From: Siphonobacter sp. BAB-5405
GTDB taxonomy: Bacteria; Bacteroidota; Bacteroidia; Cytophagales; Spirosomataceae
DNA length: 64,000 nucleotides
Direction of reading: 5' to 3'
Assembly: GCF_002872335.1 (NCBI RefSeq)
Contig: NZ_NJAG01000013.1
Location: forward strand, 1-64,000
A model generated the notes under the pieces. That model was not told the DNA's origin, searched no databases, and saw nothing but the letters and a program-made list of their open reading frames with translations. The first letter of the stretch is position 1, and each line of letters starts with the position of its first letter. Shown here in pieces: positions 1 through 64,000 of the stretch. The position numbers and the translations under genes are program-made.

Positions 1-44
1 CGATTTCTTACGAGAATCGGCTTTTTTGTTGAATACTGGTTATT

Positions 45-485
45 TTATTTCCAGGGGATGGAAGCAATGCTAAGCCAGAACTGACCAAAACTTTTGACAA
101 TCTGTAAAAGCTGATCGAAAGAAATTGGCTTAGTGATGTAACAATTGGCCCCCGACTCGTAAGTACGTAGAATATCCCGTTCGGAATTCGAAGTAGTCAG
201 GACCACTACCGGGATTGCTTTTAATTCAGGGTTTTGCTTGATTTCTGACAAGGCCTCCCAGCCGTCTTTCCGGGGCATATTCAGGTCCAGAAAAATGATA
301 CCGGGACGCGGATACTTTTCTGCATCAGCATACGGACCCTGATGGTGAAGAAACTGCATTAGCTCTACTCCATCGGCTACAAAAAATATATCGTTGGTTA
401 ATTGGCTGTCCCGAAAAGCGGTTCGGATTAAAAAACGATCATCTTCATCATCATCAGCCACCAAAATGGGAATCTGTGTATTCAT
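45..485 (-). CDS. Single-domain response regulator (Rcp1/CheY-like)
   Basis: A stand-alone receiver domain of 146 residues with no output domain. The acidic pocket is DDDEDD at residues 11-16, the phospho-acceptor Asp is D67 in FLDLNMP, and the conserved Thr (LTTS) and Lys (TKP) follow. The PRPGIIFLDLNMP block is typical of Rcp1-like regulators, which usually partner phytochrome-type or CHASE/PAS histidine kinases. It lies 66 bases downstream of the CHASE3 kinase gene on the same strand, so the two are probably one operon and a cognate pair. It likely relays phosphate or acts by protein contact. A paralogue is encoded at 6606-7058. The family call is firm; the partner is inferred from position. 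Confidence 0.9.
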   Translation of the reverse strand: MNTQIPILVADDDEDDRFLIRTAFRDSQLTNDIFFVADGVELMQFLHHQGPYADAEKYPRPGIIFLDLNMPRKDGWEALSEIKQNPELKAIPVVVLTTSNSERDILRTYESGANCYITKPISFDQLLQIVKSFGQFWLSIASIPWK

Positions 486-551
486 ACCTGCACCAGGCTC
501 AGGGCCATACGCTATTGCTGTCTAATCGCCCTTAAAGATACGGCTATTTTT

Positions 552-1973
552 TTATTCTGCTGTACTGGCTAAAGTCTGCCTACCGGTTTCAATCGGCAGG
601 TAGATCGTAAAAACCGCTCCTTCCCCCGGTTTACCTTCCGCAAGAATATAACCTTCGTGGTTAGTCACCACACGCCGACAAATGGCCAGTCCAATTCCAG
701 TACCTCCGTAGGCCGACTTAGCGTGTAACCGTTGAAAAATTACAAAAATTTTCTCTGCGTATTCGGGTTCAAACCCGATCCCGTTGTCAATGATCTGTAT
801 CCGATGATACGATTGTTCTTTCTTTAGATCCGAATCCAGTGTTACAATTTCAGAACCTTCCACTTTCTGGTAGGTGATTTGAATAACTGGAAGGACGTCA
901 GCCCTGGTAAATTTCAGGGCATTACTGAGTAAGTTCAAAAAAAGCTGCCGTATCTGTGAGGGATAGCCCTGAAGAGTAGGCAGGGATTGTACGTCAATCG
1001 AAACCTGCCGATCAGCAATCACTTCTGAGAGATCGGATTTTACTTCGTCCACTACTTCATTCAGGCTAACGGTTTGCAGCTTATCAGTACGACTTACCAT
1101 TCGCGAAAATGTCAACAGGTCATTAATCAGCCCCTGCATGCGTTCAGCCGCGTTGGCGATTTTGTCCAGCATGGCCTGCCCATCTTCCGTCAGTTGCTCA
1201 CGTTGCCGCATGAGCAGACGGTCTGCAAACGCTCTGATCTTCCGCAAAGGTTCCTGTAAATCGTGGGAAGCGACGTAAGCAAACTGTTCCAATTCAGCAT
1301 TCGAACGGTTAAGGGCTTCAACTTTCTTCTCCAGATCAATCTGGGTCAGCCGCCGCCGGCGAAGTTCAATGTTGAGTAACGTCGCGGAAATAATCAGCAA
1401 TCCTCCCGCCAGCAGAGCTAACGTTAGTAAATAGGTGGGAGCCAGATTAAACTCCCGCTGGCGAGCCTTCAACCGACTCGTTAGCAACTTGCTTTCTTCT
1501 TTTTTAATTTCATCAATCTGCTTTTGCATGGCATCCATGATGGCTTTGCTCTTGAGAATGGTAGCATCCTGATTCTGCATCTTGTCAATGCCCTTGAGCT
1601 GCGTATCCATACTTTCCCATTTATCACGAGCCAGACTTTTGAAGACTGCCAGCCGTCGCAACTGAGGTACATTATCGTTGAGCAGGATCTGCATGCGTTG
1701 AGCAGAAGCTTCGTACTCGCTTCGCATCTGTTCATACGATTTGACAAATAGTTTATTGGACGTAAGCAAATACCCACGAATGCCAGATTCCGCTTCTTTG
1801 ACGTACGAAATCAGTCGTTCACTTTCATTAATAGTTCTATACGTATGCTCGACCCGCTCGCTAAACCATTCCGTAGAGCGTACCTGATCTAAACATAGAT
1901 AAGTCAGCAATACCAGTATGGCAATGGCGGAGGCAGCAGCGATATTGAGTAGCCAGACGTTCGAAGACTTCAT
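552..1973 (-). CDS. CHASE3-domain sensor histidine kinase
   Basis: A membrane sensor kinase of 473 residues. A transmembrane helix spans about residues 8-28, an extracytoplasmic helical CHASE3-like region about 35-175, and a second helix about 180-200. The HisKA domain follows with phospho-accepting H237 in the SHDLQEPLRKI motif, then the HATPase_c domain with an N box (LNLLSNALKF), G1 box (DNGIGF) and G2 (GTGIGLAI). The SHDLQEPLRK form of the H box is common in phytochrome-like kinases and pairs well with Rcp1-type regulators such as the one encoded just downstream. It is divergent from rpoN with about 290 bases between. The ligand cannot be predicted. Confidence 0.92.
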   Translation of the reverse strand: MKSSNVWLLNIAAASAIAILVLLTYLCLDQVRSTEWFSERVEHTYRTINESERLISYVKEAESGIRGYLLTSNKLFVKSYEQMRSEYEASAQRMQILLNDNVPQLRRLAVFKSLARDKWESMDTQLKGIDKMQNQDATILKSKAIMDAMQKQIDEIKKEESKLLTSRLKARQREFNLAPTYLLTLALLAGGLLIISATLLNIELRRRRLTQIDLEKKVEALNRSNAELEQFAYVASHDLQEPLRKIRAFADRLLMRQREQLTEDGQAMLDKIANAAERMQGLINDLLTFSRMVSRTDKLQTVSLNEVVDEVKSDLSEVIADRQVSIDVQSLPTLQGYPSQIRQLFLNLLSNALKFTRADVLPVIQITYQKVEGSEIVTLDSDLKKEQSYHRIQIIDNGIGFEPEYAEKIFVIFQRLHAKSAYGGTGIGLAICRRVVTNHEGYILAEGKPGEGAVFTIYLPIETGRQTLASTAE

Positions 1974-2260
1974 TTACTAATTGGATACCAGACGAGTGGT
2001 TATATTTCTACAATTTGGGGAAATAAGAGGAGGCAAAAAAAGGCAGTTTTCCGCCAAAAGAAAAGAGAAGAGGAAAGCAAAAAAATAAACTCGTCGGTAT
2101 CATTCGTTCAAAAGTGGCTTGATTATCAACAAAAAAAACGTGCTAGGTGATCGAAATCATCCTCAATTAGGGAGGATTTGTCTGGATAAGTCTCGCGTGG
2201 CTTGACTTTATGAATAGGTACAGTACTTCAGTTACCGCCTTAAATTATCCAAACCACAAT

Positions 2261-3733
2261 ATGAGCACTTCAGTTAACCTCTCGCAAACTCAGAAACAAA
2301 CCCTGCGGGTTGCTCCCCAGCAGATACAGTTTTTAAATTTCTTGCAACTTTCTACCTTAGAGCTTGAGCAGCACTTACGGAATGAATTAGAGGAAAACCC
2401 TCTGCTGGAAGAAGGTGCCACTGAAAAGGAGTCGAACGATGAGGGCGAAATGGAAATGTCGTCGGACGAAAGGGATGACCATACGGCCGATTACGAAACG
2501 CCAACTAACGTCGAAGACTACCGGGACTGGGACGAATTTTCGAATGATGATATTCCTGAATATAAAACGCGATTAAGTCAGGATCCCAACGCAGAAGATG
2601 ATTTATACTCTTCTCCGATCGTTGAACAGGAAACTTGGCGGGAAGCAATTAAGGAACAAATTCGCTGGATGAATCTAAAGGATCGTCAGCGGGCTCTGGC
2701 CGAATTTATTATTGATTCTCTCGACGATGATGGCTTCCTACGCAGCGATGCGGATGCCCTAGCCGATGATTATTCGTTCGGGCATGGAATTTTTGTAGAT
2801 GGTTCGGAAGTCGAAGAGGTTATTGCAGCCATTCACGATGAGCTTGAACCCGCCGGTTTGGCAGCTCGTGATTTACGCGAATGTCTGCTCCTCCAGCTTG
2901 AAAGTCGCCGGGCTACCGCAGCAACACTGCGAGCCATGGATATTGTCAGCGAATGCTTTACTGAACTTTCCAATCGTAACTTTGAAAAGATCTGTAAGCA
3001 TTTGAGTATTGATCAGGATGAATTACGAGTGGCTATTGCCGAAATTGGTAAACTCAATCCTAAACCCATCGTTGGAGGTAACAACGATTCAGTAGTCGTA
3101 AAACGTGGAATTATTCCCGACTATGTTTTGCACTACGACGATTACGGACGGATTGAAGTAGCACTGAACCGAGGCAACTGGCCTGATATTCGGGTGAATA
3201 GCTCGATTATTGGTCTAGTAGATACCAGTCGTGAACGCGGAGCCGCTACGTACCTGAAAAATAAGCTGCAATCGGCTCAATGGTTGGTTGATGCGATTCG
3301 TCAGCGGGAAAATACGATGCACCGTGCCATGCGAATGCTGGTGGAATTGCAGCGTGGCTTTTTTGAAACAGGTGACGTACGGAATCTCAGACCGATGATT
3401 CTCAAAGATGTAGCCGATCGAATTGGTATGGATATTTCCACCATTTCACGGGTTACCTCGGGGAAATACGTACAAACACCGTTTGGCCTGATTCACCTGA
3501 AAGACCTGTTTACCGAAGGGATTCGGACGGAAGACGGTCACGAAGTTTCGAACAAAGCGATTCAGCAGGCACTCGTGGAACATATTTCCTGCGAAGATAA
3601 ACGCAATCCGTTCAATGACTTCGATCTGATGCGATTACTCGCTACGCAAGGATACAAGATTTCACGTCGGACCGTCGCCAAATACCGTGATCAATTAGGT
3701 ATTCAGTCTGCCCAGTTCCGACGGGGCGTATAA
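2261..3733 (+). CDS. rpoN: RNA polymerase sigma-54 factor
   Basis: Sigma-54 directs RNA polymerase to -24/-12 promoters and needs an AAA activator to melt DNA. The N-terminal region I is glutamine/leucine rich (QTQKQTLRVAPQQIQFLNFLQLS), followed by an acidic linker of about 80 residues, the core-binding domain, the HTH region (DVADRIGMDISTISRVTSGKYVQTPFG) and the C-terminal RpoN box SRRTVAKYR. I place the start at the ATG at 2261, which begins MSTSVNLSQTQ; an in-frame ATG at 2210 would add 17 residues not typical of the family. Length from 2261 is 490 residues, normal for Bacteroidota. The NtrC-type activator gene follows 92 bases downstream, so sigma factor and activator are neighbours. Confidence 0.97.
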   Translation: MSTSVNLSQTQKQTLRVAPQQIQFLNFLQLSTLELEQHLRNELEENPLLEEGATEKESNDEGEMEMSSDERDDHTADYETPTNVEDYRDWDEFSNDDIPEYKTRLSQDPNAEDDLYSSPIVEQETWREAIKEQIRWMNLKDRQRALAEFIIDSLDDDGFLRSDADALADDYSFGHGIFVDGSEVEEVIAAIHDELEPAGLAARDLRECLLLQLESRRATAATLRAMDIVSECFTELSNRNFEKICKHLSIDQDELRVAIAEIGKLNPKPIVGGNNDSVVVKRGIIPDYVLHYDDYGRIEVALNRGNWPDIRVNSSIIGLVDTSRERGAATYLKNKLQSAQWLVDAIRQRENTMHRAMRMLVELQRGFFETGDVRNLRPMILKDVADRIGMDISTISRVTSGKYVQTPFGLIHLKDLFTEGIRTEDGHEVSNKAIQQALVEHISCEDKRNPFNDFDLMRLLATQGYKISRRTVAKYRDQLGIQSAQFRRGV

Positions 3734-3825
3734 CCTTTGAGCAGATAATAATCGTTTGTTGTTAATAAAAGAGCATTTCACACCCATAAGGCTCTGATTC
3801 AAGTGAGGGTAATGGTAGATTTTCT

Positions 3826-5313
3826 ATGCAGAAAATATTAGTAATTGACGACGATACGGACATTTGTCTGCTTCTACGGCGATTCTTGGGGCGTAATGGC
3901 TTCGAGGTCGCCATTGCTCATAATGGAACTTCAGGTCTTGAAATCCTTACTGATTTCAAGCCCGATTTAGTCATGACAGATTTCCGCCTGGGAGATATGG
4001 ACGGGGGCGAATTACTGGTTCGTATTAAAGAACAGTTTCCACACGTACCCGTCATTGTCATCACTGGTTATTCAGATATTAAGATCGCTGTAAACGTGAT
4101 GAAACAGGGTGCGTACGACTACGTAACCAAGCCCCTGTTCCCAGATGAAATCTTAGTAACGATTCGGAAAGCACTGGATCAAAGTGCCGCTCAACCTGCA
4201 GCTCCGAGCGTAAATGGTGAAACCGGAACTTCTACTCCGGCTCCTAAACGGCCTACGGGCTCCGAACAGTATATCTTCGGCAATGGTCCGGAATCCAAGT
4301 ACCTGTATCGTCAGGTGGATCTGGTGGCTCCTACCAATTATAGCGTTATTATTTACGGCGAAAGTGGTTCGGGTAAAGAAGCCGTTGCTCAGGAAATTCA
4401 CAAACGCAGTAAACGTTCCAGTGGACCTTTTGTCGCTATGGACTGTGGTGCTATTTCCAAGGATCTGGCTGGTTCGGAATTATTCGGGCACGAGAAGGGT
4501 GCTTTTACCGGAGCTCTTAATCAGAAAATTGGGCACTTCGAGCAGGCACACGGGGGTACGCTTTTCCTGGATGAAGTAAGTAACCTGCCTTATGATGTAC
4601 AGGTTTCTCTCCTGCGGGTAGTACAGGAACGAAAGTTACGACGACTGGGCGGTACAAAAGAAACGCCTATTGATGTACGTATCATTGTGGCCTCGAACGA
4701 ACGTCTGATTGAATCCGCTAAAAAAGGAAAATTCCGGGAAGACCTTTACTACCGTTTTAACGAATTCAGCATTGACGTACCGCCGCTTCGCGAACGTAAT
4801 GCAGATATTCTGGTATTTGCCGATTATTTCCTGCAGGCAACCAATGGAGAGCTGGGCAAGCAGGTACGTGGCTTCGCAGACGATGTAGTGGATCTGTTCA
4901 TGCGATATGAATGGCCGGGTAACCTTCGGGAAATGCGTAACGTCATCAAACGGGCTACGCTGCTGACGGATAGCGAAAGCATTCAGTCGCGGGATCTTCC
5001 CTTTGAGATTGTGCACTTTAACAAGTTACAATCCATGGAGACGAATACACCACCCGTTACTCCTGTTTACGTACCCGAGATTCCGGTTATTCCTCCGCAA
5101 ACGTACTACAGTGAACCACCCGTGGGCGTGATAGCTCCCGAAGTTCCCAAAGGTGAAAAGCCTAATCTGCGGTCAGCTGCTCTGGAAGCCGAATATGACA
5201 TGATTCTAAAGACCCTTAAACAGGTCAATTTTAATAAAAGTAAAGCGGCCCAATTGCTGGGTATTGACCGAAAAACGCTTTACAACAAGATGAAAAACTA
5301 TCACTTGTCTTAG
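3826..5313 (+). CDS. NtrC-family sigma-54-dependent response regulator
   Basis: A 495-residue activator with three domains in order. The receiver domain (1-120) has DDD at 8-10, phospho-acceptor D52 and K102. The sigma-54 AAA domain (about 148-385) has a Walker A GESGSGKE at 178-185, the sigma-54-contacting GAFTGA loop at 225-230 and a Walker B ending FLDE near 250. The C-terminal Fis-type HTH reads NKSKAAQLLGIDRKTLYNKM. The intact GAFTGA loop shows a true sigma-54 activator. A proline-rich linker of about 60 residues separates AAA and HTH. It follows rpoN and precedes a PAS histidine kinase gene by 75 bases, the likely cognate sensor. Target promoters are unknown. Confidence 0.95.
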   Translation: MQKILVIDDDTDICLLLRRFLGRNGFEVAIAHNGTSGLEILTDFKPDLVMTDFRLGDMDGGELLVRIKEQFPHVPVIVITGYSDIKIAVNVMKQGAYDYVTKPLFPDEILVTIRKALDQSAAQPAAPSVNGETGTSTPAPKRPTGSEQYIFGNGPESKYLYRQVDLVAPTNYSVIIYGESGSGKEAVAQEIHKRSKRSSGPFVAMDCGAISKDLAGSELFGHEKGAFTGALNQKIGHFEQAHGGTLFLDEVSNLPYDVQVSLLRVVQERKLRRLGGTKETPIDVRIIVASNERLIESAKKGKFREDLYYRFNEFSIDVPPLRERNADILVFADYFLQATNGELGKQVRGFADDVVDLFMRYEWPGNLREMRNVIKRATLLTDSESIQSRDLPFEIVHFNKLQSMETNTPPVTPVYVPEIPVIPPQTYYSEPPVGVIAPEVPKGEKPNLRSAALEAEYDMILKTLKQVNFNKSKAAQLLGIDRKTLYNKMKNYHLS

Positions 5314-5388
5314 GTGATTTCCGGGCATGCTCCTGTTTACGTCAGAAGCATGCCCCTTTGATATTGTCGCTTCTTTTAGCTTATCAGT

Positions 5389-6540
5389 ATGTCTCAGCTT
5401 TATGATAGTAATGCCTACCTTCGGGAAGCTGAATCTTTGTTACGCTTTGGCACATTCGACTGGTCGAGTACTACAAAAGAATTCTACTGGTCAGAGGGTT
5501 TATTCCGTGTTCTGAGCTTTCCGGCTGAACTTCGTACGCCACCCACAGTGGATTGGTTCTATGAGCAGATCGTGGAGGTAGATCGGGAACATGTGCTTGA
5601 ATCTGTTCAAAAAGCTCTTGAACACAAGCTTCCTTTCCAGATTCAGTATCGTATTCTGGACTATACGGGCAACGAACTCGTTTTGATGAGTCGTGGGAAC
5701 GTACTTTCGATTCCTGAAACCAACGATGTGCGATTGGTAGGCATTACGGCCGACCTGACCGCTCATTATCTTTTTGAACAGGAATTAAAGGCAAAAATGG
5801 AAGCCCTGGACCGGTCAAATTTTGAGCTGGAACAGTTTGCCTACATTGCTTCGCATGACTTACAGGAGCCGCTTCGCAAGATTACGTCATTTGGCGAACG
5901 TCTAACGAGCCGCTACCAGGAGAACTTAGGTGAAGAAGGTAAACATTACCTTTCCCGGATGCTCGGAGCAACGCAGCGGATGAAATTACTCATCGAAAGT
6001 CTGCTGAGTTATTCCAGAATTTCGCGTCCGGAGGAACCTTTCACCCCTGTCAACCTAAACGAAGTTGCCAGAAATGTACTCAGTGATTTTGAATTACGGC
6101 TCACGGAAACGGAAGCGACAGTAGAGGTAGGTACGTTACCGACCATCTCTTCCCTACCCACGCAGATGCACCAGTTATTTCAGAATTTACTGAGCAATGC
6201 CCTGAAATTTACCAGCTCCGACCGTAAACCGCACTTGACGATTACCTCAAGCCTGTTAACGCGGCAGGAAATGGCTGAACATCGCCTGTTACCGGGTACG
6301 CTGTACCACAAGATCGCCCTGAGCGACAACGGGATTGGCTTTGAACCGGGGCAGTCGGAACAGATTTTTACTTTGTTCAAACGATTACACGGACGCTCTG
6401 AATACGAAGGAGCAGGCATGGGATTAGCGATTTGTAAGCGAATTGTTGAAAACCATGGTGGCATTATCTACGCTCAGAGTAAGCCTGGTGAGGGTGCAAC
6501 CTTCGTACTGATCTTTCCTGAACAACAGAAAGTAAAATGA
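5389..6540 (+). CDS. PAS-domain sensor histidine kinase (soluble)
   Basis: A 383-residue kinase with no transmembrane segment. A PAS-like domain occupies about residues 15-128 (GTFDWSSTTKEFYWSEGLFR ... GITADLT), then a short coiled coil, the HisKA domain with H156 in IASHDLQEPLRKI, and a HATPase_c domain with NLLSNALKF, DNGIGFEP and GAGMGLAI. Its catalytic half closely resembles the CHASE3 kinase at 552-1973, so the two are paralogues. The N-terminal sensor points to an internal signal. It sits between the NtrC-type regulator and an Rcp1-like regulator gene in a same-strand run and could feed either. I chose the ATG at 5389 because the PAS domain starts soon after. Confidence 0.9.
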   Translation: MSQLYDSNAYLREAESLLRFGTFDWSSTTKEFYWSEGLFRVLSFPAELRTPPTVDWFYEQIVEVDREHVLESVQKALEHKLPFQIQYRILDYTGNELVLMSRGNVLSIPETNDVRLVGITADLTAHYLFEQELKAKMEALDRSNFELEQFAYIASHDLQEPLRKITSFGERLTSRYQENLGEEGKHYLSRMLGATQRMKLLIESLLSYSRISRPEEPFTPVNLNEVARNVLSDFELRLTETEATVEVGTLPTISSLPTQMHQLFQNLLSNALKFTSSDRKPHLTITSSLLTRQEMAEHRLLPGTLYHKIALSDNGIGFEPGQSEQIFTLFKRLHGRSEYEGAGMGLAICKRIVENHGGIIYAQSKPGEGATFVLIFPEQQKVK

Positions 6541-6605
6541 GGTAGGAACCTAAGCGTAGACCACAAACACCGCAAGCCCTCCCTCCTACGTTTTATAGGA
6601 GCGTC

Positions 6606-7058
6606 ATGAAACACATTCTCAAGAAACCGGTAGTGTTACTCATTGCCGACGATGATGAAGAGGACCGGAAAATGACCCGGGAGGCTTTCGAGGAAAATTT
6701 CGTTTTGCACGAAATCCATTTGGTGGTTGATGGTCTGGAACTGATCGACTATCTGTTTCGCCGGGGAGTTTATGCCGATCCCGAACGGAGTCCAAGACCC
6801 GGTTTGATTTTACTGGACCTGAATATGCCCCGCATGGACGGTCGCCAGGCCTTGGAGCAAATCAAGTCGAATCCTGACTTACGGAGTATTCCGGTTGTAA
6901 TCTTAACGACTTCACACGCAGAAGAAGACATTATCAGGAGTTACAATCTGGGCGTGAATTGCTTCATCAATAAACCCGTAACTTTTAAAGATTTTATCGA
7001 AGTCACACAATCCCTTGGGCGATACTGGTTTGAAGTAGTTCAGCTACCTTCGCCCTAG
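6606..7058 (+). CDS. Single-domain response regulator (Rcp1/CheY-like)
   Basis: A receiver-only protein of 150 residues. The acidic residues are DDDEED at 15-20, the phospho-acceptor is D71 in LLDLNMPRMDG, and the Thr (LTTS) and Lys (NKPV) positions are conserved. It is clearly paralogous to the regulator at 45-485, sharing the YADPERSPRPGLILLDLNMP block. It is encoded 65 bases after the PAS histidine kinase gene, mirroring the kinase-regulator arrangement at 45-1973, so the locus seems to carry two copies of one kinase/Rcp1 module. No output domain is present. Confidence 0.9.
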   Translation: MKHILKKPVVLLIADDDEEDRKMTREAFEENFVLHEIHLVVDGLELIDYLFRRGVYADPERSPRPGLILLDLNMPRMDGRQALEQIKSNPDLRSIPVVILTTSHAEEDIIRSYNLGVNCFINKPVTFKDFIEVTQSLGRYWFEVVQLPSP

Positions 7059-7105
7059 GATTAACCTATACCTTCGTTTCACCTTTAAATGCTCTCTGGC
7101 GAGCA

Positions 7106-7112
7106 GGGAGGA
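7106..7112 (+). promoter_or_regulatory. Shine-Dalgarno sequence for the REC-PAS kinase gene
   Basis: GGGAGGA lies just before the ATG at 7116. Strong SD sequences are rare in this window, and this one decides the start in favour of 7116 over the upstream ATG at 7089. The spacing is short (about 4 bases from the GGAGG core). Confidence 0.6.
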
Positions 7113-7115
7113 ATT

Positions 7116-8567
7116 ATGAATAATGTTACGAGAGTCTTAATCGTGGATGACGATGAGGACGATTACCTGCTCACAAGCGACTACCTGCGAGACATTCCAG
7201 GAAGTCAGTTTGCGTTAGAGTGGGCCAACAGCTACTCCAGTGCTCTGGAAAAGCTCAAAACCAGCAATCCCCAAATTGCATTCGTCGACTTCTTTCTCGG
7301 AGCCAAAACGGGCCTTGACCTCATCGAGGAAGTTCACGCCATTGGTCTGTCAACACCTATGGTATTACTGACGGGTCGCGGTGACCGCAAGGTAGATGAG
7401 GAAGCTACCAAACGGGGAGCCGTCGACTACCTGGTCAAACGGGATTTGAACGCTGAAAAACTCGAACGCTGTATCCGTTACGCCCTCGAACGGGCTGCTA
7501 CGCTTAACACTTTACGCGAGAGTGAACGCCGATACCGGAGTTTGTTCAATCAGCTACGGGAAATGATTTTTCTGGCGAGTCCTTCGGGAGAGTTTTTGTA
7601 CGTCAATCCGAATGGTAGTGAATTACTGGGCTATACTCCGGATGAATTCACCCAGAAGCGAATGCCCGAATTGTTTGAGAGCACGGATCGCTACGCCATT
7701 TTCTCATCCATACTGGAGCAATTCGGTGAAATCGAAGATTTCGAAGTAGCCTTACAAACCAGTCAGGGCGAAAAACGGTACTGTACGATTTACGCCAGTG
7801 TCCAGAATGACGGTTTCGGTAGCCGACAGATTCAGGGGATTGTTCACGATATCACAGCTCGAAAGAAAGCCGAACGGGACACTCTGCTTACGGAAAAGCT
7901 CGCGGCTACCGCCCGTCTGGTGCGTACGCTGGCCCATGAAGTGCGTAATCCGCTCACAAACATCAATTTGTCAGCGGACGAATTGCTCACGGGAATGGAA
8001 GACGATACGCTATTGATGTACCCCCAGATCATCAAACGCAATTCTCAGCGAATTAATGATCTGATTTCGGAGCTTCTTAATTCCTCCCGGCAGGCGGAAA
8101 TCAATCTGGCCGATTTCTCGATCCACCAGATTCTCGACGAGACGCTGGCTCTGGCAATGGATCGGGTTCAATTGAAGAACATTACGTTACAGAAAGATTA
8201 CGGCGAAGATTGCTTTGTAAAGGTTGATAAAGAGAAAATCAAAATTGCGATTCTTAATATCATTGTCAATGCCATTGAAGCCATGGAACCCGAAGTGGGT
8301 ATTCTTCACGTGCAAAATCACGTAGCCGGTGATTTTTGCTACGTAGCCATTGAAGACAACGGATCGGGCATTCCGGCTGAGAATCTGGGCCGTTTGTTTG
8401 AGCCTTATTTTACATCCAAGAACAATGGAATTGGACTGGGTCTGGCGGCTACGCTGAGTATCGTGCAGTCGCACAAAGCCCGTATTGATGTCGAATCAGA
8501 GGTGGGTGTAGGTACGGCCTTTACGATTTCATTTCCGCTGGCCGGAACCGAATCCGAAGATTTTTAA
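7116..8567 (+). CDS. Hybrid REC-PAS histidine kinase
   Basis: A 483-residue soluble kinase. The receiver domain comes first, with DDDEDD at 11-16, phospho-acceptor D58 and Lys in YLVKRDL. A PAS domain follows (RSLFNQLREMIFLASPSGEF ... GIVHDITARKKAE). HisKA has the H box LAHEVRNPLTNI, an NtrB-like form different from the other two kinases here, and HATPase_c has NIIVNAIEAME, DNGSGIP and GIGLGLA. The kinase domain resembles NtrB-type sensors, which pair with NtrC-type regulators, so this could be the true partner of the regulator at 3826-5313, with phosphate input through its own receiver. A bidirectional terminator follows 25 bases after the stop and closes the locus. Confidence 0.9.
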   Translation: MNNVTRVLIVDDDEDDYLLTSDYLRDIPGSQFALEWANSYSSALEKLKTSNPQIAFVDFFLGAKTGLDLIEEVHAIGLSTPMVLLTGRGDRKVDEEATKRGAVDYLVKRDLNAEKLERCIRYALERAATLNTLRESERRYRSLFNQLREMIFLASPSGEFLYVNPNGSELLGYTPDEFTQKRMPELFESTDRYAIFSSILEQFGEIEDFEVALQTSQGEKRYCTIYASVQNDGFGSRQIQGIVHDITARKKAERDTLLTEKLAATARLVRTLAHEVRNPLTNINLSADELLTGMEDDTLLMYPQIIKRNSQRINDLISELLNSSRQAEINLADFSIHQILDETLALAMDRVQLKNITLQKDYGEDCFVKVDKEKIKIAILNIIVNAIEAMEPEVGILHVQNHVAGDFCYVAIEDNGSGIPAENLGRLFEPYFTSKNNGIGLGLAATLSIVQSHKARIDVESEVGVGTAFTISFPLAGTESEDF

Positions 8568-8592
8568 TACCGATAGATACTAGTACATAGAA

Positions 8593-8626
8593 AGCCCTCG
8601 CTTGTGCCTAAGCGAGGGCTTTTTTT
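8593..8626. terminator. Intrinsic terminator after the signalling locus
   Basis: A perfect 11-bp stem (8593-8603 with 8610-8620) around a 6-base loop is followed by a T run on the plus strand. The A tract on the other side lets it also act for minus-strand transcripts. Confidence 0.85.
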
Positions 8627-8867
8627 ATTCGCTCATAGGTAAACGCATGATTCTTTCTCGGTGCATTTCGCCCCATCTGCTCAGGGATTCCAGCACATCC
8701 TGAAGCGTACCGCTGTATTCCGTCAGTTCGTATTCAATAACCACGGGCGTTTCCGTATGCACCACCCGCTTTACGAATCCATTGATTTCCAGCTCTTTTA
8801 GTTCGTGGGAAAGTACCCGGGCCGAGATCCCTTCTACCGCTCGTTGAATCTCATTAAATCGTTTGTT
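8625..8867 (-). pseudogene. Truncated HxlR-family transcriptional regulator
   Basis: The minus strand encodes about 80 residues matching the C-terminal two thirds of HxlR regulators: KRFNEIQRAVEGISARVLSH, then LKELEINGFVKRVVH, TPVVIEYELTEYSG and LQDVLESLSRWGE, then a stop at 8625. The usual N-terminal 35-45 residues (the CP[VI] segment and the first helix of the winged helix) are missing. Instead there is an in-frame TGA at 8868-8870 and, within 13 bases, the divergent DoxX-like gene. No start codon lies at a sensible place, so this is a broken gene, probably left by a deletion that removed the 5' half and the shared promoter region. HxlR genes often sit divergent from small redox or membrane genes like the neighbour here. 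Confidence 0.8.
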
Positions 8868-8882
8868 TCAAAAAACACAACA

Positions 8883-9278
8883 ATGAAAGCAACGAACCTT
8901 ATTTACTGGATAACCACTGGATTAGTAGCGGTGATGATGAGCTTTTCGGCCTATTTATACCTGACTAATCCAGAGATGGAAAAGGCTTTCCAGCACCTAG
9001 GCTTCCCTGCGTATTTTCGCATAGAGCTAGCCATCGCTAAAGTACTGGGTGTGCTGGGTCTGATGATTCCTTTTACGGGCCGATTGAAAGAATGGGTCTA
9101 CGCTGGCTTTACGATTAATTTCATTTCCGCATTCATTGCTCATACGGCTTCCGGTGATCCCCTTTCAGGTAGCGTAGCTCCGCTGATTTTTCTGGGATTG
9201 CTCCTGACCTCGTACGTCATGTATCACAAACGCCAAAAGCATACGGCTCCAGCGGCGACATTGGTCGCTCTAGCCTAA
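8883..9278 (+). CDS. DoxX-like family membrane protein
   Basis: A 131-residue protein with four predicted transmembrane helices (about 6-25, 47-64, 70-88, 97-115) and the family pattern of a short loop with a GFPAYF motif followed by ELAIAKVLGVLGLM. DoxX-like proteins are small integral membrane proteins linked loosely to oxidoreductase partners; the biochemical role is not settled. The start is the ATG at 8883, where the hydrophobic helix begins; upstream in-frame codons overlap the regulator remnant. It was probably controlled by the now-truncated HxlR gene next to it, so its regulation may be altered. Confidence 0.85.
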   Translation: MKATNLIYWITTGLVAVMMSFSAYLYLTNPEMEKAFQHLGFPAYFRIELAIAKVLGVLGLMIPFTGRLKEWVYAGFTINFISAFIAHTASGDPLSGSVAPLIFLGLLLTSYVMYHKRQKHTAPAATLVALA

Positions 9279-9291
9279 TGTTAAGTCCGTA

Positions 9292-9328
9292 AAAAAAGCC
9301 GTATCGAACGCTCGATACGGCTTTTTTT
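9292..9328. terminator. Bidirectional intrinsic terminator
   Basis: A 10-bp perfect stem (9298-9307 with 9312-9321), a 4-base loop, an A tract before and a T tract after. It lies between the convergent DoxX-like and nucleoside permease genes and can serve both. Confidence 0.88.
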
Positions 9329-9345
9329 ATGGAAAATGCATTCCC

Positions 9346-10554
9346 TTACTGTAACACTTTTTCCGGTGAAGCCGTCGATTGTTTCTCCCGGAATACGGCA
9401 ATAAACAGCAGGAGAATGATGCCCGCGATGCCCGCCGGTACCATCCAGTACCCACTCCAGTTCACCCCCGCTTCCGTCGTAAAGGTATCTTTCAGAACGC
9501 CTGCAATGTACGAGCCGATGCCCATCCCTACCCCATAGGTAGCAAACGTAATCAGACTTTGAGCTTGCGTTTTGATGCGTTCACCGGCTTTGTTATCGGT
9601 ATAGATTTGTCCGGTTACGAAGAAAAAGTCGTAGCAAACGCCGTGCAGAATGATTGCCATGTACAGAATCCACTCGCCGGAACCCGCATCGCCGAAACCA
9701 AAGCACAGGAAGCGGACAATCCAGGCAATCAATGCAACGATGAACGTCCACTTCACACCCAGTTTGCTATACGACAGCGGTAACAGCAACATAAAAATCA
9801 CTTCGGAAGCCTGTCCCAGCGACATTTTGTTTTCTACGTTCGTCATACCGGAATCCGTCAGCGAAGGGTTCGCCATGGCGTAGTAAAACGAAAGCGGAAT
9901 ACAGATCAGAATCGAAGACAGGAAGAAAATAGCGAAAGACCGATCTTTGAACAGTACAAAGGCATCGGTTCCGAGAATCTGGGAAGCTTTAGCCGGACCC
10001 GTTGCCTTGGGTGGTGTATCGGGTAAGAAAAACGAAAAGACGCCCAGAATCACCGAAGCAACCATCGCAAACTGGAAGATCGTTACCTGATCTCCTACGC
10101 CCAGATAACCCACAATGTTCGCCACGACAATCCACGCAATGGTTCCTGCCACACGGATGTTGGGAAATTCCTTCTCTGGGCTCTCCATCTGGTTCATGGC
10201 AATACTCGTCGCCAGAGCCAGCGTTGGCGTAAAGGTGAGACAGTACGCCAGGATCAGCCAGAAAAACTGATCGGGATTCGTTGCCTGCGTTAGAAAATAA
10301 AGAACGGCAGCCCCCAGCAGGTTCAGTACACCCAGTACTTTCTGAGCTGAGAAATAACGGTCTGCAATCATCCCCACGAAAAAGGGGGCAATCAGCATCG
10401 CAATCGAAAACGTCGAAAAGGCAGCACCCTGTTGTTCACCCGTAGCTCCCAGTGTCGTTCCCAGGTACTTGGTTACTTGACCATACCACGATCCCCAGCA
10501 GAAAAACTGAAGAAACATCATGAGCATGAGTTGAATCCGAACGGTAGACTTCAT
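9346..10554 (-). CDS. Nucleoside permease, NupG-like MFS transporter
   Basis: A 402-residue membrane protein with about 12 hydrophobic helices. It shows the nucleoside:H+ symporter signature at the N terminus (LMLMMFLQFFCWGSWYGQV) and the MIADRYFSAQKVLG loop between helices 2 and 3. These proteins import nucleosides with protons across the inner membrane. The start is the ATG at 10554; an in-frame TTG at 10560 is less likely. It stands alone, with a 280-base gap to the divergent glycosyltransferase gene. The exact substrate (nucleoside or a related sugar compound) is not certain from sequence alone. Confidence 0.85.
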   Translation of the reverse strand: MKSTVRIQLMLMMFLQFFCWGSWYGQVTKYLGTTLGATGEQQGAAFSTFSIAMLIAPFFVGMIADRYFSAQKVLGVLNLLGAAVLYFLTQATNPDQFFWLILAYCLTFTPTLALATSIAMNQMESPEKEFPNIRVAGTIAWIVVANIVGYLGVGDQVTIFQFAMVASVILGVFSFFLPDTPPKATGPAKASQILGTDAFVLFKDRSFAIFFLSSILICIPLSFYYAMANPSLTDSGMTNVENKMSLGQASEVIFMLLLPLSYSKLGVKWTFIVALIAWIVRFLCFGFGDAGSGEWILYMAIILHGVCYDFFFVTGQIYTDNKAGERIKTQAQSLITFATYGVGMGIGSYIAGVLKDTFTTEAGVNWSGYWMVPAGIAGIILLLFIAVFREKQSTASPEKVLQ

Positions 10555-10812
10555 TAGCAATGTAAAAGTTAGAATAGAGTAAAACAGACGAGAGATCGTA
10601 CGTAAAAAGAATCAACGTACTTGCATAGAGCCACGCGGTCGGAGTTTTCTAATGCGAGTATACCCATTTTTTTGCGATTCTGTCCCGCTCTAGCGACGAG
10701 TTTCGCCAGCATTTCGGCAAAATCCGCCGGATTGCGTTCATTTGTCTACGGCTATGTCAGGGATACATAACGGGTTCGAGGCAGAAGCTTCCCGTTGTCT
10801 GTAATTCAATTG

Positions 10813-10820
10813 TATCTTTG
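10813..10820 (+). promoter_or_regulatory. Bacteroidota -7 element for the GT-C gene
   Basis: TATCTTTG matches the TAnnTTTG -7 consensus 13 bases before the ATG at 10834. The nearest TTG (10795-10797) is only 15 bases upstream, closer than the usual 18-21, so the -33 assignment is weak. The leader would be very short. Confidence 0.5.
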
Positions 10821-10833
10821 AGCCGTTTGAAAG

Positions 10834-12654
10834 ATGCATGGAATGAAAAACAAAAACCTCACGACTGAACCGCCCTCTGTTGCGACTGCTGGAACTTCCC
10901 GAATCCTCCTTTATGTATACGCTGCTTTATTAGCTTTGATTGGATGGTTTGTTTTTCAGTACATCTTCGACAAAAAACTTTCACTAACCGGCGACGCTAC
11001 GGATTACTACATTTTAGGTAAAGCCATTGCTCAGGGGGATGGCTACGTGGGCATCACGGGTCCTGAACGCGTACCGGCCAATCACTTTCCGCCGGGATAC
11101 CCCTTTGTGATTGCGATGATCATGCGGTTGTTTTCGGACAAAACGACGACCATTCAGGCCTTCAACGGCTTTTTCCTGGTGATATCCCTGATACTACTAT
11201 TCGACATTTTTCGCCGGATGGGCCGGAATATTCATCTGGCTTTCGTCGGGGCATTACTGGTGGCTCTCAACTTTCACATTTTACAGTACGCAACCATGAT
11301 GATGAGTGAAATGACGTATTTCTTCATTTCGCTGCTGGCCCTGTGGTTTTTCGTAAAGTCAGATCTCAAACGTTCAGCCTGGAAAGATCCCTACTTCTGG
11401 GGTTTTGCTCTGGGTGTAGTGGCTTCGTACTATGTGCGGCAAACGGGACTGATGATGCTGGGCGGAGCCGGACTCTATCTGCTGGTTCGGAAGAAGTGGC
11501 TGCACATCGTTTTCATGGGCGTGATTTTCGTACTAGGCGTGCTGCCCTGGCAAATCCGGGCTTCGAAGCTGGGCGGCGACAGTCACTTGAGAGATATGCA
11601 ACGCATCAATCCGCTTCGGCCTGAAGAAGGGGTGGTTCAGGGCTTTGGCGGCTGGGTAGAGCGTTTCTGGCACAATACGGAACGCTACATCACCCGCGAG
11701 ATTCCCAGTGCTACCCTGAGTACGAACGTGGAAGATTACGCTTCGCCCGTTTCTTCGGGCGAATGGCTGGCTGGACTTGCTCTGTTGGCCCTGATTACTT
11801 TGGGCTGGTTTCATTTGCGACAATACCGCTTGCTCATTGCCGGGTACGCACTCGCTACCTTCGCTCTGTTACTGATTTATCCGGAAGTCTGGACGGGGAA
11901 CCGACTGATGCTACACCTAGTCCCCTTCTTCCTGTTTTGCGGACTGTACGGCTTGTATTATCTGATTGGATTAGGACTGGAAAAAGTACGGGTGAACAGT
12001 CCACTGATTCGGCGGGTAGCGGTTCCCTTTCTCTTCCTGTTTTTAGTACCCAGTTTTATTGGGCAAACGGCCACCGAGACACGTCCCGGCGATGGCATCA
12101 AGTTTCTGCGGCAGATGGCCCGGATTCCCAGCTACGACCCGGCTCACGAAAACTATTTCCAGGCTGCGGCGTGGATTAAGGAATACGCCCCCAAGAACTC
12201 CATGGTGGTGTGCCGCAAACCCAGTTTGTTCGTGGTTTTCTCGAACAGCTACGTAACCACGTATCCCTACACGGAGAACCAAAAGGACTTTCGGGAGTAT
12301 CTGACCAAACGCAAAACCAATTTTGTGGTCATTGACGCTCTAGGCTACTCTTCGACGCCCCGCTACTTGATTCCCTACGTGCAGGCCAACCCCGATCAGT
12401 TTGAGATTGTCCTGCAATTGCAGAATCCGGACACGTTTCTCTGTCGTTTCCATCCCGAATTGGGTTGGCACGGTCCCTATAATGAAAAAGGAATGCCGGC
12501 TGGGAAAGGCGAGTATCGCTTCGGTGATGGTCGCAAGTTCGTGGGTACGTTCAGCGACGGTCGCATGCTGTCACTAACGGGCGAAGGTACCTTCTACGAT
12601 CCGCAGGGTAAGGTCCTGGGTCCAGCTACGTTTGTAAACGGTCAGCAAAAGTAA
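10834..12654 (+). CDS. GT-C/PMT-like membrane glycosyltransferase with MORN-like tail
   Basis: A 606-residue protein with roughly ten hydrophobic helices and an early acidic extracytoplasmic loop (LTGDATDYYILGKAI), the arrangement seen in GT-C (GT39/GT83-like) enzymes that move sugars from lipid carriers. A soluble domain follows from about residue 430. The last 55 residues read like MORN repeats (GKGEYRFGDGRKFVGTF, GEGTFYDPQGKVLGP), which I have not seen joined to this class. The ATG at 10834 follows the -7 element; ATG 10843 is an alternative. A bidirectional terminator follows. The acceptor and sugar cannot be inferred. Family moderately sure, tail clear from sequence. Confidence 0.72.
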   Translation: MHGMKNKNLTTEPPSVATAGTSRILLYVYAALLALIGWFVFQYIFDKKLSLTGDATDYYILGKAIAQGDGYVGITGPERVPANHFPPGYPFVIAMIMRLFSDKTTTIQAFNGFFLVISLILLFDIFRRMGRNIHLAFVGALLVALNFHILQYATMMMSEMTYFFISLLALWFFVKSDLKRSAWKDPYFWGFALGVVASYYVRQTGLMMLGGAGLYLLVRKKWLHIVFMGVIFVLGVLPWQIRASKLGGDSHLRDMQRINPLRPEEGVVQGFGGWVERFWHNTERYITREIPSATLSTNVEDYASPVSSGEWLAGLALLALITLGWFHLRQYRLLIAGYALATFALLLIYPEVWTGNRLMLHLVPFFLFCGLYGLYYLIGLGLEKVRVNSPLIRRVAVPFLFLFLVPSFIGQTATETRPGDGIKFLRQMARIPSYDPAHENYFQAAAWIKEYAPKNSMVVCRKPSLFVVFSNSYVTTYPYTENQKDFREYLTKRKTNFVVIDALGYSSTPRYLIPYVQANPDQFEIVLQLQNPDTFLCRFHPELGWHGPYNEKGMPAGKGEYRFGDGRKFVGTFSDGRMLSLTGEGTFYDPQGKVLGPATFVNGQQK

Positions 12655-12662
12655 AGGGCAAA

Positions 12663-12695
12663 AAAAGAGAGCAACGGTTGCCGCTGCTCTCTTTT
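12663..12695. terminator. Bidirectional terminator between the GT-C gene and rpmH
   Basis: An 11-bp perfect stem (12663-12673 with 12685-12695) carries A and T tracts at its ends. It separates two convergent genes. Confidence 0.8.
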
Positions 12696-12715
12696 CCTCA
12701 ATTGGGAAGATAATC

Positions 12716-12874
12716 CTATTGCTTGTGACGTTTTTCGTCAGAAACGGTCAGTTTCCAGCGACCACGTGCCCGACGGGCAGCTAGTACACGACGTCCATTA
12801 GGAGTGCTCATCCGCTCGCGGAAGCCATGCTTGTTGCGACGCTTGCGATTTGATGGTTGGAAAGTTCTTTTCAT
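12716..12874 (-). CDS. rpmH: 50S ribosomal protein L34
   Basis: A 52-residue, very basic protein starting [21 protein letters not shown], the universal L34 signature, followed by [19 protein letters not shown]34 is a small component of the large ribosomal subunit. The length is slightly above the usual 44-47 because of a C-terminal tail ([13 protein letters not shown]), which is common in Bacteroidota. It is monocistronic here: no rnpA or dnaA gene adjoins, unlike the order seen in many other phyla. A good promoter and a hairpin lie upstream. Confidence 0.97.
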
Positions 12875-12900
12875 TGCCTTATCTATTTATTTGGTTATCT

Positions 12901-12945
12901 GTTATCCGTACAGGCCGTTGAGCTTGAGAACTGACAACGGATAAC
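12901..12945 (-). promoter_or_regulatory. Hairpin in the rpmH leader
   Basis: A perfect 9-bp inverted repeat (12901-12909 with 12937-12945) closes a 27-base loop within the predicted 5' leader of rpmH, about 27-71 bases before the start codon. It could be a ribosomal-protein autoregulation site. On the plus strand it is followed by a short T run, so a terminator role cannot be excluded. Confidence 0.45.
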
Positions 12946-12967
12946 TCATTTTTCCAGAATCGAGCGG

Positions 12968-12997
12968 CAAAATTAGCCATAAAATTCTGTTTCACAA
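12968..12997 (-). promoter_or_regulatory. rpmH promoter
   Basis: Read on the minus strand, TAATTTTG (12975-12968) fits the TAnnTTTG -7 consensus, with TTG at 12997-12995 and a 19-base spacer, which is the expected geometry. Transcription would start near 12961, giving a leader of about 85 bases. Confidence 0.65.
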
Positions 12998-13374
12998 GAC
13001 GTCCTCTTAAAAAAAGGATTTTTTTCTATGTTTTTGGTGTTAGAAAATGAAAATGGGTCAAAATGAGGTGGTTTCAGTGGTATAGAATGGACTTATTTAC
13101 AGCCTAGTTGAGGTAGAATTCCAGGAGTATGGTGCCCGCGGATTGGTTTCTGACTAGGCTGTATCTAACCAGCTACGGATCGATTGATTCTCATTTTAGT
13201 CTGGAAAATAGCATTGCATATTGCTGCAAAAACCCTTCTCTTTGCGGTTCTTTTTCGACAGAAAATACCGTAGAGCGTTGCCTTTCAGCCCAGGTAACGG
13301 ATAGATGTGGTAAACTTTTTGTAGATTCAAAGCAAAATTGAACAAGCCTTTACCCGGCTTACTTCATCGTTAAT
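12998..13374. other. Intergenic region with an 11-bp inverted repeat
   Basis: This part of the 500-base gap between rpmH and the Rrf2 gene has no convincing gene. A 70-codon reading frame inside it (13129-13341) has no family resemblance. The one clear structure is an inverted repeat, 13098-13108 with 13153-13163, enclosing 44 bases. No clean TAnnTTTG promoter precedes the Rrf2 gene. Confidence 0.5.
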
Positions 13375-13833
13375 ATGATTTCAAAAAAAGCCAAATATGC
13401 TCTCAAAGCCCTGAAAGTGTTGGGTCAGGAGTTTGGGAACCAAAAACCAGTACTGATTTCCTACATTGCCGAGCAGGAGAAAATCCCCAAGAAATTTCTG
13501 GAAGCCATTTTGCTCGATTTGCGGAATCACGGCATTCTGCAAAGCCAGAAAGGAAAAGGTGGTGGTTATATGTTACGGATCCCACCGGCCGAAGTAAACT
13601 TTGCCAAAGTACTTCGAATTATCGACGGTCCGATTTCACCCACGCTTTGCGTTTCGCTGTATTTCTACGGAAAGTGCGACGACTGTGCCGATGAGCATAC
13701 CTGTACCTTACGGAATGTCATGCGGGACTGGCGGGATGCCAACCTTCACGTACTCGAGCAAACGACGATTGCCGACTTACTGGAGAACAAAGCGGCCGTG
13801 AATCTCGAAACACCCCAAACGAATATCGAGTAA
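13375..13833 (+). CDS. Rrf2-family transcriptional regulator
   Basis: A 152-residue winged-helix regulator starting MISKKAKYALKAL, with the Rrf2 pattern IPKKFLEAILLDLRNHGILQSQKGKGGGYML for the recognition helix and wing. Rrf2 proteins such as IscR and CymR sense Fe-S status, cysteine or nitric oxide. There are four cysteines in the sensing region, C92, C101, C104 and C110, a set compatible with Fe-S cluster binding but spaced differently from IscR (C92, C98, C104). No iron-sulfur or cysteine genes adjoin, so targets are elsewhere. A bidirectional terminator follows directly. Confidence 0.9.
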   Translation: MISKKAKYALKALKVLGQEFGNQKPVLISYIAEQEKIPKKFLEAILLDLRNHGILQSQKGKGGGYMLRIPPAEVNFAKVLRIIDGPISPTLCVSLYFYGKCDDCADEHTCTLRNVMRDWRDANLHVLEQTTIADLLENKAAVNLETPQTNIE

Positions 13834-13866
13834 TGAAAAAAGGCTGGTTGAACCAGCCTTTTTTCA
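13834..13866. terminator. Bidirectional terminator
   Basis: A long palindrome (13834-13849 with 13851-13866) with A and T tracts at its ends lies between the convergent Rrf2 and kinase genes and overlaps the Rrf2 stop region. Confidence 0.82.
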
Positions 13867-14712
13867 TTACTCGGGTTGATGGTAGAGCGTCAGTCCCGCA
13901 ATGGGTGTTTCCATAATCACACCGATGGTTACGCCTTTTTCCCGGGCTACTCTTCGAATAATATCGGAGTAATAAAACGCGACCGATCCGGTCAGATGCA
14001 CGCGGTAATTCGCGTAATCGGGGTATTTGAGAATGTATTTGTCGAAGAACAGTCGAAAGGCATCAGCGGCCAGTTGATAGGCAAAGGGATGCGTACGATT
14101 ATCGAATAGAAACTTGGAGAAACCCGCGAAATAGCGATTCGGAAAAGGTTTTTGATACGCATTTTCCAGTACCGTATCCCGATTGATTGTAGGGTACCGC
14201 TTCTCGAATTTGAGCTTCAGGTCTTCCGGTAATTCCCGGTGCAGATAGGCCTGTACCAGCGTTTTGCCCAGGTATCCCCCACTCCCTTCATCGCCCAGCC
14301 AGAAACCCAGCGTATCGACTTTATATTGAATATCACCGTTGGCGACCTGACAGGTATTCGAACCCGTTCCCAGGATACACGCAATCCCCGCCTCGCGTCC
14401 GCATAGGGCCCGGGCCGCTCCCAGCATATCGGAATGAGCTTCGATGTGCGTAGCCTCGGGAAACACCGCCGACAGCCCCGCCTGGATGATTGCCGCCTTT
14501 TCCGGCCCGCTCACGCCCGCTCCGTAAAAGAAAATTTCCGTGACGGGTTCCGTCACTTTTGGTTTCAGACTCAGCGACAGCTCTTTCGCAATCTCTTCCG
14601 AGGTCTGGTAAAAGGGATTGAATCCCACCGTACGGGCCTGCGACACGCTTCCATCGGCGGCCAGCATTCGCCAGTCGGTTTTCGTTGATCCACTATCTGC
14701 AATCAGTTGCAC
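13867..14712 (-). CDS. N-acetylglucosamine kinase-like (BadF/BadG ATPase family)
   Basis: A 281-residue sugar kinase of the actin-like ATPase fold. The phosphate 1 motif is at the N terminus (LIADSGSTKTDWR), the ILGTGSNTC segment follows near residue 115, and GDEGSGGYLGK is the typical signature of BadF/GlcNAc kinase-like proteins. It would phosphorylate an amino sugar, perhaps salvaged from peptidoglycan. It starts 36 bases after the VWA gene on the same strand, so it may be the last gene of that operon, although functionally it looks unrelated. The substrate is inferred from family only. Confidence 0.82.
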   Translation of the reverse strand: MQLIADSGSTKTDWRMLAADGSVSQARTVGFNPFYQTSEEIAKELSLSLKPKVTEPVTEIFFYGAGVSGPEKAAIIQAGLSAVFPEATHIEAHSDMLGAARALCGREAGIACILGTGSNTCQVANGDIQYKVDTLGFWLGDEGSGGYLGKTLVQAYLHRELPEDLKLKFEKRYPTINRDTVLENAYQKPFPNRYFAGFSKFLFDNRTHPFAYQLAADAFRLFFDKYILKYPDYANYRVHLTGSVAFYYSDIIRRVAREKGVTIGVIMETPIAGLTLYHQPE

Positions 14713-14748
14713 ATTTGTTTCGTTTAGACGTGATTCCCAGCGATGGGA

Positions 14749-15927
14749 TTAGCCCTTCAGGGCAATTTCCCGATCACCCGCCCATTGTTTCAAATCCTGC
14801 TTGTTAATGGCCGCGGCCATGACTTCCGGGAACATATCGGGCGTACAGGCAAAAACGGGAATCCCCAGATCCCCTAAAAACTTGGCATTTCCGTGATCGT
14901 AATACGGGGCTCCCTCGTCATTCAAAGCCAGCAGACAAATCAGCTGAACGCCCGAAGCTACGATTTCCTGGACGCGTAGCCGCATCTGAGCCAGATTTCC
15001 ACCCTCGTATAAATCCGTAATCAGCACCAGAATCGTATCGTTGGGTTTCTGAATGACCTGCTGACAATAGCCCAGGGCCCGGTTGATGTCCGTACCGCCG
15101 CCGAGTTGTACGCCAAAGAGCAAATCAACGGGGTCGCGTAGGTCTTCCGTTAGATCGACCACTTCGGTATCAAACACGATCATCTGCGTTTTGATGGCCG
15201 GAATGGACGCCATAACCGAGCCAAAAATTCCGGAATAGACGACGGAACTGCCCATCGAACCCGACTGATCCAGGCATAGCACCACATCTTTCAGCGAACG
15301 CCGCGTTTTTCGCCCAAAGCCAATCAGTTCCTCGGGAATGATCGTCTGATACGTCGGCTGGTAATGCTTCAGGTTTTTGCGGATGGTACTCGGCCAGTCC
15401 ATTTCACTCAACCGCGGACGCCGATTGCGAACGCCCCGATTCAGGGCTCCGCTAATGGATTGAATGGTATTCTGAGCCAGTTTTTCCAGCAACTCATCCA
15501 CTACCTTTTGTACAACCCGCCGGGCCGTATCGCGGGTTTTCGAGGGAATCAGCTTACCCAATTCCATCAGCGTAGCTACCAGATGTACATCGGGCGTAGC
15601 TTGCTCCAGAATCTCCGGTTCAAAGAGTAGTTTCTTTTGTAATTCCGGCTTTTGCAGGGCGTCCTGCTGCATGACCTGCACCACCGACGCCGGAAAGTAC
15701 GTGCGAATATCGCCCAGCCAGCGGGCTACGTTCGGTTGTGAAGCTCCCGACCCACCCGCCCGTTCGGGACTATACTCAAATTTGCCGCGTATTTCAAAGT
15801 CGTACAGGGCCGACAGAGCCTTGTCAATCTGGGCTTCCGTAGGGTCGAGTGCCACGCCTGTACCGTCGGCCTGCTCTCCGCCTAGCAGCAATCGCCAGCG
15901 TTTGAGCGTTTCTTCGTGTATCGCCAT
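14749..15927 (-). CDS. VWA-domain protein (CoxE/CbbO-like), partner of a MoxR ATPase
   Basis: A 392-residue soluble protein. The N-terminal half is helical with no family I recognise. The VWA domain begins near residue 213 (KDVVLCLDQSGSMGSS), with an intact MIDAS of D220, S222 and S224, a GGTD at 277-280 for the Thr/Asp position, and LITDLYEGG later. Intact MIDAS VWA proteins bind partners through a divalent metal and are typical adaptors of MoxR-type AAA ATPases (NorD, CbbO and ViaA are examples). It is encoded 6 bases after the DUF5682-like gene and is the fifth gene of the SWIM-DUF5691-MoxR-DUF5682-VWA operon. Pairing with the ATPase at 18156-19235 is inferred. Confidence 0.88.
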   Translation of the reverse strand: MAIHEETLKRWRLLLGGEQADGTGVALDPTEAQIDKALSALYDFEIRGKFEYSPERAGGSGASQPNVARWLGDIRTYFPASVVQVMQQDALQKPELQKKLLFEPEILEQATPDVHLVATLMELGKLIPSKTRDTARRVVQKVVDELLEKLAQNTIQSISGALNRGVRNRRPRLSEMDWPSTIRKNLKHYQPTYQTIIPEELIGFGRKTRRSLKDVVLCLDQSGSMGSSVVYSGIFGSVMASIPAIKTQMIVFDTEVVDLTEDLRDPVDLLFGVQLGGGTDINRALGYCQQVIQKPNDTILVLITDLYEGGNLAQMRLRVQEIVASGVQLICLLALNDEGAPYYDHGNAKFLGDLGIPVFACTPDMFPEVMAAAINKQDLKQWAGDREIALKG

Positions 15928-15933
15928 GTGTGC

Positions 15934-18159
15934 TTAATTCAGTCCCAGTAATGCTTTCATCGGTGATAAACTGGCTTCCGCTCGTTCCCAGTTGAATTCG
16001 CCTTCTGCCCAACTCGTTTGCACGGCCGTTTCCAGCGTTACGGGCGGTTGTTTGGCTTTTTCACCCAGCTTGCGGCGTTCGGCTACTTCGAAGGTCGCAA
16101 AGGTCCGACGCAGGACGGGCAGTAACTCCATGAAGGTTTCCCCTGCCAGTTCGGCCACCCAGGTATACAGCAATTTCCAGAGAGCTGGATCGTACAGTAA
16201 AATGAGCCCACTACCGCTTAAGAAGCCTTCCAGCCAGGCCGCCGACTCGCTCGGTTCGTTGCCTTTCGACAAAGCTCGTTCAAACCGTTGCGTCATCAGT
16301 TCCTCTTCCAGTACTTTGCTGTCAAAGAGCAGTCGCGTACTCCCGCCGGTAATGAGAGCGGGCAAATGTTCTTTCGTTGCCAGAATCCATAAGGTATCCC
16401 GCCAGGCCTGCACCAGCGATTCGCGTTCGAGCAGACGGACGGATTCGTCCACCTGACGAATGAGTCCGAGCATCCGGCGGGCGTTTTCGTCGTCCAGTCC
16501 ATAGCAGGCGGTAGGTAAACCGATGCAGATTCGCGTCAGCAGCCCTTCCACGACCTGCATGAGTGTGGATAAGTCCGTTTTCCGAACGCTTCCGTAGCGA
16601 CTCACCGTGACCAGCGGTTGCAGGGCCATCATCAGTTCCTGCATATCCGCCGACACCGTCGCCAGTTCACTGATTTTATGAATCAGGCCGTCGAGTACGC
16701 CAAACAATTCTGCCGGAATGGCCGCTTCCAGTTTTTGAGCCAGTTCGGTAATGGAGGTACTCCGTTGGGTCTGGTCGAGCAGGTACTGCGTGGCCGCGTC
16801 TTCAATCCGGTTCCCCCAGATGGCTTTTTCAATGAGTTGAAGAATCGCCTCCGGACTCCACCGCAGTTGCCAGCCTTCCTTGAACGTTCCTTTGCCGGAA
16901 ATACCCGTCAAACTGCCCCAGGGTACATCCAACACCCGCAGGCGATGGAGAAAGATACTCCGGGAAAGATCGAGGTCTTTGCGAAGATCCAGCTCCAGAA
17001 ACTTGGTCTCTTCCCGAATTTCAAGGCGTAGCTTTTTGGCAATCGTTTCAAAATCGGTTTGAATGGGCAACTTCGGTAGTTCGTCGGGCACCTGTCCCAT
17101 GCGGTGAGCCACGATCAGCTCTTTCTCTACCAGTCGCATCAGAATGCCGTCGCCCATGCACATCACCGACTGCGTAGCCTCATTTAGCTCGTTCAAACCC
17201 GGACGCGGGAGGTTCCGCAAGGTCGCCAGCGAATCCGCCAGTCGGAAAGCTTCGATAATATGAGCCGTAGACACGTCCATCTTCTGCCGACGAAAGAGCC
17301 GGGCAACGCGGGTGAGCCATTGTTCGCCCCGGTCTTCGGGTTGATACCAGCGGTGCTCGTACCAGCCCGGCGAGTGAATCCCGGCCCCGTACCCACTCCA
17401 CCAGCTCATGCGGGTGTTCGTCCAGGGAATCCAGGTCAGGCGTACTTTAGCTTTGGGTAAGCCTTTGACGAGCGGCGTATCCTCCTTTTTGGTCGTTTTC
17501 AGATCGGTCAGAGCTGGCACGTGCCAGGCTCCGCAAACGACGGCGATGTTCGTAAAACCCTCTTTCTGAGCTTCGCGAATATGCTGCCGCATGAAAGCCT
17601 CCCGAATCGCATCCTGTTCCGGCGTCGGATGGGTCGAAGCGGCCCGAGCCGTTTCCATGGTTAGCTGTACCGCCTCGAAATACGCCGCCGAATCACCGAT
17701 GCGGGGGTCCTGTTCGAAGCGTTCCTCCCACCAGTCGTGATAGGTTTCATAGCCCGCCAGTTCAGCCAGCGTATGCAGCGGCGAAATTTCCCGTTCGGGA
17801 GACTCCTCTTTTTGAAGGGAGTCGATTTTGGGTGCTTCCTCCTTCGCCAGCGAATGCAATAAAGGCATGTCGGTCATGCGTACGGTCACCGCGTGCTGGT
17901 GAGCGTATTGCACGGCCACCCATTCGGGCGAGTACTCGACAAAGGGGTAAAATACGGCTTTCTGCGGTTCCTCGGCGTCGTAGGCGAGCACGGCTACGGG
18001 CGGCTGTAAATCTTTGTGAGCCGTCCAGTGCAGAATCTCCGTCAGCTCGGGTGGCCCTTCCACTAAAATCAGATCGGGCTGAATTTCCGTGAGTCGTTCC
18101 TGCACCCGCCGGGCCGAACCTACGCCGTGGTGGCGAATGCCCAACAAATGAATCGTCAT
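15934..18159 (-). CDS. DUF5682-like protein with TIKI/TraB-type motifs
   Basis: A large soluble protein of 741 residues matching the DUF5682 family as I remember it. The N-terminal 220 residues carry three motifs like those of the TIKI/TraB/EreA/ChaN superfamily: GIRH at 7-10, REAFM at 185-189 and GAWH at 209-212, plus VEGPPE at 33-38. In that superfamily these residues bind metal and catalyse hydrolysis. The rest is mostly helical without recognised domains. It overlaps the MoxR ATPase gene by 4 bases (ATGA), so the two are translationally coupled, and is 6 bases from the VWA gene. I infer a metal-dependent hydrolase loaded or controlled by the MoxR/VWA pair; no activity is established. Confidence 0.78.
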   Translation of the reverse strand: MTIHLLGIRHHGVGSARRVQERLTEIQPDLILVEGPPELTEILHWTAHKDLQPPVAVLAYDAEEPQKAVFYPFVEYSPEWVAVQYAHQHAVTVRMTDMPLLHSLAKEEAPKIDSLQKEESPEREISPLHTLAELAGYETYHDWWEERFEQDPRIGDSAAYFEAVQLTMETARAASTHPTPEQDAIREAFMRQHIREAQKEGFTNIAVVCGAWHVPALTDLKTTKKEDTPLVKGLPKAKVRLTWIPWTNTRMSWWSGYGAGIHSPGWYEHRWYQPEDRGEQWLTRVARLFRRQKMDVSTAHIIEAFRLADSLATLRNLPRPGLNELNEATQSVMCMGDGILMRLVEKELIVAHRMGQVPDELPKLPIQTDFETIAKKLRLEIREETKFLELDLRKDLDLSRSIFLHRLRVLDVPWGSLTGISGKGTFKEGWQLRWSPEAILQLIEKAIWGNRIEDAATQYLLDQTQRSTSITELAQKLEAAIPAELFGVLDGLIHKISELATVSADMQELMMALQPLVTVSRYGSVRKTDLSTLMQVVEGLLTRICIGLPTACYGLDDENARRMLGLIRQVDESVRLLERESLVQAWRDTLWILATKEHLPALITGGSTRLLFDSKVLEEELMTQRFERALSKGNEPSESAAWLEGFLSGSGLILLYDPALWKLLYTWVAELAGETFMELLPVLRRTFATFEVAERRKLGEKAKQPPVTLETAVQTSWAEGEFNWERAEASLSPMKALLGLN

Positions 18160-19235
18160 AGCGTCAGTTCCTTGCAGGCCCGGTACAGATCGCGGTAGTT
18201 TTCGCGGGTTTTCAGTACCGTTTCCAGGTATTCATTCCAGACTACTTTATCCTGAACCGGATCTTTCACCACGGCTCCGATCAGACCCGCGGCCAGATCT
18301 TCCGCCGTCACGCGGCCATCGCCAAAGTGAGCGGCCAGGGCCATTCCGTTGTTCATCACCGAAATGGCTTCGGCGGTACTCATCGTACCCGATGGCGTTT
18401 TCAGCTTGGCTTTGCCGTCCTGCGTAGCCCCCGAGCGTAATTCGCGGAAGATGGTCACCAGTCGCTGGATTTCAGTCAGGTGGGGAAGTTCCGCCGGTAG
18501 TTCCAAGGCTTTGGAAAGACTGCTTACGCGGCGTTGCACGATGCTGACTTCTTCGTCCATACTCTCGGGTACGGGCAGAATGACCGTATTGAAACGCCGC
18601 TTTAAGGCACTCGATAATTCGTTGACACCCTTATCGCGGTTGTTGGCCGTGGCAATTACGTTGAAGCCTTTGGTGGCCTGTACTTCCGAGTTCAGCTCGG
18701 GAATGGGCAGGGTTTTCTCCGAAAGAATGGTAATCAGCGTGTCCTGTACGTCGGCGGCAATCCGCGTTAATTCTTCGATCCGGGCAATTTTCCCGTCCTG
18801 CATGGCCCGCATCATGGGCGTTACGACGAGAGCATTCGGGGAAGGACCCTCGGCCAGCAGGCGGGCGTAATTCCAGCCGTAGCGAATCGCTTCTTCCCCC
18901 GTACCAGCGGTTCCCTGGATGAGCAGCGTAGAATTGCCCGATACCGCAGCCGCCAGGTGCTCGGCTACCCAGGATTTGGCCGTGCCCGGCAAACCGTACA
19001 GTAACAGAGCCCGGTCAGTAGTCAGGGTTGCGACGGCGATTTCCATCAGGCGGCGACTGCCAATGTATTTAGGACTTACTTCGAATCCATTTTTCAGCGT
19101 ACCGCCCATCAGGTACGTTACGACCGATTGCGGCGTCAGGACCCAGTTGGGGGGCCGCTGACCGCTATCCTGTTTCCGCAATTCTTCTAATTCTTCGGCA
19201 AATTGCTCTTCGGCGTGTTGGCGTAAAGCGTTCAT
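18156..19235 (-). CDS. MoxR-type AAA+ ATPase
   Basis: A 359-residue AAA+ protein. Walker A is GLPGTAKS at 81-88, the form seen in MoxR/ChlI-like ATPases. The Walker B position reads GKIARIEELTRI (149-160), with Glu where most AAA proteins have Asp. Sensor 1 is in VIATANN (193-199) and the arginine finger region is SALKRRF. MoxR ATPases act as chaperones that remodel or insert metals into partner enzymes together with VWA proteins. It overlaps the downstream DUF5682-like gene by 4 bases and follows the DUF5691-like gene by 29 bases. Its place at the centre of the operon makes it the motor of the putative system. Confidence 0.9.
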   Translation of the reverse strand: MNALRQHAEEQFAEELEELRKQDSGQRPPNWVLTPQSVVTYLMGGTLKNGFEVSPKYIGSRRLMEIAVATLTTDRALLLYGLPGTAKSWVAEHLAAAVSGNSTLLIQGTAGTGEEAIRYGWNYARLLAEGPSPNALVVTPMMRAMQDGKIARIEELTRIAADVQDTLITILSEKTLPIPELNSEVQATKGFNVIATANNRDKGVNELSSALKRRFNTVILPVPESMDEEVSIVQRRVSSLSKALELPAELPHLTEIQRLVTIFRELRSGATQDGKAKLKTPSGTMSTAEAISVMNNGMALAAHFGDGRVTAEDLAAGLIGAVVKDPVQDKVVWNEYLETVLKTRENYRDLYRACKELTL

Positions 19236-19264
19236 TTCTTCGTGAAAAGTAGGTTAGAAAACAG

Positions 19265-20770
19265 TTATAAGGCTTCGATGCGTTGACGAAGCTGAAGGAT
19301 TTCTTTCAACAGAATGATGAGTTTTTCTTCGCCCGACTGGTAATACGAAGGCGTATCCGAGGGCCGAAGGGCATCCATCTCCGCGTCGCTTAGCGGGTAC
19401 CAGTACGCACTGGCCTGGCGAACAAATTCCAGATACACGTGCGAGTTTCTGACCAGCTCGAACGATTCCCGCAAGATATGTTTGCTCAATTTCGCCGACC
19501 AGGGAGCGGTTAGTAATTCGGAGCGTTGCATACTCAGCTCCCGGAACGGAACGATGGTAAAGATCTTCTCCCATTCTTCCATCGTGAAGGAAGTAAGGCC
19601 GGGATACGGAATATGTGCTTTCGCCAGTATGGCAAAGAGTTCAGGTACGCGAAAACGAACGGACGCCTCCATCAGCGATACGTAGCGGGCGTACGAGCGG
19701 TCCGCTTTGGCTTTTTCTACGGTGAAAAAATTAACTACGCCGGGCCAGTCCGTTTTGAGTTCTTCTTTCCATACTCGCGGATCGACCAGTACCAGGGCTT
19801 CGGTAAACCAGTATTCGATCAGCGATTGGTACTGATAGGAATCCGTAGGTTGGGCCGCAAAGCCCCAGTGCTGGTGAAAGCGTTCCATCGAAAAGAATGC
19901 ATCTTCGGTTTCGGGCAGTACCAGTTTGGGATCGGCAGAAACCAGTCCCAGCAATTTCTTTTCGCGAACGACATACTTCCGCATTTCCTGCTGCACCAGC
20001 CGCCGTTCGGGCGAATCGGGTAAGGTGGCCAGCAGACGGATGAGCAGTTGACGGGTTTCCTGCTGAATGGGTTTATTGCCCTTCAATTCCTGCTGCACCT
20101 GCCGGAGAAAAGGCTCGTCGGCGGGAGATAAATCCAGAAAGAGTACGTCCAGAAAATCCTTGCGTTCGCGGGCATTGAGTTCGGGCCAGGCCTGTTCGAG
20201 TCGCTTGCGGGCGGCGGTGGGGTTTTGCTTTCGCAGGGTCGTTAGTACCTGCTTTCGTTCACTAGTCTTGCCTTCCTCCCAGCTCGCTTCCGAAGCTTTG
20301 GCTTTCCAGGGTTCGTAAAAATTCCGTAACCACTCGCCCCGTTTGCCTTGCACGGGAATCAGGGCTTCCTGTACGGAATCAAGTCCGATGTTCAGTAGTG
20401 ATACCAGCCAGGCGGGCGGTACAATCCAGTCCTTCTGAGCTAATTTTTGTAACAGTAAACCCAGTAAAACCGGATTCAGCGGCTGCTGATCCAGCAGGGT
20501 TTTAAGGATGCGAACGGCTTCCGTTGGGGCAACGGCTTTTTCTTCGGCTTCGGCAAGGGGTACGCCCGGAGATTCCAGTACGGGAGCCTGACGACCCGCC
20601 CGTTCGTACTGATGGGTAAGAGCGGCGGCCTGTAAGAAAAAACCTTCGCGGTCCTGCGGATTGGTCTGAGCCAGTGCCTGCTGAATGGATTCGGGCAAGG
20701 TTTCGAGGGAAAACCTGCCTTTCTCCGTTCCCAGCAATGCCACTTGTACGAGTTCATTCCAGGTATTCAT
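19265..20770 (-). CDS. DUF5691-like protein
   Basis: A 501-residue soluble protein that starts MNTWNELVQVALLGTEKGRF. From memory this fits the DUF5691 family, which is found beside SWIM, MoxR and DUF5682 genes in several phyla; the assignment rests mainly on this context. The sequence is helical, rich in Leu, Gln and Trp, and looks like alpha-helical repeats (for example QQVQQELKGNKPIQQET-type segments and LLATLPDSPERRL). No catalytic motif is visible, so it may be a scaffold. It starts 5 bases after the SWIM gene stop and is probably co-translated with it. Confidence 0.68.
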   Translation of the reverse strand: MNTWNELVQVALLGTEKGRFSLETLPESIQQALAQTNPQDREGFFLQAAALTHQYERAGRQAPVLESPGVPLAEAEEKAVAPTEAVRILKTLLDQQPLNPVLLGLLLQKLAQKDWIVPPAWLVSLLNIGLDSVQEALIPVQGKRGEWLRNFYEPWKAKASEASWEEGKTSERKQVLTTLRKQNPTAARKRLEQAWPELNARERKDFLDVLFLDLSPADEPFLRQVQQELKGNKPIQQETRQLLIRLLATLPDSPERRLVQQEMRKYVVREKKLLGLVSADPKLVLPETEDAFFSMERFHQHWGFAAQPTDSYQYQSLIEYWFTEALVLVDPRVWKEELKTDWPGVVNFFTVEKAKADRSYARYVSLMEASVRFRVPELFAILAKAHIPYPGLTSFTMEEWEKIFTIVPFRELSMQRSELLTAPWSAKLSKHILRESFELVRNSHVYLEFVRQASAYWYPLSDAEMDALRPSDTPSYYQSGEEKLIILLKEILQLRQRIEAL

Positions 20771-20775
20771 GCGGC

Positions 20776-22116
20776 TTAGGAAGGTAAGAGTTGATACTGA
20801 TCATCCAGCCAGATGCCGAGCGGATAGACCGTACCATCGCTGTAGCGTACTGATAAGGTCAGGGGGTTTCCGCCACCGAGAGCCAGCAGATGGAAAATTT
20901 TCATTTCGTAAAATTCTTCCGAGAGCGGTACAACCCGATTTTCGGTATCCCGTAGTAACCACTGATCGCCTACCCGTACCAGCGACACGGTCTGTATCCA
21001 CAACGGAATCTGGTCGGCCCAGGGTTGAGCCAGCCAGATTTGGTTCAGGAACGCTTCCGCTTTCAGCCAGTTAGCAAATGCTGGAGGCGGTGTATCTAAG
21101 TTGGAATAGCCGGAATGATTACCAACAATCGCCCGAAAAGGAAAAGCCGAGGGAAAGAAGCGTAACTCCGCCCGGGAACTCGTGCCCGGTACCAGGGGCG
21201 TTTCGATGCCTGCATTCTGATACGCGAAATTCAGTACCAGTGCGATACGATTCGTCTGATGACCCCAGAGCCAGTTTTGCTGCACGGTAATCCGCTCTTC
21301 TTCCCGCGTCAGGCGACCCAGTACCAGCCAGTCATCCGTAACGACTTCGCCTTCGGCATCCAGGTCTTTCGCCGAGCGGCTCCAGCCAAGGGCCGTTTTA
21401 ATATCTTCCTGTACGGGAATGGGCAACGAATCCAGATTTTTGAATGCCTCCGTCCAGACAAACAGCCTGGTACACTGTTCCAGCACCTGACTCTGCCAGT
21501 CGGAGCCCGCGTACGGGATAGTATTGAAAGCTTTCACGGCATTCGCCAGTCCGGTAGCCTGAGCATCGACCATGCGGGCGGCGGTCTGATCAAAATGCCG
21601 GTAGCCGCGTTCGGGTACGTTTAGCGTACCCGTTCGCACCATATCCCGCAGCCACTGGCCCAGTTCCGTAACGCCGCCCTGTACTTTTCGGAGGCGTTCC
21701 TGTTGCCGTTTTTGCCGATCCTTTTCTTTCTGCTCGTCCGTTGCGGGCGAGGCCACGACGGGTTCGGCGGCTTTTTCGGCTTTGGTCTGACGTTTATCCA
21801 TCCACTCACTCACCCAGGCGGGTTCTTCGGGCGGAGACTGAAAGGCGGGCGATGGTTTGGCAAAGAGTAACAACAGGCCCAGGCCGTGTTTGCAGGGAAA
21901 TTTCCGGCTGGGGCAACTGCATTTAGAGGCCATTTGCCCCAGGTCTATCTGGGTGCGGTAGGGATCCTTGCCGCTCCCCTGTACCTCGCCCCACAGGACG
22001 CGGTCGTTGAATGCCAGCGTCAGCCATTTATTCTCAACGGCTAAGGCTTTGCCTGCTTTGAGCGAAGCAGCATCGGGAGCTAATGAAACGACTTGTTCTT
22101 CCGTTATTGAATTCAC
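20776..22116 (-). CDS. SWIM zinc finger protein
   Basis: A 446-residue protein with a SWIM zinc finger near the N terminus: C66, C68, C75 and H77 in KCSCPSRKFPCKHG, the full CxCx(n)CxH pattern. SWIM fingers bind DNA or protein and also occur in SWI2/SNF2 ATPases and MuDR transposases, but no such domains are here. A charged, Lys/Glu/Gln-rich segment follows (about 110-145), then a C-terminal region of unknown fold rich in Trp and aromatic residues. It is the first gene of the five-gene operon, so its upstream region (22117-22600) should carry the promoter. It could recruit the system to nucleic acid or to a target protein. Confidence 0.85.
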   Translation of the reverse strand: MNSITEEQVVSLAPDAASLKAGKALAVENKWLTLAFNDRVLWGEVQGSGKDPYRTQIDLGQMASKCSCPSRKFPCKHGLGLLLLFAKPSPAFQSPPEEPAWVSEWMDKRQTKAEKAAEPVVASPATDEQKEKDRQKRQQERLRKVQGGVTELGQWLRDMVRTGTLNVPERGYRHFDQTAARMVDAQATGLANAVKAFNTIPYAGSDWQSQVLEQCTRLFVWTEAFKNLDSLPIPVQEDIKTALGWSRSAKDLDAEGEVVTDDWLVLGRLTREEERITVQQNWLWGHQTNRIALVLNFAYQNAGIETPLVPGTSSRAELRFFPSAFPFRAIVGNHSGYSNLDTPPPAFANWLKAEAFLNQIWLAQPWADQIPLWIQTVSLVRVGDQWLLRDTENRVVPLSEEFYEMKIFHLLALGGGNPLTLSVRYSDGTVYPLGIWLDDQYQLLPS

Positions 22117-22605
22117 GTGGTTCGCTTAATACAACATCCTTCAAGGGGGTAAAGAAAAACAATGATCCGGAAAATGCTCGTATTAGTCAGCCAGGACAAA
22201 CCGCAAGTTTCTCCTCATCTGACAGAAAATCAAAGACTTAGTTCCGTCATTTTTTTTCCAGGATTATTCCCTTTTCCCCATGAAAGCTACGTTGTTGTTC
22301 AGGTGACCCGCCCCAAATCCGGGCTTTTTTTCGTAGCTTAGGCCATCTAACATTTCTAGTATGGCCGATTTATTTCACAAACAAACCCGCTTTTTTCTAT
22401 GCCCGAGCAAAGCCCGGCGGACGGCTACGGCGGGTACGTTGTACGGTCATTTCTGTAAGCTTCACCGCATCCGTACCTCTTCCGATCAGCTGCTCTACGT
22501 CATGGCCACGGCGGGCGAAATCCCGCAGTAGTACTGCTTTCCTGGTTTATATAAACGAAGGGCCGCCGCCTTTCGGTTTTCTCCCCTTTTTACCTTTAGA
22601 TAGCG
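22117..22605. other. Divergent intergenic region between the SWIM operon and rocD
   Basis: About 490 bases holding the promoters of two divergent units. Apart from a possible 56-codon gene at 22361-22531 I see no coding region, no tRNA and no repeat. A degenerate -7 element (TACCTTTA, 22591-22598) precedes rocD. I could not find a clean minus-strand promoter for the SWIM gene. Confidence 0.4.
22361..22531 (+). CDS. Possible small protein, unknown function
   Basis: An ATG frame of 56 codons ending TAG. The product starts MADLFHKQTRFFLCPSKARR and has a basic N-terminal half, two cysteines and a weakly hydrophobic C-terminal half (DQLLYVMATAGEIPQ). No SD sequence and no TAnnTTTG element is obvious just upstream, and I do not recognise the family. 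It could equally be chance open frame in an intergenic region. Confidence 0.3.
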   Translation: MADLFHKQTRFFLCPSKARRTATAGTLYGHFCKLHRIRTSSDQLLYVMATAGEIPQ

Positions 22606-23844
22606 ATGTACACGACGTTTGAATCCCCTACTCAGCGAGCAATTGCCCTCGAAGAGCGATACGGTGCTCACAATTACCATCCCCTCCCCGTAGTCCTGAG
22701 CCGAGGCCAGGGCGTATACGTCTGGGATGTGGAAAATAAACAGTATCTCGATTTTCTTTCCGCGTATTCAGCGGTGAATCAGGGACATTGCCACCCCGCG
22801 ATCATTGCTGCGTTGACCGAGCAGGCCCAGCGACTGACGCTTACCTCCCGTGCATTTTACTCCGATAAACTCGGCGAATGCGAGAAGTATCTGGCCGAAT
22901 ATTTCGGTTACGACAAGGCCCTGATGATGAATTCGGGCGTGGAAGGCGGAGAAACCGCTCTCAAGCTTACCCGAAAATGGGCGTATAAAGTCAAAGGAAT
23001 TGCCGCCGATCAGGCGAAAACGGTGTTCGCCGCCGGAAACTTCTGGGGTCGTACCCTGGCCGCCATCTCGGCCTCGACGGATCCCGACAGCCGGAACGAG
23101 TACGGACCTTTCCTGCCCGGTTATGTGATCATTCCCTACAATGATCTGGCCGCTCTGGAAGAAACCCTGGCCGCTGATCCCACCATTGCCGGATTCATGG
23201 TGGAACCCATTCAGGGTGAAGCGGGCGTGGTAGTACCTGACGAAGGGTATCTGCGGGGCGTTCGTGACCTCTGTACGAAATACAACGTTCTCTTCATTGC
23301 CGACGAAGTGCAGACGGGTCTGGGCCGTACGGGTAAACGACTGGCCTGCGATCACGAAGGCGTCCGTCCGGACATTCTTGTACTAGGCAAAGCTTTGTCG
23401 GGGGGCGTTTATCCCGTTTCCTGCGTACTGGCCGATGATGACATCATGCTGACCATTCGTCCCGGCGAACACGGTAGCACCTACGGCGGGAATCCGCTGG
23501 CCTGTGCCGTTACCATGGCTGCTCTGGATGTAATTCGGCAGGAAAAACTCGCCGAAAACGCCGAGCGGATGGGCGAACTGTTTCGCCGCCGTATGCGTGA
23601 ACTCAGCCAGAAAAGTGATCTGATTACACTGGTTCGGGGAAAAGGCTTACTCAATGCCATCGTTATTAATGACACTGAAACGAGTAATACCGCCTGGCAA
23701 GTGTGTCTGGATTTGAAGAATCGAGGTTTGCTGGCGAAACCCACGCACGGCAATAAAATCCGCTTTGCTCCACCCCTGGTGATTACCGAAGCTCAGATGG
23801 AGGAAGCCTGTGCTATGATTGAGCAGGCCGTGTTGTCTAAGTAA
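22606..23844 (+). CDS. rocD: Ornithine aminotransferase
   Basis: A 412-residue PLP enzyme of class III that transfers the delta-amino group of ornithine to 2-oxoglutarate, giving glutamate semialdehyde (arginine/ornithine catabolism or proline synthesis). The PLP lysine is K262 in [14 protein letters not shown]. Family motifs include [35 protein letters not shown] and [13 protein letters not shown], all close to known ornithine aminotransferases. Length is normal. It is monocistronic with a terminator-like hairpin at 23881-23922. Confidence 0.95.
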
Positions 23845-23880
23845 TTGATTATTCGTATACTTTTCAGTCTTTTTATGTTT

Positions 23881-23922
23881 AGGGATTTCCTTATTCTCAT
23901 CGGAAGGAAATCCTTATTTTTT
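23881..23922 (+). terminator. Terminator after rocD
   Basis: A 12-bp stem with one wobble (23881-23892 with 23904-23915) and an 11-base loop precedes a T-rich run. Confidence 0.7.
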
Positions 23923-24035
23923 GTACCACTTAGTAGTAAAAATCATTCAGACTGTAATTTTGAACACTAACTGAATTCGCTTATTCGCAGAAACGCTTTC
24001 TTTGCAAACGTTAATTGACTAAGCCCCCGTTCTCA

Positions 24036-26015
24036 ATGAAATACCTTTTACCTGCTTTAAACGTACGAGTCCTAAGTCTGTTGCTGTGCCTGTTGGGTTC
24101 ACTTTCCGCAACGTCCCAACAGATTGGCTGGGTTACCTTCGATCAGCTTCCTCGCGATAAACAACTGTACGCCCGCGACGATAACAATACGGCCATTGTA
24201 CCGATCTCAGGCCGAACGACGGGTACAGACTGGGAATACATGTCCGTGATTACGTACCGCGGTAAGGAGAAGTATTCCTACCATAAAGCAGCTTTTACCT
24301 TTACCCCCAATACTAACCGGGCCACCTTTCAGTTATCACCTGCCATCAAAGCCGAACTTGCCGAATATTCCTTTCAGATCTACTGCTGCCGCAAGCAGGA
24401 TTCGGTCCTGATGGCCACCCGAAGTGAAGTCGTTGCGGGTGATTTTTTCGTCATTCAGGGGCAGTCCAATGCCAACGCCATCAAACCCTATAACTATTAC
24501 AACGAATACGCCCGTACCTTTTCGAGTACGCCCGCTCAGAGTCCAAACGGTGTTTCCCAGGCGGATACGAACTGGATCGCGGCGGGTTGGGCCGTTTCTC
24601 CGGTAGGTTACTGGGGTCAGGAATTACAGAAGCAAATTATTGAAACCTATAAAATTCCCGTTTGCGTCATTAACGGAGCTTTTCCGGGTACAAAAATTGC
24701 TGAGCAATTAGGCGGGATTTACGATCATTTGCTGTACCGGATTCAGAAGTCCCGCATCAGCCGCATCCGGGCTTATTTCTATTACCAGGGTGAAGATGAC
24801 ATTCTGGGCTTTACGGAAAATTATCCGGCTCAGTTTGACCAGTTACAGAAGAAGTGGCAAAAGGACATGCCCATGGTAGACCGCTTCGTCATTATGCAGC
24901 TGAATCTGCTCTTTTCCAAAAACTATACGGCCGGAGCCATTCGGGAATTGCAGCGAAAAAGCCCGACCCTGTATCCGAAAAATGACCACTTCGCTACCGT
25001 AGGCTTACCGTCTTATGACGGCATTCATTATGAAGTACCGGGTTATCAGGAACTCGCCGAACGGCTTTTCCGCTTTCTTTCGCCCAAACTTTATAAATCT
25101 ACCGATACCCTGCAGATTCGTACCCCCAACATCCAGAAGGTATTTTACGGAAACGCCGAAAAAACGAGTATTGTGCTGGAATTTGATGCTAACCAGACAA
25201 TGGTATGGCCTGACGATCAGTTGCTAAAAGATGAATCGGGTAAATCGGTTACCGTCAGCTTGAAAGACTTTTTCTATCTGGACGGCAAGGAAACTTCCGT
25301 AGCTCCCGTTACTTCAGGGCAGGCCAGCGGCAATCAGGTAGTGCTTACGCTTCGAAATCCAATCGCAGCAACTAAGCTCAATTATCTGCCTTCGTACAAC
25401 ATCCTGACGGATATGCGTGCCTTCCCAGGACCCTTTCTGTCAAATAGCCGGGGTCTAGGAGCATTTACTTTTCACGAATTTCCAATTGCAACGGCCATTG
25501 AGTTATCCTTAAAAGCTCAACTCAATCGAAGTGTCGTCTCTCTGAACTGGCCCACTGTACCCAATGTCCAACGTTACCGCCTGGAACGGAAGACGGCTTC
25601 AACCAACACCTATGAATTACTAGCTGAACTGAAGGGCGACGCTACTTCTTACGAAGACCGAAATACGGAGCCCAGTCAGACCTATACCTATCGCTTAAAA
25701 GCCATTAGTGCAGTTTCTGAATCCCCGTACGCTTCCACTGAAATTCAAAGCCCGGCTTTATCGGAAGAATACTTAACGGCGAATTGGCAGGTTAAGCCTA
25801 ACCCAGCCACAACGAAAGCCTATCTGACGTTTGGAGCAACGCTGAAAGGAACCTTAATGCTGTATAGTTTACAGGGCACGTTACTGGCTCAACGGGAAAT
25901 TTCCGAAGAAAAATCAACGGACTTGAACGTGCAAACGCTTAAACCCGGTATCTATGTACTGACGCTGGTGACCGATACGGGCCTGAAAGTAAGTAAACGA
26001 TTGATGAAGTATTAA
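24036..26015 (+). CDS. Secreted sialate O-acetylesterase-like protein, T9SS cargo
   Basis: A 659-residue exported protein. A signal peptide spans about residues 1-28 (LSLLLCLLGSLSATSQQ). The SGNH/SASA-type hydrolase region has the nucleophile block GQSNA with S144, the YYQGEDD segment, and SYDGIHY, which supplies the Asp and His of the catalytic set. A fibronectin type III-like domain follows (about 490-580) and the last 75 residues are a T9SS type A sorting domain (VKPNPATTKAYL ... LKPGIYVLTL ... KRLMKY). It is therefore secreted across the outer membrane and probably deacetylates a glycan. The ATG at 24036 fits the signal peptide. The substrate is unknown. Confidence 0.82.
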   Translation: MKYLLPALNVRVLSLLLCLLGSLSATSQQIGWVTFDQLPRDKQLYARDDNNTAIVPISGRTTGTDWEYMSVITYRGKEKYSYHKAAFTFTPNTNRATFQLSPAIKAELAEYSFQIYCCRKQDSVLMATRSEVVAGDFFVIQGQSNANAIKPYNYYNEYARTFSSTPAQSPNGVSQADTNWIAAGWAVSPVGYWGQELQKQIIETYKIPVCVINGAFPGTKIAEQLGGIYDHLLYRIQKSRISRIRAYFYYQGEDDILGFTENYPAQFDQLQKKWQKDMPMVDRFVIMQLNLLFSKNYTAGAIRELQRKSPTLYPKNDHFATVGLPSYDGIHYEVPGYQELAERLFRFLSPKLYKSTDTLQIRTPNIQKVFYGNAEKTSIVLEFDANQTMVWPDDQLLKDESGKSVTVSLKDFFYLDGKETSVAPVTSGQASGNQVVLTLRNPIAATKLNYLPSYNILTDMRAFPGPFLSNSRGLGAFTFHEFPIATAIELSLKAQLNRSVVSLNWPTVPNVQRYRLERKTASTNTYELLAELKGDATSYEDRNTEPSQTYTYRLKAISAVSESPYASTEIQSPALSEEYLTANWQVKPNPATTKAYLTFGATLKGTLMLYSLQGTLLAQREISEEKSTDLNVQTLKPGIYVLTLVTDTGLKVSKRLMKY

Positions 26016-26115
26016 ACCGTCGAAAGTCTATTCGAATTCGGCTGATGTATGCAGGGGCTATCCGCAGGGATGCCCTTTGCTGGTTTTCCCCAGTACCTGA
26101 ATCCTTCTTCCTATC

Positions 26116-27327
26116 ATGACGCAAACGTCTCCTTCCCGCACGACTCGACCCCTCATTGCCTCGCTGGTTTTTCTAGTGATATACGCTTTGATTTTTGTGT
26201 ATAAACGCTTTTTCAGCGAAGCCCTGTATCAGGATGAAATTCACTTTCTGCAAACCGCCATTCAGTTCAGTAAAGAACCAATTCCTTCGCTGAAGTTACT
26301 CGAAACGTACGGAGAGCTGAATACGCCCCTGCCTTTTATACTGGGTGGCTGGATCATTCGGTTATTTGGCGAAGACATTTTTTACCTGCGGATGCTGAAT
26401 TTCGTTCTGAGCTATGGCATTCTTCTCCTGTTTATCTGGACCCCGCCCCGGCCTACGGCTCGTCTGTGGGTAAGCCTGATCGGCATTTTCCTGTTTCCCA
26501 GTTATTACCTCTGCAGCATTTACTACTACACGGACATTATTGCCATGATTTGCGTGCTGCTGGGTTTTGTGTATTACCTGCGGAATTCACACGTGGTAGC
26601 CAGTCTGTTTTTTATCGCAGCGGTTTGTTCACGGCAGTATATGATTGCCTTTCCAGCCGCAATCCTCATGCATCTGGCCTGGCAATCGTATCAACGCAAT
26701 GGTTGGGGGTTTATCGCGGTTTTTTTCAAGCAAACGCCCTGGCTTGCTTACCTGTTGGCCGTACTGAGTCTGGTACCCTGGATTTTACTGTGGAAAGGAG
26801 CGGCTCCGGCGGCCGAAATGGCCCGTCAGTATTACGAGACGGGTAAGATTTATAATCTGGGTTTTGTCCTCTACGCCAGTTCCTGTATCAGCGTCTATTT
26901 TGTCATTCCCGAAGCCCTGATGACCCGCCGCTGGGGTCACTATCTGGCTTATCCCCGGAAGAATCCCCTTCTCTTTAGTGGCCTGGTTATTGTAGTTCTG
27001 GTTATTGCTGTATTCTTCCCGGCTCAGCAAACGAATAACAAGTATTTTGACTGGCCGTATCTGGGCTATGTTGATCAGGGATTGACCCTAATCGGACTTT
27101 CGGGCCTTGTCAAACAATTGCTGTACGCCGCTCTGATGCTCCTGCTGTTGATGCGATTCATTACACCCGAGCTTTCGCTGGGTAGCTGGGTACTACTGAT
27201 TAATCTGCTAATGCTCGGAAAAGCTCAACTTTCCTGGGATAAGTATTCGCTGCCAACCGTACTCATCCTATGGTATTTGACCTTGTTTAACGCGTATTGG
27301 CCCCTACAGAAGAAAACAGAAGACTAA
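26116..27327 (+). CDS. GT-C-like integral membrane protein, possible glycosyltransferase
   Basis: A 403-residue protein with about ten hydrophobic helices. After the first helix comes an extracytoplasmic segment with acidic residues (YQDEIHFLQTAIQF) and LNTPLPFILGGWIIRLFGE, an arrangement like GT-C mannosyl/arabinosyl transferases. No soluble catalytic domain is visible. It lies 100 bases after the secreted esterase gene on the same strand and is followed by a strong bidirectional terminator. It could transfer a sugar from a polyprenyl carrier, but the family is only suggested by topology. Confidence 0.55.
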   Translation: MTQTSPSRTTRPLIASLVFLVIYALIFVYKRFFSEALYQDEIHFLQTAIQFSKEPIPSLKLLETYGELNTPLPFILGGWIIRLFGEDIFYLRMLNFVLSYGILLLFIWTPPRPTARLWVSLIGIFLFPSYYLCSIYYYTDIIAMICVLLGFVYYLRNSHVVASLFFIAAVCSRQYMIAFPAAILMHLAWQSYQRNGWGFIAVFFKQTPWLAYLLAVLSLVPWILLWKGAAPAAEMARQYYETGKIYNLGFVLYASSCISVYFVIPEALMTRRWGHYLAYPRKNPLLFSGLVIVVLVIAVFFPAQQTNNKYFDWPYLGYVDQGLTLIGLSGLVKQLLYAALMLLLLMRFITPELSLGSWVLLINLLMLGKAQLSWDKYSLPTVLILWYLTLFNAYWPLQKKTED

Positions 27328-27350
27328 ACGTAGCTAAATCGCACCATCCT

Positions 27351-27396
27351 AAAAGAAAACGTTCCGAAACTGAGCTTCGGAACGTTTTCTTTTTGA
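27351..27396. terminator. Strong bidirectional terminator
   Basis: A perfect 18-bp stem (27351-27368 with 27376-27393) with a 7-base loop lies between two convergent glycosyltransferase-type genes. A and T tracts flank it on both strands. Confidence 0.92.
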
Positions 27397-27416
27397 ATCG
27401 TAGACTTTGTATGTAC

Positions 27417-28127
27417 CTATCCGCCCAGACCGTACTTAATGATACAGTAAATGGCCCGGAAGCCGTCTTTCCAGTTGATTTTTTTGCCTTCCTCGTAGGT
27501 GCGACCGTAATATGAAACACCTACTTCATAAATCCGGATGCCCTTAATCCGGGAAATTTTGGCCGTTACTTCGGGTTCAAAGCCGAACCGTTTTTCTTCT
27601 AAAGTCAGTCCTTTCAGCAGATCGGCCCGAAAAAGTTTGTAACACGTTTCCATATCCGTCAGGTTGAGATTGGTAAACATGTTACTGGCGAAAGTCAGCA
27701 TTTTGTTGCCGATGGAATGCCAGAAGAACAAAATCCGGTGCGGACGACCGCCCATGAACCGGGAACCGTACACCACGTCGGCATAGCCATTGATGATCGG
27801 TTTCAACAGTAAGTTAAATTCCTCGGGATCGTACTCCAGATCTGCATCCTGTACAATAATATAATCTCCTTTGGCTGCTTTAAAACCGGTATGTAAAGCG
27901 GCTCCCTTTCCCTGATTTACTTCGTGTTTCAAGTACGTTAAATCCAGGTGGGGATGCAGACTTTGAAATTCCTTAACGGCCCGTTCCGTCTGATCTTTTG
28001 AGCAGTCGTTGATGACAATAATTTCTTTCTGAAAAGGCTGAAGGAGTTGAATAGATTCCAATCGCGAAAGAACTCTTTGGATCGTCTTTTCTTCGTTGTA
28101 TGCTGGAACAATAACAGATAGTAACAT
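27417..28127 (-). CDS. Family 2 glycosyltransferase (DPM1/polyprenol-phosphate type)
   Basis: A 236-residue GT-A enzyme with no membrane anchor. It starts LLSVIVPAYNEEKTI, the nucleotide-binding block of family 2. The DxD metal site is D94-x-D96 in VQDADLEYDPEEF. GSRFMGGRPHR and the ETCYKLFRADLL region are typical of polyprenyl-phosphate mannose/glucose synthases. It likely charges undecaprenyl phosphate with a hexose for later use by GT-C enzymes such as the two encoded nearby (10834 and 26116). The start at 28127 fits the first beta strand. Confidence 0.88.
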   Translation of the reverse strand: MLLSVIVPAYNEEKTIQRVLSRLESIQLLQPFQKEIIVINDCSKDQTERAVKEFQSLHPHLDLTYLKHEVNQGKGAALHTGFKAAKGDYIIVQDADLEYDPEEFNLLLKPIINGYADVVYGSRFMGGRPHRILFFWHSIGNKMLTFASNMFTNLNLTDMETCYKLFRADLLKGLTLEEKRFGFEPEVTAKISRIKGIRIYEVGVSYYGRTYEEGKKINWKDGFRAIYCIIKYGLGG

Positions 28128-28414
28128 GTAAACGCGATAGGGTAAGATCGAAAGTTCGGGAAGTAGCTTTAAAAAAGCCTGAAAAGATAGGCAGAAAATT
28201 CCATAGGAGCGGAATAAGCACCAGGATCAGTTACCAGACTTACAGCGGTTTGCGAACACGTTCCTGCTCTTATCATACCTAAATAAACCACTGAACTACA
28301 GCCACTTGTAGCAAAAAATTATTATAACAACGCGTATACGTACCTATTTATCTGCTCTTTTAAAAAAATAGAAGGCAGGTATTCAGAATTCAAATCAATC
28401 AGGCCTTTTTAAAC

Positions 28415-29854
28415 TTATTCTTCCCGCAGTTTGCTTTGTTTTTTCCCATACAGAAAATAAATCGCGAAGCCAATCAGCAACCATACGATCAGGCGAATCC
28501 AGGTATCTACGGGCAGGGAAAACATCATGAGCAAACACGTGAGGATTCCTAAAATAGGCACTACAGGTACCCAGGGCGTACGGAATGGACGAGGCGTCTC
28601 GGGTTGACGTTTTCGGAGGACAATCACGCCCAGACAAACCATTACAAAAGCCAGTAATGTACCGATACTAACCATTTCACCCACGATATGAATGGGCATG
28701 AACCCGGCAAATAAACTGATGAAAACGCATAGTAAAACGTTGGATTTATGCGGTGTCTGAAAACGCGGATGCAGGCTGGAAAAGACCCTAGGCAGCAGGC
28801 CGTCTTTACTCATGGTATAGAATACCCGGGACTGTCCCAGCAAGTCCACCATGATTACGGAGGTATACCCAATCAGAATTCCCAAGATGATCAGTTGCTG
28901 TAGCCACTGATATGGTGTTTTTTCGATCGCGACGGCGATGGGAGCCGCACTATTTTTGAATTCCGTATAGTGAGCCATACCCGTAAGGACAAAGCCAAAG
29001 ACCACGAATAATACCGTACAGATGGCCAAAGACCCAATAATGCCAATGGGCATGGTTCGTTGGGGATTGCGGGCTTCCTGAGCCATCGCCGCTACAATGT
29101 CGAAACCAATGAATACGAAGAAAATCACACCGGCTCCGCGAAGGATTCCACTCGCTCCGAATTCGCCGAAAGTACCCGTGTTTTCAGGAATGAACGGATG
29201 ATAGTTCTCCGGTTTGATGTACTGAATACCCAACGCAATAAACACGATTACTACGGCCACTTTGATCGCCACAATGATGCCATTCACCCAGGCCGATCCC
29301 TTCGTACCGCGAATGATAATGGCGGTGATGATCCAGAGAATAAGCAGGGCCGGCAAATTCATAATTCCGCTGACTGTACTACCATTCGCCAGCGTTACGG
29401 CTTCAAAAGGACCGCGTACCCACTGCGGTGGCAGGTGAATCCCGTAGGAAGACAGAAATTTAATCAGGTACTGCGACCAGCTAATCGAAACGGTTGCTGC
29501 TCCTACAGAGTATTCGAGGATTAAATCCCAGCCGATGATCCAGGCGAAAAGTTCGCCCATGGTGGCGTAGGCATACGTATAGGCACTACCCGCTACGGGC
29601 ACCATGGAAGCAAATTCGGCGTAACATAAGGCACTGAATGCACAACCAACAGCGGCCAGCAAAAAGGATAGCACGACGGCCGGACCCGTATTGTTGGCTG
29701 CCGCAATGCCCGTCAGCGAAAACAAGCCGGCTCCAATGATTACGCCAATGCCAATGGCAATTAGATTCCAGGAACTCAGGCTTCGTTTCAGGGTATTACT
29801 GCCTTGTTCGGCAGCTTCGGTTTGCAGCGAAGCAATGGACTTAATCCGGCTCAT
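28415..29854 (-). CDS. APC-family amino acid permease
   Basis: A 479-residue transporter with about 12 helices. The signature GIGVIIGAGLFSLTGIAA (helix 1) is typical of cationic/neutral amino acid permeases (YfnA, CAT-like). FIGFDIVAAMAQEARNPQRTMP, in the helix 6-7 region, is also characteristic. A longer open frame extends to 30019 but runs into the upstream terminator, so I place the start at the ATG at 29854 (MSRIKSIASLQTE). The substrate cannot be told from sequence. Confidence 0.88.
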   Translation of the reverse strand: MSRIKSIASLQTEAAEQGSNTLKRSLSSWNLIAIGIGVIIGAGLFSLTGIAAANNTGPAVVLSFLLAAVGCAFSALCYAEFASMVPVAGSAYTYAYATMGELFAWIIGWDLILEYSVGAATVSISWSQYLIKFLSSYGIHLPPQWVRGPFEAVTLANGSTVSGIMNLPALLILWIITAIIIRGTKGSAWVNGIIVAIKVAVVIVFIALGIQYIKPENYHPFIPENTGTFGEFGASGILRGAGVIFFVFIGFDIVAAMAQEARNPQRTMPIGIIGSLAICTVLFVVFGFVLTGMAHYTEFKNSAAPIAVAIEKTPYQWLQQLIILGILIGYTSVIMVDLLGQSRVFYTMSKDGLLPRVFSSLHPRFQTPHKSNVLLCVFISLFAGFMPIHIVGEMVSIGTLLAFVMVCLGVIVLRKRQPETPRPFRTPWVPVVPILGILTCLLMMFSLPVDTWIRLIVWLLIGFAIYFLYGKKQSKLREE

Positions 29855-29980
29855 TAATCTATCTTTTTGGTAGGGAATTTTGTAAATATAATTTGCGAAG
29901 GGCGATCCCGCTATCGTTGACCCTGAAAATAGGATCATCTGGAACGAAAGTGCGGCAAGTTTCCGGACTTTCAAGCCATA

Positions 29981-30009
29981 AAAAAAGGCTGGATCGCTCC
30001 AGCCTTTTT
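29981..30009 (-). terminator. Terminator after accC
   Basis: A 12-bp perfect stem (29982-29993 with 29998-30009) with a 4-base loop. On the minus strand it is followed by a T tract, so it ends the efp-accB-accC unit 22 bases after the accC stop. Confidence 0.88.
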
Positions 30010-30031
30010 CAGTATCCATACCAGTTGACTC

Positions 30032-31371
30032 TTAAAGTCCACTGAAATCGAAGTCATTGAGGAATTGCGTCGTGAACTGTCCACTTTGGAAAGATGGATC
30101 GTCCATGAGTCGCAAATGGAAAGGAATCGTCGTTTTTACGCCTTCAATAACGAATTCCGACAGAGCCCGTTTCATCCGCGTAATCACTTCCTCCCGACTC
30201 TGACCCGTTACGATTACCTTGGCAATCATGGAATCATAATTCGGCGGAATGGTGTAACCCGCGTATACGTGGCTGTCAATCCGTACGCCGTGTCCACCGG
30301 GCAGGTGCAGCGTCGTGATTTTGCCGGGAGCCGGACGGAAATTATGTCCGGGATCTTCGGCATTGATGCGGCATTCCATCGAGTACAGTTTCGGGCTGTA
30401 GCTCTGACCTGAAATGGGTACACCGGCGGCCACTTTGATTTGTTCTTTGATCAAATCGAAATCGGTTACTTCTTCCGTAATCGGGTGTTCTACCTGAATA
30501 CGGGTGTTCATTTCCATGAAGTAGAAGTTACCGTGTTTGTCAACGAGGAACTCAATGGTACCCGCTCCTTCGTAACCGATGGCGGATGCTCCTTTGATGG
30601 CGGCCTCACCCATTTTCGCCCGTAACTCCGGCGTAATGATGGGAGAAGGCGTTTCTTCGACCAGTTTCTGGTGACGACGCTGGATGGAGCAATCGCGTTC
30701 GGACAGGTGGCATACCCGACCAAATTGATCCCCTACGATCTGAATTTCGATGTGACGGGGTTCTTCCACGAATTTCTCCATGTACAGACCATCGTTGCCG
30801 AACGCCGCCGCCGATTCCGTACGAGCGTCGTGCCAGGCTTTTTCGAATTCTTCTTCGCTGCGAATGACCCGCATACCGCGTCCACCTCCACCGGCCGTAG
30901 CTTGATGATGACGGGGTAAATGCCACGGGCCAACTCGATTCCCTGCTCCAGGGATTCCAGCAAACCGTCAGAACCGGGGATAACCGGTACGCCAGCGGCT
31001 TTCATGGTTGCCTTGGCCGTAGCCTTGTCACCCATGGAATTGATTTGCTCGGGAGTAGCTCCAATGAACTTGATTCCGTATTCGCGGCAGATTTGCGAAA
31101 ACTCGGCATTTTCCGAAAGGAATCCATAACCGGGGTGAATGGCATCGGCACCGGTTACTTCAGCCGCTGAAATCAAGTTGGGGATACTTAAATAAGACTG
31201 GCGACTTGGCGGAGGCCCGATACATACTGCCTCATCCGCAAAACGTACGTGCAGACTTTCGCGATCGGCAGTCGAGTATACAGCCACCGTTTTAATACCC
31301 ATTTCCCGACAGGTACGGATGATCCGCAGGGCAATCTCGCCACGGTTGGCAATTAATATCTTTTTAAACAT
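30032..31371 (-). CDS. accC: Acetyl-CoA carboxylase, biotin carboxylase subunit (frameshifted in this sequence)
   Basis: Biotin carboxylase charges the biotin of AccB with CO2 using ATP. The N-terminal part (31371 to about 30900) reads [20 protein letters not shown] through [20 protein letters not shown] and YPVIIK. The C-terminal part, from [15 protein letters not shown], is in another frame. Between them, adding one G near 30900 restores the glycine-rich ATP loop [13 protein letters not shown] exactly. Corrected length is 446 residues, the normal size. All later motifs are intact ([20 protein letters not shown]). accC is essential, so a base lost in sequencing or assembly is more likely than a dead gene. 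It is downstream of accB by 90 bases. Confidence 0.93.
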
Positions 31372-31461
31372 CTTTTCAGTTTGCAGTTTTCGGTTTTCCG
31401 TATTCACTAAAATTAACGTCCGCTCCTACTGAAAACGGACGTCTGAAAACAGAAAACTAAC

Positions 31462-31935
31462 TTACACAGGTTCAACTAAGAACAGCGGCTGGTCGTATTC
31501 TACCGGCGTGGCATTTTCAACCAGTACTTTCACGATACGGCCAGATACTTCTGACTCGATTTCGTTGAAAAGTTTCATGGCTTCAACCACACAAACTACT
31601 TTACCGGGTTTGATTTCCGTACCTACTTCCACGAATGCCGGAGCATCGGGGCTACCCGCCCGGTAGAACGTACCGATCATGGGTGACTTAACCGTAATCA
31701 GGTTGGAAGCTTCCGCCGCCGCTGCAGGCTGGGCTGGAGCCGCCGGAGCACTCGGGGTAACTACCGGAGCCGGAGCGGCTACGGGGGCTGCTACCGGAGC
31801 TGGAGCCGCCACGGGAGCTGCTACACCCGCGTAACGCTTCACGCTGATTTTCAGGTCAGTTGTTTCAATGTTTACTTCGTCCAATCCAGACTGGGCGATG
31901 AAATCAAGTAGATGTTGTATGTCTTTGGTTTCCAT
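31462..31935 (-). CDS. accB: Acetyl-CoA carboxylase biotin carboxyl carrier protein
   Basis: A 157-residue carrier. After an N-terminal helical segment comes an Ala/Pro-rich flexible linker (about residues 38-76) and the biotinyl domain, where biotin is attached to K121 in the EAMKLFNEIE motif (the usual form has Met for Phe). The carrier shuttles carboxybiotin between AccC and the carboxyltransferase. It is encoded 54 bases after efp and 90 before accC, the standard Bacteroidota order. The carboxyltransferase genes are not in this window. Confidence 0.96.
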   Translation of the reverse strand: METKDIQHLLDFIAQSGLDEVNIETTDLKISVKRYAGVAAPVAAPAPVAAPVAAPAPVVTPSAPAAPAQPAAAAEASNLITVKSPMIGTFYRAGSPDAPAFVEVGTEIKPGKVVCVVEAMKLFNEIESEVSGRIVKVLVENATPVEYDQPLFLVEPV

Positions 31936-31989
31936 TGTGAATGAATTTTCGGTCTTGAAGAGTCGACGCGTACAGGCCGACTGGCGGTA

Positions 31990-32553
31990 TTACTTTACGC
32001 GTTCTACGTAATCGTAGGTACGGGTATCGATCCGGATTTTTTCACCTTGCTCGATAAACAGAGGTACCATGATTTTAGCACCCGTTTCTACTTCTACGGG
32101 TTTCTTGGGGGAGTTAGCCGTATCCCCGCGGATGCCGGGTTCAGCGTAGGTTACTTCCAGTTCAACGAAGGGAGGTAATTCCATCGTTAAGGGAGCTTCC
32201 GTTTCCGTATTGATCAGAATTTCAACGTTCTGTCCTTCTTTCATCAGATCAGCACCTTCCACGAGTTTTTCGTCCAGCGTAATCTGATCGAACGTTTCGT
32301 TATCCATGAAGTTGTAACCCGTTTCGTCTTTGTAAAGAAACTGGAACGTGCGACGTTCTACCCGTACTGGATAAATTGCTACGCCAGAGTTGAACGTGTT
32401 ATCAATAACCCGACCCGTGGTGAGGTTCCGCAATTTCGTACGTACGAAAGCGGGGCCTTTACCGGGTTTCACGTGTAAGAATTCAACAATTTGGAACAGG
32501 TCGTTATTGTAATTAATGACCAGGCCGTTTTTGATGTCTGCGGTCGTTGCCAT
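31990..32553 (-). CDS. efp: Translation elongation factor P
   Basis: A 187-residue protein that rescues ribosomes stalled at polyproline. It has the three beta-barrel domains of EF-P, with K32 at the tip of the loop in KPGKGPAF; this lysine is the site modified in many bacteria. Typical segments are FVRTKLRNLTTG, YKDETGYNFMDNETF and the C-terminal IRIDTRTYDYVERV. The ATG at 32553 gives MATTADIKNG, the usual start; a frame open to 32592 adds atypical residues. A terminator hairpin separates it from fabH. Confidence 0.96.
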   Translation of the reverse strand: MATTADIKNGLVINYNNDLFQIVEFLHVKPGKGPAFVRTKLRNLTTGRVIDNTFNSGVAIYPVRVERRTFQFLYKDETGYNFMDNETFDQITLDEKLVEGADLMKEGQNVEILINTETEAPLTMELPPFVELEVTYAEPGIRGDTANSPKKPVEVETGAKIMVPLFIEQGEKIRIDTRTYDYVERVK

Positions 32554-32631
32554 GAAGGAGAATTTTTGAATGCTTGAGTTGCTGGATTCCAAACGGATAT
32601 TTCGTGAACCGGAACCAGGGTATTTGATAAT

Positions 32632-32662
32632 AAAAGTAGCCAGGATTTCTGCTGGCTACTTT
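32632..32662 (-). terminator. Terminator-like hairpin between fabH and efp
   Basis: An 11-bp stem (32633-32643 with 32652-32662) with an 8-base loop, followed on the minus strand by a T-rich run. It suggests that efp is transcribed at least partly from its own promoter. Confidence 0.65.
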
Positions 32663-32710
32663 CTTCGTATTCAAAGCCTGATGAACATCAGGAAAGATGC
32701 GTACAGAAAG

Positions 32711-33697
32711 TTAGATCGCCCACTTTACCAAAGCGGCACCCCAGGTAAACCCACCGCCAAAGGCAGCCAGTACCAGATTGTCGCCTTTCTTGAGTTGGCT
32801 TTCGTAATCCCACAAACACAGTGGAATCGTAGCTGCGGTGGTATTACCGTACTTGTGAATATTGAGCATTACCTTTTCGGGCCCAATGCCCATGCGTTGA
32901 GCCGTCGCATCAATGATGCGTTTGTTGGCCTGGTGAGGCACCAGCCAGGCAATCTCTTCGCTGGTCAATTGATTTCGCTCCATGATTTCGGCGGCGACTT
33001 CGGCCATTCGTACCACGGCGAATTTGAATACCGCCTGACCTTCCTGACGGGCAAAGTGCTCGCGGTTCTGTACCGTTTCCAGCGTGGGTGGATACTTGCT
33101 CCCGCCCGCCTTCTGGTACAAATGTTGCACTCCAGCTCCATCCGAATAAACTTTCGAATCTATAATACCGTATCCATCGGCATTGGGTTCGAGCAAAACA
33201 GCTCCGGCTCCGTCACCAAACAGCACACACGTCGTCCGATCCTGATAATCAACGATCGACGACATTTTATCAGCTCCTACCACAATGACTTTACGGTATT
33301 TCCCGGTTTCGATAAACTGAGATCCGATGGTCAGTGCATAGACAAAGCCCGAGCAGGCCGCTCCTAGATCGAAGCTGGGTACGTGACCCAGACCACAAGC
33401 CGTTGCAATCAGATTGGCCGTTGAAGGAAATACGTAGTCGGGAGTAACCGTTGCACACAGCAATAAATCTATTTCTTCCGGCTTCGTATTCGTTTTGGCC
33501 AGTAAGCCCTTCACTGCTTCAATGCCCATGACCGAAGTCCCTTGTCCTTCGCCTTTGAGAATATGACGCTCCTTGATGCCCGTACGACTCGTAATCCATT
33601 CGTCTGAAGTATCTACCATTGTCGAAAGTTCTTCATTCGTCAATATGTAGTCAGGCACGTATCCGTGAACGCCCGTGATCGCTGCAGTGATTTTCAT
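32711..33697 (-). CDS. fabH: Beta-ketoacyl-ACP synthase III
   Basis: KAS III condenses acetyl-CoA with malonyl-ACP to start fatty acid synthesis. The 328-residue protein has the complete catalytic triad: C115 in LGAACSGF, H255 in VPHQANKR and N285 in YGNTTAAT. The ATG at 33697 gives [15 protein letters not shown], the expected start; a longer frame begins with unrelated residues. It follows plsX by 66 bases with a hairpin between. The family is certain. Confidence 0.96.
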
Positions 33698-33712
33698 AGT
33701 GTATTCTAAAGC

Positions 33713-33756
33713 AAAAAAGCACGAAGCCACTGCCCATACGTCGGCGGATTCGTGCT
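33713..33756 (-). terminator. Terminator-like hairpin between plsX and fabH
   Basis: An inverted repeat (33719-33728 with 33746-33755, one mismatch) is followed on the minus strand by six Ts. It may be an attenuator that lowers fabH transcription from the upstream promoter. Confidence 0.55.
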
Positions 33757-33763
33757 CACTTTG

Positions 33764-34699
33764 CTAACTTAACGCTTGCTTGATCTTCGTATATACGTCT
33801 GATTCGACTTGCCGTTTGGCTAATAGAATCATACTCTTAATCGCTAGCGGGGAAGAAATACCGTGAGCAATAATGACGTTTCCATTCACGCCTAGAATAG
33901 GGCTTCCGCCCGCGGCTTCGTAATTCATGTGGTTGACAAATTCGTCGTCCACACCCCGGCTTTTAAGAATATCATAAATGGATTCGCCCATTTTTAAAAT
34001 GACGTTTCCGGTAAATCCATCACAAACAATCACGTCGGCTTTATCCGTAAACAGCTCTTTACCTTCGAGGTTACCGATAAAGTTGTATTTCTTGGTGGCT
34101 TTCATTAACTGATGAGCCGCCTGAGCTACGAGTGATCCTTTCTGTTCTTCTTCACCAATATTCACCAGTGCTACGCGGGGATTATCGACGCCATGCGTAT
34201 ACTGAGCATACAGGGAACCGATTTCACCGAATTGTTCAAGCATTTCGGGCTTACAGTCGGCATTGGCACCAATATCCAGCAAAACGGCCATTTTACCCGA
34301 AACCTGCGGAGCAAAACCCACAATAGCGGGCCGAATGAGTCCTTCAACCGCTTTCACGCTAAAGAGAGCCCCTACGTGCATCGCTCCCGTATTGCCAGCC
34401 GAGCAGAAAGCATCTACGACTCGCTCTTTCAAAAGTTTAAACCCAACTCCAATGCTGGAATTGGGCTTCTGAGAAAGGGCCTTGGTAGGATGCTCGCCCA
34501 TGGCAATCACTTCGGTGGTATGTACAATTTCGATCGTAGCAGGTAACGTTCGTTCACCTAAAACTTCCTGAATATCCGCCTGATTTCCAATCAATACGAT
34601 TCGAACTTGCTCGGTTAATTCATTAGCAGCCAGCAATGCTCCTTCTACAATCGCTTTTGGGGCAAAATCACCCCCCATAACATCAACAGCAATCTTCAT
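33764..34699 (-). CDS. plsX: Phosphate acyltransferase PlsX
   Basis: PlsX makes acyl-phosphate from acyl-ACP for phospholipid synthesis. The 311-residue protein starts [14 protein letters not shown] and has [31 protein letters not shown] and [15 protein letters not shown], the characteristic blocks. The start at 34699 agrees with the family; the frame is open to 34711. A TAnnTTTG element lies 26 bases upstream. It sits in the usual DUF177-rpmF-plsX-fabH order. Confidence 0.96.
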
Positions 34700-34724
34700 C
34701 CAGGTAACCAATTTTGGTGGCGGG

Positions 34725-34732
34725 CAAAATTA
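34725..34732 (-). promoter_or_regulatory. Possible plsX -7 promoter element
   Basis: TAATTTTG on the minus strand matches TAnnTTTG, 26 bases before plsX. No TTG occurs at the right distance, so the promoter is only partial. It lies just after the rpmF terminator, which supports separate transcription of plsX. Confidence 0.45.
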
Positions 34733-34743
34733 AGGGATTCGCC

Positions 34744-34840
34744 CAAAAAATAAATGGTTAATTGCCGATAGTTCACCGGTAGAAGCTGACCGGAGTGGTC
34801 AAACCTCTCATCTCCAATGAATACCCAGCAATTAACCATT
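34744..34840 (-). terminator. Long hairpin terminator between rpmF and plsX
   Basis: A perfect 13-bp inverted repeat (34753-34765 with 34828-34840) encloses 62 bases that contain a smaller stem (34776-34780 with 34789-34793). On the minus strand it is followed by a T-rich run at 34752-34744. It ends the DUF177-rpmF transcript or works as an attenuator. Confidence 0.6.
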
Positions 34841-34854
34841 CCGAACGCCTGTAC

Positions 34855-35049
34855 TTAGGCGTTGGCTTTGTAGTTCTCAACTACCACTTTACCGCGGTAG
34901 TACAGATTTCCTTCGTGTACGTGAGCCCGGTGATACAGGTGTACTTCGCCCGTAGTAGCATCCGTTGCCAGTTGTTTTACGGTCAGATTATCATGAGTCC
35001 GGCGTTTGTCACGACGGGTGCTGGAGTGACGGCGTTTAGGGTGTGCCAT
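34855..35049 (-). CDS. rpmF: 50S ribosomal protein L32
   Basis: A 64-residue basic protein starting [20 protein letters not shown], the L32 signature. It has no CxxC zinc motif in the C-terminal half (residues read [19 protein letters not shown]), so it is a zinc-independent form. It lies 81 bases after the DUF177 gene, as in most bacteria. Confidence 0.96.
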
Positions 35050-35130
35050 GTTGTTCTTAATTATGAGCCGCTACAGGCGGCCGTTTGTTAGCTATTGATC
35101 GATATGAATACGCGTTAACCAGGGCTGAAA

Positions 35131-35694
35131 TCAGGATCCTTTCGAACCGTTTTTCAACTTTTTCAGGGCTTCCCAGCGGGGATCTACCTCGGGTTCGGCG
35201 TTTTCGTCGGGCTTAGCCGATGAGTACACCAGAATTTCGGCGGTAGCTTCTTCGTCCTCTTCATCGCTCTCCGCCGTACGAAACCGGGGATGTAGCTTTT
35301 TCATGGGGACGGTTAAGCCGATGAAATCAAACAGGAAGCGGGCGATATTTACGGTAGCCGTTTCCCAGGGAATGATTTCGATTTCATCCGAGAGTTGCTC
35401 TGCCTTATCTCCAAACTTCAGAATCTGCTTCTCTTTGGTCTGAAATGGTTCCTCGAAAGGATCCAGACTGCGATCGCAGATGAGTTCGTAGCTACCGGCA
35501 ATGTCAAAACTCAGTTGCAGCATCGTGGACGACTTGTCCAGACCTACTTTCGCTTTAAAGGCTCCTTTTGAAATCAGATTCTGATCCAGAGCAGCGAAAA
35601 ATTCGTTACCTCCCTCGAAATGAAAGTCGTAATGCTTGTTTTCGAGCTGGAGAATATCAATATCGTATTGGCGTAATTCCTTTGGATTACTCAT
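35131..35694 (-). CDS. DUF177 (YceD-like) protein
   Basis: A 187-residue acidic protein of the YceD/DUF177 family, which sits upstream of rpmF in most bacteria and is linked to 23S rRNA maturation in some. Family features are DKSSTMLQLSFDIAGSYELICDRSLDPF and the C-terminal HPRF motif. The ATG at 35694 (MSNPKELRQYDID) is preceded by a good promoter and is preferred to 35715. It is the first gene of the fatty acid cluster. Confidence 0.88.
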   Translation of the reverse strand: MSNPKELRQYDIDILQLENKHYDFHFEGGNEFFAALDQNLISKGAFKAKVGLDKSSTMLQLSFDIAGSYELICDRSLDPFEEPFQTKEKQILKFGDKAEQLSDEIEIIPWETATVNIARFLFDFIGLTVPMKKLHPRFRTAESDEEDEEATAEILVYSSAKPDENAEPEVDPRWEALKKLKNGSKGS

Positions 35695-35712
35695 CTCTGT
35701 CAAAAAGGCTCG

Positions 35713-35743
35713 CAAAGTTAGGCCAATCTGCTGATTTTTACAA
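35713..35743 (-). promoter_or_regulatory. Promoter of the DUF177-rpmF cluster
   Basis: On the minus strand TAACTTTG (35720-35713) fits the -7 consensus and TTG lies at 35743-35741 with a 20-base spacer. Transcription should begin about 12 bases before the ATG at 35694. Confidence 0.7.
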
Positions 35744-35920
35744 CGGTAGAAAAATCATTTTTTCCAGAACAGCCTACTTTCGTGAATATTTAAGGGTTTC
35801 TATGCGTAAAATCAGGCTTTGTTCCGGGCTTCCCGCTCTCCCACGAGTTAATTTTTAGCCTCAGAACCGTATCCTCTTCTGTTCATTCAGGGCTAAATTG
35901 GCGTACCACCCAGAGCTGTT

Positions 35921-36988
35921 TTAGAAACGGTCTCCTTCCACTTCCTCCTCTTTTTTGCCCTTGTTTTTGTTTTCGTACACCAATTTGCCCCGGTTGTCAT
36001 ACTCCCGCAGCACCGTGCCTTCCATGGCTTCGTACTTGTCTTTTCCGTACTGAATATCCCGTTTGGTACGTCCACCCGAACCAAACTGATGGTATTCCCG
36101 CCAAAGTTTCACGCGTACGGAATCATCCATCGTTCCCTCTTCCTTGAGCTGTCCACCCTCATAAAACGAGCGGTAGAGCCCCGTATACTTCCCGTGCATC
36201 TTGGGAATTACTTCCTTGATTTTAGTTTGATTCGCATCGTAATACGTAATAACCGATTCGTTGGGAAAGCCTTTCTCATAGATCTGTTTATCCGTCAGTC
36301 CTTCATCTCCGTCCACATCCTTCCCGTACTTTTCCCAGCGACCGTGTTTGGTGCCCATGTAGTAATACCCCTCTTCTTCCAGGTGTTCACCCCGGAATCG
36401 TCGATAGGGTCCGTGCAGAATCTGGGCGTATTCTTTGTCCTTGATCAGAGTCGTCAGAATCCGGTGTGCCCGGTAATCAAACCAGTGAATATCGCGAACG
36501 TATACGCTGGGAGTCTGGTAGGTTTTAAGTACAAAAAACTCTTCAATGGTCACTCGTTCGCCCGAACCCAGTCGATTGGTAATATGGGTAATGGGAATGC
36601 CCTCGTACTCGCTGGCCGCGAATTTGTTGATTTTCTTTTTCCCGCTTTTCTTCGTTCGGTGCGATACTTTCAATCCCAGATCGGCCGGTAATCCGTCACT
36701 GTTGAGTTCCCCGAGTGGAGAGTTCACACCTGCACTAGCCGATACCCCTTCCAGAGCGGCCTTTTTCAAATTTTCCTTACTGCTGAAAGCCTCCTTGATT
36801 TTATTCTTTTTTTCGCTCAGTTCGTCCAGAATCGTTTTGCGGCCGCTTTTCTCGATGAGGGGCTTCTTAGCCGTCGTAAAGATGGAATCATTCTGGGCGA
36901 AAGTCGTCTGACTTAGACACACGCATAATCCGGCAACAAACCAGAAGCTGGAGATTTTAGTTATCGTTGTATCAAGGCTCATACGCAT
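35921..36988 (-). CDS. Secreted MORN/YwqK-like repeat protein
   Basis: A 355-residue protein with an N-terminal signal peptide (about 1-32, FVAGLCVCLSQTTFAQ). After a charged linker, residues 170-340 carry MORN_2/YwqK-type repeats: HGPYRRFRGEHLEEEGYYYMG, HGRWEKYGKD, GLYRSFYEGGQLKEEG and LREYDNRGKLVYEN. Such repeats are common in Bacteroidota secreted proteins; the role is unknown, and the toxin-antitoxin label given to some relatives has no support here. A second ATG at 36982 is possible. It stands alone between divergent units. Confidence 0.7.
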   Translation of the reverse strand: MRMSLDTTITKISSFWFVAGLCVCLSQTTFAQNDSIFTTAKKPLIEKSGRKTILDELSEKKNKIKEAFSSKENLKKAALEGVSASAGVNSPLGELNSDGLPADLGLKVSHRTKKSGKKKINKFAASEYEGIPITHITNRLGSGERVTIEEFFVLKTYQTPSVYVRDIHWFDYRAHRILTTLIKDKEYAQILHGPYRRFRGEHLEEEGYYYMGTKHGRWEKYGKDVDGDEGLTDKQIYEKGFPNESVITYYDANQTKIKEVIPKMHGKYTGLYRSFYEGGQLKEEGTMDDSVRVKLWREYHQFGSGGRTKRDIQYGKDKYEAMEGTVLREYDNRGKLVYENKNKGKKEEEVEGDRF

Positions 36989-37146
36989 AGATTCTACTGG
37001 GGTTGGAACGCAGACGTCCGGGAATTATTTTCTTAACGTGCTGATTATCTAATACAAAAATGCGAAAGAATTACGCAGAGATAGGAAAGTTTTCGTTTTT
37101 TGCAGAAAAATGTAACTCTTCCCGCCAATTATAATCGTTGACTATC

Positions 37147-38088
37147 GTGGAAAAAAACGCAAAAATCTATATTGCTGGCCATCGGGGCATGGTTGGCTCG
37201 GCAATCCTCCGCAAACTCCAGCAGGAGGGCTTCACTAATTTCGCCCTCCGCGGCTCGAAAGAGCTGGATCTGCGTAACCAAGAGGCCGTTCAGCAGTTTT
37301 TTGAAGAAGAACGTCCCGAGTACGTCTTTCTAGCCGCCGCCAAGGTGGGTGGCATCGTGGCGAACAACACCTACCGAGCTGATTTTCTCTACGAAAATCT
37401 GATGATTCAGAATAACGTTATTCATTCGGCTCACTTAACGGACGTCAAGAAATTAATGTTCCTGGGTTCGTCCTGTATTTATCCAAAAATGGCTCCTCAG
37501 CCTTTGAAAGAGGAATACCTGCTCACCAGCGAACTTGAACCTACCAACGAACCCTACGCCATTGCCAAAATCGCGGGCATTAAAATGTGTGAATCGTATC
37601 GTCGTCAGTACGGCCGCAACTTTATCTCGGTTATGCCGACCAACCTGTACGGTCCCAACGATAACTACGATTTACAGAACTCGCACGTATTACCCGCTTT
37701 GATCCGGAAATTCCACGAAGCCAAAGTGAATGGTTCACCCACGGTGGAAGTCTGGGGTACGGGCTCGCCCTTACGCGAATTTTTGTACTCGGATGACCTG
37801 GCCGATGCCTGCTATTTCCTCATGCAACACTATGACGGGGAAGAGTTTGTTAACGTGGGTACGGGTGAAGACTTGTCGATTAAAGCCCTGGCTGAACTGG
37901 TGAAGGAAACCGTAGGCTTTGAAGGCGAGCTGGTTTGGAATACATCGAAACCCGACGGTACGCCGCGGAAGCTCATGGATGTAAGCAAACTGCATGGTTT
38001 AGGCTGGAAGCACCGGGTGGATCTGCCCGAAGGCATTCGCAAAGTATATGAGAAGTTTGTCGAGCACGAAGAAATTCGCGTCCTGTAG
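37147..38088 (+). CDS. fcl: GDP-L-fucose synthase
   Basis: A 313-residue short-chain dehydrogenase-type enzyme that converts GDP-4-keto-6-deoxymannose to GDP-L-fucose with NADPH. The nucleotide-binding loop is GHRGMVG near the N terminus and the catalytic set is Ser in GSSCIYP and Tyr/Lys in PYAIAKIAG. No ATG is available: either GTG at 37147 or TTG at 37138 must start translation, and I prefer GTG. gmd, the preceding step, is not in this window. A terminator follows at 38116. Confidence 0.93.
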
Positions 38089-38115
38089 GCCGCTTTTCCT
38101 TTCTCATTCTGACCA

Positions 38116-38151
38116 GGGAGTCCATCAACCGATGGACTCCCTTTCTTTTTT
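38116..38151 (+). terminator. Terminator after fcl
   Basis: An 11-bp perfect stem (38116-38126 with 38131-38141), a 4-base loop and a T-rich tail. Confidence 0.88.
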
Positions 38152-38345
38152 AGGTTTTTTTTCAAAGTTTCCTTTCGCTTATGGCCTCAGGTTCAGAACT
38201 CCCCTTTTTTCTTAACATTTTTTCAGAAATGGCTTAACACTCTTTAACGCAGGAAATTCTTGAAATATTCAAATCAAAGCCACTTTTGAATCGTCTAACG
38301 GACCTTGCAACGAAAACAATAAAACGGGTATTTCCCTGATAAGCC

Positions 38346-38981
38346 ATGAAAAAATTATTCTTCACTTCAGCCTTTGTTCTTTCTATCATTGTAACCTATG
38401 CCCAGTCCTATCGCTACCGCCCGACGACCGAGCCCGAGGGCGTTCGCTTTGGAATTAAAGGCGGGGTGAACCTGGCAAATGTCATCGTCTCGCCCCGGCC
38501 GGGTAACCTGGTCAACGGACGTACGGATTTACACGCGGGTCTGTTTGCGGACATTCCCGTAGCCGAGAAATTCAGTATTCAGCCGGAGTTATTGTACTCA
38601 CGTCAGGGCTTTCGGATCCTGAATGGAATTGGTTCCGTGACGATGAACACGATCAGTGTACCCGTATTAGCGAAGATTCACGTGACGCCTAATGTATCCA
38701 TTGTAGCCGGTCCGCAGGTAAGTTACCTGGCTAATGCCCGGATTGGTTTAAATAGCTGGTTTGCCATTAATTACGACAATGCTTTCCAGAAAGTAGGGAT
38801 TGACGGGGTAGCCGGGCTGGAATTCGAAGCGGGTAACTTTGTTGTGGGTGGTCGCTATAATTATGGCTTCAATAACCTGAATAAAGACTTTAAATTCAGT
38901 AAGAACTCGGACATGTCCTTCAACGACTTGGTTCAACTACGCAATTCGACGGTACAACTCTCCGTAGGTTATAAATTTTAA
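38346..38981 (+). CDS. Outer membrane beta-barrel protein (PorT/OmpW-like)
   Basis: A 211-residue exported protein with a signal peptide (about 1-20, KLFFTSAFVLSIIVTYAQS). The body has alternating beta strands with aromatic girdle residues, starting at VRFGIKGGVNLANVI and ending in VQLSVGYKF, whose C-terminal Phe is typical for BAM-dependent barrels. This is the PorT-type outer membrane beta-barrel class common in Bacteroidota. Function is not known. Confidence 0.8.
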   Translation: MKKLFFTSAFVLSIIVTYAQSYRYRPTTEPEGVRFGIKGGVNLANVIVSPRPGNLVNGRTDLHAGLFADIPVAEKFSIQPELLYSRQGFRILNGIGSVTMNTISVPVLAKIHVTPNVSIVAGPQVSYLANARIGLNSWFAINYDNAFQKVGIDGVAGLEFEAGNFVVGGRYNYGFNNLNKDFKFSKNSDMSFNDLVQLRNSTVQLSVGYKF

Positions 38982-39040
38982 GCATTTCCCCCACTCGTCC
39001 TTTTATTTTCAGTACAACAGATAACTTTCAGGTTAATGAA

Positions 39041-39069
39041 AAAACCTCCGGGCGTTGCCTGGAGGTTTT
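39041..39069. terminator. Bidirectional terminator
   Basis: A 13-bp stem with one wobble (39041-39053 with 39057-39069) between convergent genes, with A and T tracts at its ends. Confidence 0.8.
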
Positions 39070-39090
39070 CTATTTAAACGTGGCTACCGA

Positions 39091-40422
39091 TTATAGCTTC
39101 GGCGTATCGGGCTTTCGCATGAGTACACCGGGCAGGTCCACTACCTGATGTGCCCGAATGGCATACGGATTGAAATTAGCTAGCCGTCCGCTCGAAGCCG
39201 GGAATTGTCCCGTCGTAATGAAACTCAACGCGTCTTTAACACATAGCTCCTGCGGATCGCCCCAGTTGCGGGTCACATCATCCGCCTGTTGCCGATCTAC
39301 CGGAAGGCCCTCGTAATAGTCACCGTAATTACTGGCATTCACCTGCTTTACTGCTAGCGGGAATGTGTAATAATTCATAACTAAAAACGGGTAATAACCC
39401 GCTGGTTTTCCGTAGGTAGTCTCTCCTACTACCTTCACCGTCATGTAAGGCTTGAGTACGTTAATCAGTAATTCACTAGCGGAAGCTGTCTCTCCCGTAG
39501 CAATGAAGACGACCTGACTTAGGTTCAGGTTACTCGCCGGTAAGGTCTTATCAAAGTTTACTGTCTCATTCCAACTCGTGTACTTTTGATTATGCGTATC
39601 CTTGTACATAAGCTTGCCTGCAGCGGAACGAGGGGCAATCAGGTTGGCTATTTTTTCGGCTAGCTCAACCTCTCCCCCGCCGTTGTACCGCTCGTCAAAA
39701 ATCAGATCGGTTACGTTATTGCTTTTAAAATAAGCAAAGGCCTCGTCTAATTCCGCGGCAGCAGTAGCTCCCAGGAAAGTACCAAAGGCGATGTAGCCTA
39801 TTTTTTTACCATTCTGACTGATAATGCTACGCGTCAAAACCGGATTGGTTTGATACGAAGCTACCTTGAGCGATAAGGTTTGAGAGGTACCATCCGGTTT
39901 TTTAAAGGTGATTTGCATGGACTCTTTAAAAAGGGCTTTCGAGAGGGCATCCGCATTACTAGTGGTAGCAGCAATACCGTCGACCGATGTCACCTGCCAG
40001 CCGCGTTGAACCCCTTGTTTACCAGGGTCGGAATTTTTGTACACAAAAGCTACCCGTAAGTCATTCGCGGCTATGAATCCGAAACTCATGCCTAAGTCGC
40101 CACTTGCTCCAGAAGCTACATTATCCCAGTTTTTCTTAGTTGTGGCGAAACTCCAGCGGTCTAAATTTTTGCCATTGGTACCCAGCGGACTGAAGGTACG
40201 TACCTTTTCCATGACTGCTTCCGGAGTCTGATAACTCGTAGGATTGAAAGTTGCCTTGGACGGTAGTCGGTCACGCCATAAATACATTTCCTGACTATAC
40301 CAGTAAACGCTGTCTCGTACATCTGCCGTGGCGGTAGATACATCGTTCTCATTGTCTTTTTTACACGACGAAGCCAGTGTTCCCAGTAAAAAGATCGTTA
40401 TGGCGTATTGAAGTGCTCTCAT
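39091..40422 (-). CDS. S41-family C-terminal processing-like peptidase, lipoprotein
   Basis: A 443-residue lipoprotein with lipobox LASSC (Cys20). It has a PDZ-like region (about 130-195) and the S41 catalytic core. The nucleophile Ser lies in ATGETASASELL and the lysine in GETTYGKPAG. The N-terminal part (RDSVYWYSQEMYLWRDRLP) is the usual start of the Bacteroidota S41 lipoprotein group. It likely cleaves proteins in the periplasm or at the cell surface. It stands alone, with terminators on both sides. Confidence 0.88.
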   Translation of the reverse strand: MRALQYAITIFLLGTLASSCKKDNENDVSTATADVRDSVYWYSQEMYLWRDRLPSKATFNPTSYQTPEAVMEKVRTFSPLGTNGKNLDRWSFATTKKNWDNVASGASGDLGMSFGFIAANDLRVAFVYKNSDPGKQGVQRGWQVTSVDGIAATTSNADALSKALFKESMQITFKKPDGTSQTLSLKVASYQTNPVLTRSIISQNGKKIGYIAFGTFLGATAAAELDEAFAYFKSNNVTDLIFDERYNGGGEVELAEKIANLIAPRSAAGKLMYKDTHNQKYTSWNETVNFDKTLPASNLNLSQVVFIATGETASASELLINVLKPYMTVKVVGETTYGKPAGYYPFLVMNYYTFPLAVKQVNASNYGDYYEGLPVDRQQADDVTRNWGDPQELCVKDALSFITTGQFPASSGRLANFNPYAIRAHQVVDLPGVLMRKPDTPKL

Positions 40423-40519
40423 TCAGAATATAGTGTTTTGGAATAAGGATTGGTCTCAAAAGCTATAGATAACTGAAATTCAACCCATAATATTTCATTT
40501 TAAGGACTTTTTAAAACAA

Positions 40520-40549
40520 AAAAGCCAGTCTTTCGAAAGACTGGCTTTT
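40520..40549. terminator. Bidirectional palindromic terminator
   Basis: A near-perfect palindrome (40520-40549) between two minus-strand genes, centred on TTTCGAAA, with T tracts on both strands. It ends the DUF349 gene at 40574. Confidence 0.8.
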
Positions 40550-40573
40550 AGAAAAAAATAATATGCCGGATCG

Positions 40574-41875
40574 TTAGAGTACCGTTTCCAGATCGCGTTT
40601 GAATTCAACCAGTAGCATTTCCTTCACGGCTACTTTCCGCTTTTGCGTATTCACCTTCTGGAAAAGGGCTTTGTCAGCAGCTACGTAAGCCCGGATTCGG
40701 CCATCAAACTCCAGATATTGTTCCAGATCGCCCTTCTCCTTGCGTACCAGATATTCCATCTGATAAATCTGAATTTTCAGCTGATCACGTTTCGGCTTCT
40801 CGTCGAAATCCGGGTAGCGATACCCAATCACGCGACGCAGGTAGTTCAACTCAAATACTTTATCGCAGGCTAAGCGGAATTTCTCGGCCACGTTCCGGTC
40901 CAGCGTTTTCACCTTCGGAGCGAGGTCTTTCCACTTCACCAGCAATTCCTTGGCCCGGTCAGAGGCTTTGGAAATAATATCCTGATGTACAGATGCGGTG
41001 AGCGTTTCTGCTTCGGCCGCAATATTTTGCAGCTCCTGTAAACGGGGATCTACCCGAGGACGAGGCGTAATGCCTTTCATGGCATTATAGCGGTCGAAGA
41101 AAATGGTCGTCGCCTTTTTGAAGCGTTTCCATAACTTACTTTGCCGCTTGGGTGGTACGGGGCCTACGGTTTTCCACTCATTCTGTAGCTGACGAACCCG
41201 TACAAAGGCTTCATCAAACTCCGTACTCCGCATTAATTTTTCCGATTCGGCAACGATGTCTTCGAGTTTATCAAAGCGTTCATCAATGATCCGATTTTGT
41301 TCGGCGTAGTATTCGCGACGGCGTTGGAAGAAATCATCCGAAATTCGATCGAAACCGCCCTCAATTTCATCGTGGTAGGGTTTATCGACCGGTCCGGTTT
41401 TTAGCCATTTGGTTTTGATTTCCTGAATTTTGTCCGTGGCTTCATTCCAGTCGGGAATGGTCGTAGCGGCCTGGTGAACCTCATCAAGCAGGGCTCGTTT
41501 AATTTCCAGATTTTTTACCTGGTTCGAGGAGATCAGTTCGCGAAGGTACGTTTCCAGCTTATCGAGCATCGCCAGCAGGGGCGGAAAATCGCCAAGGCCG
41601 TCGAACTCCAGCAGGTTTTTGCGTAATTGCAAAAGTTTAGTCAGGTACGAGCCCTTATTTTGAGCTTCCTGCACATCCTGGTGAAGCTGGATGACTTTTT
41701 GCTGAGCTAACTGAAATCGATTCCGGAAATAATCTAACGCTTCTTCTTCTGTATTGCGTACGTAGCCAATTTCCCGGTCGGGATAGCCAGCGTAGCCTTT
41801 CAGATAAACTTTTCCTTCTTTTGTGTAACCGTGGGTATCTTCTACGTAGCGGTTGGGTGTGATGGTGGTCTCCAT
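40574..41875 (-). CDS. DUF349 domain protein
   Basis: A 433-residue, highly charged, helical protein with several DUF349 repeats (KWLKTGPVDKPYHDEIEGGFD, EWKTVGPVPPKRQSKLWKRF, KWKDLAPKVKTLDRNVAEKF). DUF349 proteins are long coiled proteins of unknown function seen widely in Bacteroidota. The ATG at 41875 (METTITPNRYVED) gives a start consistent with the family; a frame extends to 41902. It is divergent from ettA with 87 bases between the starts, so the promoters overlap. Confidence 0.87.
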   Translation of the reverse strand: METTITPNRYVEDTHGYTKEGKVYLKGYAGYPDREIGYVRNTEEEALDYFRNRFQLAQQKVIQLHQDVQEAQNKGSYLTKLLQLRKNLLEFDGLGDFPPLLAMLDKLETYLRELISSNQVKNLEIKRALLDEVHQAATTIPDWNEATDKIQEIKTKWLKTGPVDKPYHDEIEGGFDRISDDFFQRRREYYAEQNRIIDERFDKLEDIVAESEKLMRSTEFDEAFVRVRQLQNEWKTVGPVPPKRQSKLWKRFKKATTIFFDRYNAMKGITPRPRVDPRLQELQNIAAEAETLTASVHQDIISKASDRAKELLVKWKDLAPKVKTLDRNVAEKFRLACDKVFELNYLRRVIGYRYPDFDEKPKRDQLKIQIYQMEYLVRKEKGDLEQYLEFDGRIRAYVAADKALFQKVNTQKRKVAVKEMLLVEFKRDLETVL

Positions 41876-41918
41876 GGGTTTTTGAGGGATGAGACTGGGC
41901 AAACGGTCCTGAACGCCT

Positions 41919-41926
41919 TACTTTTG
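41919..41926 (+). promoter_or_regulatory. ettA -7 promoter element
   Basis: TACTTTTG matches TAnnTTTG, 36 bases before the ATG at 41963. A -33 element is not clear. Confidence 0.5.
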
Positions 41927-41962
41927 CCAGTGCTGATATTCAAGCAACAAATAAAACAAAAA

Positions 41963-43630
41963 ATGAGTAACGAAACCATAATCTTTTCGATGTCTCGGGT
42001 GAGTAAAGTAATTCCACCCAGTCGAACGATCATTAAAAACATTTCTCTTTCCTTTTTCTACGGGGCAAAAATTGGCATTCTGGGTCTGAACGGTTCAGGA
42101 AAATCGACGCTGATGCGAATCATCGCCGGCATTGATAAAAGTTACCAGGGAGAAGTGGTGTTTTCTCCGGGTTATTCAGTAGGTATGCTGGAGCAGGAAC
42201 CCCAGCTGGATCCCGAAAAAACCGTTCGCCAGGTGGTCGAAGAAGGCGTCGCCGAAGTGGTAGGTTTACTTAAGGAATTTGAGGAAATCAATGAAGCGTT
42301 TGGTGAACCCGATGCGGACTTTGACAAGCTACTGGCCCGTCAGGGAGAAGTGCAGGAAAAACTTGATGCCCTGGATGCCTGGGAGCTGGACACGAAACTC
42401 GAACGGGCTATGGATGCCCTGCGTTGTCCACCCGAAGATGCCAAAATTGGCGTGCTTTCTGGTGGCGAACGCCGTCGGGTTGCTTTATGCCGTTTATTAC
42501 TTCAAGAACCTGACGTTCTGCTGCTTGATGAGCCCACCAACCACCTGGATGCGGAATCGGTACTGTGGCTGGAAGAACACCTGCGGCAATATAAGGGTAC
42601 AGTTATTGCCGTTACCCACGACCGCTATTTCCTGGACAACGTAGCGGGCTGGATTCTGGAACTGGATCGAGGTGAAGGTATTCCCTGGAAAGGAAATTAT
42701 ACCTCCTGGCTGGAGCAGAAACAGAAACGACTATCGCAGGAAGAAAAGCAGGAATCGAAGCGTCAGAAGACCCTGCAACGCGAGCTGGACTGGGTACGCA
42801 TGGCCCCTAAGGCTCGTCAGGCTAAATCGAAGGCTCGTTTGGGTGCCTACGAACGCCTCCTGAACGAGGATGTCAGAGAACGGGAAGACAAACTGGAGAT
42901 CTTTATTCCGGCGGGTCCCCGTCTGGGCAGTAAGGTCATCGAAATTGAGAATGTGTCGAAAGCGTACGGCGATAAAATTCTTTTTGAAAATTTAACCTTT
43001 TCGCTTCCTCCCGCGGGTATCGTCGGCGTAATTGGGCCGAACGGTGCCGGGAAAACGACACTTTTCAAATTACTGACGGGTCAGGAAAATCCTGATACGG
43101 GCACGGTTGAAGTCGGCGAAACGGTTCAACTGGCTTACGTCGATCAGTTACACGATAACCTGAAAGCGGATAAGTCGGTCTACGAAACCATTTCGGGGGG
43201 CAACGACCCGATGCTATTGGGGGGACGTATGGTCAACTCCCGGGCGTACGTGAGTCGCTTCAACTTTGGCGGTTCAGATCAGGAGAAGAAGATTTCAAAC
43301 CTGTCCGGGGGTGAGCGAAACCGCGTCCACCTGGCCATGATGCTGAAGGAAGGTTCGAACCTGCTGCTGTTAGATGAGCCGACCAACGACCTCGACATTA
43401 ACACGCTGCGGGCCCTGGAAGAAGGTCTGGAAAACTTTGCGGGTTGTGCCGTCATTATTTCCCACGACCGCTGGTTCCTCGACCGGATTGCTACGCACAT
43501 TCTGGCCTTTGAAGGCGATTCACAGGTATACTACTTCGAAGGAAACTTTAGCGAGTACGAAGAAAACCGTCGCAAACGTCTGGGTACGGACGCTACACCG
43601 AAACGGATCAAGTATAAAAAACTGGTATAA
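41963..43630 (+). CDS. ettA: Energy-dependent translational throttle protein EttA (ABC-F)
   Basis: A 555-residue ABC-F protein, the same length as E. coli EttA, which gates ribosomes entering elongation according to energy. Two ABC domains each have Walker A (GLNGSGKST, GPNGAGKTT), signature (LSGGERRR, LSGGERNR) and Walker B (LLLDEPTNHLD, LLLDEPTNDLD). The linker between them is basic, and an EttA-type arm insert lies in the first domain (WELDTKLERAMDAL). The ATG at 41963 gives MSNETIIFSMSRVSKV, the usual start. A strong bidirectional terminator follows. Confidence 0.95.
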   Translation: MSNETIIFSMSRVSKVIPPSRTIIKNISLSFFYGAKIGILGLNGSGKSTLMRIIAGIDKSYQGEVVFSPGYSVGMLEQEPQLDPEKTVRQVVEEGVAEVVGLLKEFEEINEAFGEPDADFDKLLARQGEVQEKLDALDAWELDTKLERAMDALRCPPEDAKIGVLSGGERRRVALCRLLLQEPDVLLLDEPTNHLDAESVLWLEEHLRQYKGTVIAVTHDRYFLDNVAGWILELDRGEGIPWKGNYTSWLEQKQKRLSQEEKQESKRQKTLQRELDWVRMAPKARQAKSKARLGAYERLLNEDVREREDKLEIFIPAGPRLGSKVIEIENVSKAYGDKILFENLTFSLPPAGIVGVIGPNGAGKTTLFKLLTGQENPDTGTVEVGETVQLAYVDQLHDNLKADKSVYETISGGNDPMLLGGRMVNSRAYVSRFNFGGSDQEKKISNLSGGERNRVHLAMMLKEGSNLLLLDEPTNDLDINTLRALEEGLENFAGCAVIISHDRWFLDRIATHILAFEGDSQVYYFEGNFSEYEENRRKRLGTDATPKRIKYKKLV

Positions 43631-43676
43631 AAAGTCCGGCACTGGTATGCGAACGTACCAGTGCCGGACTTTTTTT
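43631..43676. terminator. Strong terminator after ettA
   Basis: A 17-bp perfect stem (43631-43647 with 43656-43672) with an 8-base loop and a T tract lies directly after the ettA stop. Confidence 0.92.
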
Positions 43677-43898
43677 AGGTTACGTATCGATTAGCATCGC
43701 TCTAGGTTCTGCTATCCAGGGCAATCTATACTTCTGCCATCGCGTATGCACCACAGAGCGTCCTATACGCTCTTCCACTCGCAGCTTGTTTTCGGTACTC
43801 ATTAACCCATACATTCGTTAATCAAATGTTTGTCAATGGGGTAATCTGAACAATAGCCTGTCGTGCCGTATCTGGCAAAAACGTAAGCCTCAAACGTC

Positions 43899-46067
43899 TC
43901 ATTTGCCTTTGGCTGCCGTCAGCATCTCTTCTGCCATAGGCTTCAAATTACTTCCGGGATAATTCTGAATAAATTCATTGAGTGCTTTTCGGTACGCCTC
44001 CGCATTTTGCGTTTTCGCCATCAGCATCGCTTTGAGCAGGGCGAATTTATCTTCGAGTGCATTTCCCGCGTAAGCCTGTAATCCACGCTCGGTTTGCGAT
44101 AACGCATTGGTATAATCGCCCTGACGGTAGGTTTCGTAGGCCTGAGCGTACAGATTCTGGGCTTCCGATTCAGCTCCTGCCGTCAAAGGGGTCAGGCTGC
44201 TACGGTTAATCAGACGCACATAGTACGAATCGGGGAATTTCTGAAATAGACGATTTTTGTACTCCCCCTGCCGGGGTGTTCCTTCGGCAGCCAGATAGAG
44301 CAAATACAGCGTCTCGGATTCGTACTGCGTTCTGGGGAAGAGCGTCAGTAGCTGTTCAAAAGTTTGAATGGCTTTCTGATTTTCATTCAGCGTCAACCGG
44401 TACAACTTGCCCAGTTCAAAATAAGCCAGTTCCTGTTTTTTACGCGAAGCATCCAGGGCTTCCGGCGTAAACGGAATCGTCTTTTTCATACTTTCGACTT
44501 CAGCCTGTAAGGGCGAAACCGCCTGAGTAGCCTGTGGATTAGAAGGGTCAACAGCCCCTTGTTGACGTACAGCGGTAATGTTCGAATTATCCGAAGTCAG
44601 GGAGGTTTCCTTGGTCACCCGCCGCCAGTTATCTTCCAGCTTTCGGGTACCCCATTTCTCCTGAAACTCCTGTCTACCCCGTTGCACCGAATTAGGGTTG
44701 TAAAAGTACCAGACATTGGAGGCCTGTACATTATCCGGCTGAATGCCCGATGCCGCTAGCATTTGTTCCTGCCGGGCCCGGGCGGCTTTTTCCTCGGCCA
44801 GTCTTTTTTCGGCGGCTTCCTTCGCCTGACGATCGCTTACCACCTTCTCCAGGTACTTGTCCAGCTGGGTAGGATTCATCGCCGCCAGTCTTTGCAGACT
44901 ATCTTCCGTTTTGATGACTCGTAAGTGCATGACAAACTGATCAAGCCCCCGTTTCTTCTCTGTAATCTGGGCCAGATTACCCAGGTTGCGGGGTCTGAGT
45001 TGTACCGTGCTATCGTAGTACATTTGGGCACTTTCGTAATCCTGTAGTGGGTCGTAACTCAAATCCGCAATACGCAGGTAGACTGCCGCCAGTTGTTCCG
45101 GTTTCTGAGCGGCCAGACTGGCGGCTCTTTTGTAGTAGGGAATCGCTTCCCGAATATGGCCACGCCGCTCTTCGTAGGACCCCATGGCAAAATAAATCTG
45201 ATCCTGTAAATCGGCGTTTTTACGATCCCGTAGCATGCGGTTAAAACTCACCTTGGGATCCTGATTTGGCTGATTGAGCAGCGAGTTCAGTCGAGCATAA
45301 AACGACAGATCGTAATTGGGCCGGTTCCGCTGAACGGCCGCGTATTGACTCATGGCCTTGGCTGGCTTGTCCGTTAGTTCGTACAACTGCCCTAATGCAT
45401 AGTACACCCGAGCCTTTTTATCATTTTTAGGCATCATCGGTAAGCTTTCTTCCAGAATCGCAGCGGCTACGGCGTATTCCCGACGTTGCTGGTGTAAGTA
45501 GGCCTTGGTCAGGTAATACTCCAGCGTTTCGCTTTTGGATAAGGGCAGATTACGCACCACATCTGCTACGCGTAGAGCTACGTTATACTCGCCTTCCTCC
45601 GTATACGCCCGCATGAGTCCGATCAAAGCTGCTGAGCGAGCGTTGCCATCGGGATAGTTCGTATTGATATACTTGAAGGTTTCGATGGCGTTACGGATGT
45701 CACCCTGTTGCAAACGAGCTTGCCCGAGTACCAGATAGGCATCGTCAAGGTATTTGGCATTCTGGTGCCGCTCGGCTACCAGGGACGCTTTTTTAATCAC
45801 CGACGCCAGTTCGTTAGTTACCAGCAAAGCCGCCTGCGAATCAATCGGTACTAAAACCGGAAGCAGGGCCGCGTAGTTATCTCGTCGATTAGCAAAAATG
45901 GTTTTATTGGCTTCCCCTAACAGTTCCTGAGCCTGTAATAAGGCGTTGTACTTGGAAGTCAGGTTGTGAAACGCCACATTCGCTGGGGCTGTGGAATGCT
46001 GGGTACAGCTAATCATCCCGAGCAAAAAAAGTACTAGAAAGCTATAACGGTACAATGGAGTTGGCAT
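43899..46067 (-). CDS. PorW/SprE-like TPR lipoprotein of the type IX secretion system
   Basis: A 722-residue lipoprotein with lipobox ISC (Cys21) and the PorW/SprE N-terminal block HNLTSKYNALLQAQELL. Many TPR repeats follow over about residues 90-400 and 560-720, split by a charged segment (KEAAEKRLAEEKAARARQEQ). PorW/SprE is needed for T9SS function in Porphyromonas and Flavobacterium. It lies divergent from the ATP synthase cluster, a placement I recall from other Bacteroidota. The T9SS cargo proteins at 24036 and 55165 show that the system is used. Confidence 0.85.
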   Translation of the reverse strand: MPTPLYRYSFLVLFLLGMISCTQHSTAPANVAFHNLTSKYNALLQAQELLGEANKTIFANRRDNYAALLPVLVPIDSQAALLVTNELASVIKKASLVAERHQNAKYLDDAYLVLGQARLQQGDIRNAIETFKYINTNYPDGNARSAALIGLMRAYTEEGEYNVALRVADVVRNLPLSKSETLEYYLTKAYLHQQRREYAVAAAILEESLPMMPKNDKKARVYYALGQLYELTDKPAKAMSQYAAVQRNRPNYDLSFYARLNSLLNQPNQDPKVSFNRMLRDRKNADLQDQIYFAMGSYEERRGHIREAIPYYKRAASLAAQKPEQLAAVYLRIADLSYDPLQDYESAQMYYDSTVQLRPRNLGNLAQITEKKRGLDQFVMHLRVIKTEDSLQRLAAMNPTQLDKYLEKVVSDRQAKEAAEKRLAEEKAARARQEQMLAASGIQPDNVQASNVWYFYNPNSVQRGRQEFQEKWGTRKLEDNWRRVTKETSLTSDNSNITAVRQQGAVDPSNPQATQAVSPLQAEVESMKKTIPFTPEALDASRKKQELAYFELGKLYRLTLNENQKAIQTFEQLLTLFPRTQYESETLYLLYLAAEGTPRQGEYKNRLFQKFPDSYYVRLINRSSLTPLTAGAESEAQNLYAQAYETYRQGDYTNALSQTERGLQAYAGNALEDKFALLKAMLMAKTQNAEAYRKALNEFIQNYPGSNLKPMAEEMLTAAKGK

Positions 46068-46175
46068 GGATCAAACGCAGAGTCGAACCTAAAAACGTGG
46101 AATTAGGCTCATATTTTATGCCAAGTTCGTAAATTCCTCTCAAAAAATTGAGATAAGTCGCTAGCCGCATATCCT

Positions 46176-46385
46176 ATGGAAAATGAAGAACGGAATTTTA
46201 ACCCCTACATCCGGTATACGGGTCTAGCCATGCAAATGCTGGTCACGATTGGCGTGGGTGTTTTTTTAGGGCTGAAGCTCGACGAATGGGTCGGTACAAA
46301 AACGCCCTGGTTTACCATTGGCTGTTCGCTATTTTTTATTGCAGCTGCCTTGATTTCTCTCATTCGGGGGCTACCCAAAACCTAA
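46176..46385 (+). CDS. atpZ: AtpZ/AtpI-type protein
   Basis: A 69-residue membrane protein with two helices (YTGLAMQMLVTIGVGVFLGLKLDEW and FTIGCSLFFIAAALISLIRGLP). It matches the AtpZ family, small proteins encoded at the head of ATP synthase operons and thought to help with ion transport or rotor assembly. It is the first gene of the Fo cluster and the start at 46176 is clear. Confidence 0.82.
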   Translation: MENEERNFNPYIRYTGLAMQMLVTIGVGVFLGLKLDEWVGTKTPWFTIGCSLFFIAAALISLIRGLPKT

Positions 46386-46438
46386 AAACTCAGCCATTGA
46401 AACCTGGAAAAGCGGTAGGAGAACTTTTTTCAAAGCCG

Positions 46439-46446
46439 TACCTTTG
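46439..46446 (+). promoter_or_regulatory. Possible internal promoter -7 element
   Basis: TACCTTTG matches TAnnTTTG, 26 bases before the ATG at 46473. The -33 element is not clear. Confidence 0.4.
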
Positions 46447-46472
46447 CAGGCTGGTATTAATCAAACCCCGAC

Positions 46473-46847
46473 ATGTGGCGAACCCTCCTGCCCGTACTTT
46501 TCGTAGGAATTGTATTTTTTCTAGCTCCCCGATTGGGGCTTCAGGCTTGGATACATCCCGATAGCTGGGATATGCTGGCCTTTTTTGCCTGCTTGGGTTT
46601 TCTCAATTATCGGCTTGTTAAATGGGGATTAGCTGACAATGGCGATAAATTCGTTAACTTTTACCTCGGCAGCATGGTATTGCGGATGATTTTGAGTTTT
46701 GTATTCCTAATAGTCTACTTTTTTCTAGGTACCCTTGCCATCAAGCACTTCATTCTTCAATTTTTTGTACTCTATTTATTTTTCACAGGTTTTGAAATTG
46801 CGGGCGTGTATAGTAACTTGCGGCACTTTTCGGAGAAAAAGCCCTGA
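46473..46847 (+). CDS. Small membrane protein of the ATP synthase cluster (AtpI-like position)
   Basis: A 124-residue protein with four helices (about 5-22, 33-49, 66-86, 92-112). It lies between atpZ and atpB where AtpI-like proteins are usual, but I see no clear AtpI sequence motif, so the name rests on position. The polar loop KWGLADNGDKF between helices 2 and 3 is the only charged part. It may help c-ring assembly. Confidence 0.6.
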   Translation: MWRTLLPVLFVGIVFFLAPRLGLQAWIHPDSWDMLAFFACLGFLNYRLVKWGLADNGDKFVNFYLGSMVLRMILSFVFLIVYFFLGTLAIKHFILQFFVLYLFFTGFEIAGVYSNLRHFSEKKP

Positions 46848-46859
46848 AATCCCTACGTG

Positions 46860-47924
46860 ATGAGCCGCAATCGATCGTTTAAAGTCTTTGCAATCAGTAT
46901 TTTATCTTTTGCTCTTTCTGTTTTTAGCTCGCAAGCCGTTTTTGCTCAGCACGAGCACGAAGGCCATGCAGAAGCTACCCATGAGCATGGAAAAACGGAA
47001 GAATTTAACCCTGGTCAAACGATTCTTCACCACGTAGCCGATGAGCACCAGTGGCACCTGGCTACGATTGGCGAATCACACTTTGCTATTCCGCTTCCGG
47101 TTATTCTGTATACGCCTACCCGGGGCCTCAACATCTACTCCTCGAACGCATTTTACCATGGTTCAGGCGAGCATGATGGATTCCACTTACATCATGAGCA
47201 TTTTACGTCAGAAGACGGATCACACGTTTATGATTTTTCCATTACCAAGAACGTAATGTCGCTGATCATTAGTGTGGTGCTGCTGATCACCATTTTCTCG
47301 ATTGTGAAAGGTGGCTACGCCAAACGTCAGGGTAAAGCTCCTAAAGGTCTGCAATCGGCTCTGGAACCTTTCATCATCTTTATTCGTGATGAGGTAGCTA
47401 AAAACTATATCGGCGAAAAGCACTACCGTCGCTTCCTGCCTTACCTGTTAACCGTTTTCTTTTTCATCTGGATTAACAACCTGCTGGGTCTGTTGCCGGG
47501 TGCCGCTAACGTAACGGGTAACATCGCCGTAACGCTTACCCTAGCCGTATTGACCTTTATCGTCGTAAACTTCAACGGTCGCAAAGCCTACTGGACGCAC
47601 ATTTTCGCGATGCCCGGTGTACCGAAATGGATGCTGATCGTGATGACGCCCGTTGAAATTGTAGGGATGATGATGAAACCGTTTTCCTTGATGGTTCGTC
47701 TTTTTGCGAACGTTACAGCCGGTCACATCATTCTGCTGAGCTTACTGAGCTTGATTTTCATTTTCAAGTCAGCGGCTCTGAGTGTAATCGTGGGTCCCTT
47801 TACGGTATTCATGACGATGATCGAGCTGCTGGTAGCGGTGCTACAGGCGTATATCTTTACCGTTCTTACGGCCAGTTACATTGGAGCCGCCGTTGAAGAG
47901 CATCACCACGATGATCATCATTAA
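46860..47924 (+). CDS. atpB: ATP synthase Fo subunit a
   Basis: Subunit a forms the proton half-channels against the c-ring. The 354-residue protein has a signal peptide (about 1-30, ending AVFAQ), a His-rich periplasmic segment (HEHEGHAEATHEHGKTEEF), and five membrane helices. The essential Arg is in SLMVRLFANVTAGHI. The ATG at 46860 is in frame with a GTG at 46857. Length is larger than in E. coli because of the N-terminal extension, which is normal for Bacteroidota. Confidence 0.94.
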   Translation: MSRNRSFKVFAISILSFALSVFSSQAVFAQHEHEGHAEATHEHGKTEEFNPGQTILHHVADEHQWHLATIGESHFAIPLPVILYTPTRGLNIYSSNAFYHGSGEHDGFHLHHEHFTSEDGSHVYDFSITKNVMSLIISVVLLITIFSIVKGGYAKRQGKAPKGLQSALEPFIIFIRDEVAKNYIGEKHYRRFLPYLLTVFFFIWINNLLGLLPGAANVTGNIAVTLTLAVLTFIVVNFNGRKAYWTHIFAMPGVPKWMLIVMTPVEIVGMMMKPFSLMVRLFANVTAGHIILLSLLSLIFIFKSAALSVIVGPFTVFMTMIELLVAVLQAYIFTVLTASYIGAAVEEHHHDDHH

Positions 47925-47996
47925 TAGCGTCTTTGCTTGCTCTTTACAGTCTTTTTTAAATACATTCTTTGTTTCACTTTAATAAATAAAACAGTC

Positions 47997-48254
47997 ATGT
48001 TGACTACTCTCTTACAAGTTGCTCAAGAAGGTGGACTTTCCTTAGCATACCTTGGTGCGGCAATCGGTGCAGGCTTAGTTGCTATTGGTGCAGGTCTGGG
48101 TATCGGTCGTATCGGTGGTACTGCCATGGAAGCTATCGCTCGTCAGCCTGAAGCTTCTGGAAAAGTACAAGGTGCGATGTTGATCGTAGCTGCTTTCGTA
48201 GAGGCCGTTGCCCTGTTCGGTGCGGTAATCTGTCTTCTCGTAGCTGTGAAGTAA
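47997..48254 (+). CDS. atpE: ATP synthase Fo subunit c
   Basis: An 85-residue hairpin of two helices. The Gly-rich first helix is LGAAIGAGLVAIGAGLGIGRIG, the loop is ARQPEA, and the second helix carries the ion-binding carboxylate E69 in AAFVEAVALFG. The residue after E69 is Ala, not the Ser/Thr of sodium-type c subunits, so proton coupling is likely. The ATG at 47997 is preferred to the frame open from 47937. A hairpin lies downstream. Confidence 0.95.
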   Translation: MLTTLLQVAQEGGLSLAYLGAAIGAGLVAIGAGLGIGRIGGTAMEAIARQPEASGKVQGAMLIVAAFVEAVALFGAVICLLVAVK

Positions 48255-48279
48255 TTCACACCTCGAGCCGAAATTCTGA

Positions 48280-48317
48280 CATCTGGCCCGGCTTGCATTA
48301 GGTGACCGGGCCCGATG
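48280..48317 (+). promoter_or_regulatory. Intercistronic hairpin after atpE
   Basis: A 12-bp stem with one mismatch (48280-48291 with 48306-48317) and a 14-base loop, GC rich, but without a T tract. It is unlikely to terminate fully and could stabilise the atpE part of the mRNA. Confidence 0.5.
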
Positions 48318-48397
48318 TTCTTCTCACTGAGTGAAACAAACAAAGAAATAGGCATTCGCCGCTATTTGATTTTTCAACCCAAACTAGTTCCAACGTC

Positions 48398-48892
48398 ATG
48401 GACTTAATTACCCCGAGTCTTGGTCTGATTTTCTGGCAATTGGTTTTCTTTCTGCTCCTGGTTTTCGTGTTGGGCAAATATGCCTGGAGACCCATCCTGT
48501 CGAGCCTGAACGAACGCGAAAAGTCGATTGAAGACGCTATCGAACTCGCCAAGAAAACGCGTAACGAAATGGCTCAGCTGAAAGCTGATAACGATCGGGC
48601 CAAAGCCGATGCCATCATCGAACGCGACGCGATCCTGAAACAGGCTCGCCAGACGGCTGAGAAAATGATTGCCACGGCAAAAAATGAAGCCGCTCAGGAA
48701 GCCAAAGCTGAAATCGAAAAAGCTCGCAAGACTTTCCGCGAAGAGCAGGCGGCTGCCGTATCGAAGCTGAAAGACGAGACTTCTAAAATCGCTCTGGAAA
48801 TTGCTGAAAAGGTACTTCGTCGCGAATTATCTGACAAGACTTCTCAGGAAGCTCTTGTGAATGATTGGCTGAAAGATGCCAAATTGAACTAA
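48398..48892 (+). CDS. atpF: ATP synthase Fo subunit b
   Basis: A 164-residue stator subunit with one N-terminal membrane helix (GLIFWQLVFFLLLVFVLGKYAW) followed by a long charged coiled coil (ELAKKTRNEMAQLKADNDRAKADAI and so on). It links subunit a to the F1 head through delta. The order atpB-atpE-atpF-atpH is standard. Confidence 0.95.
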   Translation: MDLITPSLGLIFWQLVFFLLLVFVLGKYAWRPILSSLNEREKSIEDAIELAKKTRNEMAQLKADNDRAKADAIIERDAILKQARQTAEKMIATAKNEAAQEAKAEIEKARKTFREEQAAAVSKLKDETSKIALEIAEKVLRRELSDKTSQEALVNDWLKDAKLN

Positions 48893-48940
48893 TTACGTAC
48901 TACGGCGACAAAGCCGTCGTTATAAATACGTATTATCACT

Positions 48941-49480
48941 ATGTCTGACCAAAGCGTAGCGTTTCGATATGCCAAATCGTTGATCGGGCTGGCTCAGGAA
49001 AAAGGAGTGCTGGATAAAGTGCAGGAGGATATGCAGTTGTTTACGCAGATTTGCCAAACCAACCGTGATTTTTCCCTGGCTTTACACAGTCCTATCGTTA
49101 AACACTGGAAGAAACTGGAAATCTTGAAAGCCCTGTTTCAGTCCCGTGTGAGTCCAGTAACGTTTTCGATTTTTGAAATCATTACGAAAAAAAATCGGGA
49201 ATCTATTTTACCTTCTGTTGCTCGGGAATTCAACCGACAGTACCAGGAGCTAAAAGGAATCCAGGTAGCCCATATTACGACAGCTTCACCCCTGACGGAT
49301 GCCCAGCGTACCCAGTTTAAAGCGGTGGTATCTCAACAGACGGGCAAGTCAATTGAACTGTCGGAGACCGTAGACCCCAACCTGATTGGGGGTTATTTAC
49401 TTCGGGTAGGAGATAATCAGATTGATAATTCGATTAAGAGTCGCTTGAATGATTTAAAAATTCAGTTTGCTCAAAGTTAG
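48941..49480 (+). CDS. atpH: ATP synthase F1 subunit delta
   Basis: A 179-residue protein starting MSDQSVAFRYAKSLIGLAQEKG and ending with the RVGDNQIDNSIKSRLNDLK motif of delta/OSCP, which connects the stator to F1. It is the last gene of this cluster; a strong terminator follows 50 bases later and atpA and atpG are not next, unlike the usual order. Confidence 0.93.
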   Translation: MSDQSVAFRYAKSLIGLAQEKGVLDKVQEDMQLFTQICQTNRDFSLALHSPIVKHWKKLEILKALFQSRVSPVTFSIFEIITKKNRESILPSVAREFNRQYQELKGIQVAHITTASPLTDAQRTQFKAVVSQQTGKSIELSETVDPNLIGGYLLRVGDNQIDNSIKSRLNDLKIQFAQS

Positions 49481-49530
49481 TTTAGTACCAGTTATTTCTG
49501 ATTTTTTACCTGTTTGCATACAGTTAGAAA

Positions 49531-49558
49531 AAACCCGCCACTTGGCGGGTTTTTTTTG
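49531..49558. terminator. Terminator after atpH
   Basis: A 9-bp perfect stem (49531-49539 with 49544-49552), a 4-base loop and a T tract. It separates atpH from the convergent greA-like gene. Confidence 0.88.
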
Positions 49559-49561
49559 GTT

Positions 49562-50008
49562 TTACTCAATTCGTATAATCGAACAGGATTTACCTCGAAA
49601 CTGGAAATGCTCCCCTATCCGCTTACCTAATAGCTGACTCCCAATCGGTGATCCGGGTGAAATCACAACTACTTTTTCGGTATCTACCGGTATTATGCCT
49701 ACGCTGATGGCAATGAGAAACCACCCCTCAGAGGTTTCAATTAACGATCCAAACTCCACGCGTTCGTAGTGGGCAGCCAGTTCCTGCCGTTCGAGTTGTA
49801 AGCGTTCCTGCCGCAGGATTTCATATTGCTGGGCGTAGCGATCCCGCTCATTCTGGGCCATCGCCCGACCCGTTTCGTATTTGTCGCCCGCCGAACTCTT
49901 ACTTTCTTCATTGGCGGAAGCCTGAGCCGCCTGCATGGCATTCCAAGCAATACTCACTTTCTCATCCAGCAGCGACTTTAAGCGTTCGATGATCGTAGTT
50001 TTATTCAT
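49562..50008 (-). CDS. GreA/GreB-family transcript cleavage factor-like protein
   Basis: A 148-residue protein. An N-terminal coiled coil (about 1-78) ends in a C-terminal FKBP-like domain (FGSLIETSEGWFLIAISVG ... ISPGSPIGSQLLGKRIGEHF). Gre factors insert the coil into the RNA polymerase channel and use two acidic tip residues to trigger RNA cleavage. Here the tip region reads SSAGDKYETGRAM, with an Asp and Glu present. It may be a true Gre factor or a Gre-like regulator; the family is clear. Confidence 0.78.
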   Translation of the reverse strand: MNKTTIIERLKSLLDEKVSIAWNAMQAAQASANEESKSSAGDKYETGRAMAQNERDRYAQQYEILRQERLQLERQELAAHYERVEFGSLIETSEGWFLIAISVGIIPVDTEKVVVISPGSPIGSQLLGKRIGEHFQFRGKSCSIIRIE

Positions 50009-50026
50009 AACTGATGTAGTATAGCT

Positions 50027-50064
50027 AAAGAAGGGCTGATGAGAATGCTCACCAGCCCTTCTTT
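50027..50064 (-). terminator. Terminator of the phosphohexomutase gene
   Basis: A 17-bp stem with one mismatch (50027-50043 with 50048-50064) and a 4-base loop lies 19 bases after the phosphohexomutase stop, between it and the greA-like start. Confidence 0.75.
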
Positions 50065-50083
50065 CAAAACAACAAACGACGGC

Positions 50084-51841
50084 TTATTTCAGTCCCAGGT
50101 CTTCCTGGATTTGTTTTACCTTCGCTTTCAGGGAATCGTACGTTGTGTTAAAATCTTCTGGTTTCTCCAGCGGAGCATTCACGGATACGTAGAATTTAAT
50201 TTTAGGCTCCGTACCCGACGGACGAGCCGATACCTTCGTACCATCCGCCAGGATCAGTTGAATTACGTTTGACTTTTCAATACCCATTTCCGCCGCGATC
50301 GGTGTTTGCTGACCCGTCGCTACGTCTTTAGATACCAGGTTTTGATAATCCAGAATCGTAACGGGCTTCGATCCGGCTACTTCAGCGGGTGGGTTATTCC
50401 GCATGTCGCTCATCATTCGCTGAATCTCCTCGGCTCCCTCTTTTCCTTTTTTCGTCAGCGAAATCAGTCCTTCGTAGTAGAAGCCGTTTTCCATGTACAT
50501 TTCAGTAAGCATGTCAAACAGACTCAGCCCCTGGTCTTTTGCGTAAGCAGCCAGCTCCGCAATGATGGCACAGGAAGCAATCGCATCCTTATCCCGTACG
50601 GCATCACCGATCAGATACCCATAGCTTTCTTCCCCACCACCGATAAATTGTTCGCGGCCTTCCAGATCACGGATTACTCCTGCAATGTATTTGAAACCGG
50701 TCAGCGTGTTGTAACAGTTCACGCCGTACCGATCACACATTTTATCGATCAGATTCGTCGTTACGATGGTTTTCGCTACGAATTCCTTGCCCGTTAACTT
50801 ACCCGCTTCTTTCCAGGCCCGTAACAGATAAAAGATAATCAAACTAGCCATTTGATTGCCGTTCAGTAGCTGCCATTCTCCATCGGCATTCTTTACGGCT
50901 GAACCTACGCGATCCGCATCCGGGTCAGTTGCCATCACCAGATCCGCATCAATTTCTTTGGCCTTGTTCATGGCCAGGGTCATCGCTTCCGTCTCCTCTG
51001 GATTCGGATATACGACTGTAGGGAAGTTTCCATCCGGTGTTGCCTGCTCTTCAACGATCGTTACATTGGTAAAGCCAATCTTTTCCAGGGCTTTCGGCAC
51101 CAGCGTAATACCCGTTCCGTGAATCGGCGTATACACGATTTTCAAATCTTTCTGCCGCTCGATTACGCCCGGATTCACTACGTTCTTCGTAATCACCTGC
51201 TCCAGGTACTTCTCGTCGACTTCCTCACCAATTTTTTCAATCAAATCCGGATTTCCCTGAAAGTTGATGTCGTCAACGGATTGAATGTTGTTGACTTCCG
51301 TGATAATGTTTTTATCGTGCGGAGCCACCACCTGAGCACCGTCGTTCCAGTAGGCTTTGTAACCGTTGTACTCTTTCGGATTATGAGAGGCTGTAATGAC
51401 TACTCCACTCTGGCAACCCAGCAAGCGAATGGTGAACGAGAGCTCGGGCGTTGGACGTAGTTCTTTGAAGAGAAATACTTTGATTCCATTCGCGGAGAAG
51501 ACATCCGCCGTTACCTGAGCAAATTCAGGGGACATGTTCCGGCTGTCGTGAGCGATGGCTACTTTTATTTCCTGACTGGGAAAACTTTTCTTCAAATAAT
51601 TGGCCAGACCCTGCGTAGCCGCCCCTACCGTGTATTTGTTCATACGGTTTGAGCCTACGCCAATCAAGCCACGTAATCCACCCGTACCGAATTCCAATTC
51701 TTTGTAGAAGGCATCGGTTAATTCCGTATCATTTTTTTCATCCAGCAGTTTCTGAACCGCTGTTCTGGTTGTTTCATCGTAGTTTCCAGAAACCCAATTC
51801 TGTACTTTCTGGCGGATAATCGCGTCGAGACCGGTTGACAT
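50084..51841 (-). CDS. Alpha-D-phosphohexomutase (phosphoglucomutase/phosphomannomutase)
   Basis: A 585-residue enzyme that moves phosphate between the 1 and 6 positions of hexoses. The catalytic Ser is S152 in TASHNPKEYNGYK, the metal loop is DPDADRVG, the sugar-binding loop GGEESYGYL and the phosphate-binding loop RPSGTEPKIKFY; all are intact. Bacteroidota homologues are usually named phosphoglucomutase; the glucose or mannose preference cannot be read. It starts at 51841 with a long AT-rich region upstream. Confidence 0.93.
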   Translation of the reverse strand: MSTGLDAIIRQKVQNWVSGNYDETTRTAVQKLLDEKNDTELTDAFYKELEFGTGGLRGLIGVGSNRMNKYTVGAATQGLANYLKKSFPSQEIKVAIAHDSRNMSPEFAQVTADVFSANGIKVFLFKELRPTPELSFTIRLLGCQSGVVITASHNPKEYNGYKAYWNDGAQVVAPHDKNIITEVNNIQSVDDINFQGNPDLIEKIGEEVDEKYLEQVITKNVVNPGVIERQKDLKIVYTPIHGTGITLVPKALEKIGFTNVTIVEEQATPDGNFPTVVYPNPEETEAMTLAMNKAKEIDADLVMATDPDADRVGSAVKNADGEWQLLNGNQMASLIIFYLLRAWKEAGKLTGKEFVAKTIVTTNLIDKMCDRYGVNCYNTLTGFKYIAGVIRDLEGREQFIGGGEESYGYLIGDAVRDKDAIASCAIIAELAAYAKDQGLSLFDMLTEMYMENGFYYEGLISLTKKGKEGAEEIQRMMSDMRNNPPAEVAGSKPVTILDYQNLVSKDVATGQQTPIAAEMGIEKSNVIQLILADGTKVSARPSGTEPKIKFYVSVNAPLEKPEDFNTTYDSLKAKVKQIQEDLGLK

Positions 51842-52240
51842 ATAGGTAGTTAAAGTTGATAAAAAATTAAGATGTATGAGGAAACTACAAAATTCTGTGC
51901 ATCACGGAGTAAAAAAGAATTCTACTACTAAAATGCTTACTAAATAGTAGTACAATCTTACGGGGAATTTTACTTGTGAAACAAGTCTTTGTACATTTCG
52001 TCGAAAAAATTTACGGCTTTACAAATCCAGCCATTATTAAAATCTCGTTAATATGAAATGAGAATCAGTTACAAATCAACCCATTACATTAACCACTTAT
52101 TTACTAAAATGTTAGGGCCTCGTTGCACCAGATTTTAGTAACCTGTAAAAAGCCGGAGTTAATCGTCCTCTTTTTTACGCACTCTTATTTTTTGTTGAAT
52201 TTCATTTTTAACCCTTTATCCATCGTAATAGCGTATAACT
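51842..52240. other. AT-rich divergent intergenic region
   Basis: About 400 bases between the divergent mutase and coiled-coil genes. It is AT rich and has several T and A tracts, but I found no small gene, no clean TAnnTTTG/TTG pair and no hairpin of note. Both promoters must lie here. Confidence 0.4.
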
Positions 52241-53194
52241 ATGGAGACTACGAATCAAAACAAATCATCTAGCGGAATTTGGGGAGCTGCCTTTGCAGTA
52301 ATGTTGGCCATTTCAGGCGTATTAGGTTTCTTGCTGTTCCAGGAAAAAACGGAGACCGATAAGCAATCGACTGAAATCAGTATCAAGGCCCGGGACCTGG
52401 CTATCACGCACAGCCGTCTGGATTCCATCTCTAGAGAATTGGATGCTAAAATTGCTCAAGTACAACAGTTAGGTGGAAACATCGAAGAGTTACAAAAACT
52501 TAAAGTGCAACTCGAAGCGGACAAAGCCTCTTTGTTAAAGACCAAAAATGTCTCAATTGCTAAGTATACCAAGAAGATTAAAGAATATGAGGCAATTCTG
52601 ACCCAAAAAGATGAAGAAATTGCCCGCTTGCAGGAAGAAAATGGTCAGTTAACGAATCAAAACCAGCAACTGACGCAGGAAAATACCACTATCCGTACGG
52701 ACCTGGATAATACCCGTCGTTCGTATAGTGATTCGGTTAGTACGCTTCGTACCAGCAACCAGGAGTTAGCTGATAAAGTAACGATTGGTTCCGCACTTCG
52801 GGCTGAGAATGTACGTGTATTGGCCGTTAACAAGAAAGGCAAGACTCGCTCAAATGATGAGAACGAGTACAAAGGCAAACGCGTAGATAAAATTAAAGTA
52901 GCCTTTACGCTGGCTCCCAACCCGCTGACGAAAGAGGAATCGAAAGACATTATGATGCGTGTGGTTGATCCCGAAGGTGCCGTATTGTCGGATACTGAAA
53001 CGGGTTCAGGCATCTTCTCTTTCCAGGGACGTGACATGCAGTATACCTACAAACAGTCGATTCAGTACTCTAACAATCGGCCTGTCGTTGAGATGCTGTA
53101 CACGCGTGGTCAGCAGTACAAAAAAGGTAAATATAACGTTGAGCTGTACGCCGAAGGTTTTAAAATCGGCCAGGGCGAATTCGTAGTAAGATAA
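52241..53194 (+). CDS. Membrane-anchored coiled-coil protein, unknown function
   Basis: A 317-residue protein with one N-terminal helix (about residues 12-32, GIWGAAFAVMLAISGVLGFLLF) and a long coiled coil (about 38-190) rich in Glu, Gln and Lys. The C-terminal 120 residues form a globular, beta-rich domain (VDKIKVAFTLAPNPLTKEE ... KYNVELYAEGFKIGQGEF). Homologues are common in Bacteroidota but I know no function. It is probably exposed in the periplasm and anchored in the inner membrane. Confidence 0.65.
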   Translation: METTNQNKSSSGIWGAAFAVMLAISGVLGFLLFQEKTETDKQSTEISIKARDLAITHSRLDSISRELDAKIAQVQQLGGNIEELQKLKVQLEADKASLLKTKNVSIAKYTKKIKEYEAILTQKDEEIARLQEENGQLTNQNQQLTQENTTIRTDLDNTRRSYSDSVSTLRTSNQELADKVTIGSALRAENVRVLAVNKKGKTRSNDENEYKGKRVDKIKVAFTLAPNPLTKEESKDIMMRVVDPEGAVLSDTETGSGIFSFQGRDMQYTYKQSIQYSNNRPVVEMLYTRGQQYKKGKYNVELYAEGFKIGQGEFVVR

Positions 53195-53215
53195 TTTGAT
53201 TATCATAGCTGTAAT

Positions 53216-53250
53216 AAAAATACCGCTCGGATTTCGAGCGGTATTTTTTT
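53216..53250. terminator. Bidirectional terminator
   Basis: A 14-bp perfect stem (53216-53229 with 53235-53248) and a 5-base loop with A and T tracts lies between convergent genes. Confidence 0.9.
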
Positions 53251-53267
53251 GTGTCCTTTAAAACAAA

Positions 53268-54989
53268 CTAAGAACGTACGAGCATAGATGGGACTAACTC
53301 GCCCGTCAGGAACGTTGTTACAGCGGCGGCATTAATCCGGCATTCTTCAATGAGCGGATGTAAAGGTTCACTCAAAGAAAGTTCCAGATCAGCGATGGAA
53401 GGTTTAGCCATAAAGGCAGCATTTAAAATTAGTTCCCTGCCATCCGAGTGTGTATAGATGATTTCGGGACGATATTCTGCAGAAGCCGTCAGGACATTGT
53501 ACAGTTTCTTCGCCAGCTCATACGATTCATCCGTCGCTGTAAACGTAATCGTTTTAACTTCCCGTTGTGGAAGCCCTGCTACGCGTTGCTCAATCGCTTC
53601 ATCAAGACGAGCCAGTTGCTGGCGTAACAGCGTCGTGAATTTACCCGTACGAATGCGTTCGCGGATGGAGAACCGAATAAAGTACGTCAGTGAGTCGGTA
53701 ACATTTAACCCGATTTCAGCCATCTGTTTAAAGATGAACGAACTGGGTGACATACCCGGCAAGGTATTCGGATCGTGCAGTAACACTTCTCCAGCCGGTG
53801 TCAGGAACCCATCGATCCGGGTACAAACGCCAAAACCCAGCAGGCGGAAGGTTTCTTTTACCATCCGATGTACTTCCTGGTTATTTTCCAAACTGGTACG
53901 GATAGGCATTCCTTTGCGTACGGTGTTGGTCAGGTATTTCGTGGCAAAATCAAATACTACATCTTCATCGGCTTTAATTACTTCCGAAGGAGGCAGGGCT
54001 AGCGGAGAACCGTCAAAATCCTGAATTACGCCGCAGCTAAACTCCTGTCCGTACACAAAGCTTTCAAACAATACCGCGTCCTCGGCGTGAATAGAACTCA
54101 GCATAACAATACAGTACTGGGCCGCAAACTGTTCGTCAAGGGCTTTCCATAAATCAGCCGGGTGAGCAATGGTAGTTTCGCCATTGAGTGTGAGCGGAAA
54201 AGCAATGCCTTCATCCAGGTTTGTGACGCGTTGTAAAAAAGCTCCCTTCTCTTCATCACTTAAATAAACCCATTCATCGGGGCGAATTTCCTGTTGAAAG
54301 AAGCTTTGCCGTACGCCTTTTTCGAATACTTCCTGGCTGTCCTTGCGAATAAAGGATACGCCGATGGACGAGCCCTGATGCGGAGCTTTACACACAAAAG
54401 GAAATCCTACATTCTGTTTAACCTGCTCAAAAAGCAATTCCCGATCGAACTCATCCCATTCCGATTTACTCAGCGAAAAGAGTCGCTTGTTCAAGCCTAC
54501 CGTTTGTTGAATGAGTTGATTCTGGGTAATCTTATCAATACCAATTCCTGAACCCATAAGGCCTGAGCCGTAGTAGGGCATTCCATACCATTCGAGCAAG
54601 CCCTGAATGGCTCCATCTTCGAGTTGAGGACCATGCACGGCCAGGAAAGCGAAATCAAAATACTGCCTGAATTCGTGCGGCATCAGGCGTTTACCTACCT
54701 GACTAATCATGTTCTCCTCCTGTTCAGGCGTCAGTTCCAGTGACTCTTCGTAGACCCGAAACGGATATCCTTCCGTACGAACGAATGACTGAGGCGGGTA
54801 GAAATCCCGAATGGAAGCCGCTTCCATGTACTGCGTTTCAAGCAGGATAAAATTTCCCCGACCATCAATAAATACGGGAATGGGCTCGAACAAGTAGCGG
54901 TCCAGCCCCGTATAGGTTGTCTTTCCGCCTAAAAATGAAATCTCCCGTTCGCGAGCCGGGCCACCGAAGAAAATGCCAATTCTAAACAA
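53268..54989 (-). CDS. Ddl-like ATP-grasp ligase with long C-terminal extension
   Basis: A 573-residue ATP-grasp protein related to D-alanine-D-alanine ligase, which is usually 300-370 residues. The N-terminal part has GGPAREREISF (the Ddl-like GGxSxE[RH]EVS block), FLAVHGPQLEDG and KAPHQGSSIGVSF. The metal site reads RIDGFLTPAGEVLLHDPNTLPGMSPSS, with Asp where Ddl has Glu. An extra region of about 110 residues follows, ending in LTGELVPSMLVRS. It may ligate two amino acids or have another substrate. The start at 54989 (MFRIGIFFGG) fits the fold. Confidence 0.75.
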   Translation of the reverse strand: MFRIGIFFGGPAREREISFLGGKTTYTGLDRYLFEPIPVFIDGRGNFILLETQYMEAASIRDFYPPQSFVRTEGYPFRVYEESLELTPEQEENMISQVGKRLMPHEFRQYFDFAFLAVHGPQLEDGAIQGLLEWYGMPYYGSGLMGSGIGIDKITQNQLIQQTVGLNKRLFSLSKSEWDEFDRELLFEQVKQNVGFPFVCKAPHQGSSIGVSFIRKDSQEVFEKGVRQSFFQQEIRPDEWVYLSDEEKGAFLQRVTNLDEGIAFPLTLNGETTIAHPADLWKALDEQFAAQYCIVMLSSIHAEDAVLFESFVYGQEFSCGVIQDFDGSPLALPPSEVIKADEDVVFDFATKYLTNTVRKGMPIRTSLENNQEVHRMVKETFRLLGFGVCTRIDGFLTPAGEVLLHDPNTLPGMSPSSFIFKQMAEIGLNVTDSLTYFIRFSIRERIRTGKFTTLLRQQLARLDEAIEQRVAGLPQREVKTITFTATDESYELAKKLYNVLTASAEYRPEIIYTHSDGRELILNAAFMAKPSIADLELSLSEPLHPLIEECRINAAAVTTFLTGELVPSMLVRS

Positions 54990-55110
54990 GGTATTCAGTT
55001 TTAAAGGAACAAAAATGGGATTTGACTTGAGAATCGAAAGTTACGGAGCTGTGTATAGAATGTCACATGCTCGTCGGCAGAAATACGAAAATCACCCGTA
55101 AGGCGTTACA

Positions 55111-55139
55111 AAAAAAGCCCCAGAATTTCTTCTGAAGCT
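55111..55139 (-). terminator. Terminator of the T9SS cargo gene
   Basis: A hairpin of about 10 bp with two G-U pairs and a 4-base loop, followed on the minus strand by a T tract, lies 26 bases after the stop at 55165. Confidence 0.7.
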
Positions 55140-55164
55140 CTTTCTATTGTTTTTTCAGGTCGTA

Positions 55165-55791
55165 CTAGGGATGACGTACCAGTAATTTCTTCGTAATTAA
55201 TGTTCTTCCTTCCTGCGAAAGCTGATAAAAATAAATGTTGTTCGGAAGATTTGACGTAGTGATACGTTGCTTACGTTCACTGCGATCCAGCATAATGTCC
55301 GCCACTTGCATACCTAACGGACTGTAAATGGTAATTTTTGCATCGCCAGCGTTAGCTGCTATGGCATACTCTACGTCTACATGATCGTTAGCCGGATTCG
55401 GATACAGATTGGAGATCGTGATTTTATCGCTGACGTACAGTTTTTCCGTCGATGGGTTGGATTCTTCAGAAGCCAGTGGTTCCGTAGCTACTACCGCTAA
55501 GGGAGCTAATGGTTGATCCGTTTTAGGGGAGCCCGTCGACTTGGGACGATTCCGTAAAAGCGTACGATAATATTCGTTAACGGCCGTCGAACGATTCAAC
55601 TTTACCTCCCGTGACATTTCGGCTTTGGGATAGAAAAAAGAACTCATTTGTTGGGGAACGACCGCAGATTTTGCTTTTGGTTTAATGTCAAGTCGACTGC
55701 GTTTCGGCTCTCCCTGAGCGTACGTATCAAGCGTCACTGCTGAAGACAGGACGATTGAAATGCCGTACAGAAAGAGTAAAAGGTGTTTCAT
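55165..55791 (-). CDS. T9SS type A sorting domain protein
   Basis: A 208-residue secreted protein. The signal peptide (about 1-25) starts MKHLLLFLYGISIVL and ends before QGEPKRSRLDIKP. The last 75 residues are a T9SS type A sorting domain (ISNLYPNPANDHVDVEY ... TISSL-like NLPNNIYFYQL ... ITKKLLVRHP). The middle of about 110 residues has low complexity with no recognised domain, so it may be a small structural or matrix protein. An ATG at 55812 gives a slightly longer form. Confidence 0.82.
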   Translation of the reverse strand: MKHLLLFLYGISIVLSSAVTLDTYAQGEPKRSRLDIKPKAKSAVVPQQMSSFFYPKAEMSREVKLNRSTAVNEYYRTLLRNRPKSTGSPKTDQPLAPLAVVATEPLASEESNPSTEKLYVSDKITISNLYPNPANDHVDVEYAIAANAGDAKITIYSPLGMQVADIMLDRSERKQRITTSNLPNNIYFYQLSQEGRTLITKKLLVRHP

Positions 55792-55959
55792 AAATTGTTG
55801 TATGAAATGCAATCGCTACTTTTTGCAGGAGCAAATGTAGCCATATACGTTTGATAACCAAGTTTTTAACAAGTATTAACACTAAATAATTTACTTTTGT
55901 GAATTACTCAGAGAAAAAGGCATACCAAATATTTTCTACCCTGGTTTCCCCAAATTTTC

Positions 55960-57570
55960 TCACTTTTTCAGGGTAGCCGTTGGTTCTACTTTCTTGACTG
56001 GGGTAGGCTTAACCTGCTTGACTGGTAAGCGTTTAACCATTTCCCGCGTAGGTCTTTCCTTCTCCCGCCAATTGAACCCATCCAGCTCCCGATTGTCCGC
56101 CGTTACTTCTTTGGGAGGTCTTAATACACCGTCCGGACTTCCCACAAAAGCGATGCGTTTCACTTGGTTTTCCTTAAAATGAAGCCGCATCCGTGAAGCT
56201 TGGACGTAATTCATGCCAATCGGTTTACTATCATCTTTTTTAGCGAAATAAATACTTTCGCCATTCCCCTCTACCAGTGTATTATCGAGTTTTGAATCCG
56301 CATTAAAATAAGCCGTTATTCGTCGACCCTTCACTTGATTGTACTGAATCAATGTATCTCTGGCAATAATAAAGGCTCGTCGGTTGAGATACATCGTCCG
56401 CATCTTATTATTTACTAAACGGACAAAAATACTATCGGCTTCCGACTGATTCTGGCCGTTCCAGAGTATCGGCTTTTTATAAAAGGAAATCAGTGAATCA
56501 GCCAGATTGTAGACCAGTGAATCACACTTGGCTTGTAAATCGTTACGGAAAATCAGTACATGACGATCCGCAATAAACCTTCGGGTAGTGTCTTTGACCC
56601 CACGTATTTCCTGCGAAATCAGCGTATCCGCGGAGAGTAATAAGGTATCCCTGGCAAAGAATTTTTGTAATAAAGCTTCGCCGTACACCCGCGAAATGCC
56701 CGTTTTACCGAAATACCTTCCTACCTGTCCGGTTAGTATGGCACTGTCTTTCTTCGCCACCATGACTACATTTCCTCGGGCAATGCCGATTTGGGTAATG
56801 GGGTCGTAAAACAGTGAATCACCCGTTAAATCATTGTTGGGCATACGTACCGTCGAACGTCCCCTGAAATTCGAAATCCGCGAATTCAAGTTATACGAAC
56901 CTGAGGATGTAAAAAGCGTATCGTTGGCTGCTTCCTGCTTTTTCTTTTTTGAAATAATCTGCGTAGGAGCGATAAAATAGGCTTCCTTGGAAAGGGTACT
57001 ATACCGGAGTGAATCAGCAAATAAATCGGTTTCCGGACTCTTCACTTTCACATTTCGCTTGAATACCGAAAGCTTGGTAGCCGTATTGTAATAGCCCTCT
57101 TTACTCACCAGGGTACTGGTTTTATCCACCAGCGTCCCTCCCGTATTGTAGCTGGCGATTTTCGAATTCATGTCGTAATCGAGCTTACGGGTTTTCAGCG
57201 TAGACACCTTATCATTCAGCGTCACAACGCGGCCCGTAATCTTGGCCTGCCGGGTGTTGCCAAAGTACATCGCCGTATCACCCGTCAGCGTAAGACTGTC
57301 GCCCTGGATGATTTTTACATTTCCATAAGCTTCGACGACGTTGATGAGGTCATTTTTCTTGGCCAGGTGACAGAGCAAGACGACATTCCCCTGTCGCATG
57401 CGTACATTTCCCCGCAGAAAGGTATTACCGACCGTCTGGTCCACCCAGAGTGTATCGGAATAATCTACATCCACTACTTTTCCTGCCGGAGCGGGCGTGG
57501 GATTCTGAGCCCATCCCCAGAGTGGAAGGAAGAGTAGCAACCCTAAAATATATCTTTGCCAGTGTTTCAT
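55960..57570 (-). CDS. OstA/LptA-like lipopolysaccharide transport protein
   Basis: A 536-residue exported protein with a signal peptide (about 1-21, LGLLLFLPLWGWAQ). The rest is a row of beta-strand repeats like OstA/LptA (GNVRMRQGNVVLLCHLA, NVVEAYGNVKIIQGDSLTLTGDTAMYFG, AKITGRVVTLNDKVSTLKT), with about 15 such turns. OstA-like proteins carry lipopolysaccharide across the periplasm. The C terminus is proline and lysine rich. It is divergent from tilS, with a gap of 30 bases. The exact place in LPS transport is not proven. Confidence 0.78.
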   Translation of the reverse strand: MKHWQRYILGLLLFLPLWGWAQNPTPAPAGKVVDVDYSDTLWVDQTVGNTFLRGNVRMRQGNVVLLCHLAKKNDLINVVEAYGNVKIIQGDSLTLTGDTAMYFGNTRQAKITGRVVTLNDKVSTLKTRKLDYDMNSKIASYNTGGTLVDKTSTLVSKEGYYNTATKLSVFKRNVKVKSPETDLFADSLRYSTLSKEAYFIAPTQIISKKKKQEAANDTLFTSSGSYNLNSRISNFRGRSTVRMPNNDLTGDSLFYDPITQIGIARGNVVMVAKKDSAILTGQVGRYFGKTGISRVYGEALLQKFFARDTLLLSADTLISQEIRGVKDTTRRFIADRHVLIFRNDLQAKCDSLVYNLADSLISFYKKPILWNGQNQSEADSIFVRLVNNKMRTMYLNRRAFIIARDTLIQYNQVKGRRITAYFNADSKLDNTLVEGNGESIYFAKKDDSKPIGMNYVQASRMRLHFKENQVKRIAFVGSPDGVLRPPKEVTADNRELDGFNWREKERPTREMVKRLPVKQVKPTPVKKVEPTATLKK

Positions 57571-57600
57571 TTGCATGGGCAAAATTAACCATTCGCAAGC

Positions 57601-58940
57601 GTGCTGACCGAATTTTTAGCATTCATTAACGAGCGAAAACTCTTTTCTTCCCAGGATCGGCTTTTGCTGGCCGTTAGCGGAGGACTGGATTCGGTCGTAC
57701 TTACTCATTTAATCCGACAAGCCGGCTTTGCGTACGGCATTGCTCACGTTAATTTTCAATTACGCGGAGACGAATCGGTTCGGGATGAGCTTTTCGTGCA
57801 AACGCTTGCCGAGCAGCAGAGTGTCCCTTTTTATCTCCAACGCTTTGATACGCTAACCATCGCCCGTCAGAAAGGTTTATCCACCCAACTGGCCGCCCGT
57901 ACCTTACGCTATGAATGGTTTGAACGTCTGCGAACGGATCAGGCTACACCTACATTCTGACGGCTCATCACCTTAATGATTCCCTGGAAACCGTCCTTTT
58001 GAATCTGGTTCGGGGTACGGGACTTGCGGGGTTTCGCGGTATTCCCGCACAAACGCCTACCCTGATTCGTCCCTTACTGGGCTTCAGCCGGGAACAACTG
58101 GCTGCCTATGCGGCTGAACAGGGCTTAGTCTGGGTCGAAGATTCGAGCAATCAGAAAGACGCCTACCGTCGCAATCGGCTCCGCCATCAGGTGGTTCCAG
58201 TGTTACAGGAGCTAAATCCCAATATGCTCGGTACCTTTCGCACGACCCTCGACCGCATGGAAGCCGCCGAACGATTTATCGCCCAGCAACTGCAATCCTG
58301 GCAACAGCAGGTGGCTCAAACGCACGAAATTTCATTGTCCTCGCTGGATGCCTTTCCCGAGCCCCTGTTCGTATTGACTGAAACGCTCAAGGCCTATGAC
58401 TTTTTCTACCAACAATGTCAGGCTATTTACCAGAACCGTTGGGCTCAGCCCGGCACCCGGTATTTCTCTGCCCGGTATGAGCTGGTACTCGATCGGCAAC
58501 GCTGGCTGCTGGAGCTTCGGCAAACCTCGTCTCCCTCCGTACAAACCATTCCGGATGCTCCGGCTGTTATTTATACACCGTTTTTCAGCCTTACGTTGCA
58601 ACGCCTGGAAAATTTTTCCTGGAAAGCGAACTCACGGGTAGCTTATCTGGATGCAGCGGCACTGATTTTTCCACTTACCCTGCGAATTTGGCAACCGGGG
58701 GATTGGTTCTGCCCCCTGGGTTTAGCTGGCAAACGGCAGAAAGTCAGTGATTTTCTGGTCAATCAGAAAATACCCCGTATGGAGAAAGATCGCGTTTACG
58801 TACTCGAATCCCAGGGCCAGATTGCCTGGATTGTGGGCTACCGCGTAGATGAACGGTTCAAAATTACCGAAAAAACGCAGACGGCCGTACGGGTAGAAAT
58901 CAACCGAGAGCAGTCTCTTGCAGAAACTACTTTTTCATAA
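57601..58940 (+). CDS. tilS: tRNA(Ile)-lysidine synthetase (frameshifted in this sequence)
   Basis: TilS modifies C34 of a tRNA-Ile so that it reads AUA and is essential in almost all bacteria. The PP-loop motif SGGLDS is at residues 26-31. The first frame ends at 57960 after LRYEWFERLRTDQ; adding one G near 57942 restores GYTYILTAHHLNDSLETVLLNL, the next TilS motif, in frame with the rest to 58940. The C-terminal domains (RLRHQVVPVLQELNPN, WQPGDWFCPLG, KVSDFLVNQKIPRMEK) are intact. A sequence error is more likely than a dead gene. The start is a GTG at 57601; an OstA-like gene is divergent. Confidence 0.92.
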
Positions 58941-58945
58941 ATGCA

Positions 58946-58975
58946 TTTGTATCTAACAGAAAGCCGATAGTTTTG
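58946..58975 (+). promoter_or_regulatory. Promoter of the aldose epimerase gene
   Basis: TAGTTTTG (58968-58975) matches the -7 consensus and TTTG lies at 58946-58949 with an 18-base spacer. Transcription would start about 50 bases before the ATG at 59033. Confidence 0.62.
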
Positions 58976-59032
58976 CTTTCTATCGATTGGAAAGCGATTT
59001 CGTCTGACCATCTTTTCCTAAACCTCGTAACC

Positions 59033-60220
59033 ATGCTTCATTCATTCCTTCGCCTCGGAAGTGTAACCCTGCTCCTGGGACTGGCCTTAGCAGCCTGCCA
59101 GTCTTCCGAAAAAACGGCTACCACTACCCAAGATTCTACTACTGCTTCCACTATGTCTGCTTCGATTACGAAAGTTGCCTTTGGCACGCTTAACAATCAG
59201 CCTGTCGATCTCTACACCCTGACCAACGATCAGGGAATGGTGGTGAAGATCACCAACTACGGCGGCATCATTACCGAAATCCACGTGCCCGATAAAGAAG
59301 GCAAGCTCGGTGACGTCGTACTGGGCTTTGACTCGCTGGCGGGTTATCGGCAACCGAACGTTCCGTACTTCGGAGCGTTGATTGGACGGTACGGCAACCG
59401 TATTGCCAAAGGCCAGTTTAATCTGGAAGGAAAAACCTACAAACTGCCCATCAACAACGGACCAAACTCGCTGCACGGCGGTACGGAAGGCTTTGACAAG
59501 AAAGTCTGGACGGCTGAAGAAGTAAAAACAGATTCAACGGTAGGCTTAAAGTTGACGCTGGTTAGTCCCGACGGGGATCAGGGTTATCCCGGTACGCTTA
59601 AGGCAACCGTAACCTATACGCTTAGCGATAACAATGCCCTTCGCCTTGACTATGAGGCAACGACGGACAAGCCAACCGTGGTTAACCTGACCAACCACAC
59701 GTATTTTAACCTGACGGGTGGTACGAGTGACATTCTGGGACACGAAGTACAACTCAAAGCCAGCCGGATTGTCCCCGTAGGTGCCGACCTGATTCCAACG
59801 GGTAAACTCCAGGACGTAAAAGGTACGCCTTTTGACTTTACTACGGCCACTGTCGTAGGTCAACGGATTAACGATACCAAAGACGAACAAATCAAAAACG
59901 GCGGTGGCTATGATCATTGCTGGGTGTTCGACGAAGCCGGTACGGGCCTGAAATCGCAGGGAATGGTCTACGAGCCGACTACGGGCCGCACCATTGAACT
60001 GCTCACGACTGAGCCCGCCGTTCAATTCTATTCGGGTAATTTCCTGGATGGAAAACTGACGGGCAAAAACAACGTCAACTACAAAAAGCGGTCTGGCCTT
60101 TGCCTGGAGACAGAACATTATCCAGATTCGCCTAATCAGGCTACTTTCCCCTCGACGGTACTGAAACCAGGTCAGACGTATACCTCGACGACGGAATACC
60201 GTTTCTCGGTTCGTAAATAA
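59033..60220 (+). CDS. galM: Aldose 1-epimerase (galactose mutarotase), lipoprotein
   Basis: A 395-residue lipoprotein with lipobox ALAAC (Cys22), which would sit in the periplasm or outer membrane. The galactose mutarotase fold shows NGPNSLHGG, NHTYFNLTGG (His for acid/base catalysis), YDHCWVF and CLETEHYPDSPNQ. It interconverts alpha and beta anomers of hexoses. The ATG at 59033 gives the signal sequence; a frame open from 58973 is not needed. It stands alone with a good promoter. Confidence 0.93.
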   Translation: MLHSFLRLGSVTLLLGLALAACQSSEKTATTTQDSTTASTMSASITKVAFGTLNNQPVDLYTLTNDQGMVVKITNYGGIITEIHVPDKEGKLGDVVLGFDSLAGYRQPNVPYFGALIGRYGNRIAKGQFNLEGKTYKLPINNGPNSLHGGTEGFDKKVWTAEEVKTDSTVGLKLTLVSPDGDQGYPGTLKATVTYTLSDNNALRLDYEATTDKPTVVNLTNHTYFNLTGGTSDILGHEVQLKASRIVPVGADLIPTGKLQDVKGTPFDFTTATVVGQRINDTKDEQIKNGGGYDHCWVFDEAGTGLKSQGMVYEPTTGRTIELLTTEPAVQFYSGNFLDGKLTGKNNVNYKKRSGLCLETEHYPDSPNQATFPSTVLKPGQTYTSTTEYRFSVRK

Positions 60221-60235
60221 GATTGCCTCATTCCT

Positions 60236-60290
60236 ACGACGCGGAGGGTGCTGAAGTATGACGCTTTAGGTACCCTCCGCGTCGTTTCGT
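60236..60290 (+). terminator. Terminator after the aldose epimerase gene
   Basis: A 14-bp perfect stem (60236-60249 with 60272-60285) with a 22-base loop is followed by a T-rich but interrupted run. Confidence 0.65.
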
Positions 60291-60341
60291 TTCTTGGAGT
60301 GAGTTTTTTAACGGAATCTACGTTTCATTTGCTACACGATC

Positions 60342-61277
60342 ATGAATCTATACGTTCAACTTCCCGTACGGGTCGAAGAAAAGGAGTATTTTCTATCAAA
60401 ACTGCCTGAATCCATTGACGCGGTTTTTGAGATTGATATTACTGAGGCAACACGGGCGGAAAACATCAAAAAGGCCGATATTGTCTTTGGAAATCCGCCG
60501 GCTGAACTCCTCGAAGCGGCCGAGAACCTTCGCTGGATACAGCTTCATTCCGTAGGATTTGATAAGTATCAGAACCTGAAAAGCGAAGCTCAACTCACGA
60601 ATATGAAGGGATTTTACGCCCAACCCTGTGCGGAAACTGCCGTGGGTGGTGTACTGGCTTTGTACCGGAAAATGGACTGGCTGGGTATTCTTCGCAGTCG
60701 TAATGAATGGGTAGGTCAATCGCTACGCATGGAGATGAGCCTGCTTCGGCGGAAAAAAGTACTGATCCTGGGGACGGGTAGTATTGCCCAGGCCTGCCGT
60801 AAAATTCTCAGTGGCTTTGACTGCGAAATTGCGTTCTTCGGCCGTAGCAATCCGGAAGCCCGTTTTCGTACTCCCGAAGAGATTATCGAAGGCATTGGCG
60901 AATTTGAAGTCGTCATCAATACGCTACCGGGTACGGAGCAAACGGCCCGTTTTGTTTCGGCAGAAATGATTGCCCGTATGCATCCATCGGCGGTATTCGC
61001 TAACGTAGGACGCGGCTCGACAGTGGACGAACCCGCTTTGGTACAGGCACTGCTCAACGGTGATATTGCGGGAGCCGTACTGGATGTAACGGAGCAGGAA
61101 CCCTTACCCAATGATCATCCGCTTTGGGATTGCCCCAATGTGATTCTTTCCCAGCATTCGGGTGGCGGATACGCCGAAGAATTCAGGGATCTGATTGATG
61201 TTTTCCTGAACAATCTACATAAGTTTCTAGCCCATGAGCCCCTCGAAAATATCATTGATCCGCAGAAAGGCTATTAG
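60342..61277 (+). CDS. D-2-hydroxyacid dehydrogenase family protein
   Basis: A 311-residue NAD(P)-dependent dehydrogenase. The dinucleotide-binding loop is GTGSIAQ near 144 and the catalytic residues are the Arg of NVGRGSTVDEPAL, the Glu of TEQEPLP and the His of SQHSGGG. These enzymes reduce 2-keto acids or oxidise D-2-hydroxy acids; glyoxylate or hydroxypyruvate are possible substrates. The N-terminal substrate domain is shorter than in many relatives. It stands alone. Confidence 0.9.
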   Translation: MNLYVQLPVRVEEKEYFLSKLPESIDAVFEIDITEATRAENIKKADIVFGNPPAELLEAAENLRWIQLHSVGFDKYQNLKSEAQLTNMKGFYAQPCAETAVGGVLALYRKMDWLGILRSRNEWVGQSLRMEMSLLRRKKVLILGTGSIAQACRKILSGFDCEIAFFGRSNPEARFRTPEEIIEGIGEFEVVINTLPGTEQTARFVSAEMIARMHPSAVFANVGRGSTVDEPALVQALLNGDIAGAVLDVTEQEPLPNDHPLWDCPNVILSQHSGGGYAEEFRDLIDVFLNNLHKFLAHEPLENIIDPQKGY

Positions 61278-61454
61278 AAAAAGGGTGTGATCTAATGGTT
61301 AATTTTTCGGCTCAATGGGCCACCAGGCCTTCGTTTACAGCCGATTAAGGAAGCATTTTCTAAAAAAATAATATTTAGTAGTCTGCCGGAGTGACGAAAC
61401 GTCTCCTTTTTTCGTTACCAAGTCTCTCCACTCTCTTAAAAACCTACGGAAGCC

Positions 61455-61486
61455 TTGTTAACTCTAACAGGAAAGACGTATCTTTG
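61455..61486 (+). promoter_or_regulatory. bamD promoter, probably giving a leaderless mRNA
   Basis: TATCTTTG (61479-61486) with TTG at 61455-61457 and a 21-base spacer. The ATG at 61494 lies 7 bases after the -7 element, where transcription itself should start. Confidence 0.7.
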
Positions 61487-61493
61487 CGGACTT

Positions 61494-62399
61494 ATGCAGA
61501 CTATTCGGTATTTAGTTCTTTTTCTGGGCATTACGTTCGTTTTTAGTTCCTGCGGGAATTTCGAGAAACTTCGTAAAAAGGGTACTGACGAACAGAAATA
61601 CCAGGCCGCCCTGACGTATTACAAAAAAGGCGATTATGATAAAGCCGTACTGCTGTTTGAAGAACTCAAGCCCATTCTTAAAGGCTCGGACCAACAGGAG
61701 ATGGCTACGTTCTACGAAGCCTACTGTAACTATCATCTTCAGCAGTACGAAGTAGCTTCGTTTCAATTCAAGCGTTTCTATGAAACCTTTGGTCGAAGCG
61801 AGCACGCCGAAGAGGCTCTCTATATGAGCTCGTATGCCTCCTACCGGGCCTCAATGCCGTATTACCTGGATCAGGCCAGTACGCTGACGTCCATGGATGC
61901 AATGCAGAGCTTCATCAACACCTATCCGCAAAGTAAATTTGTGGAAGAAGCTTCCAAAATCATTAAAGAATCGCGGAAGAAGCTGGAAAAGAAAGCCTAT
62001 GAACGGGCCAAGTTGTATTACAAAACCAGTCCAACGAACCTTCAGAATTATCGGGCAGCGGTGTATGCGGTGAATAACTTTAGAAAGGAATTCCCCGATT
62101 CAGATTATAATGAAGAACTGTCCTATCTGCAGGTACAATCCCAGTATGATTTTGCCCAGAACAGCTTATATACCAAGCAAAAGGAACGTTACGACGACGT
62201 TGTGAAGTATTACCAGGAATTTGTGGATACGTTCCCCAAAAGCAAGTTCCTCAAGAGAGCGGAACGTTTCTACGAAGATTCCGTTAAAAAATCGGCCGAT
62301 CTTGCTGAACAGGAACGTTTAGCAAAAGCCGCTCAAAAAGATAAAGAGAAAACAACGCAACCGGCTAATGCGGGACGTTTGGGTGGCTCTTCGAATTAA
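61494..62399 (+). CDS. bamD: Outer membrane protein assembly factor BamD
   Basis: A 301-residue lipoprotein (lipobox SSC, Cys20) with five TPR repeats, part of the BAM complex that inserts beta-barrel proteins. Typical segments are KYQAALTYYKKGDYDKAVLLFEE, FETYNYH-like and GRSEHAEEALYMSSYASY. The ATG at 61494 is the only start with a lipoprotein signal; a frame open from a TTG at 61455 would overlap the promoter. It precedes rpoZ by 32 bases and coaBC, the usual order in Bacteroidota. Confidence 0.93.
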   Translation: MQTIRYLVLFLGITFVFSSCGNFEKLRKKGTDEQKYQAALTYYKKGDYDKAVLLFEELKPILKGSDQQEMATFYEAYCNYHLQQYEVASFQFKRFYETFGRSEHAEEALYMSSYASYRASMPYYLDQASTLTSMDAMQSFINTYPQSKFVEEASKIIKESRKKLEKKAYERAKLYYKTSPTNLQNYRAAVYAVNNFRKEFPDSDYNEELSYLQVQSQYDFAQNSLYTKQKERYDDVVKYYQEFVDTFPKSKFLKRAERFYEDSVKKSADLAEQERLAKAAQKDKEKTTQPANAGRLGGSSN

Positions 62400-62431
62400 T
62401 TCCATTACGTAACCATAAAATTAGTAAAGAT

Positions 62432-62752
62432 ATGCCCGCGAATCCTTCTATCGTTACTCGCGACACGGACAAACTGGCCGCTAAAACCAACGGCAATATT
62501 TACGAGGCAGTAGCCATTATGGCGTCTCGTGCAAAACAATTGTCAGTGAAGCAAAAGGAAGAACTTAATCAGAAGCTTTCCGAATTTGCTTCTACGGTAG
62601 ATAACCTCGAAGAAATTTTCGAGAACCGCGAACAGATCGAAATTTCCAAACATTACGAGCGTCAGCCCAAACCGGCTTCTCTGGCTATTGAAGAGTACAT
62701 TGAAGAACGCGTAAACTGGCGTTACCGGAGTGAATTACCAAGCGAAGACTAA
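62432..62752 (+). CDS. rpoZ: RNA polymerase omega subunit (Bacteroidota type)
   Basis: A 106-residue protein starting MPANPSIVTRDTDKLAAKT with NIYEAVAIMASRAKQL, the Bacteroidota form of omega (RpoZ/Rpb6-like). It stabilises the beta-prime subunit. The acidic C-terminal half is longer than in E. coli. It follows bamD and is separated from coaBC by a terminator-like hairpin. Confidence 0.88.
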   Translation: MPANPSIVTRDTDKLAAKTNGNIYEAVAIMASRAKQLSVKQKEELNQKLSEFASTVDNLEEIFENREQIEISKHYERQPKPASLAIEEYIEERVNWRYRSELPSED

Positions 62753-62768
62753 TCCTTTTGGCTTTGGG

Positions 62769-62806
62769 AAAACCTCCGTACTTGTTCGAGTGCGGAGGTT
62801 TTTTAT
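62769..62806 (+). terminator. Terminator-like hairpin between rpoZ and coaBC
   Basis: A 14-bp stem with one wobble (62769-62782 with 62789-62802) and a 6-base loop with a T tract. It suggests that coaBC has its own promoter. Confidence 0.75.
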
Positions 62807-62823
62807 TAGTAGACTTTTAGCTT

Positions 62824-64000
62824 ATGCTGACGGGAAAACGAATTTTACTGGGTGTTACGGGTAGCATTGCCGCCTACAAAACGGCCTCTTTCGTACGCTT
62901 ACTGATTAAAGCGGGAGCGGAAGTACAGGTAGTGATGACCCAGGCGGCTCAGGACTTTATTACGCCGCTCACGCTGAGTACGCTTTCCAAACGACCGGTG
63001 TACACCAAGTTGGTAGCGAACGATACGACGGGTGTCTGGAATAACCATGTGGAACTGGGCCTTTGGGCTGATCTGATGATCATCGCTCCGGCAACGGCCC
63101 ATACGCTGGCCAAAGCAGCTCAGGGTCACTGCGATGACTTGTTGATGGCCGTGTACCTGTCAGCTCGCTGTCCGGTGTACTGGGCTCCGGCGATGGATCT
63201 GGATATGTACCATCATCCAGCTACGCGGGAAAACCTGAACCGACTTCAGCAGTTTGGCAATACCATTATTCAGGCAGGCTATGGCGAACTCGCCAGTGGT
63301 TTGATCGGCGAGGGACGCATGGCCGAGCCCGAAGAACTGGTAGCTGTACTGGAAAACTATTTTGTTCAAACGCCCTGGAAAAATAAGAAAGTGCTGATTA
63401 CGGCAGGCCCAACGCAGGAAGCCATTGATCCCGTACGCTTTATTTCCAATCATTCATCCGGGAAAATGGGTTACGCACTGGCCGGGCAGCTGGCCGCTCA
63501 GGGAGCCCAGGTAACACTGGTCAGCGGCCCCACGGCTCTGGCTTCGCCGCATCCGTCAGTCACCTTGCGTCAGATACGCTCGGCTCAGGAAATGTACGAA
63601 GCCTGTCGGGAAGTGTTTGCCGAACAGGAAGTGACCATACTGGCAGCAGCCGTAGCTGATTATACCCCTACCGTGGTAGCGGAGCAAAAGATCAAAAAAA
63701 CGGAAGCGAGCTTTACCATTGAACTGCGTAAAACCGTTGATATTGCAGCTACCCTGGGTCAACAAAAACGTTCGGATCAGTTGCTCGTCGGCTTTGCTCT
63801 CGAAACGACGAATGAAGTGGCGAATGCCCGGGAAAAATTGATCCGTAAGAATTTTGACTTAATCGTCCTAAATTCGTTAAATCATTCGGGTGCCGGCTTT
63901 GGTTATGATACGAATCAAATCACAGTCATTGATCGTAACCAGCAACTGACGGACTATCCATTGAAAAGTAAGACGGAAGTGGCCAGTGATATTTTAAAGG
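62824..64000 (+). CDS. coaBC: Bifunctional phosphopantothenoylcysteine decarboxylase/ligase, 3' end outside window
   Basis: CoaBC makes phosphopantetheine in coenzyme A synthesis. The decarboxylase half starts MLTGKRILLGVTGSIAAYKT and has the PAMDLDMYHHPATRENL block. The ligase half begins near residue 192 with ITAGPTQEAIDPVRFISNHSSGKMGYALA and continues with AAAVADYTP and GFALET. The frame is open to the window edge, so about 10-15 residues are missing. The start is the ATG at 62824. Confidence 0.94.
   Translation, partial: MLTGKRILLGVTGSIAAYKTASFVRLLIKAGAEVQVVMTQAAQDFITPLTLSTLSKRPVYTKLVANDTTGVWNNHVELGLWADLMIIAPATAHTLAKAAQGHCDDLLMAVYLSARCPVYWAPAMDLDMYHHPATRENLNRLQQFGNTIIQAGYGELASGLIGEGRMAEPEELVAVLENYFVQTPWKNKKVLITAGPTQEAIDPVRFISNHSSGKMGYALAGQLAAQGAQVTLVSGPTALASPHPSVTLRQIRSAQEMYEACREVFAEQEVTILAAAVADYTPTVVAEQKIKKTEASFTIELRKTVDIAATLGQQKRSDQLLVGFALETTNEVANAREKLIRKNFDLIVLNSLNHSGAGFGYDTNQITVIDRNQQLTDYPLKSKTEVASDILK

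What the first reader, a model, noticed from the sequence alone, without database searches (positions are those of the whole stretch)
14749..22116. Five-gene SWIM / DUF5691-like / MoxR / DUF5682-like / VWA operon, function undescribed
Five minus-strand genes are packed with gaps of 5 and 29 bases, a 4-base overlap, and a 6-base gap. They combine a zinc-finger recognition protein, a helical protein, an AAA ATPase, a large protein with TIKI/TraB-type motifs and an intact-MIDAS VWA protein. MoxR and VWA proteins usually activate or load metals into a client enzyme, so the DUF5682-like protein is the natural client. I recall the same set in other phyla but know no published function. It could be a stress, maturation or defence system.
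Basis: partly seen in the sequence, partly recalled or inferred. Interest (0 to 1): 0.8.

Follow-up and report, generated by a model that had tools for sequence, protein, structure and literature searches.

The report
Five-gene ATPase–hydrolase machine, function unknown
A cluster of five genes in a Siphonobacter bacterium encodes what looks like an energy-driven protein machine built around an enzyme-like protein; related clusters, one of them in ordinary E. coli, occur in many bacteria, and we found no report of what they do.

Summary
In detail: five minus-strand genes, SWIM–DUF5691–MoxR–DUF5682–VWA. They are one system. In surveys of 910 genomes of five phyla, DUF5691 tracks DUF5682 where tested (Bacteroidota 8 of 8, Actinomycetota 16 of 17). 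Of 66 fetched survey loci, 29 keep the exact order and 7 more hold all five divergently. Fusions mark two modules: DUF5682–VWA (7 loci) and SWIM–DUF5691 (2 loci). A DUF5682 tree splits by architecture. E. coli yehL-M-P-Q is a sister type with WGR/DUF4132 genes instead of DUF5691. DUF5682 models as a TIKI/TraB-like domain plus a HEAT-like arm. Best explanation: a MoxR–VWA motor drives a resident TIKI-fold hydrolase aimed by a SWIM module. Shown: one system, module pairing, intact motor motifs. Inferred: hydrolysis, targeting, role. Metal loading stays a live rival (CoxE-like VWA; molR beside yehI). Defence is not favoured: no strong PADLOC match, no consistent defence neighbourhood, near-core in E. 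coli (5162 of 5426). No paper with the name DUF5682 or DUF5691 is in the library searched.

The parts
20776..22116 (-). Gene 1, SWIM zinc-finger protein (446 aa, GTG start); the finger C66-x-C68-x6-C75-x-H77 lies at 21921-21886
   Evidence: Pfam SWIM 1.3e-6; each Cys kept in 48 of 49 rows and the His in 48 of 48 (window counted twice)
19265..20770 (-). Gene 2, DUF5691 protein (501 aa)
   Evidence: Pfam PF18944 2.3e-56 over residues 6-498; in one polypeptide with the SWIM protein in Hymenobacter plasmid locus L176 and in one open frame in L140
18156..19235 (-). Gene 3, MoxR-type AAA+ ATPase (359 aa); Walker A at 18995-18972
   Evidence: Pfam AAA_5 1.6e-35; K87 in 70 of 71, E154/E155, N198, R213/R214 in 72 of 72 rows (window counted twice)
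15934..18159 (-). Gene 4, DUF5682 protein (741 aa): N-terminal TIKI/TraB-like domain (about 18159-17482) and C-terminal HEAT/ARM-like arm (about 16953-15937)
   Evidence: Pfam PF18934 2.1e-244; AlphaFold2 model pLDDT 82.7, pTM 0.74; VIA-align matches; H10 78/78, E34 78/78, R186 79/79, H213 79/79 (window counted twice)
14749..15927 (-). Gene 5, CoxE-like VWA protein (392 aa); MIDAS DxSxS at 15270-15256
   Evidence: Pfam VWA_CoxE 1.5e-47; D220, S222, S224, D305 in 71 of 71 and T279 in 69 of 71 rows (window counted twice); joined to DUF5682 in 7 loci
13867..14712 (-). BadF/BcrA-type kinase gene, possibly on the same transcript in Siphonobacter; not a conserved member of the system
   Evidence: 36-base gap; its neighbour cluster holds the 4 Siphonobacter loci only; Pfam BcrAD_BadFG E 1.3e-4, 22 bits, below its cut-off of 31.5
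13827..13873 (-). Terminator-like hairpin after the BadF gene
   Evidence: 20-pair stem with T-rich tail; a consensus match only

Best explanation
The five genes encode one ATP-driven machine with two modules. Module 1 is MoxR + VWA + DUF5682: a MoxR ring is coupled through the CoxE-like VWA protein to DUF5682, which carries a TIKI/TraB-fold hydrolase-like domain on a HEAT-like arm. Module 2 is SWIM + DUF5691, a recognition and docking unit; in sister systems DUF4132/WGR proteins stand in place of DUF5691. ATP hydrolysis by MoxR moves the VWA protein, as in NorQ-NorD, and so opens, loads or feeds the DUF5682 active site on a target chosen by the SWIM module. The role is more likely house-keeping or stress-related than anti-phage. 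Shown: the set is one system, the pairing of modules, intact ATPase and MIDAS motifs, conserved polar residues in order. Inferred: ring form, hydrolysis, motion, targeting, physiological role.
Against: No activity is known to us for any DUF5682 protein. Foldseek gave no match at E <= 0.001; the complex IV chains came at E 0.034-0.21. Profile comparison with TraB and Ere families gave only short weak matches (E 0.056 and 0.18); the same method also failed on TraB against Ere (E 0.76), so it is insensitive. The first Glu of the TIKI 2His/2Glu set has no clear counterpart (position R9). The N-domain was not folded alone. No SWIM motif near DUF5682 in 4 of 4 type D loci, 5 of 5 lone loci and L153. 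DUF5682 stands without the other four within about 9.5 kb in L006, L010, L019, L052, L150, L151, the first three cut by contig ends. That chain DQ is the TraB-family subunit was not confirmed.
Confidence: 0.42

Rival explanations
1. Metal or cofactor loading: MoxR and the CoxE-like VWA insert a metal into DUF5682 or, with DUF5682 as adaptor, into an unlinked metalloenzyme, perhaps molybdenum-related.
For: VWA matches the CoxE family; CoxD is required for the CO dehydrogenase metal cluster (PMC3893208 passage) and NorQ-NorD for metal insertion (PMC13036017 abstract). In E. coli, molR is listed directly before yehI (PMC10652928 table passage) and placed at 47.3 min (PMC4245954 table passage); the cited 1990 title calls molR essential for molybdate use (reference-list entry only; the paper is not held). 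DUF5682 has many invariant His/Glu/Asp residues.
Against: The molR link concerns the sister type. No YehI- or YehF-like match appears in the type A loci (with narrow profiles built from E. coli sequences). DUF4132 occurs in 8 of 21 DUF5682 genomes, and in the two where both contig numbers are known (G000, G402) it lies on another contig. In Deinococcus, moeA and moeB did not change when WGR and DUF4132 genes rose (PMC8533742 passage). Whether metalloenzymes recur nearby was not tested by family search; the two widest neighbour clusters (16 and 9 loci) look by eye like sensor kinases and ABC transporters.
Confidence: 0.25
2. DUF5682 is a pseudo-enzyme: the TIKI-like domain only binds, and the set is a scaffold that remodels some nucleic-acid or protein complex under stress, for example after DNA damage.
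For: HEAT-like arm; SWIM finger here and a WGR domain in the sister cluster; a DUF4132 protein and a WGR protein rise strongly on depletion of the DNA-damage repressor DdrO in Deinococcus radiodurans (PMC8533742 passage).
Against: H10, E34, R186 and H213 are invariant in the 78-79 rows scored, which is unusual for a dead enzyme. The Deinococcus genes are not DUF5682 genes, and that paper's text holds no mention of MoxR, SWIM or von Willebrand.
Confidence: 0.2
3. Anti-phage or conflict system related to the MoxR-vWA ternary systems.
For: MoxR plus VWA plus a third subunit recalls the ternary systems of PMC7159879 (passages). Tsukamurella L012 carries PDC-S02, BrxL and PglZ genes next to the operon, and a Hymenobacter plasmid a PDC-S02 gene beside VWA. 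Neighbour genes match 38 PADLOC families against 18 for controls. Patchy spread; DUF5682 in 36 of 72,556 plasmid records, several of them chromosome-sized.
Against: Only weak PADLOC hits of the five proteins. Of the 25 neighbour families shown, 16 come from two adjacent Tsukamurella genes, so no consistent neighbourhood is seen. E. coli yehL-Q covers >=80% in 5162 of 5426 genomes, against 5375 for metG. The same genes lie on the VWA side in four Siphonobacter. 0 of 116 pattern matches confirmed in viral contigs.
Confidence: 0.1

Closest known systems
E. coli K-12 yehF/yehH/yehI-yehL-yehM-yehP-yehQ cluster (YehL subfamily of MoxR)
   Same: MoxR, DUF5682 (YehM), CoxE-like VWA (YehP) and SWIM protein (YehQ) side by side
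   Different: No DUF5691 (E. coli is negative in the control panel); WGR and DUF4132 genes instead; SWIM gene last, with two SWIM-type motifs; separate clade in the DUF5682 tree; YehM 23-25% identical to the window protein
NorQ-NorD and CoxD-CoxE (MoxR-VWA metal-insertion pairs)
   Same: MoxR ATPase with a VWA partner holding an intact MIDAS; CoxE-type VWA by Pfam
   Different: A TIKI-like/HEAT-like third subunit and a SWIM module; no dedicated metalloenzyme gene in the window operon
MoxR-vWA ternary conflict systems (VMAP, iSTAND, beta-propeller)
   Same: MoxR plus VWA plus a third large subunit
   Different: Third subunit is DUF5682; bpMoxR model below its cut-off (23.2 against 27 bits); SWIM, TIKI, TraB and YehL do not occur in the text of PMC7159879
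TIKI/TraB/EreA/ChaN superfamily
   Same: N-domain fold by model; ordered His, Glu, Arg, His
   Different: Long HEAT-like arm; sequence similarity not shown by profiles; motor partners

Membership tests
MoxR AAA+ ATPases | Walker A, Walker B, sensor 1 and arginine residues | tested here: met
   K87 in 70 of 71, E154/E155, N198, R213/R214 in 72 of 72; AAA_5 1.6e-35. Walker B reads E-E; that the motif is usually D-E is recalled.
YehL subfamily of MoxR | Gene neighbourhood and closest sequence kinship to YehL | tested here: inconclusive
   Neighbourhood shared with E. coli yehL; no MoxR tree with the other subfamilies was built
CoxE-like VWA proteins | VWA_CoxE profile and complete MIDAS | tested here: met
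   PF05762 1.5e-47; MIDAS residues kept
TIKI superfamily | Parallel beta-sheet core of the TIKI fold | tested here: inconclusive
TIKI superfamily | 2His/2Glu catalytic set | tested here: inconclusive
   H10, E34 and H213 invariant and in order, H11 75 of 78; second Glu not assigned; side chains not superposed
TIKI superfamily | Hydrolase or protease activity | not testable with these tools
   needs an assay
MoxR-vWA ternary conflict systems (PMC7159879) | VMAP, iSTAND or beta-propeller third component | tested here: not met
   Pfam finds DUF5682, DUF5691 and SWIM as the further parts; bpMoxR below cut-off
Known anti-phage systems | Strong match to a PADLOC model | tested here: not met
   Best hits IetA 6e-5 (P-loop) and DpdE 3.1e-4 (SWIM region); none for DUF5691, DUF5682 or VWA up to E 1

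The most novel reading that the evidence does not exclude
The set is the founding type of an undescribed class of machines: a TIKI-fold hydrolase permanently yoked to a MoxR-VWA motor and aimed by an exchangeable module (SWIM-DUF5691, or SWIM plus WGR/DUF4132). MoxR-DUF5682-VWA clusters occur in eight bacterial phyla in our data, and the class includes the near-core yeh locus of E. coli.
Probability: 0.35. Interest if true: 0.85.

Novelty: new variant of a known kind. Interest (0 to 1): 0.6.

Why it matters
If right, an AAA+ motor of the metal-insertion type drives a TIKI-fold hydrolase, a pairing that none of our ten literature searches turned up. It would also give a function to a cluster that most E. 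coli carry, where laboratory deletions are easy, and to two large domains of unknown function. The fusions and the architecture tree tell an experimenter which proteins to co-purify and which are exchangeable.

Tried and rejected
Recent foreign origin by base composition: operon genes have G+C 0.535-0.565 against about 0.46-0.51 for most other window genes, but BadF (0.530) and the aminotransferase gene at 22606-23844 (0.547) are also high, and an offset of 0.042-0.048 is seen in three other Siphonobacter. Not used as evidence.

RNA-repair link: a PADLOC 'RtcR' hit among neighbours. I first guessed L153, wrongly. Of the neighbours with the sigma-54 motif, only a response regulator in L047 fits. 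Rejected.

DUF5691 as a remote DUF4132 or a copy of the DUF5682 arm: no similarity by hhalign (E 0.086; 0.34 and 0.41). A 590-aa protein in the DUF5691 place of L155 gave a weak match to DUF5691 (E 0.0064, probability 5.9%). SWIM protein against YehQ: only the finger region aligns.

Phage carriage: 0 confirmed of 116 pattern matches in viral contigs; 1 of 50,697 phage records, an 'UNVERIFIED' clone (L244) with MoxR, DUF5682 and VWA, more likely bacterial DNA. Solved homologue by sequence: no meaningful match, best E 1.9. Foldseek listed complex IV chains at E 0.034, 0.098 and 0.21, and HopBA1 not among its first 50.

Defence neighbours: PADLOC at E <= 1e-10 gave 38 families in 103 neighbours of 27 loci (25 shown, so proteins cannot be counted exactly) and 18 in 101 control genes of 20 genomes. 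Fifteen of these 20 genomes are among the 27 loci. ORFs were called by my own codon-score script, not a gene finder.

Literature: ten searches. Only asked for DUF5682 and DUF5691: 0 papers. Of, 30 of 650 papers were seen, as listings; most hold a surname. Most subscription journals are not held.

Rows dropped: the tree left out L010, L014, L016, L019, L152, L171 (fragments) and anything of 600 aa or less (78 rows kept). The order tally lacks G809 (Planctomycetota, in pieces) and G861 (Chloroflexota), which were not fetched. The five centre genomes, chosen because they have DUF5682, are included in the survey counts. In one search I grouped L153 with the basal loci; the tree puts it in the type A clade, so it is reported apart.

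Mended after the one check: the basal count (5 of 5, L153 apart), the contig claim for DUF4132, the metalloenzyme claim, the extent of the DGF-298 deletion, the Foldseek statement and the list of broken copies.

Full report
What is there. The five genes lie exactly as described, and Pfam names each part. The genome is taken to be a Siphonobacter: the window lies at G000:C8, its DUF5682 is 73-74% identical to those of three loci titled Siphonobacter, and these share the genes on the VWA side. Five of the six genomes of the genus listed carry DUF5682, but only 19 of 200 of the family, in 6 of 36 genera. A BadF-type kinase gene follows 36 bases after VWA; its neighbour cluster holds only this genus.

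Is it one system? DUF5682 occurs over the family cut-off in 8 of 395 Bacteroidota, 17 of 198 Actinomycetota, 7 of 117 Cyanobacteriota, 9 of 99 Planctomycetota and 18 of 101 Chloroflexota genomes; each count includes a centre genome known to have it. DUF5691 was surveyed in the first two groups. All 8 Bacteroidota with DUF5682 have it (7 over cut-off), and one other genome has a sub-threshold match. Sixteen of 17 Actinomycetota have it, and three other genomes have sub-threshold matches. Of 66 fetched survey loci, 29 have the exact order SWIM-DUF5691-MoxR-DUF5682-VWA and 7 more have all five as two divergent arms. MoxR is next to DUF5682 in 61, and VWA is in the same-strand cluster in 59 (the last two counts are read off its table). 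Several others are cut by contig ends. Against: in some genomes DUF5682 stands apart (L052, L150, L151), and in G037 and G178 DUF5691 lies on another contig than DUF5682.

Two modules. Fusions join DUF5682 with VWA in seven loci (L137, L138, L139, L141, L142, L154; L180) and SWIM with DUF5691 in two (L176; L140). The divergent actinomycete arrangement cuts between the same modules. The seven DUF5682-VWA fusions form one clade, so they count as one or few events.

Types. The DUF5682 tree (78 rows, quick method, midpoint root) groups by architecture. Type A: five genes, this window. Type B: DUF4132/WGR-MoxR-DUF5682-VWA-SWIM, with E. coli yeh, L143, L144, L158, L159 (not every part is seen in each; L143 and L158 are near contig ends). 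Type C: DUF5682-VWA fused, with a DUF4132 gene and a 1640-1683-aa protein upstream in the two loci read (L180, L137). Type D: VWA-MoxR-DUF5682 (L145, L146, L174, L175). A basal set in Planctomycetota and Chloroflexota (L155, L156, L157, L172, L173) has a SWIM gene but no recognised DUF5691. A SWIM motif sits near DUF5682 in 5 of 5 B, 7 of 7 C and 5 of 5 basal loci, in 0 of 4 D loci, 0 of 5 lone loci and not in L153, and in none of the control ORFs. So SWIM, MoxR, DUF5682 and VWA form the usual core, and the fifth gene is exchangeable. Among plasmid records (36 of 72,556, several chromosome-sized) all five genes occur in Deinococcus and Rhizobium, and a Methylosinus copy has a broken VWA.

Motor. 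MoxR and VWA motifs are kept across the family. In NorQ-NorD a VWA finger enters the ATPase pore and ATP use remodels a VWA linker (PMC13036017, abstract), while the MIDAS is thought to bind the target (PMC9976466, passages). The same logic here would let VWA hold DUF5682 or its target; this is inference.

Role. Defence is not favoured: only weak PADLOC hits, and no consistent defence neighbourhood. PADLOC matches 38 families among neighbours against 18 among controls, but 16 of the 25 shown come from two adjacent Tsukamurella genes; Tsukamurella and one Hymenobacter plasmid do have real defence neighbours. The E. coli sister is near-core (5162 of 5426 genomes with at least 80% covered; metG 5375). 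The sister cluster has an old tie to molybdate: molR precedes yehI in a deletion table (PMC10652928, passage) and maps at 47.3 min, where a molR1 deletion slows growth together with a lepA deletion (PMC4245954, passages). That molR is yehF is recalled. The genome-reduced strain DGF-298 lacks yehI to yehQ and part of molR, so these are dispensable. A Deinococcus DUF4132 protein and a WGR protein rise on depletion of DdrO, without change in moeA or moeB (PMC8533742, passage). These hints point to stress or metal work, not to one answer.

Known or new. The kind, a MoxR-VWA pair with partners, is known; E. coli holds a named sister annotated as uncharacterised or putative. The five-gene type with DUF5691, the fusions, the exchange of the fifth gene and the TIKI-like reading of DUF5682 were not met in our ten searches, in a library without most subscription journals. 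A mention of SWIM proteins in such operons in older domain papers is possible (recalled, not checked).

Noticed in passing
window 13867-14712: BadF/BcrA-type kinase-like gene directly downstream of VWA on the same strand, also in three other Siphonobacter loci, before a long terminator-like hairpin
   Followed up: partly
L012 13390-19087: In Tsukamurella the five-gene operon is next to PDC-S02, BrxL and PglZ genes, apparently a BREX locus; clusters of similar neighbours in L013 and L016
   Followed up: partly
L174 4419-6232, with relatives in L175 and L146: Type D systems have, upstream of VWA, a 159-aa protein with a Cys/His cluster that by eye resembles a variant SWIM finger, and a 446-aa protein; neither matches Pfam up to E 0.1
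   Followed up: partly
L001 3475-10912: E. coli WGR (yehF) and DUF4132 (yehI) genes with a yehH pseudogene in K-12 precede yehL-Q; a molR1 deletion is reported to slow growth together with a lepA deletion (PMC4245954 passage)
   Followed up: no
L179 14160-15385: Methylosinus plasmid pOB3b3 copy: the VWA gene is broken into several frames, with transposase genes nearby
   Followed up: no
L244: An 'UNVERIFIED' phage clone from human faeces carries MoxR, DUF5682 and VWA, probably bacterial DNA
   Followed up: partly
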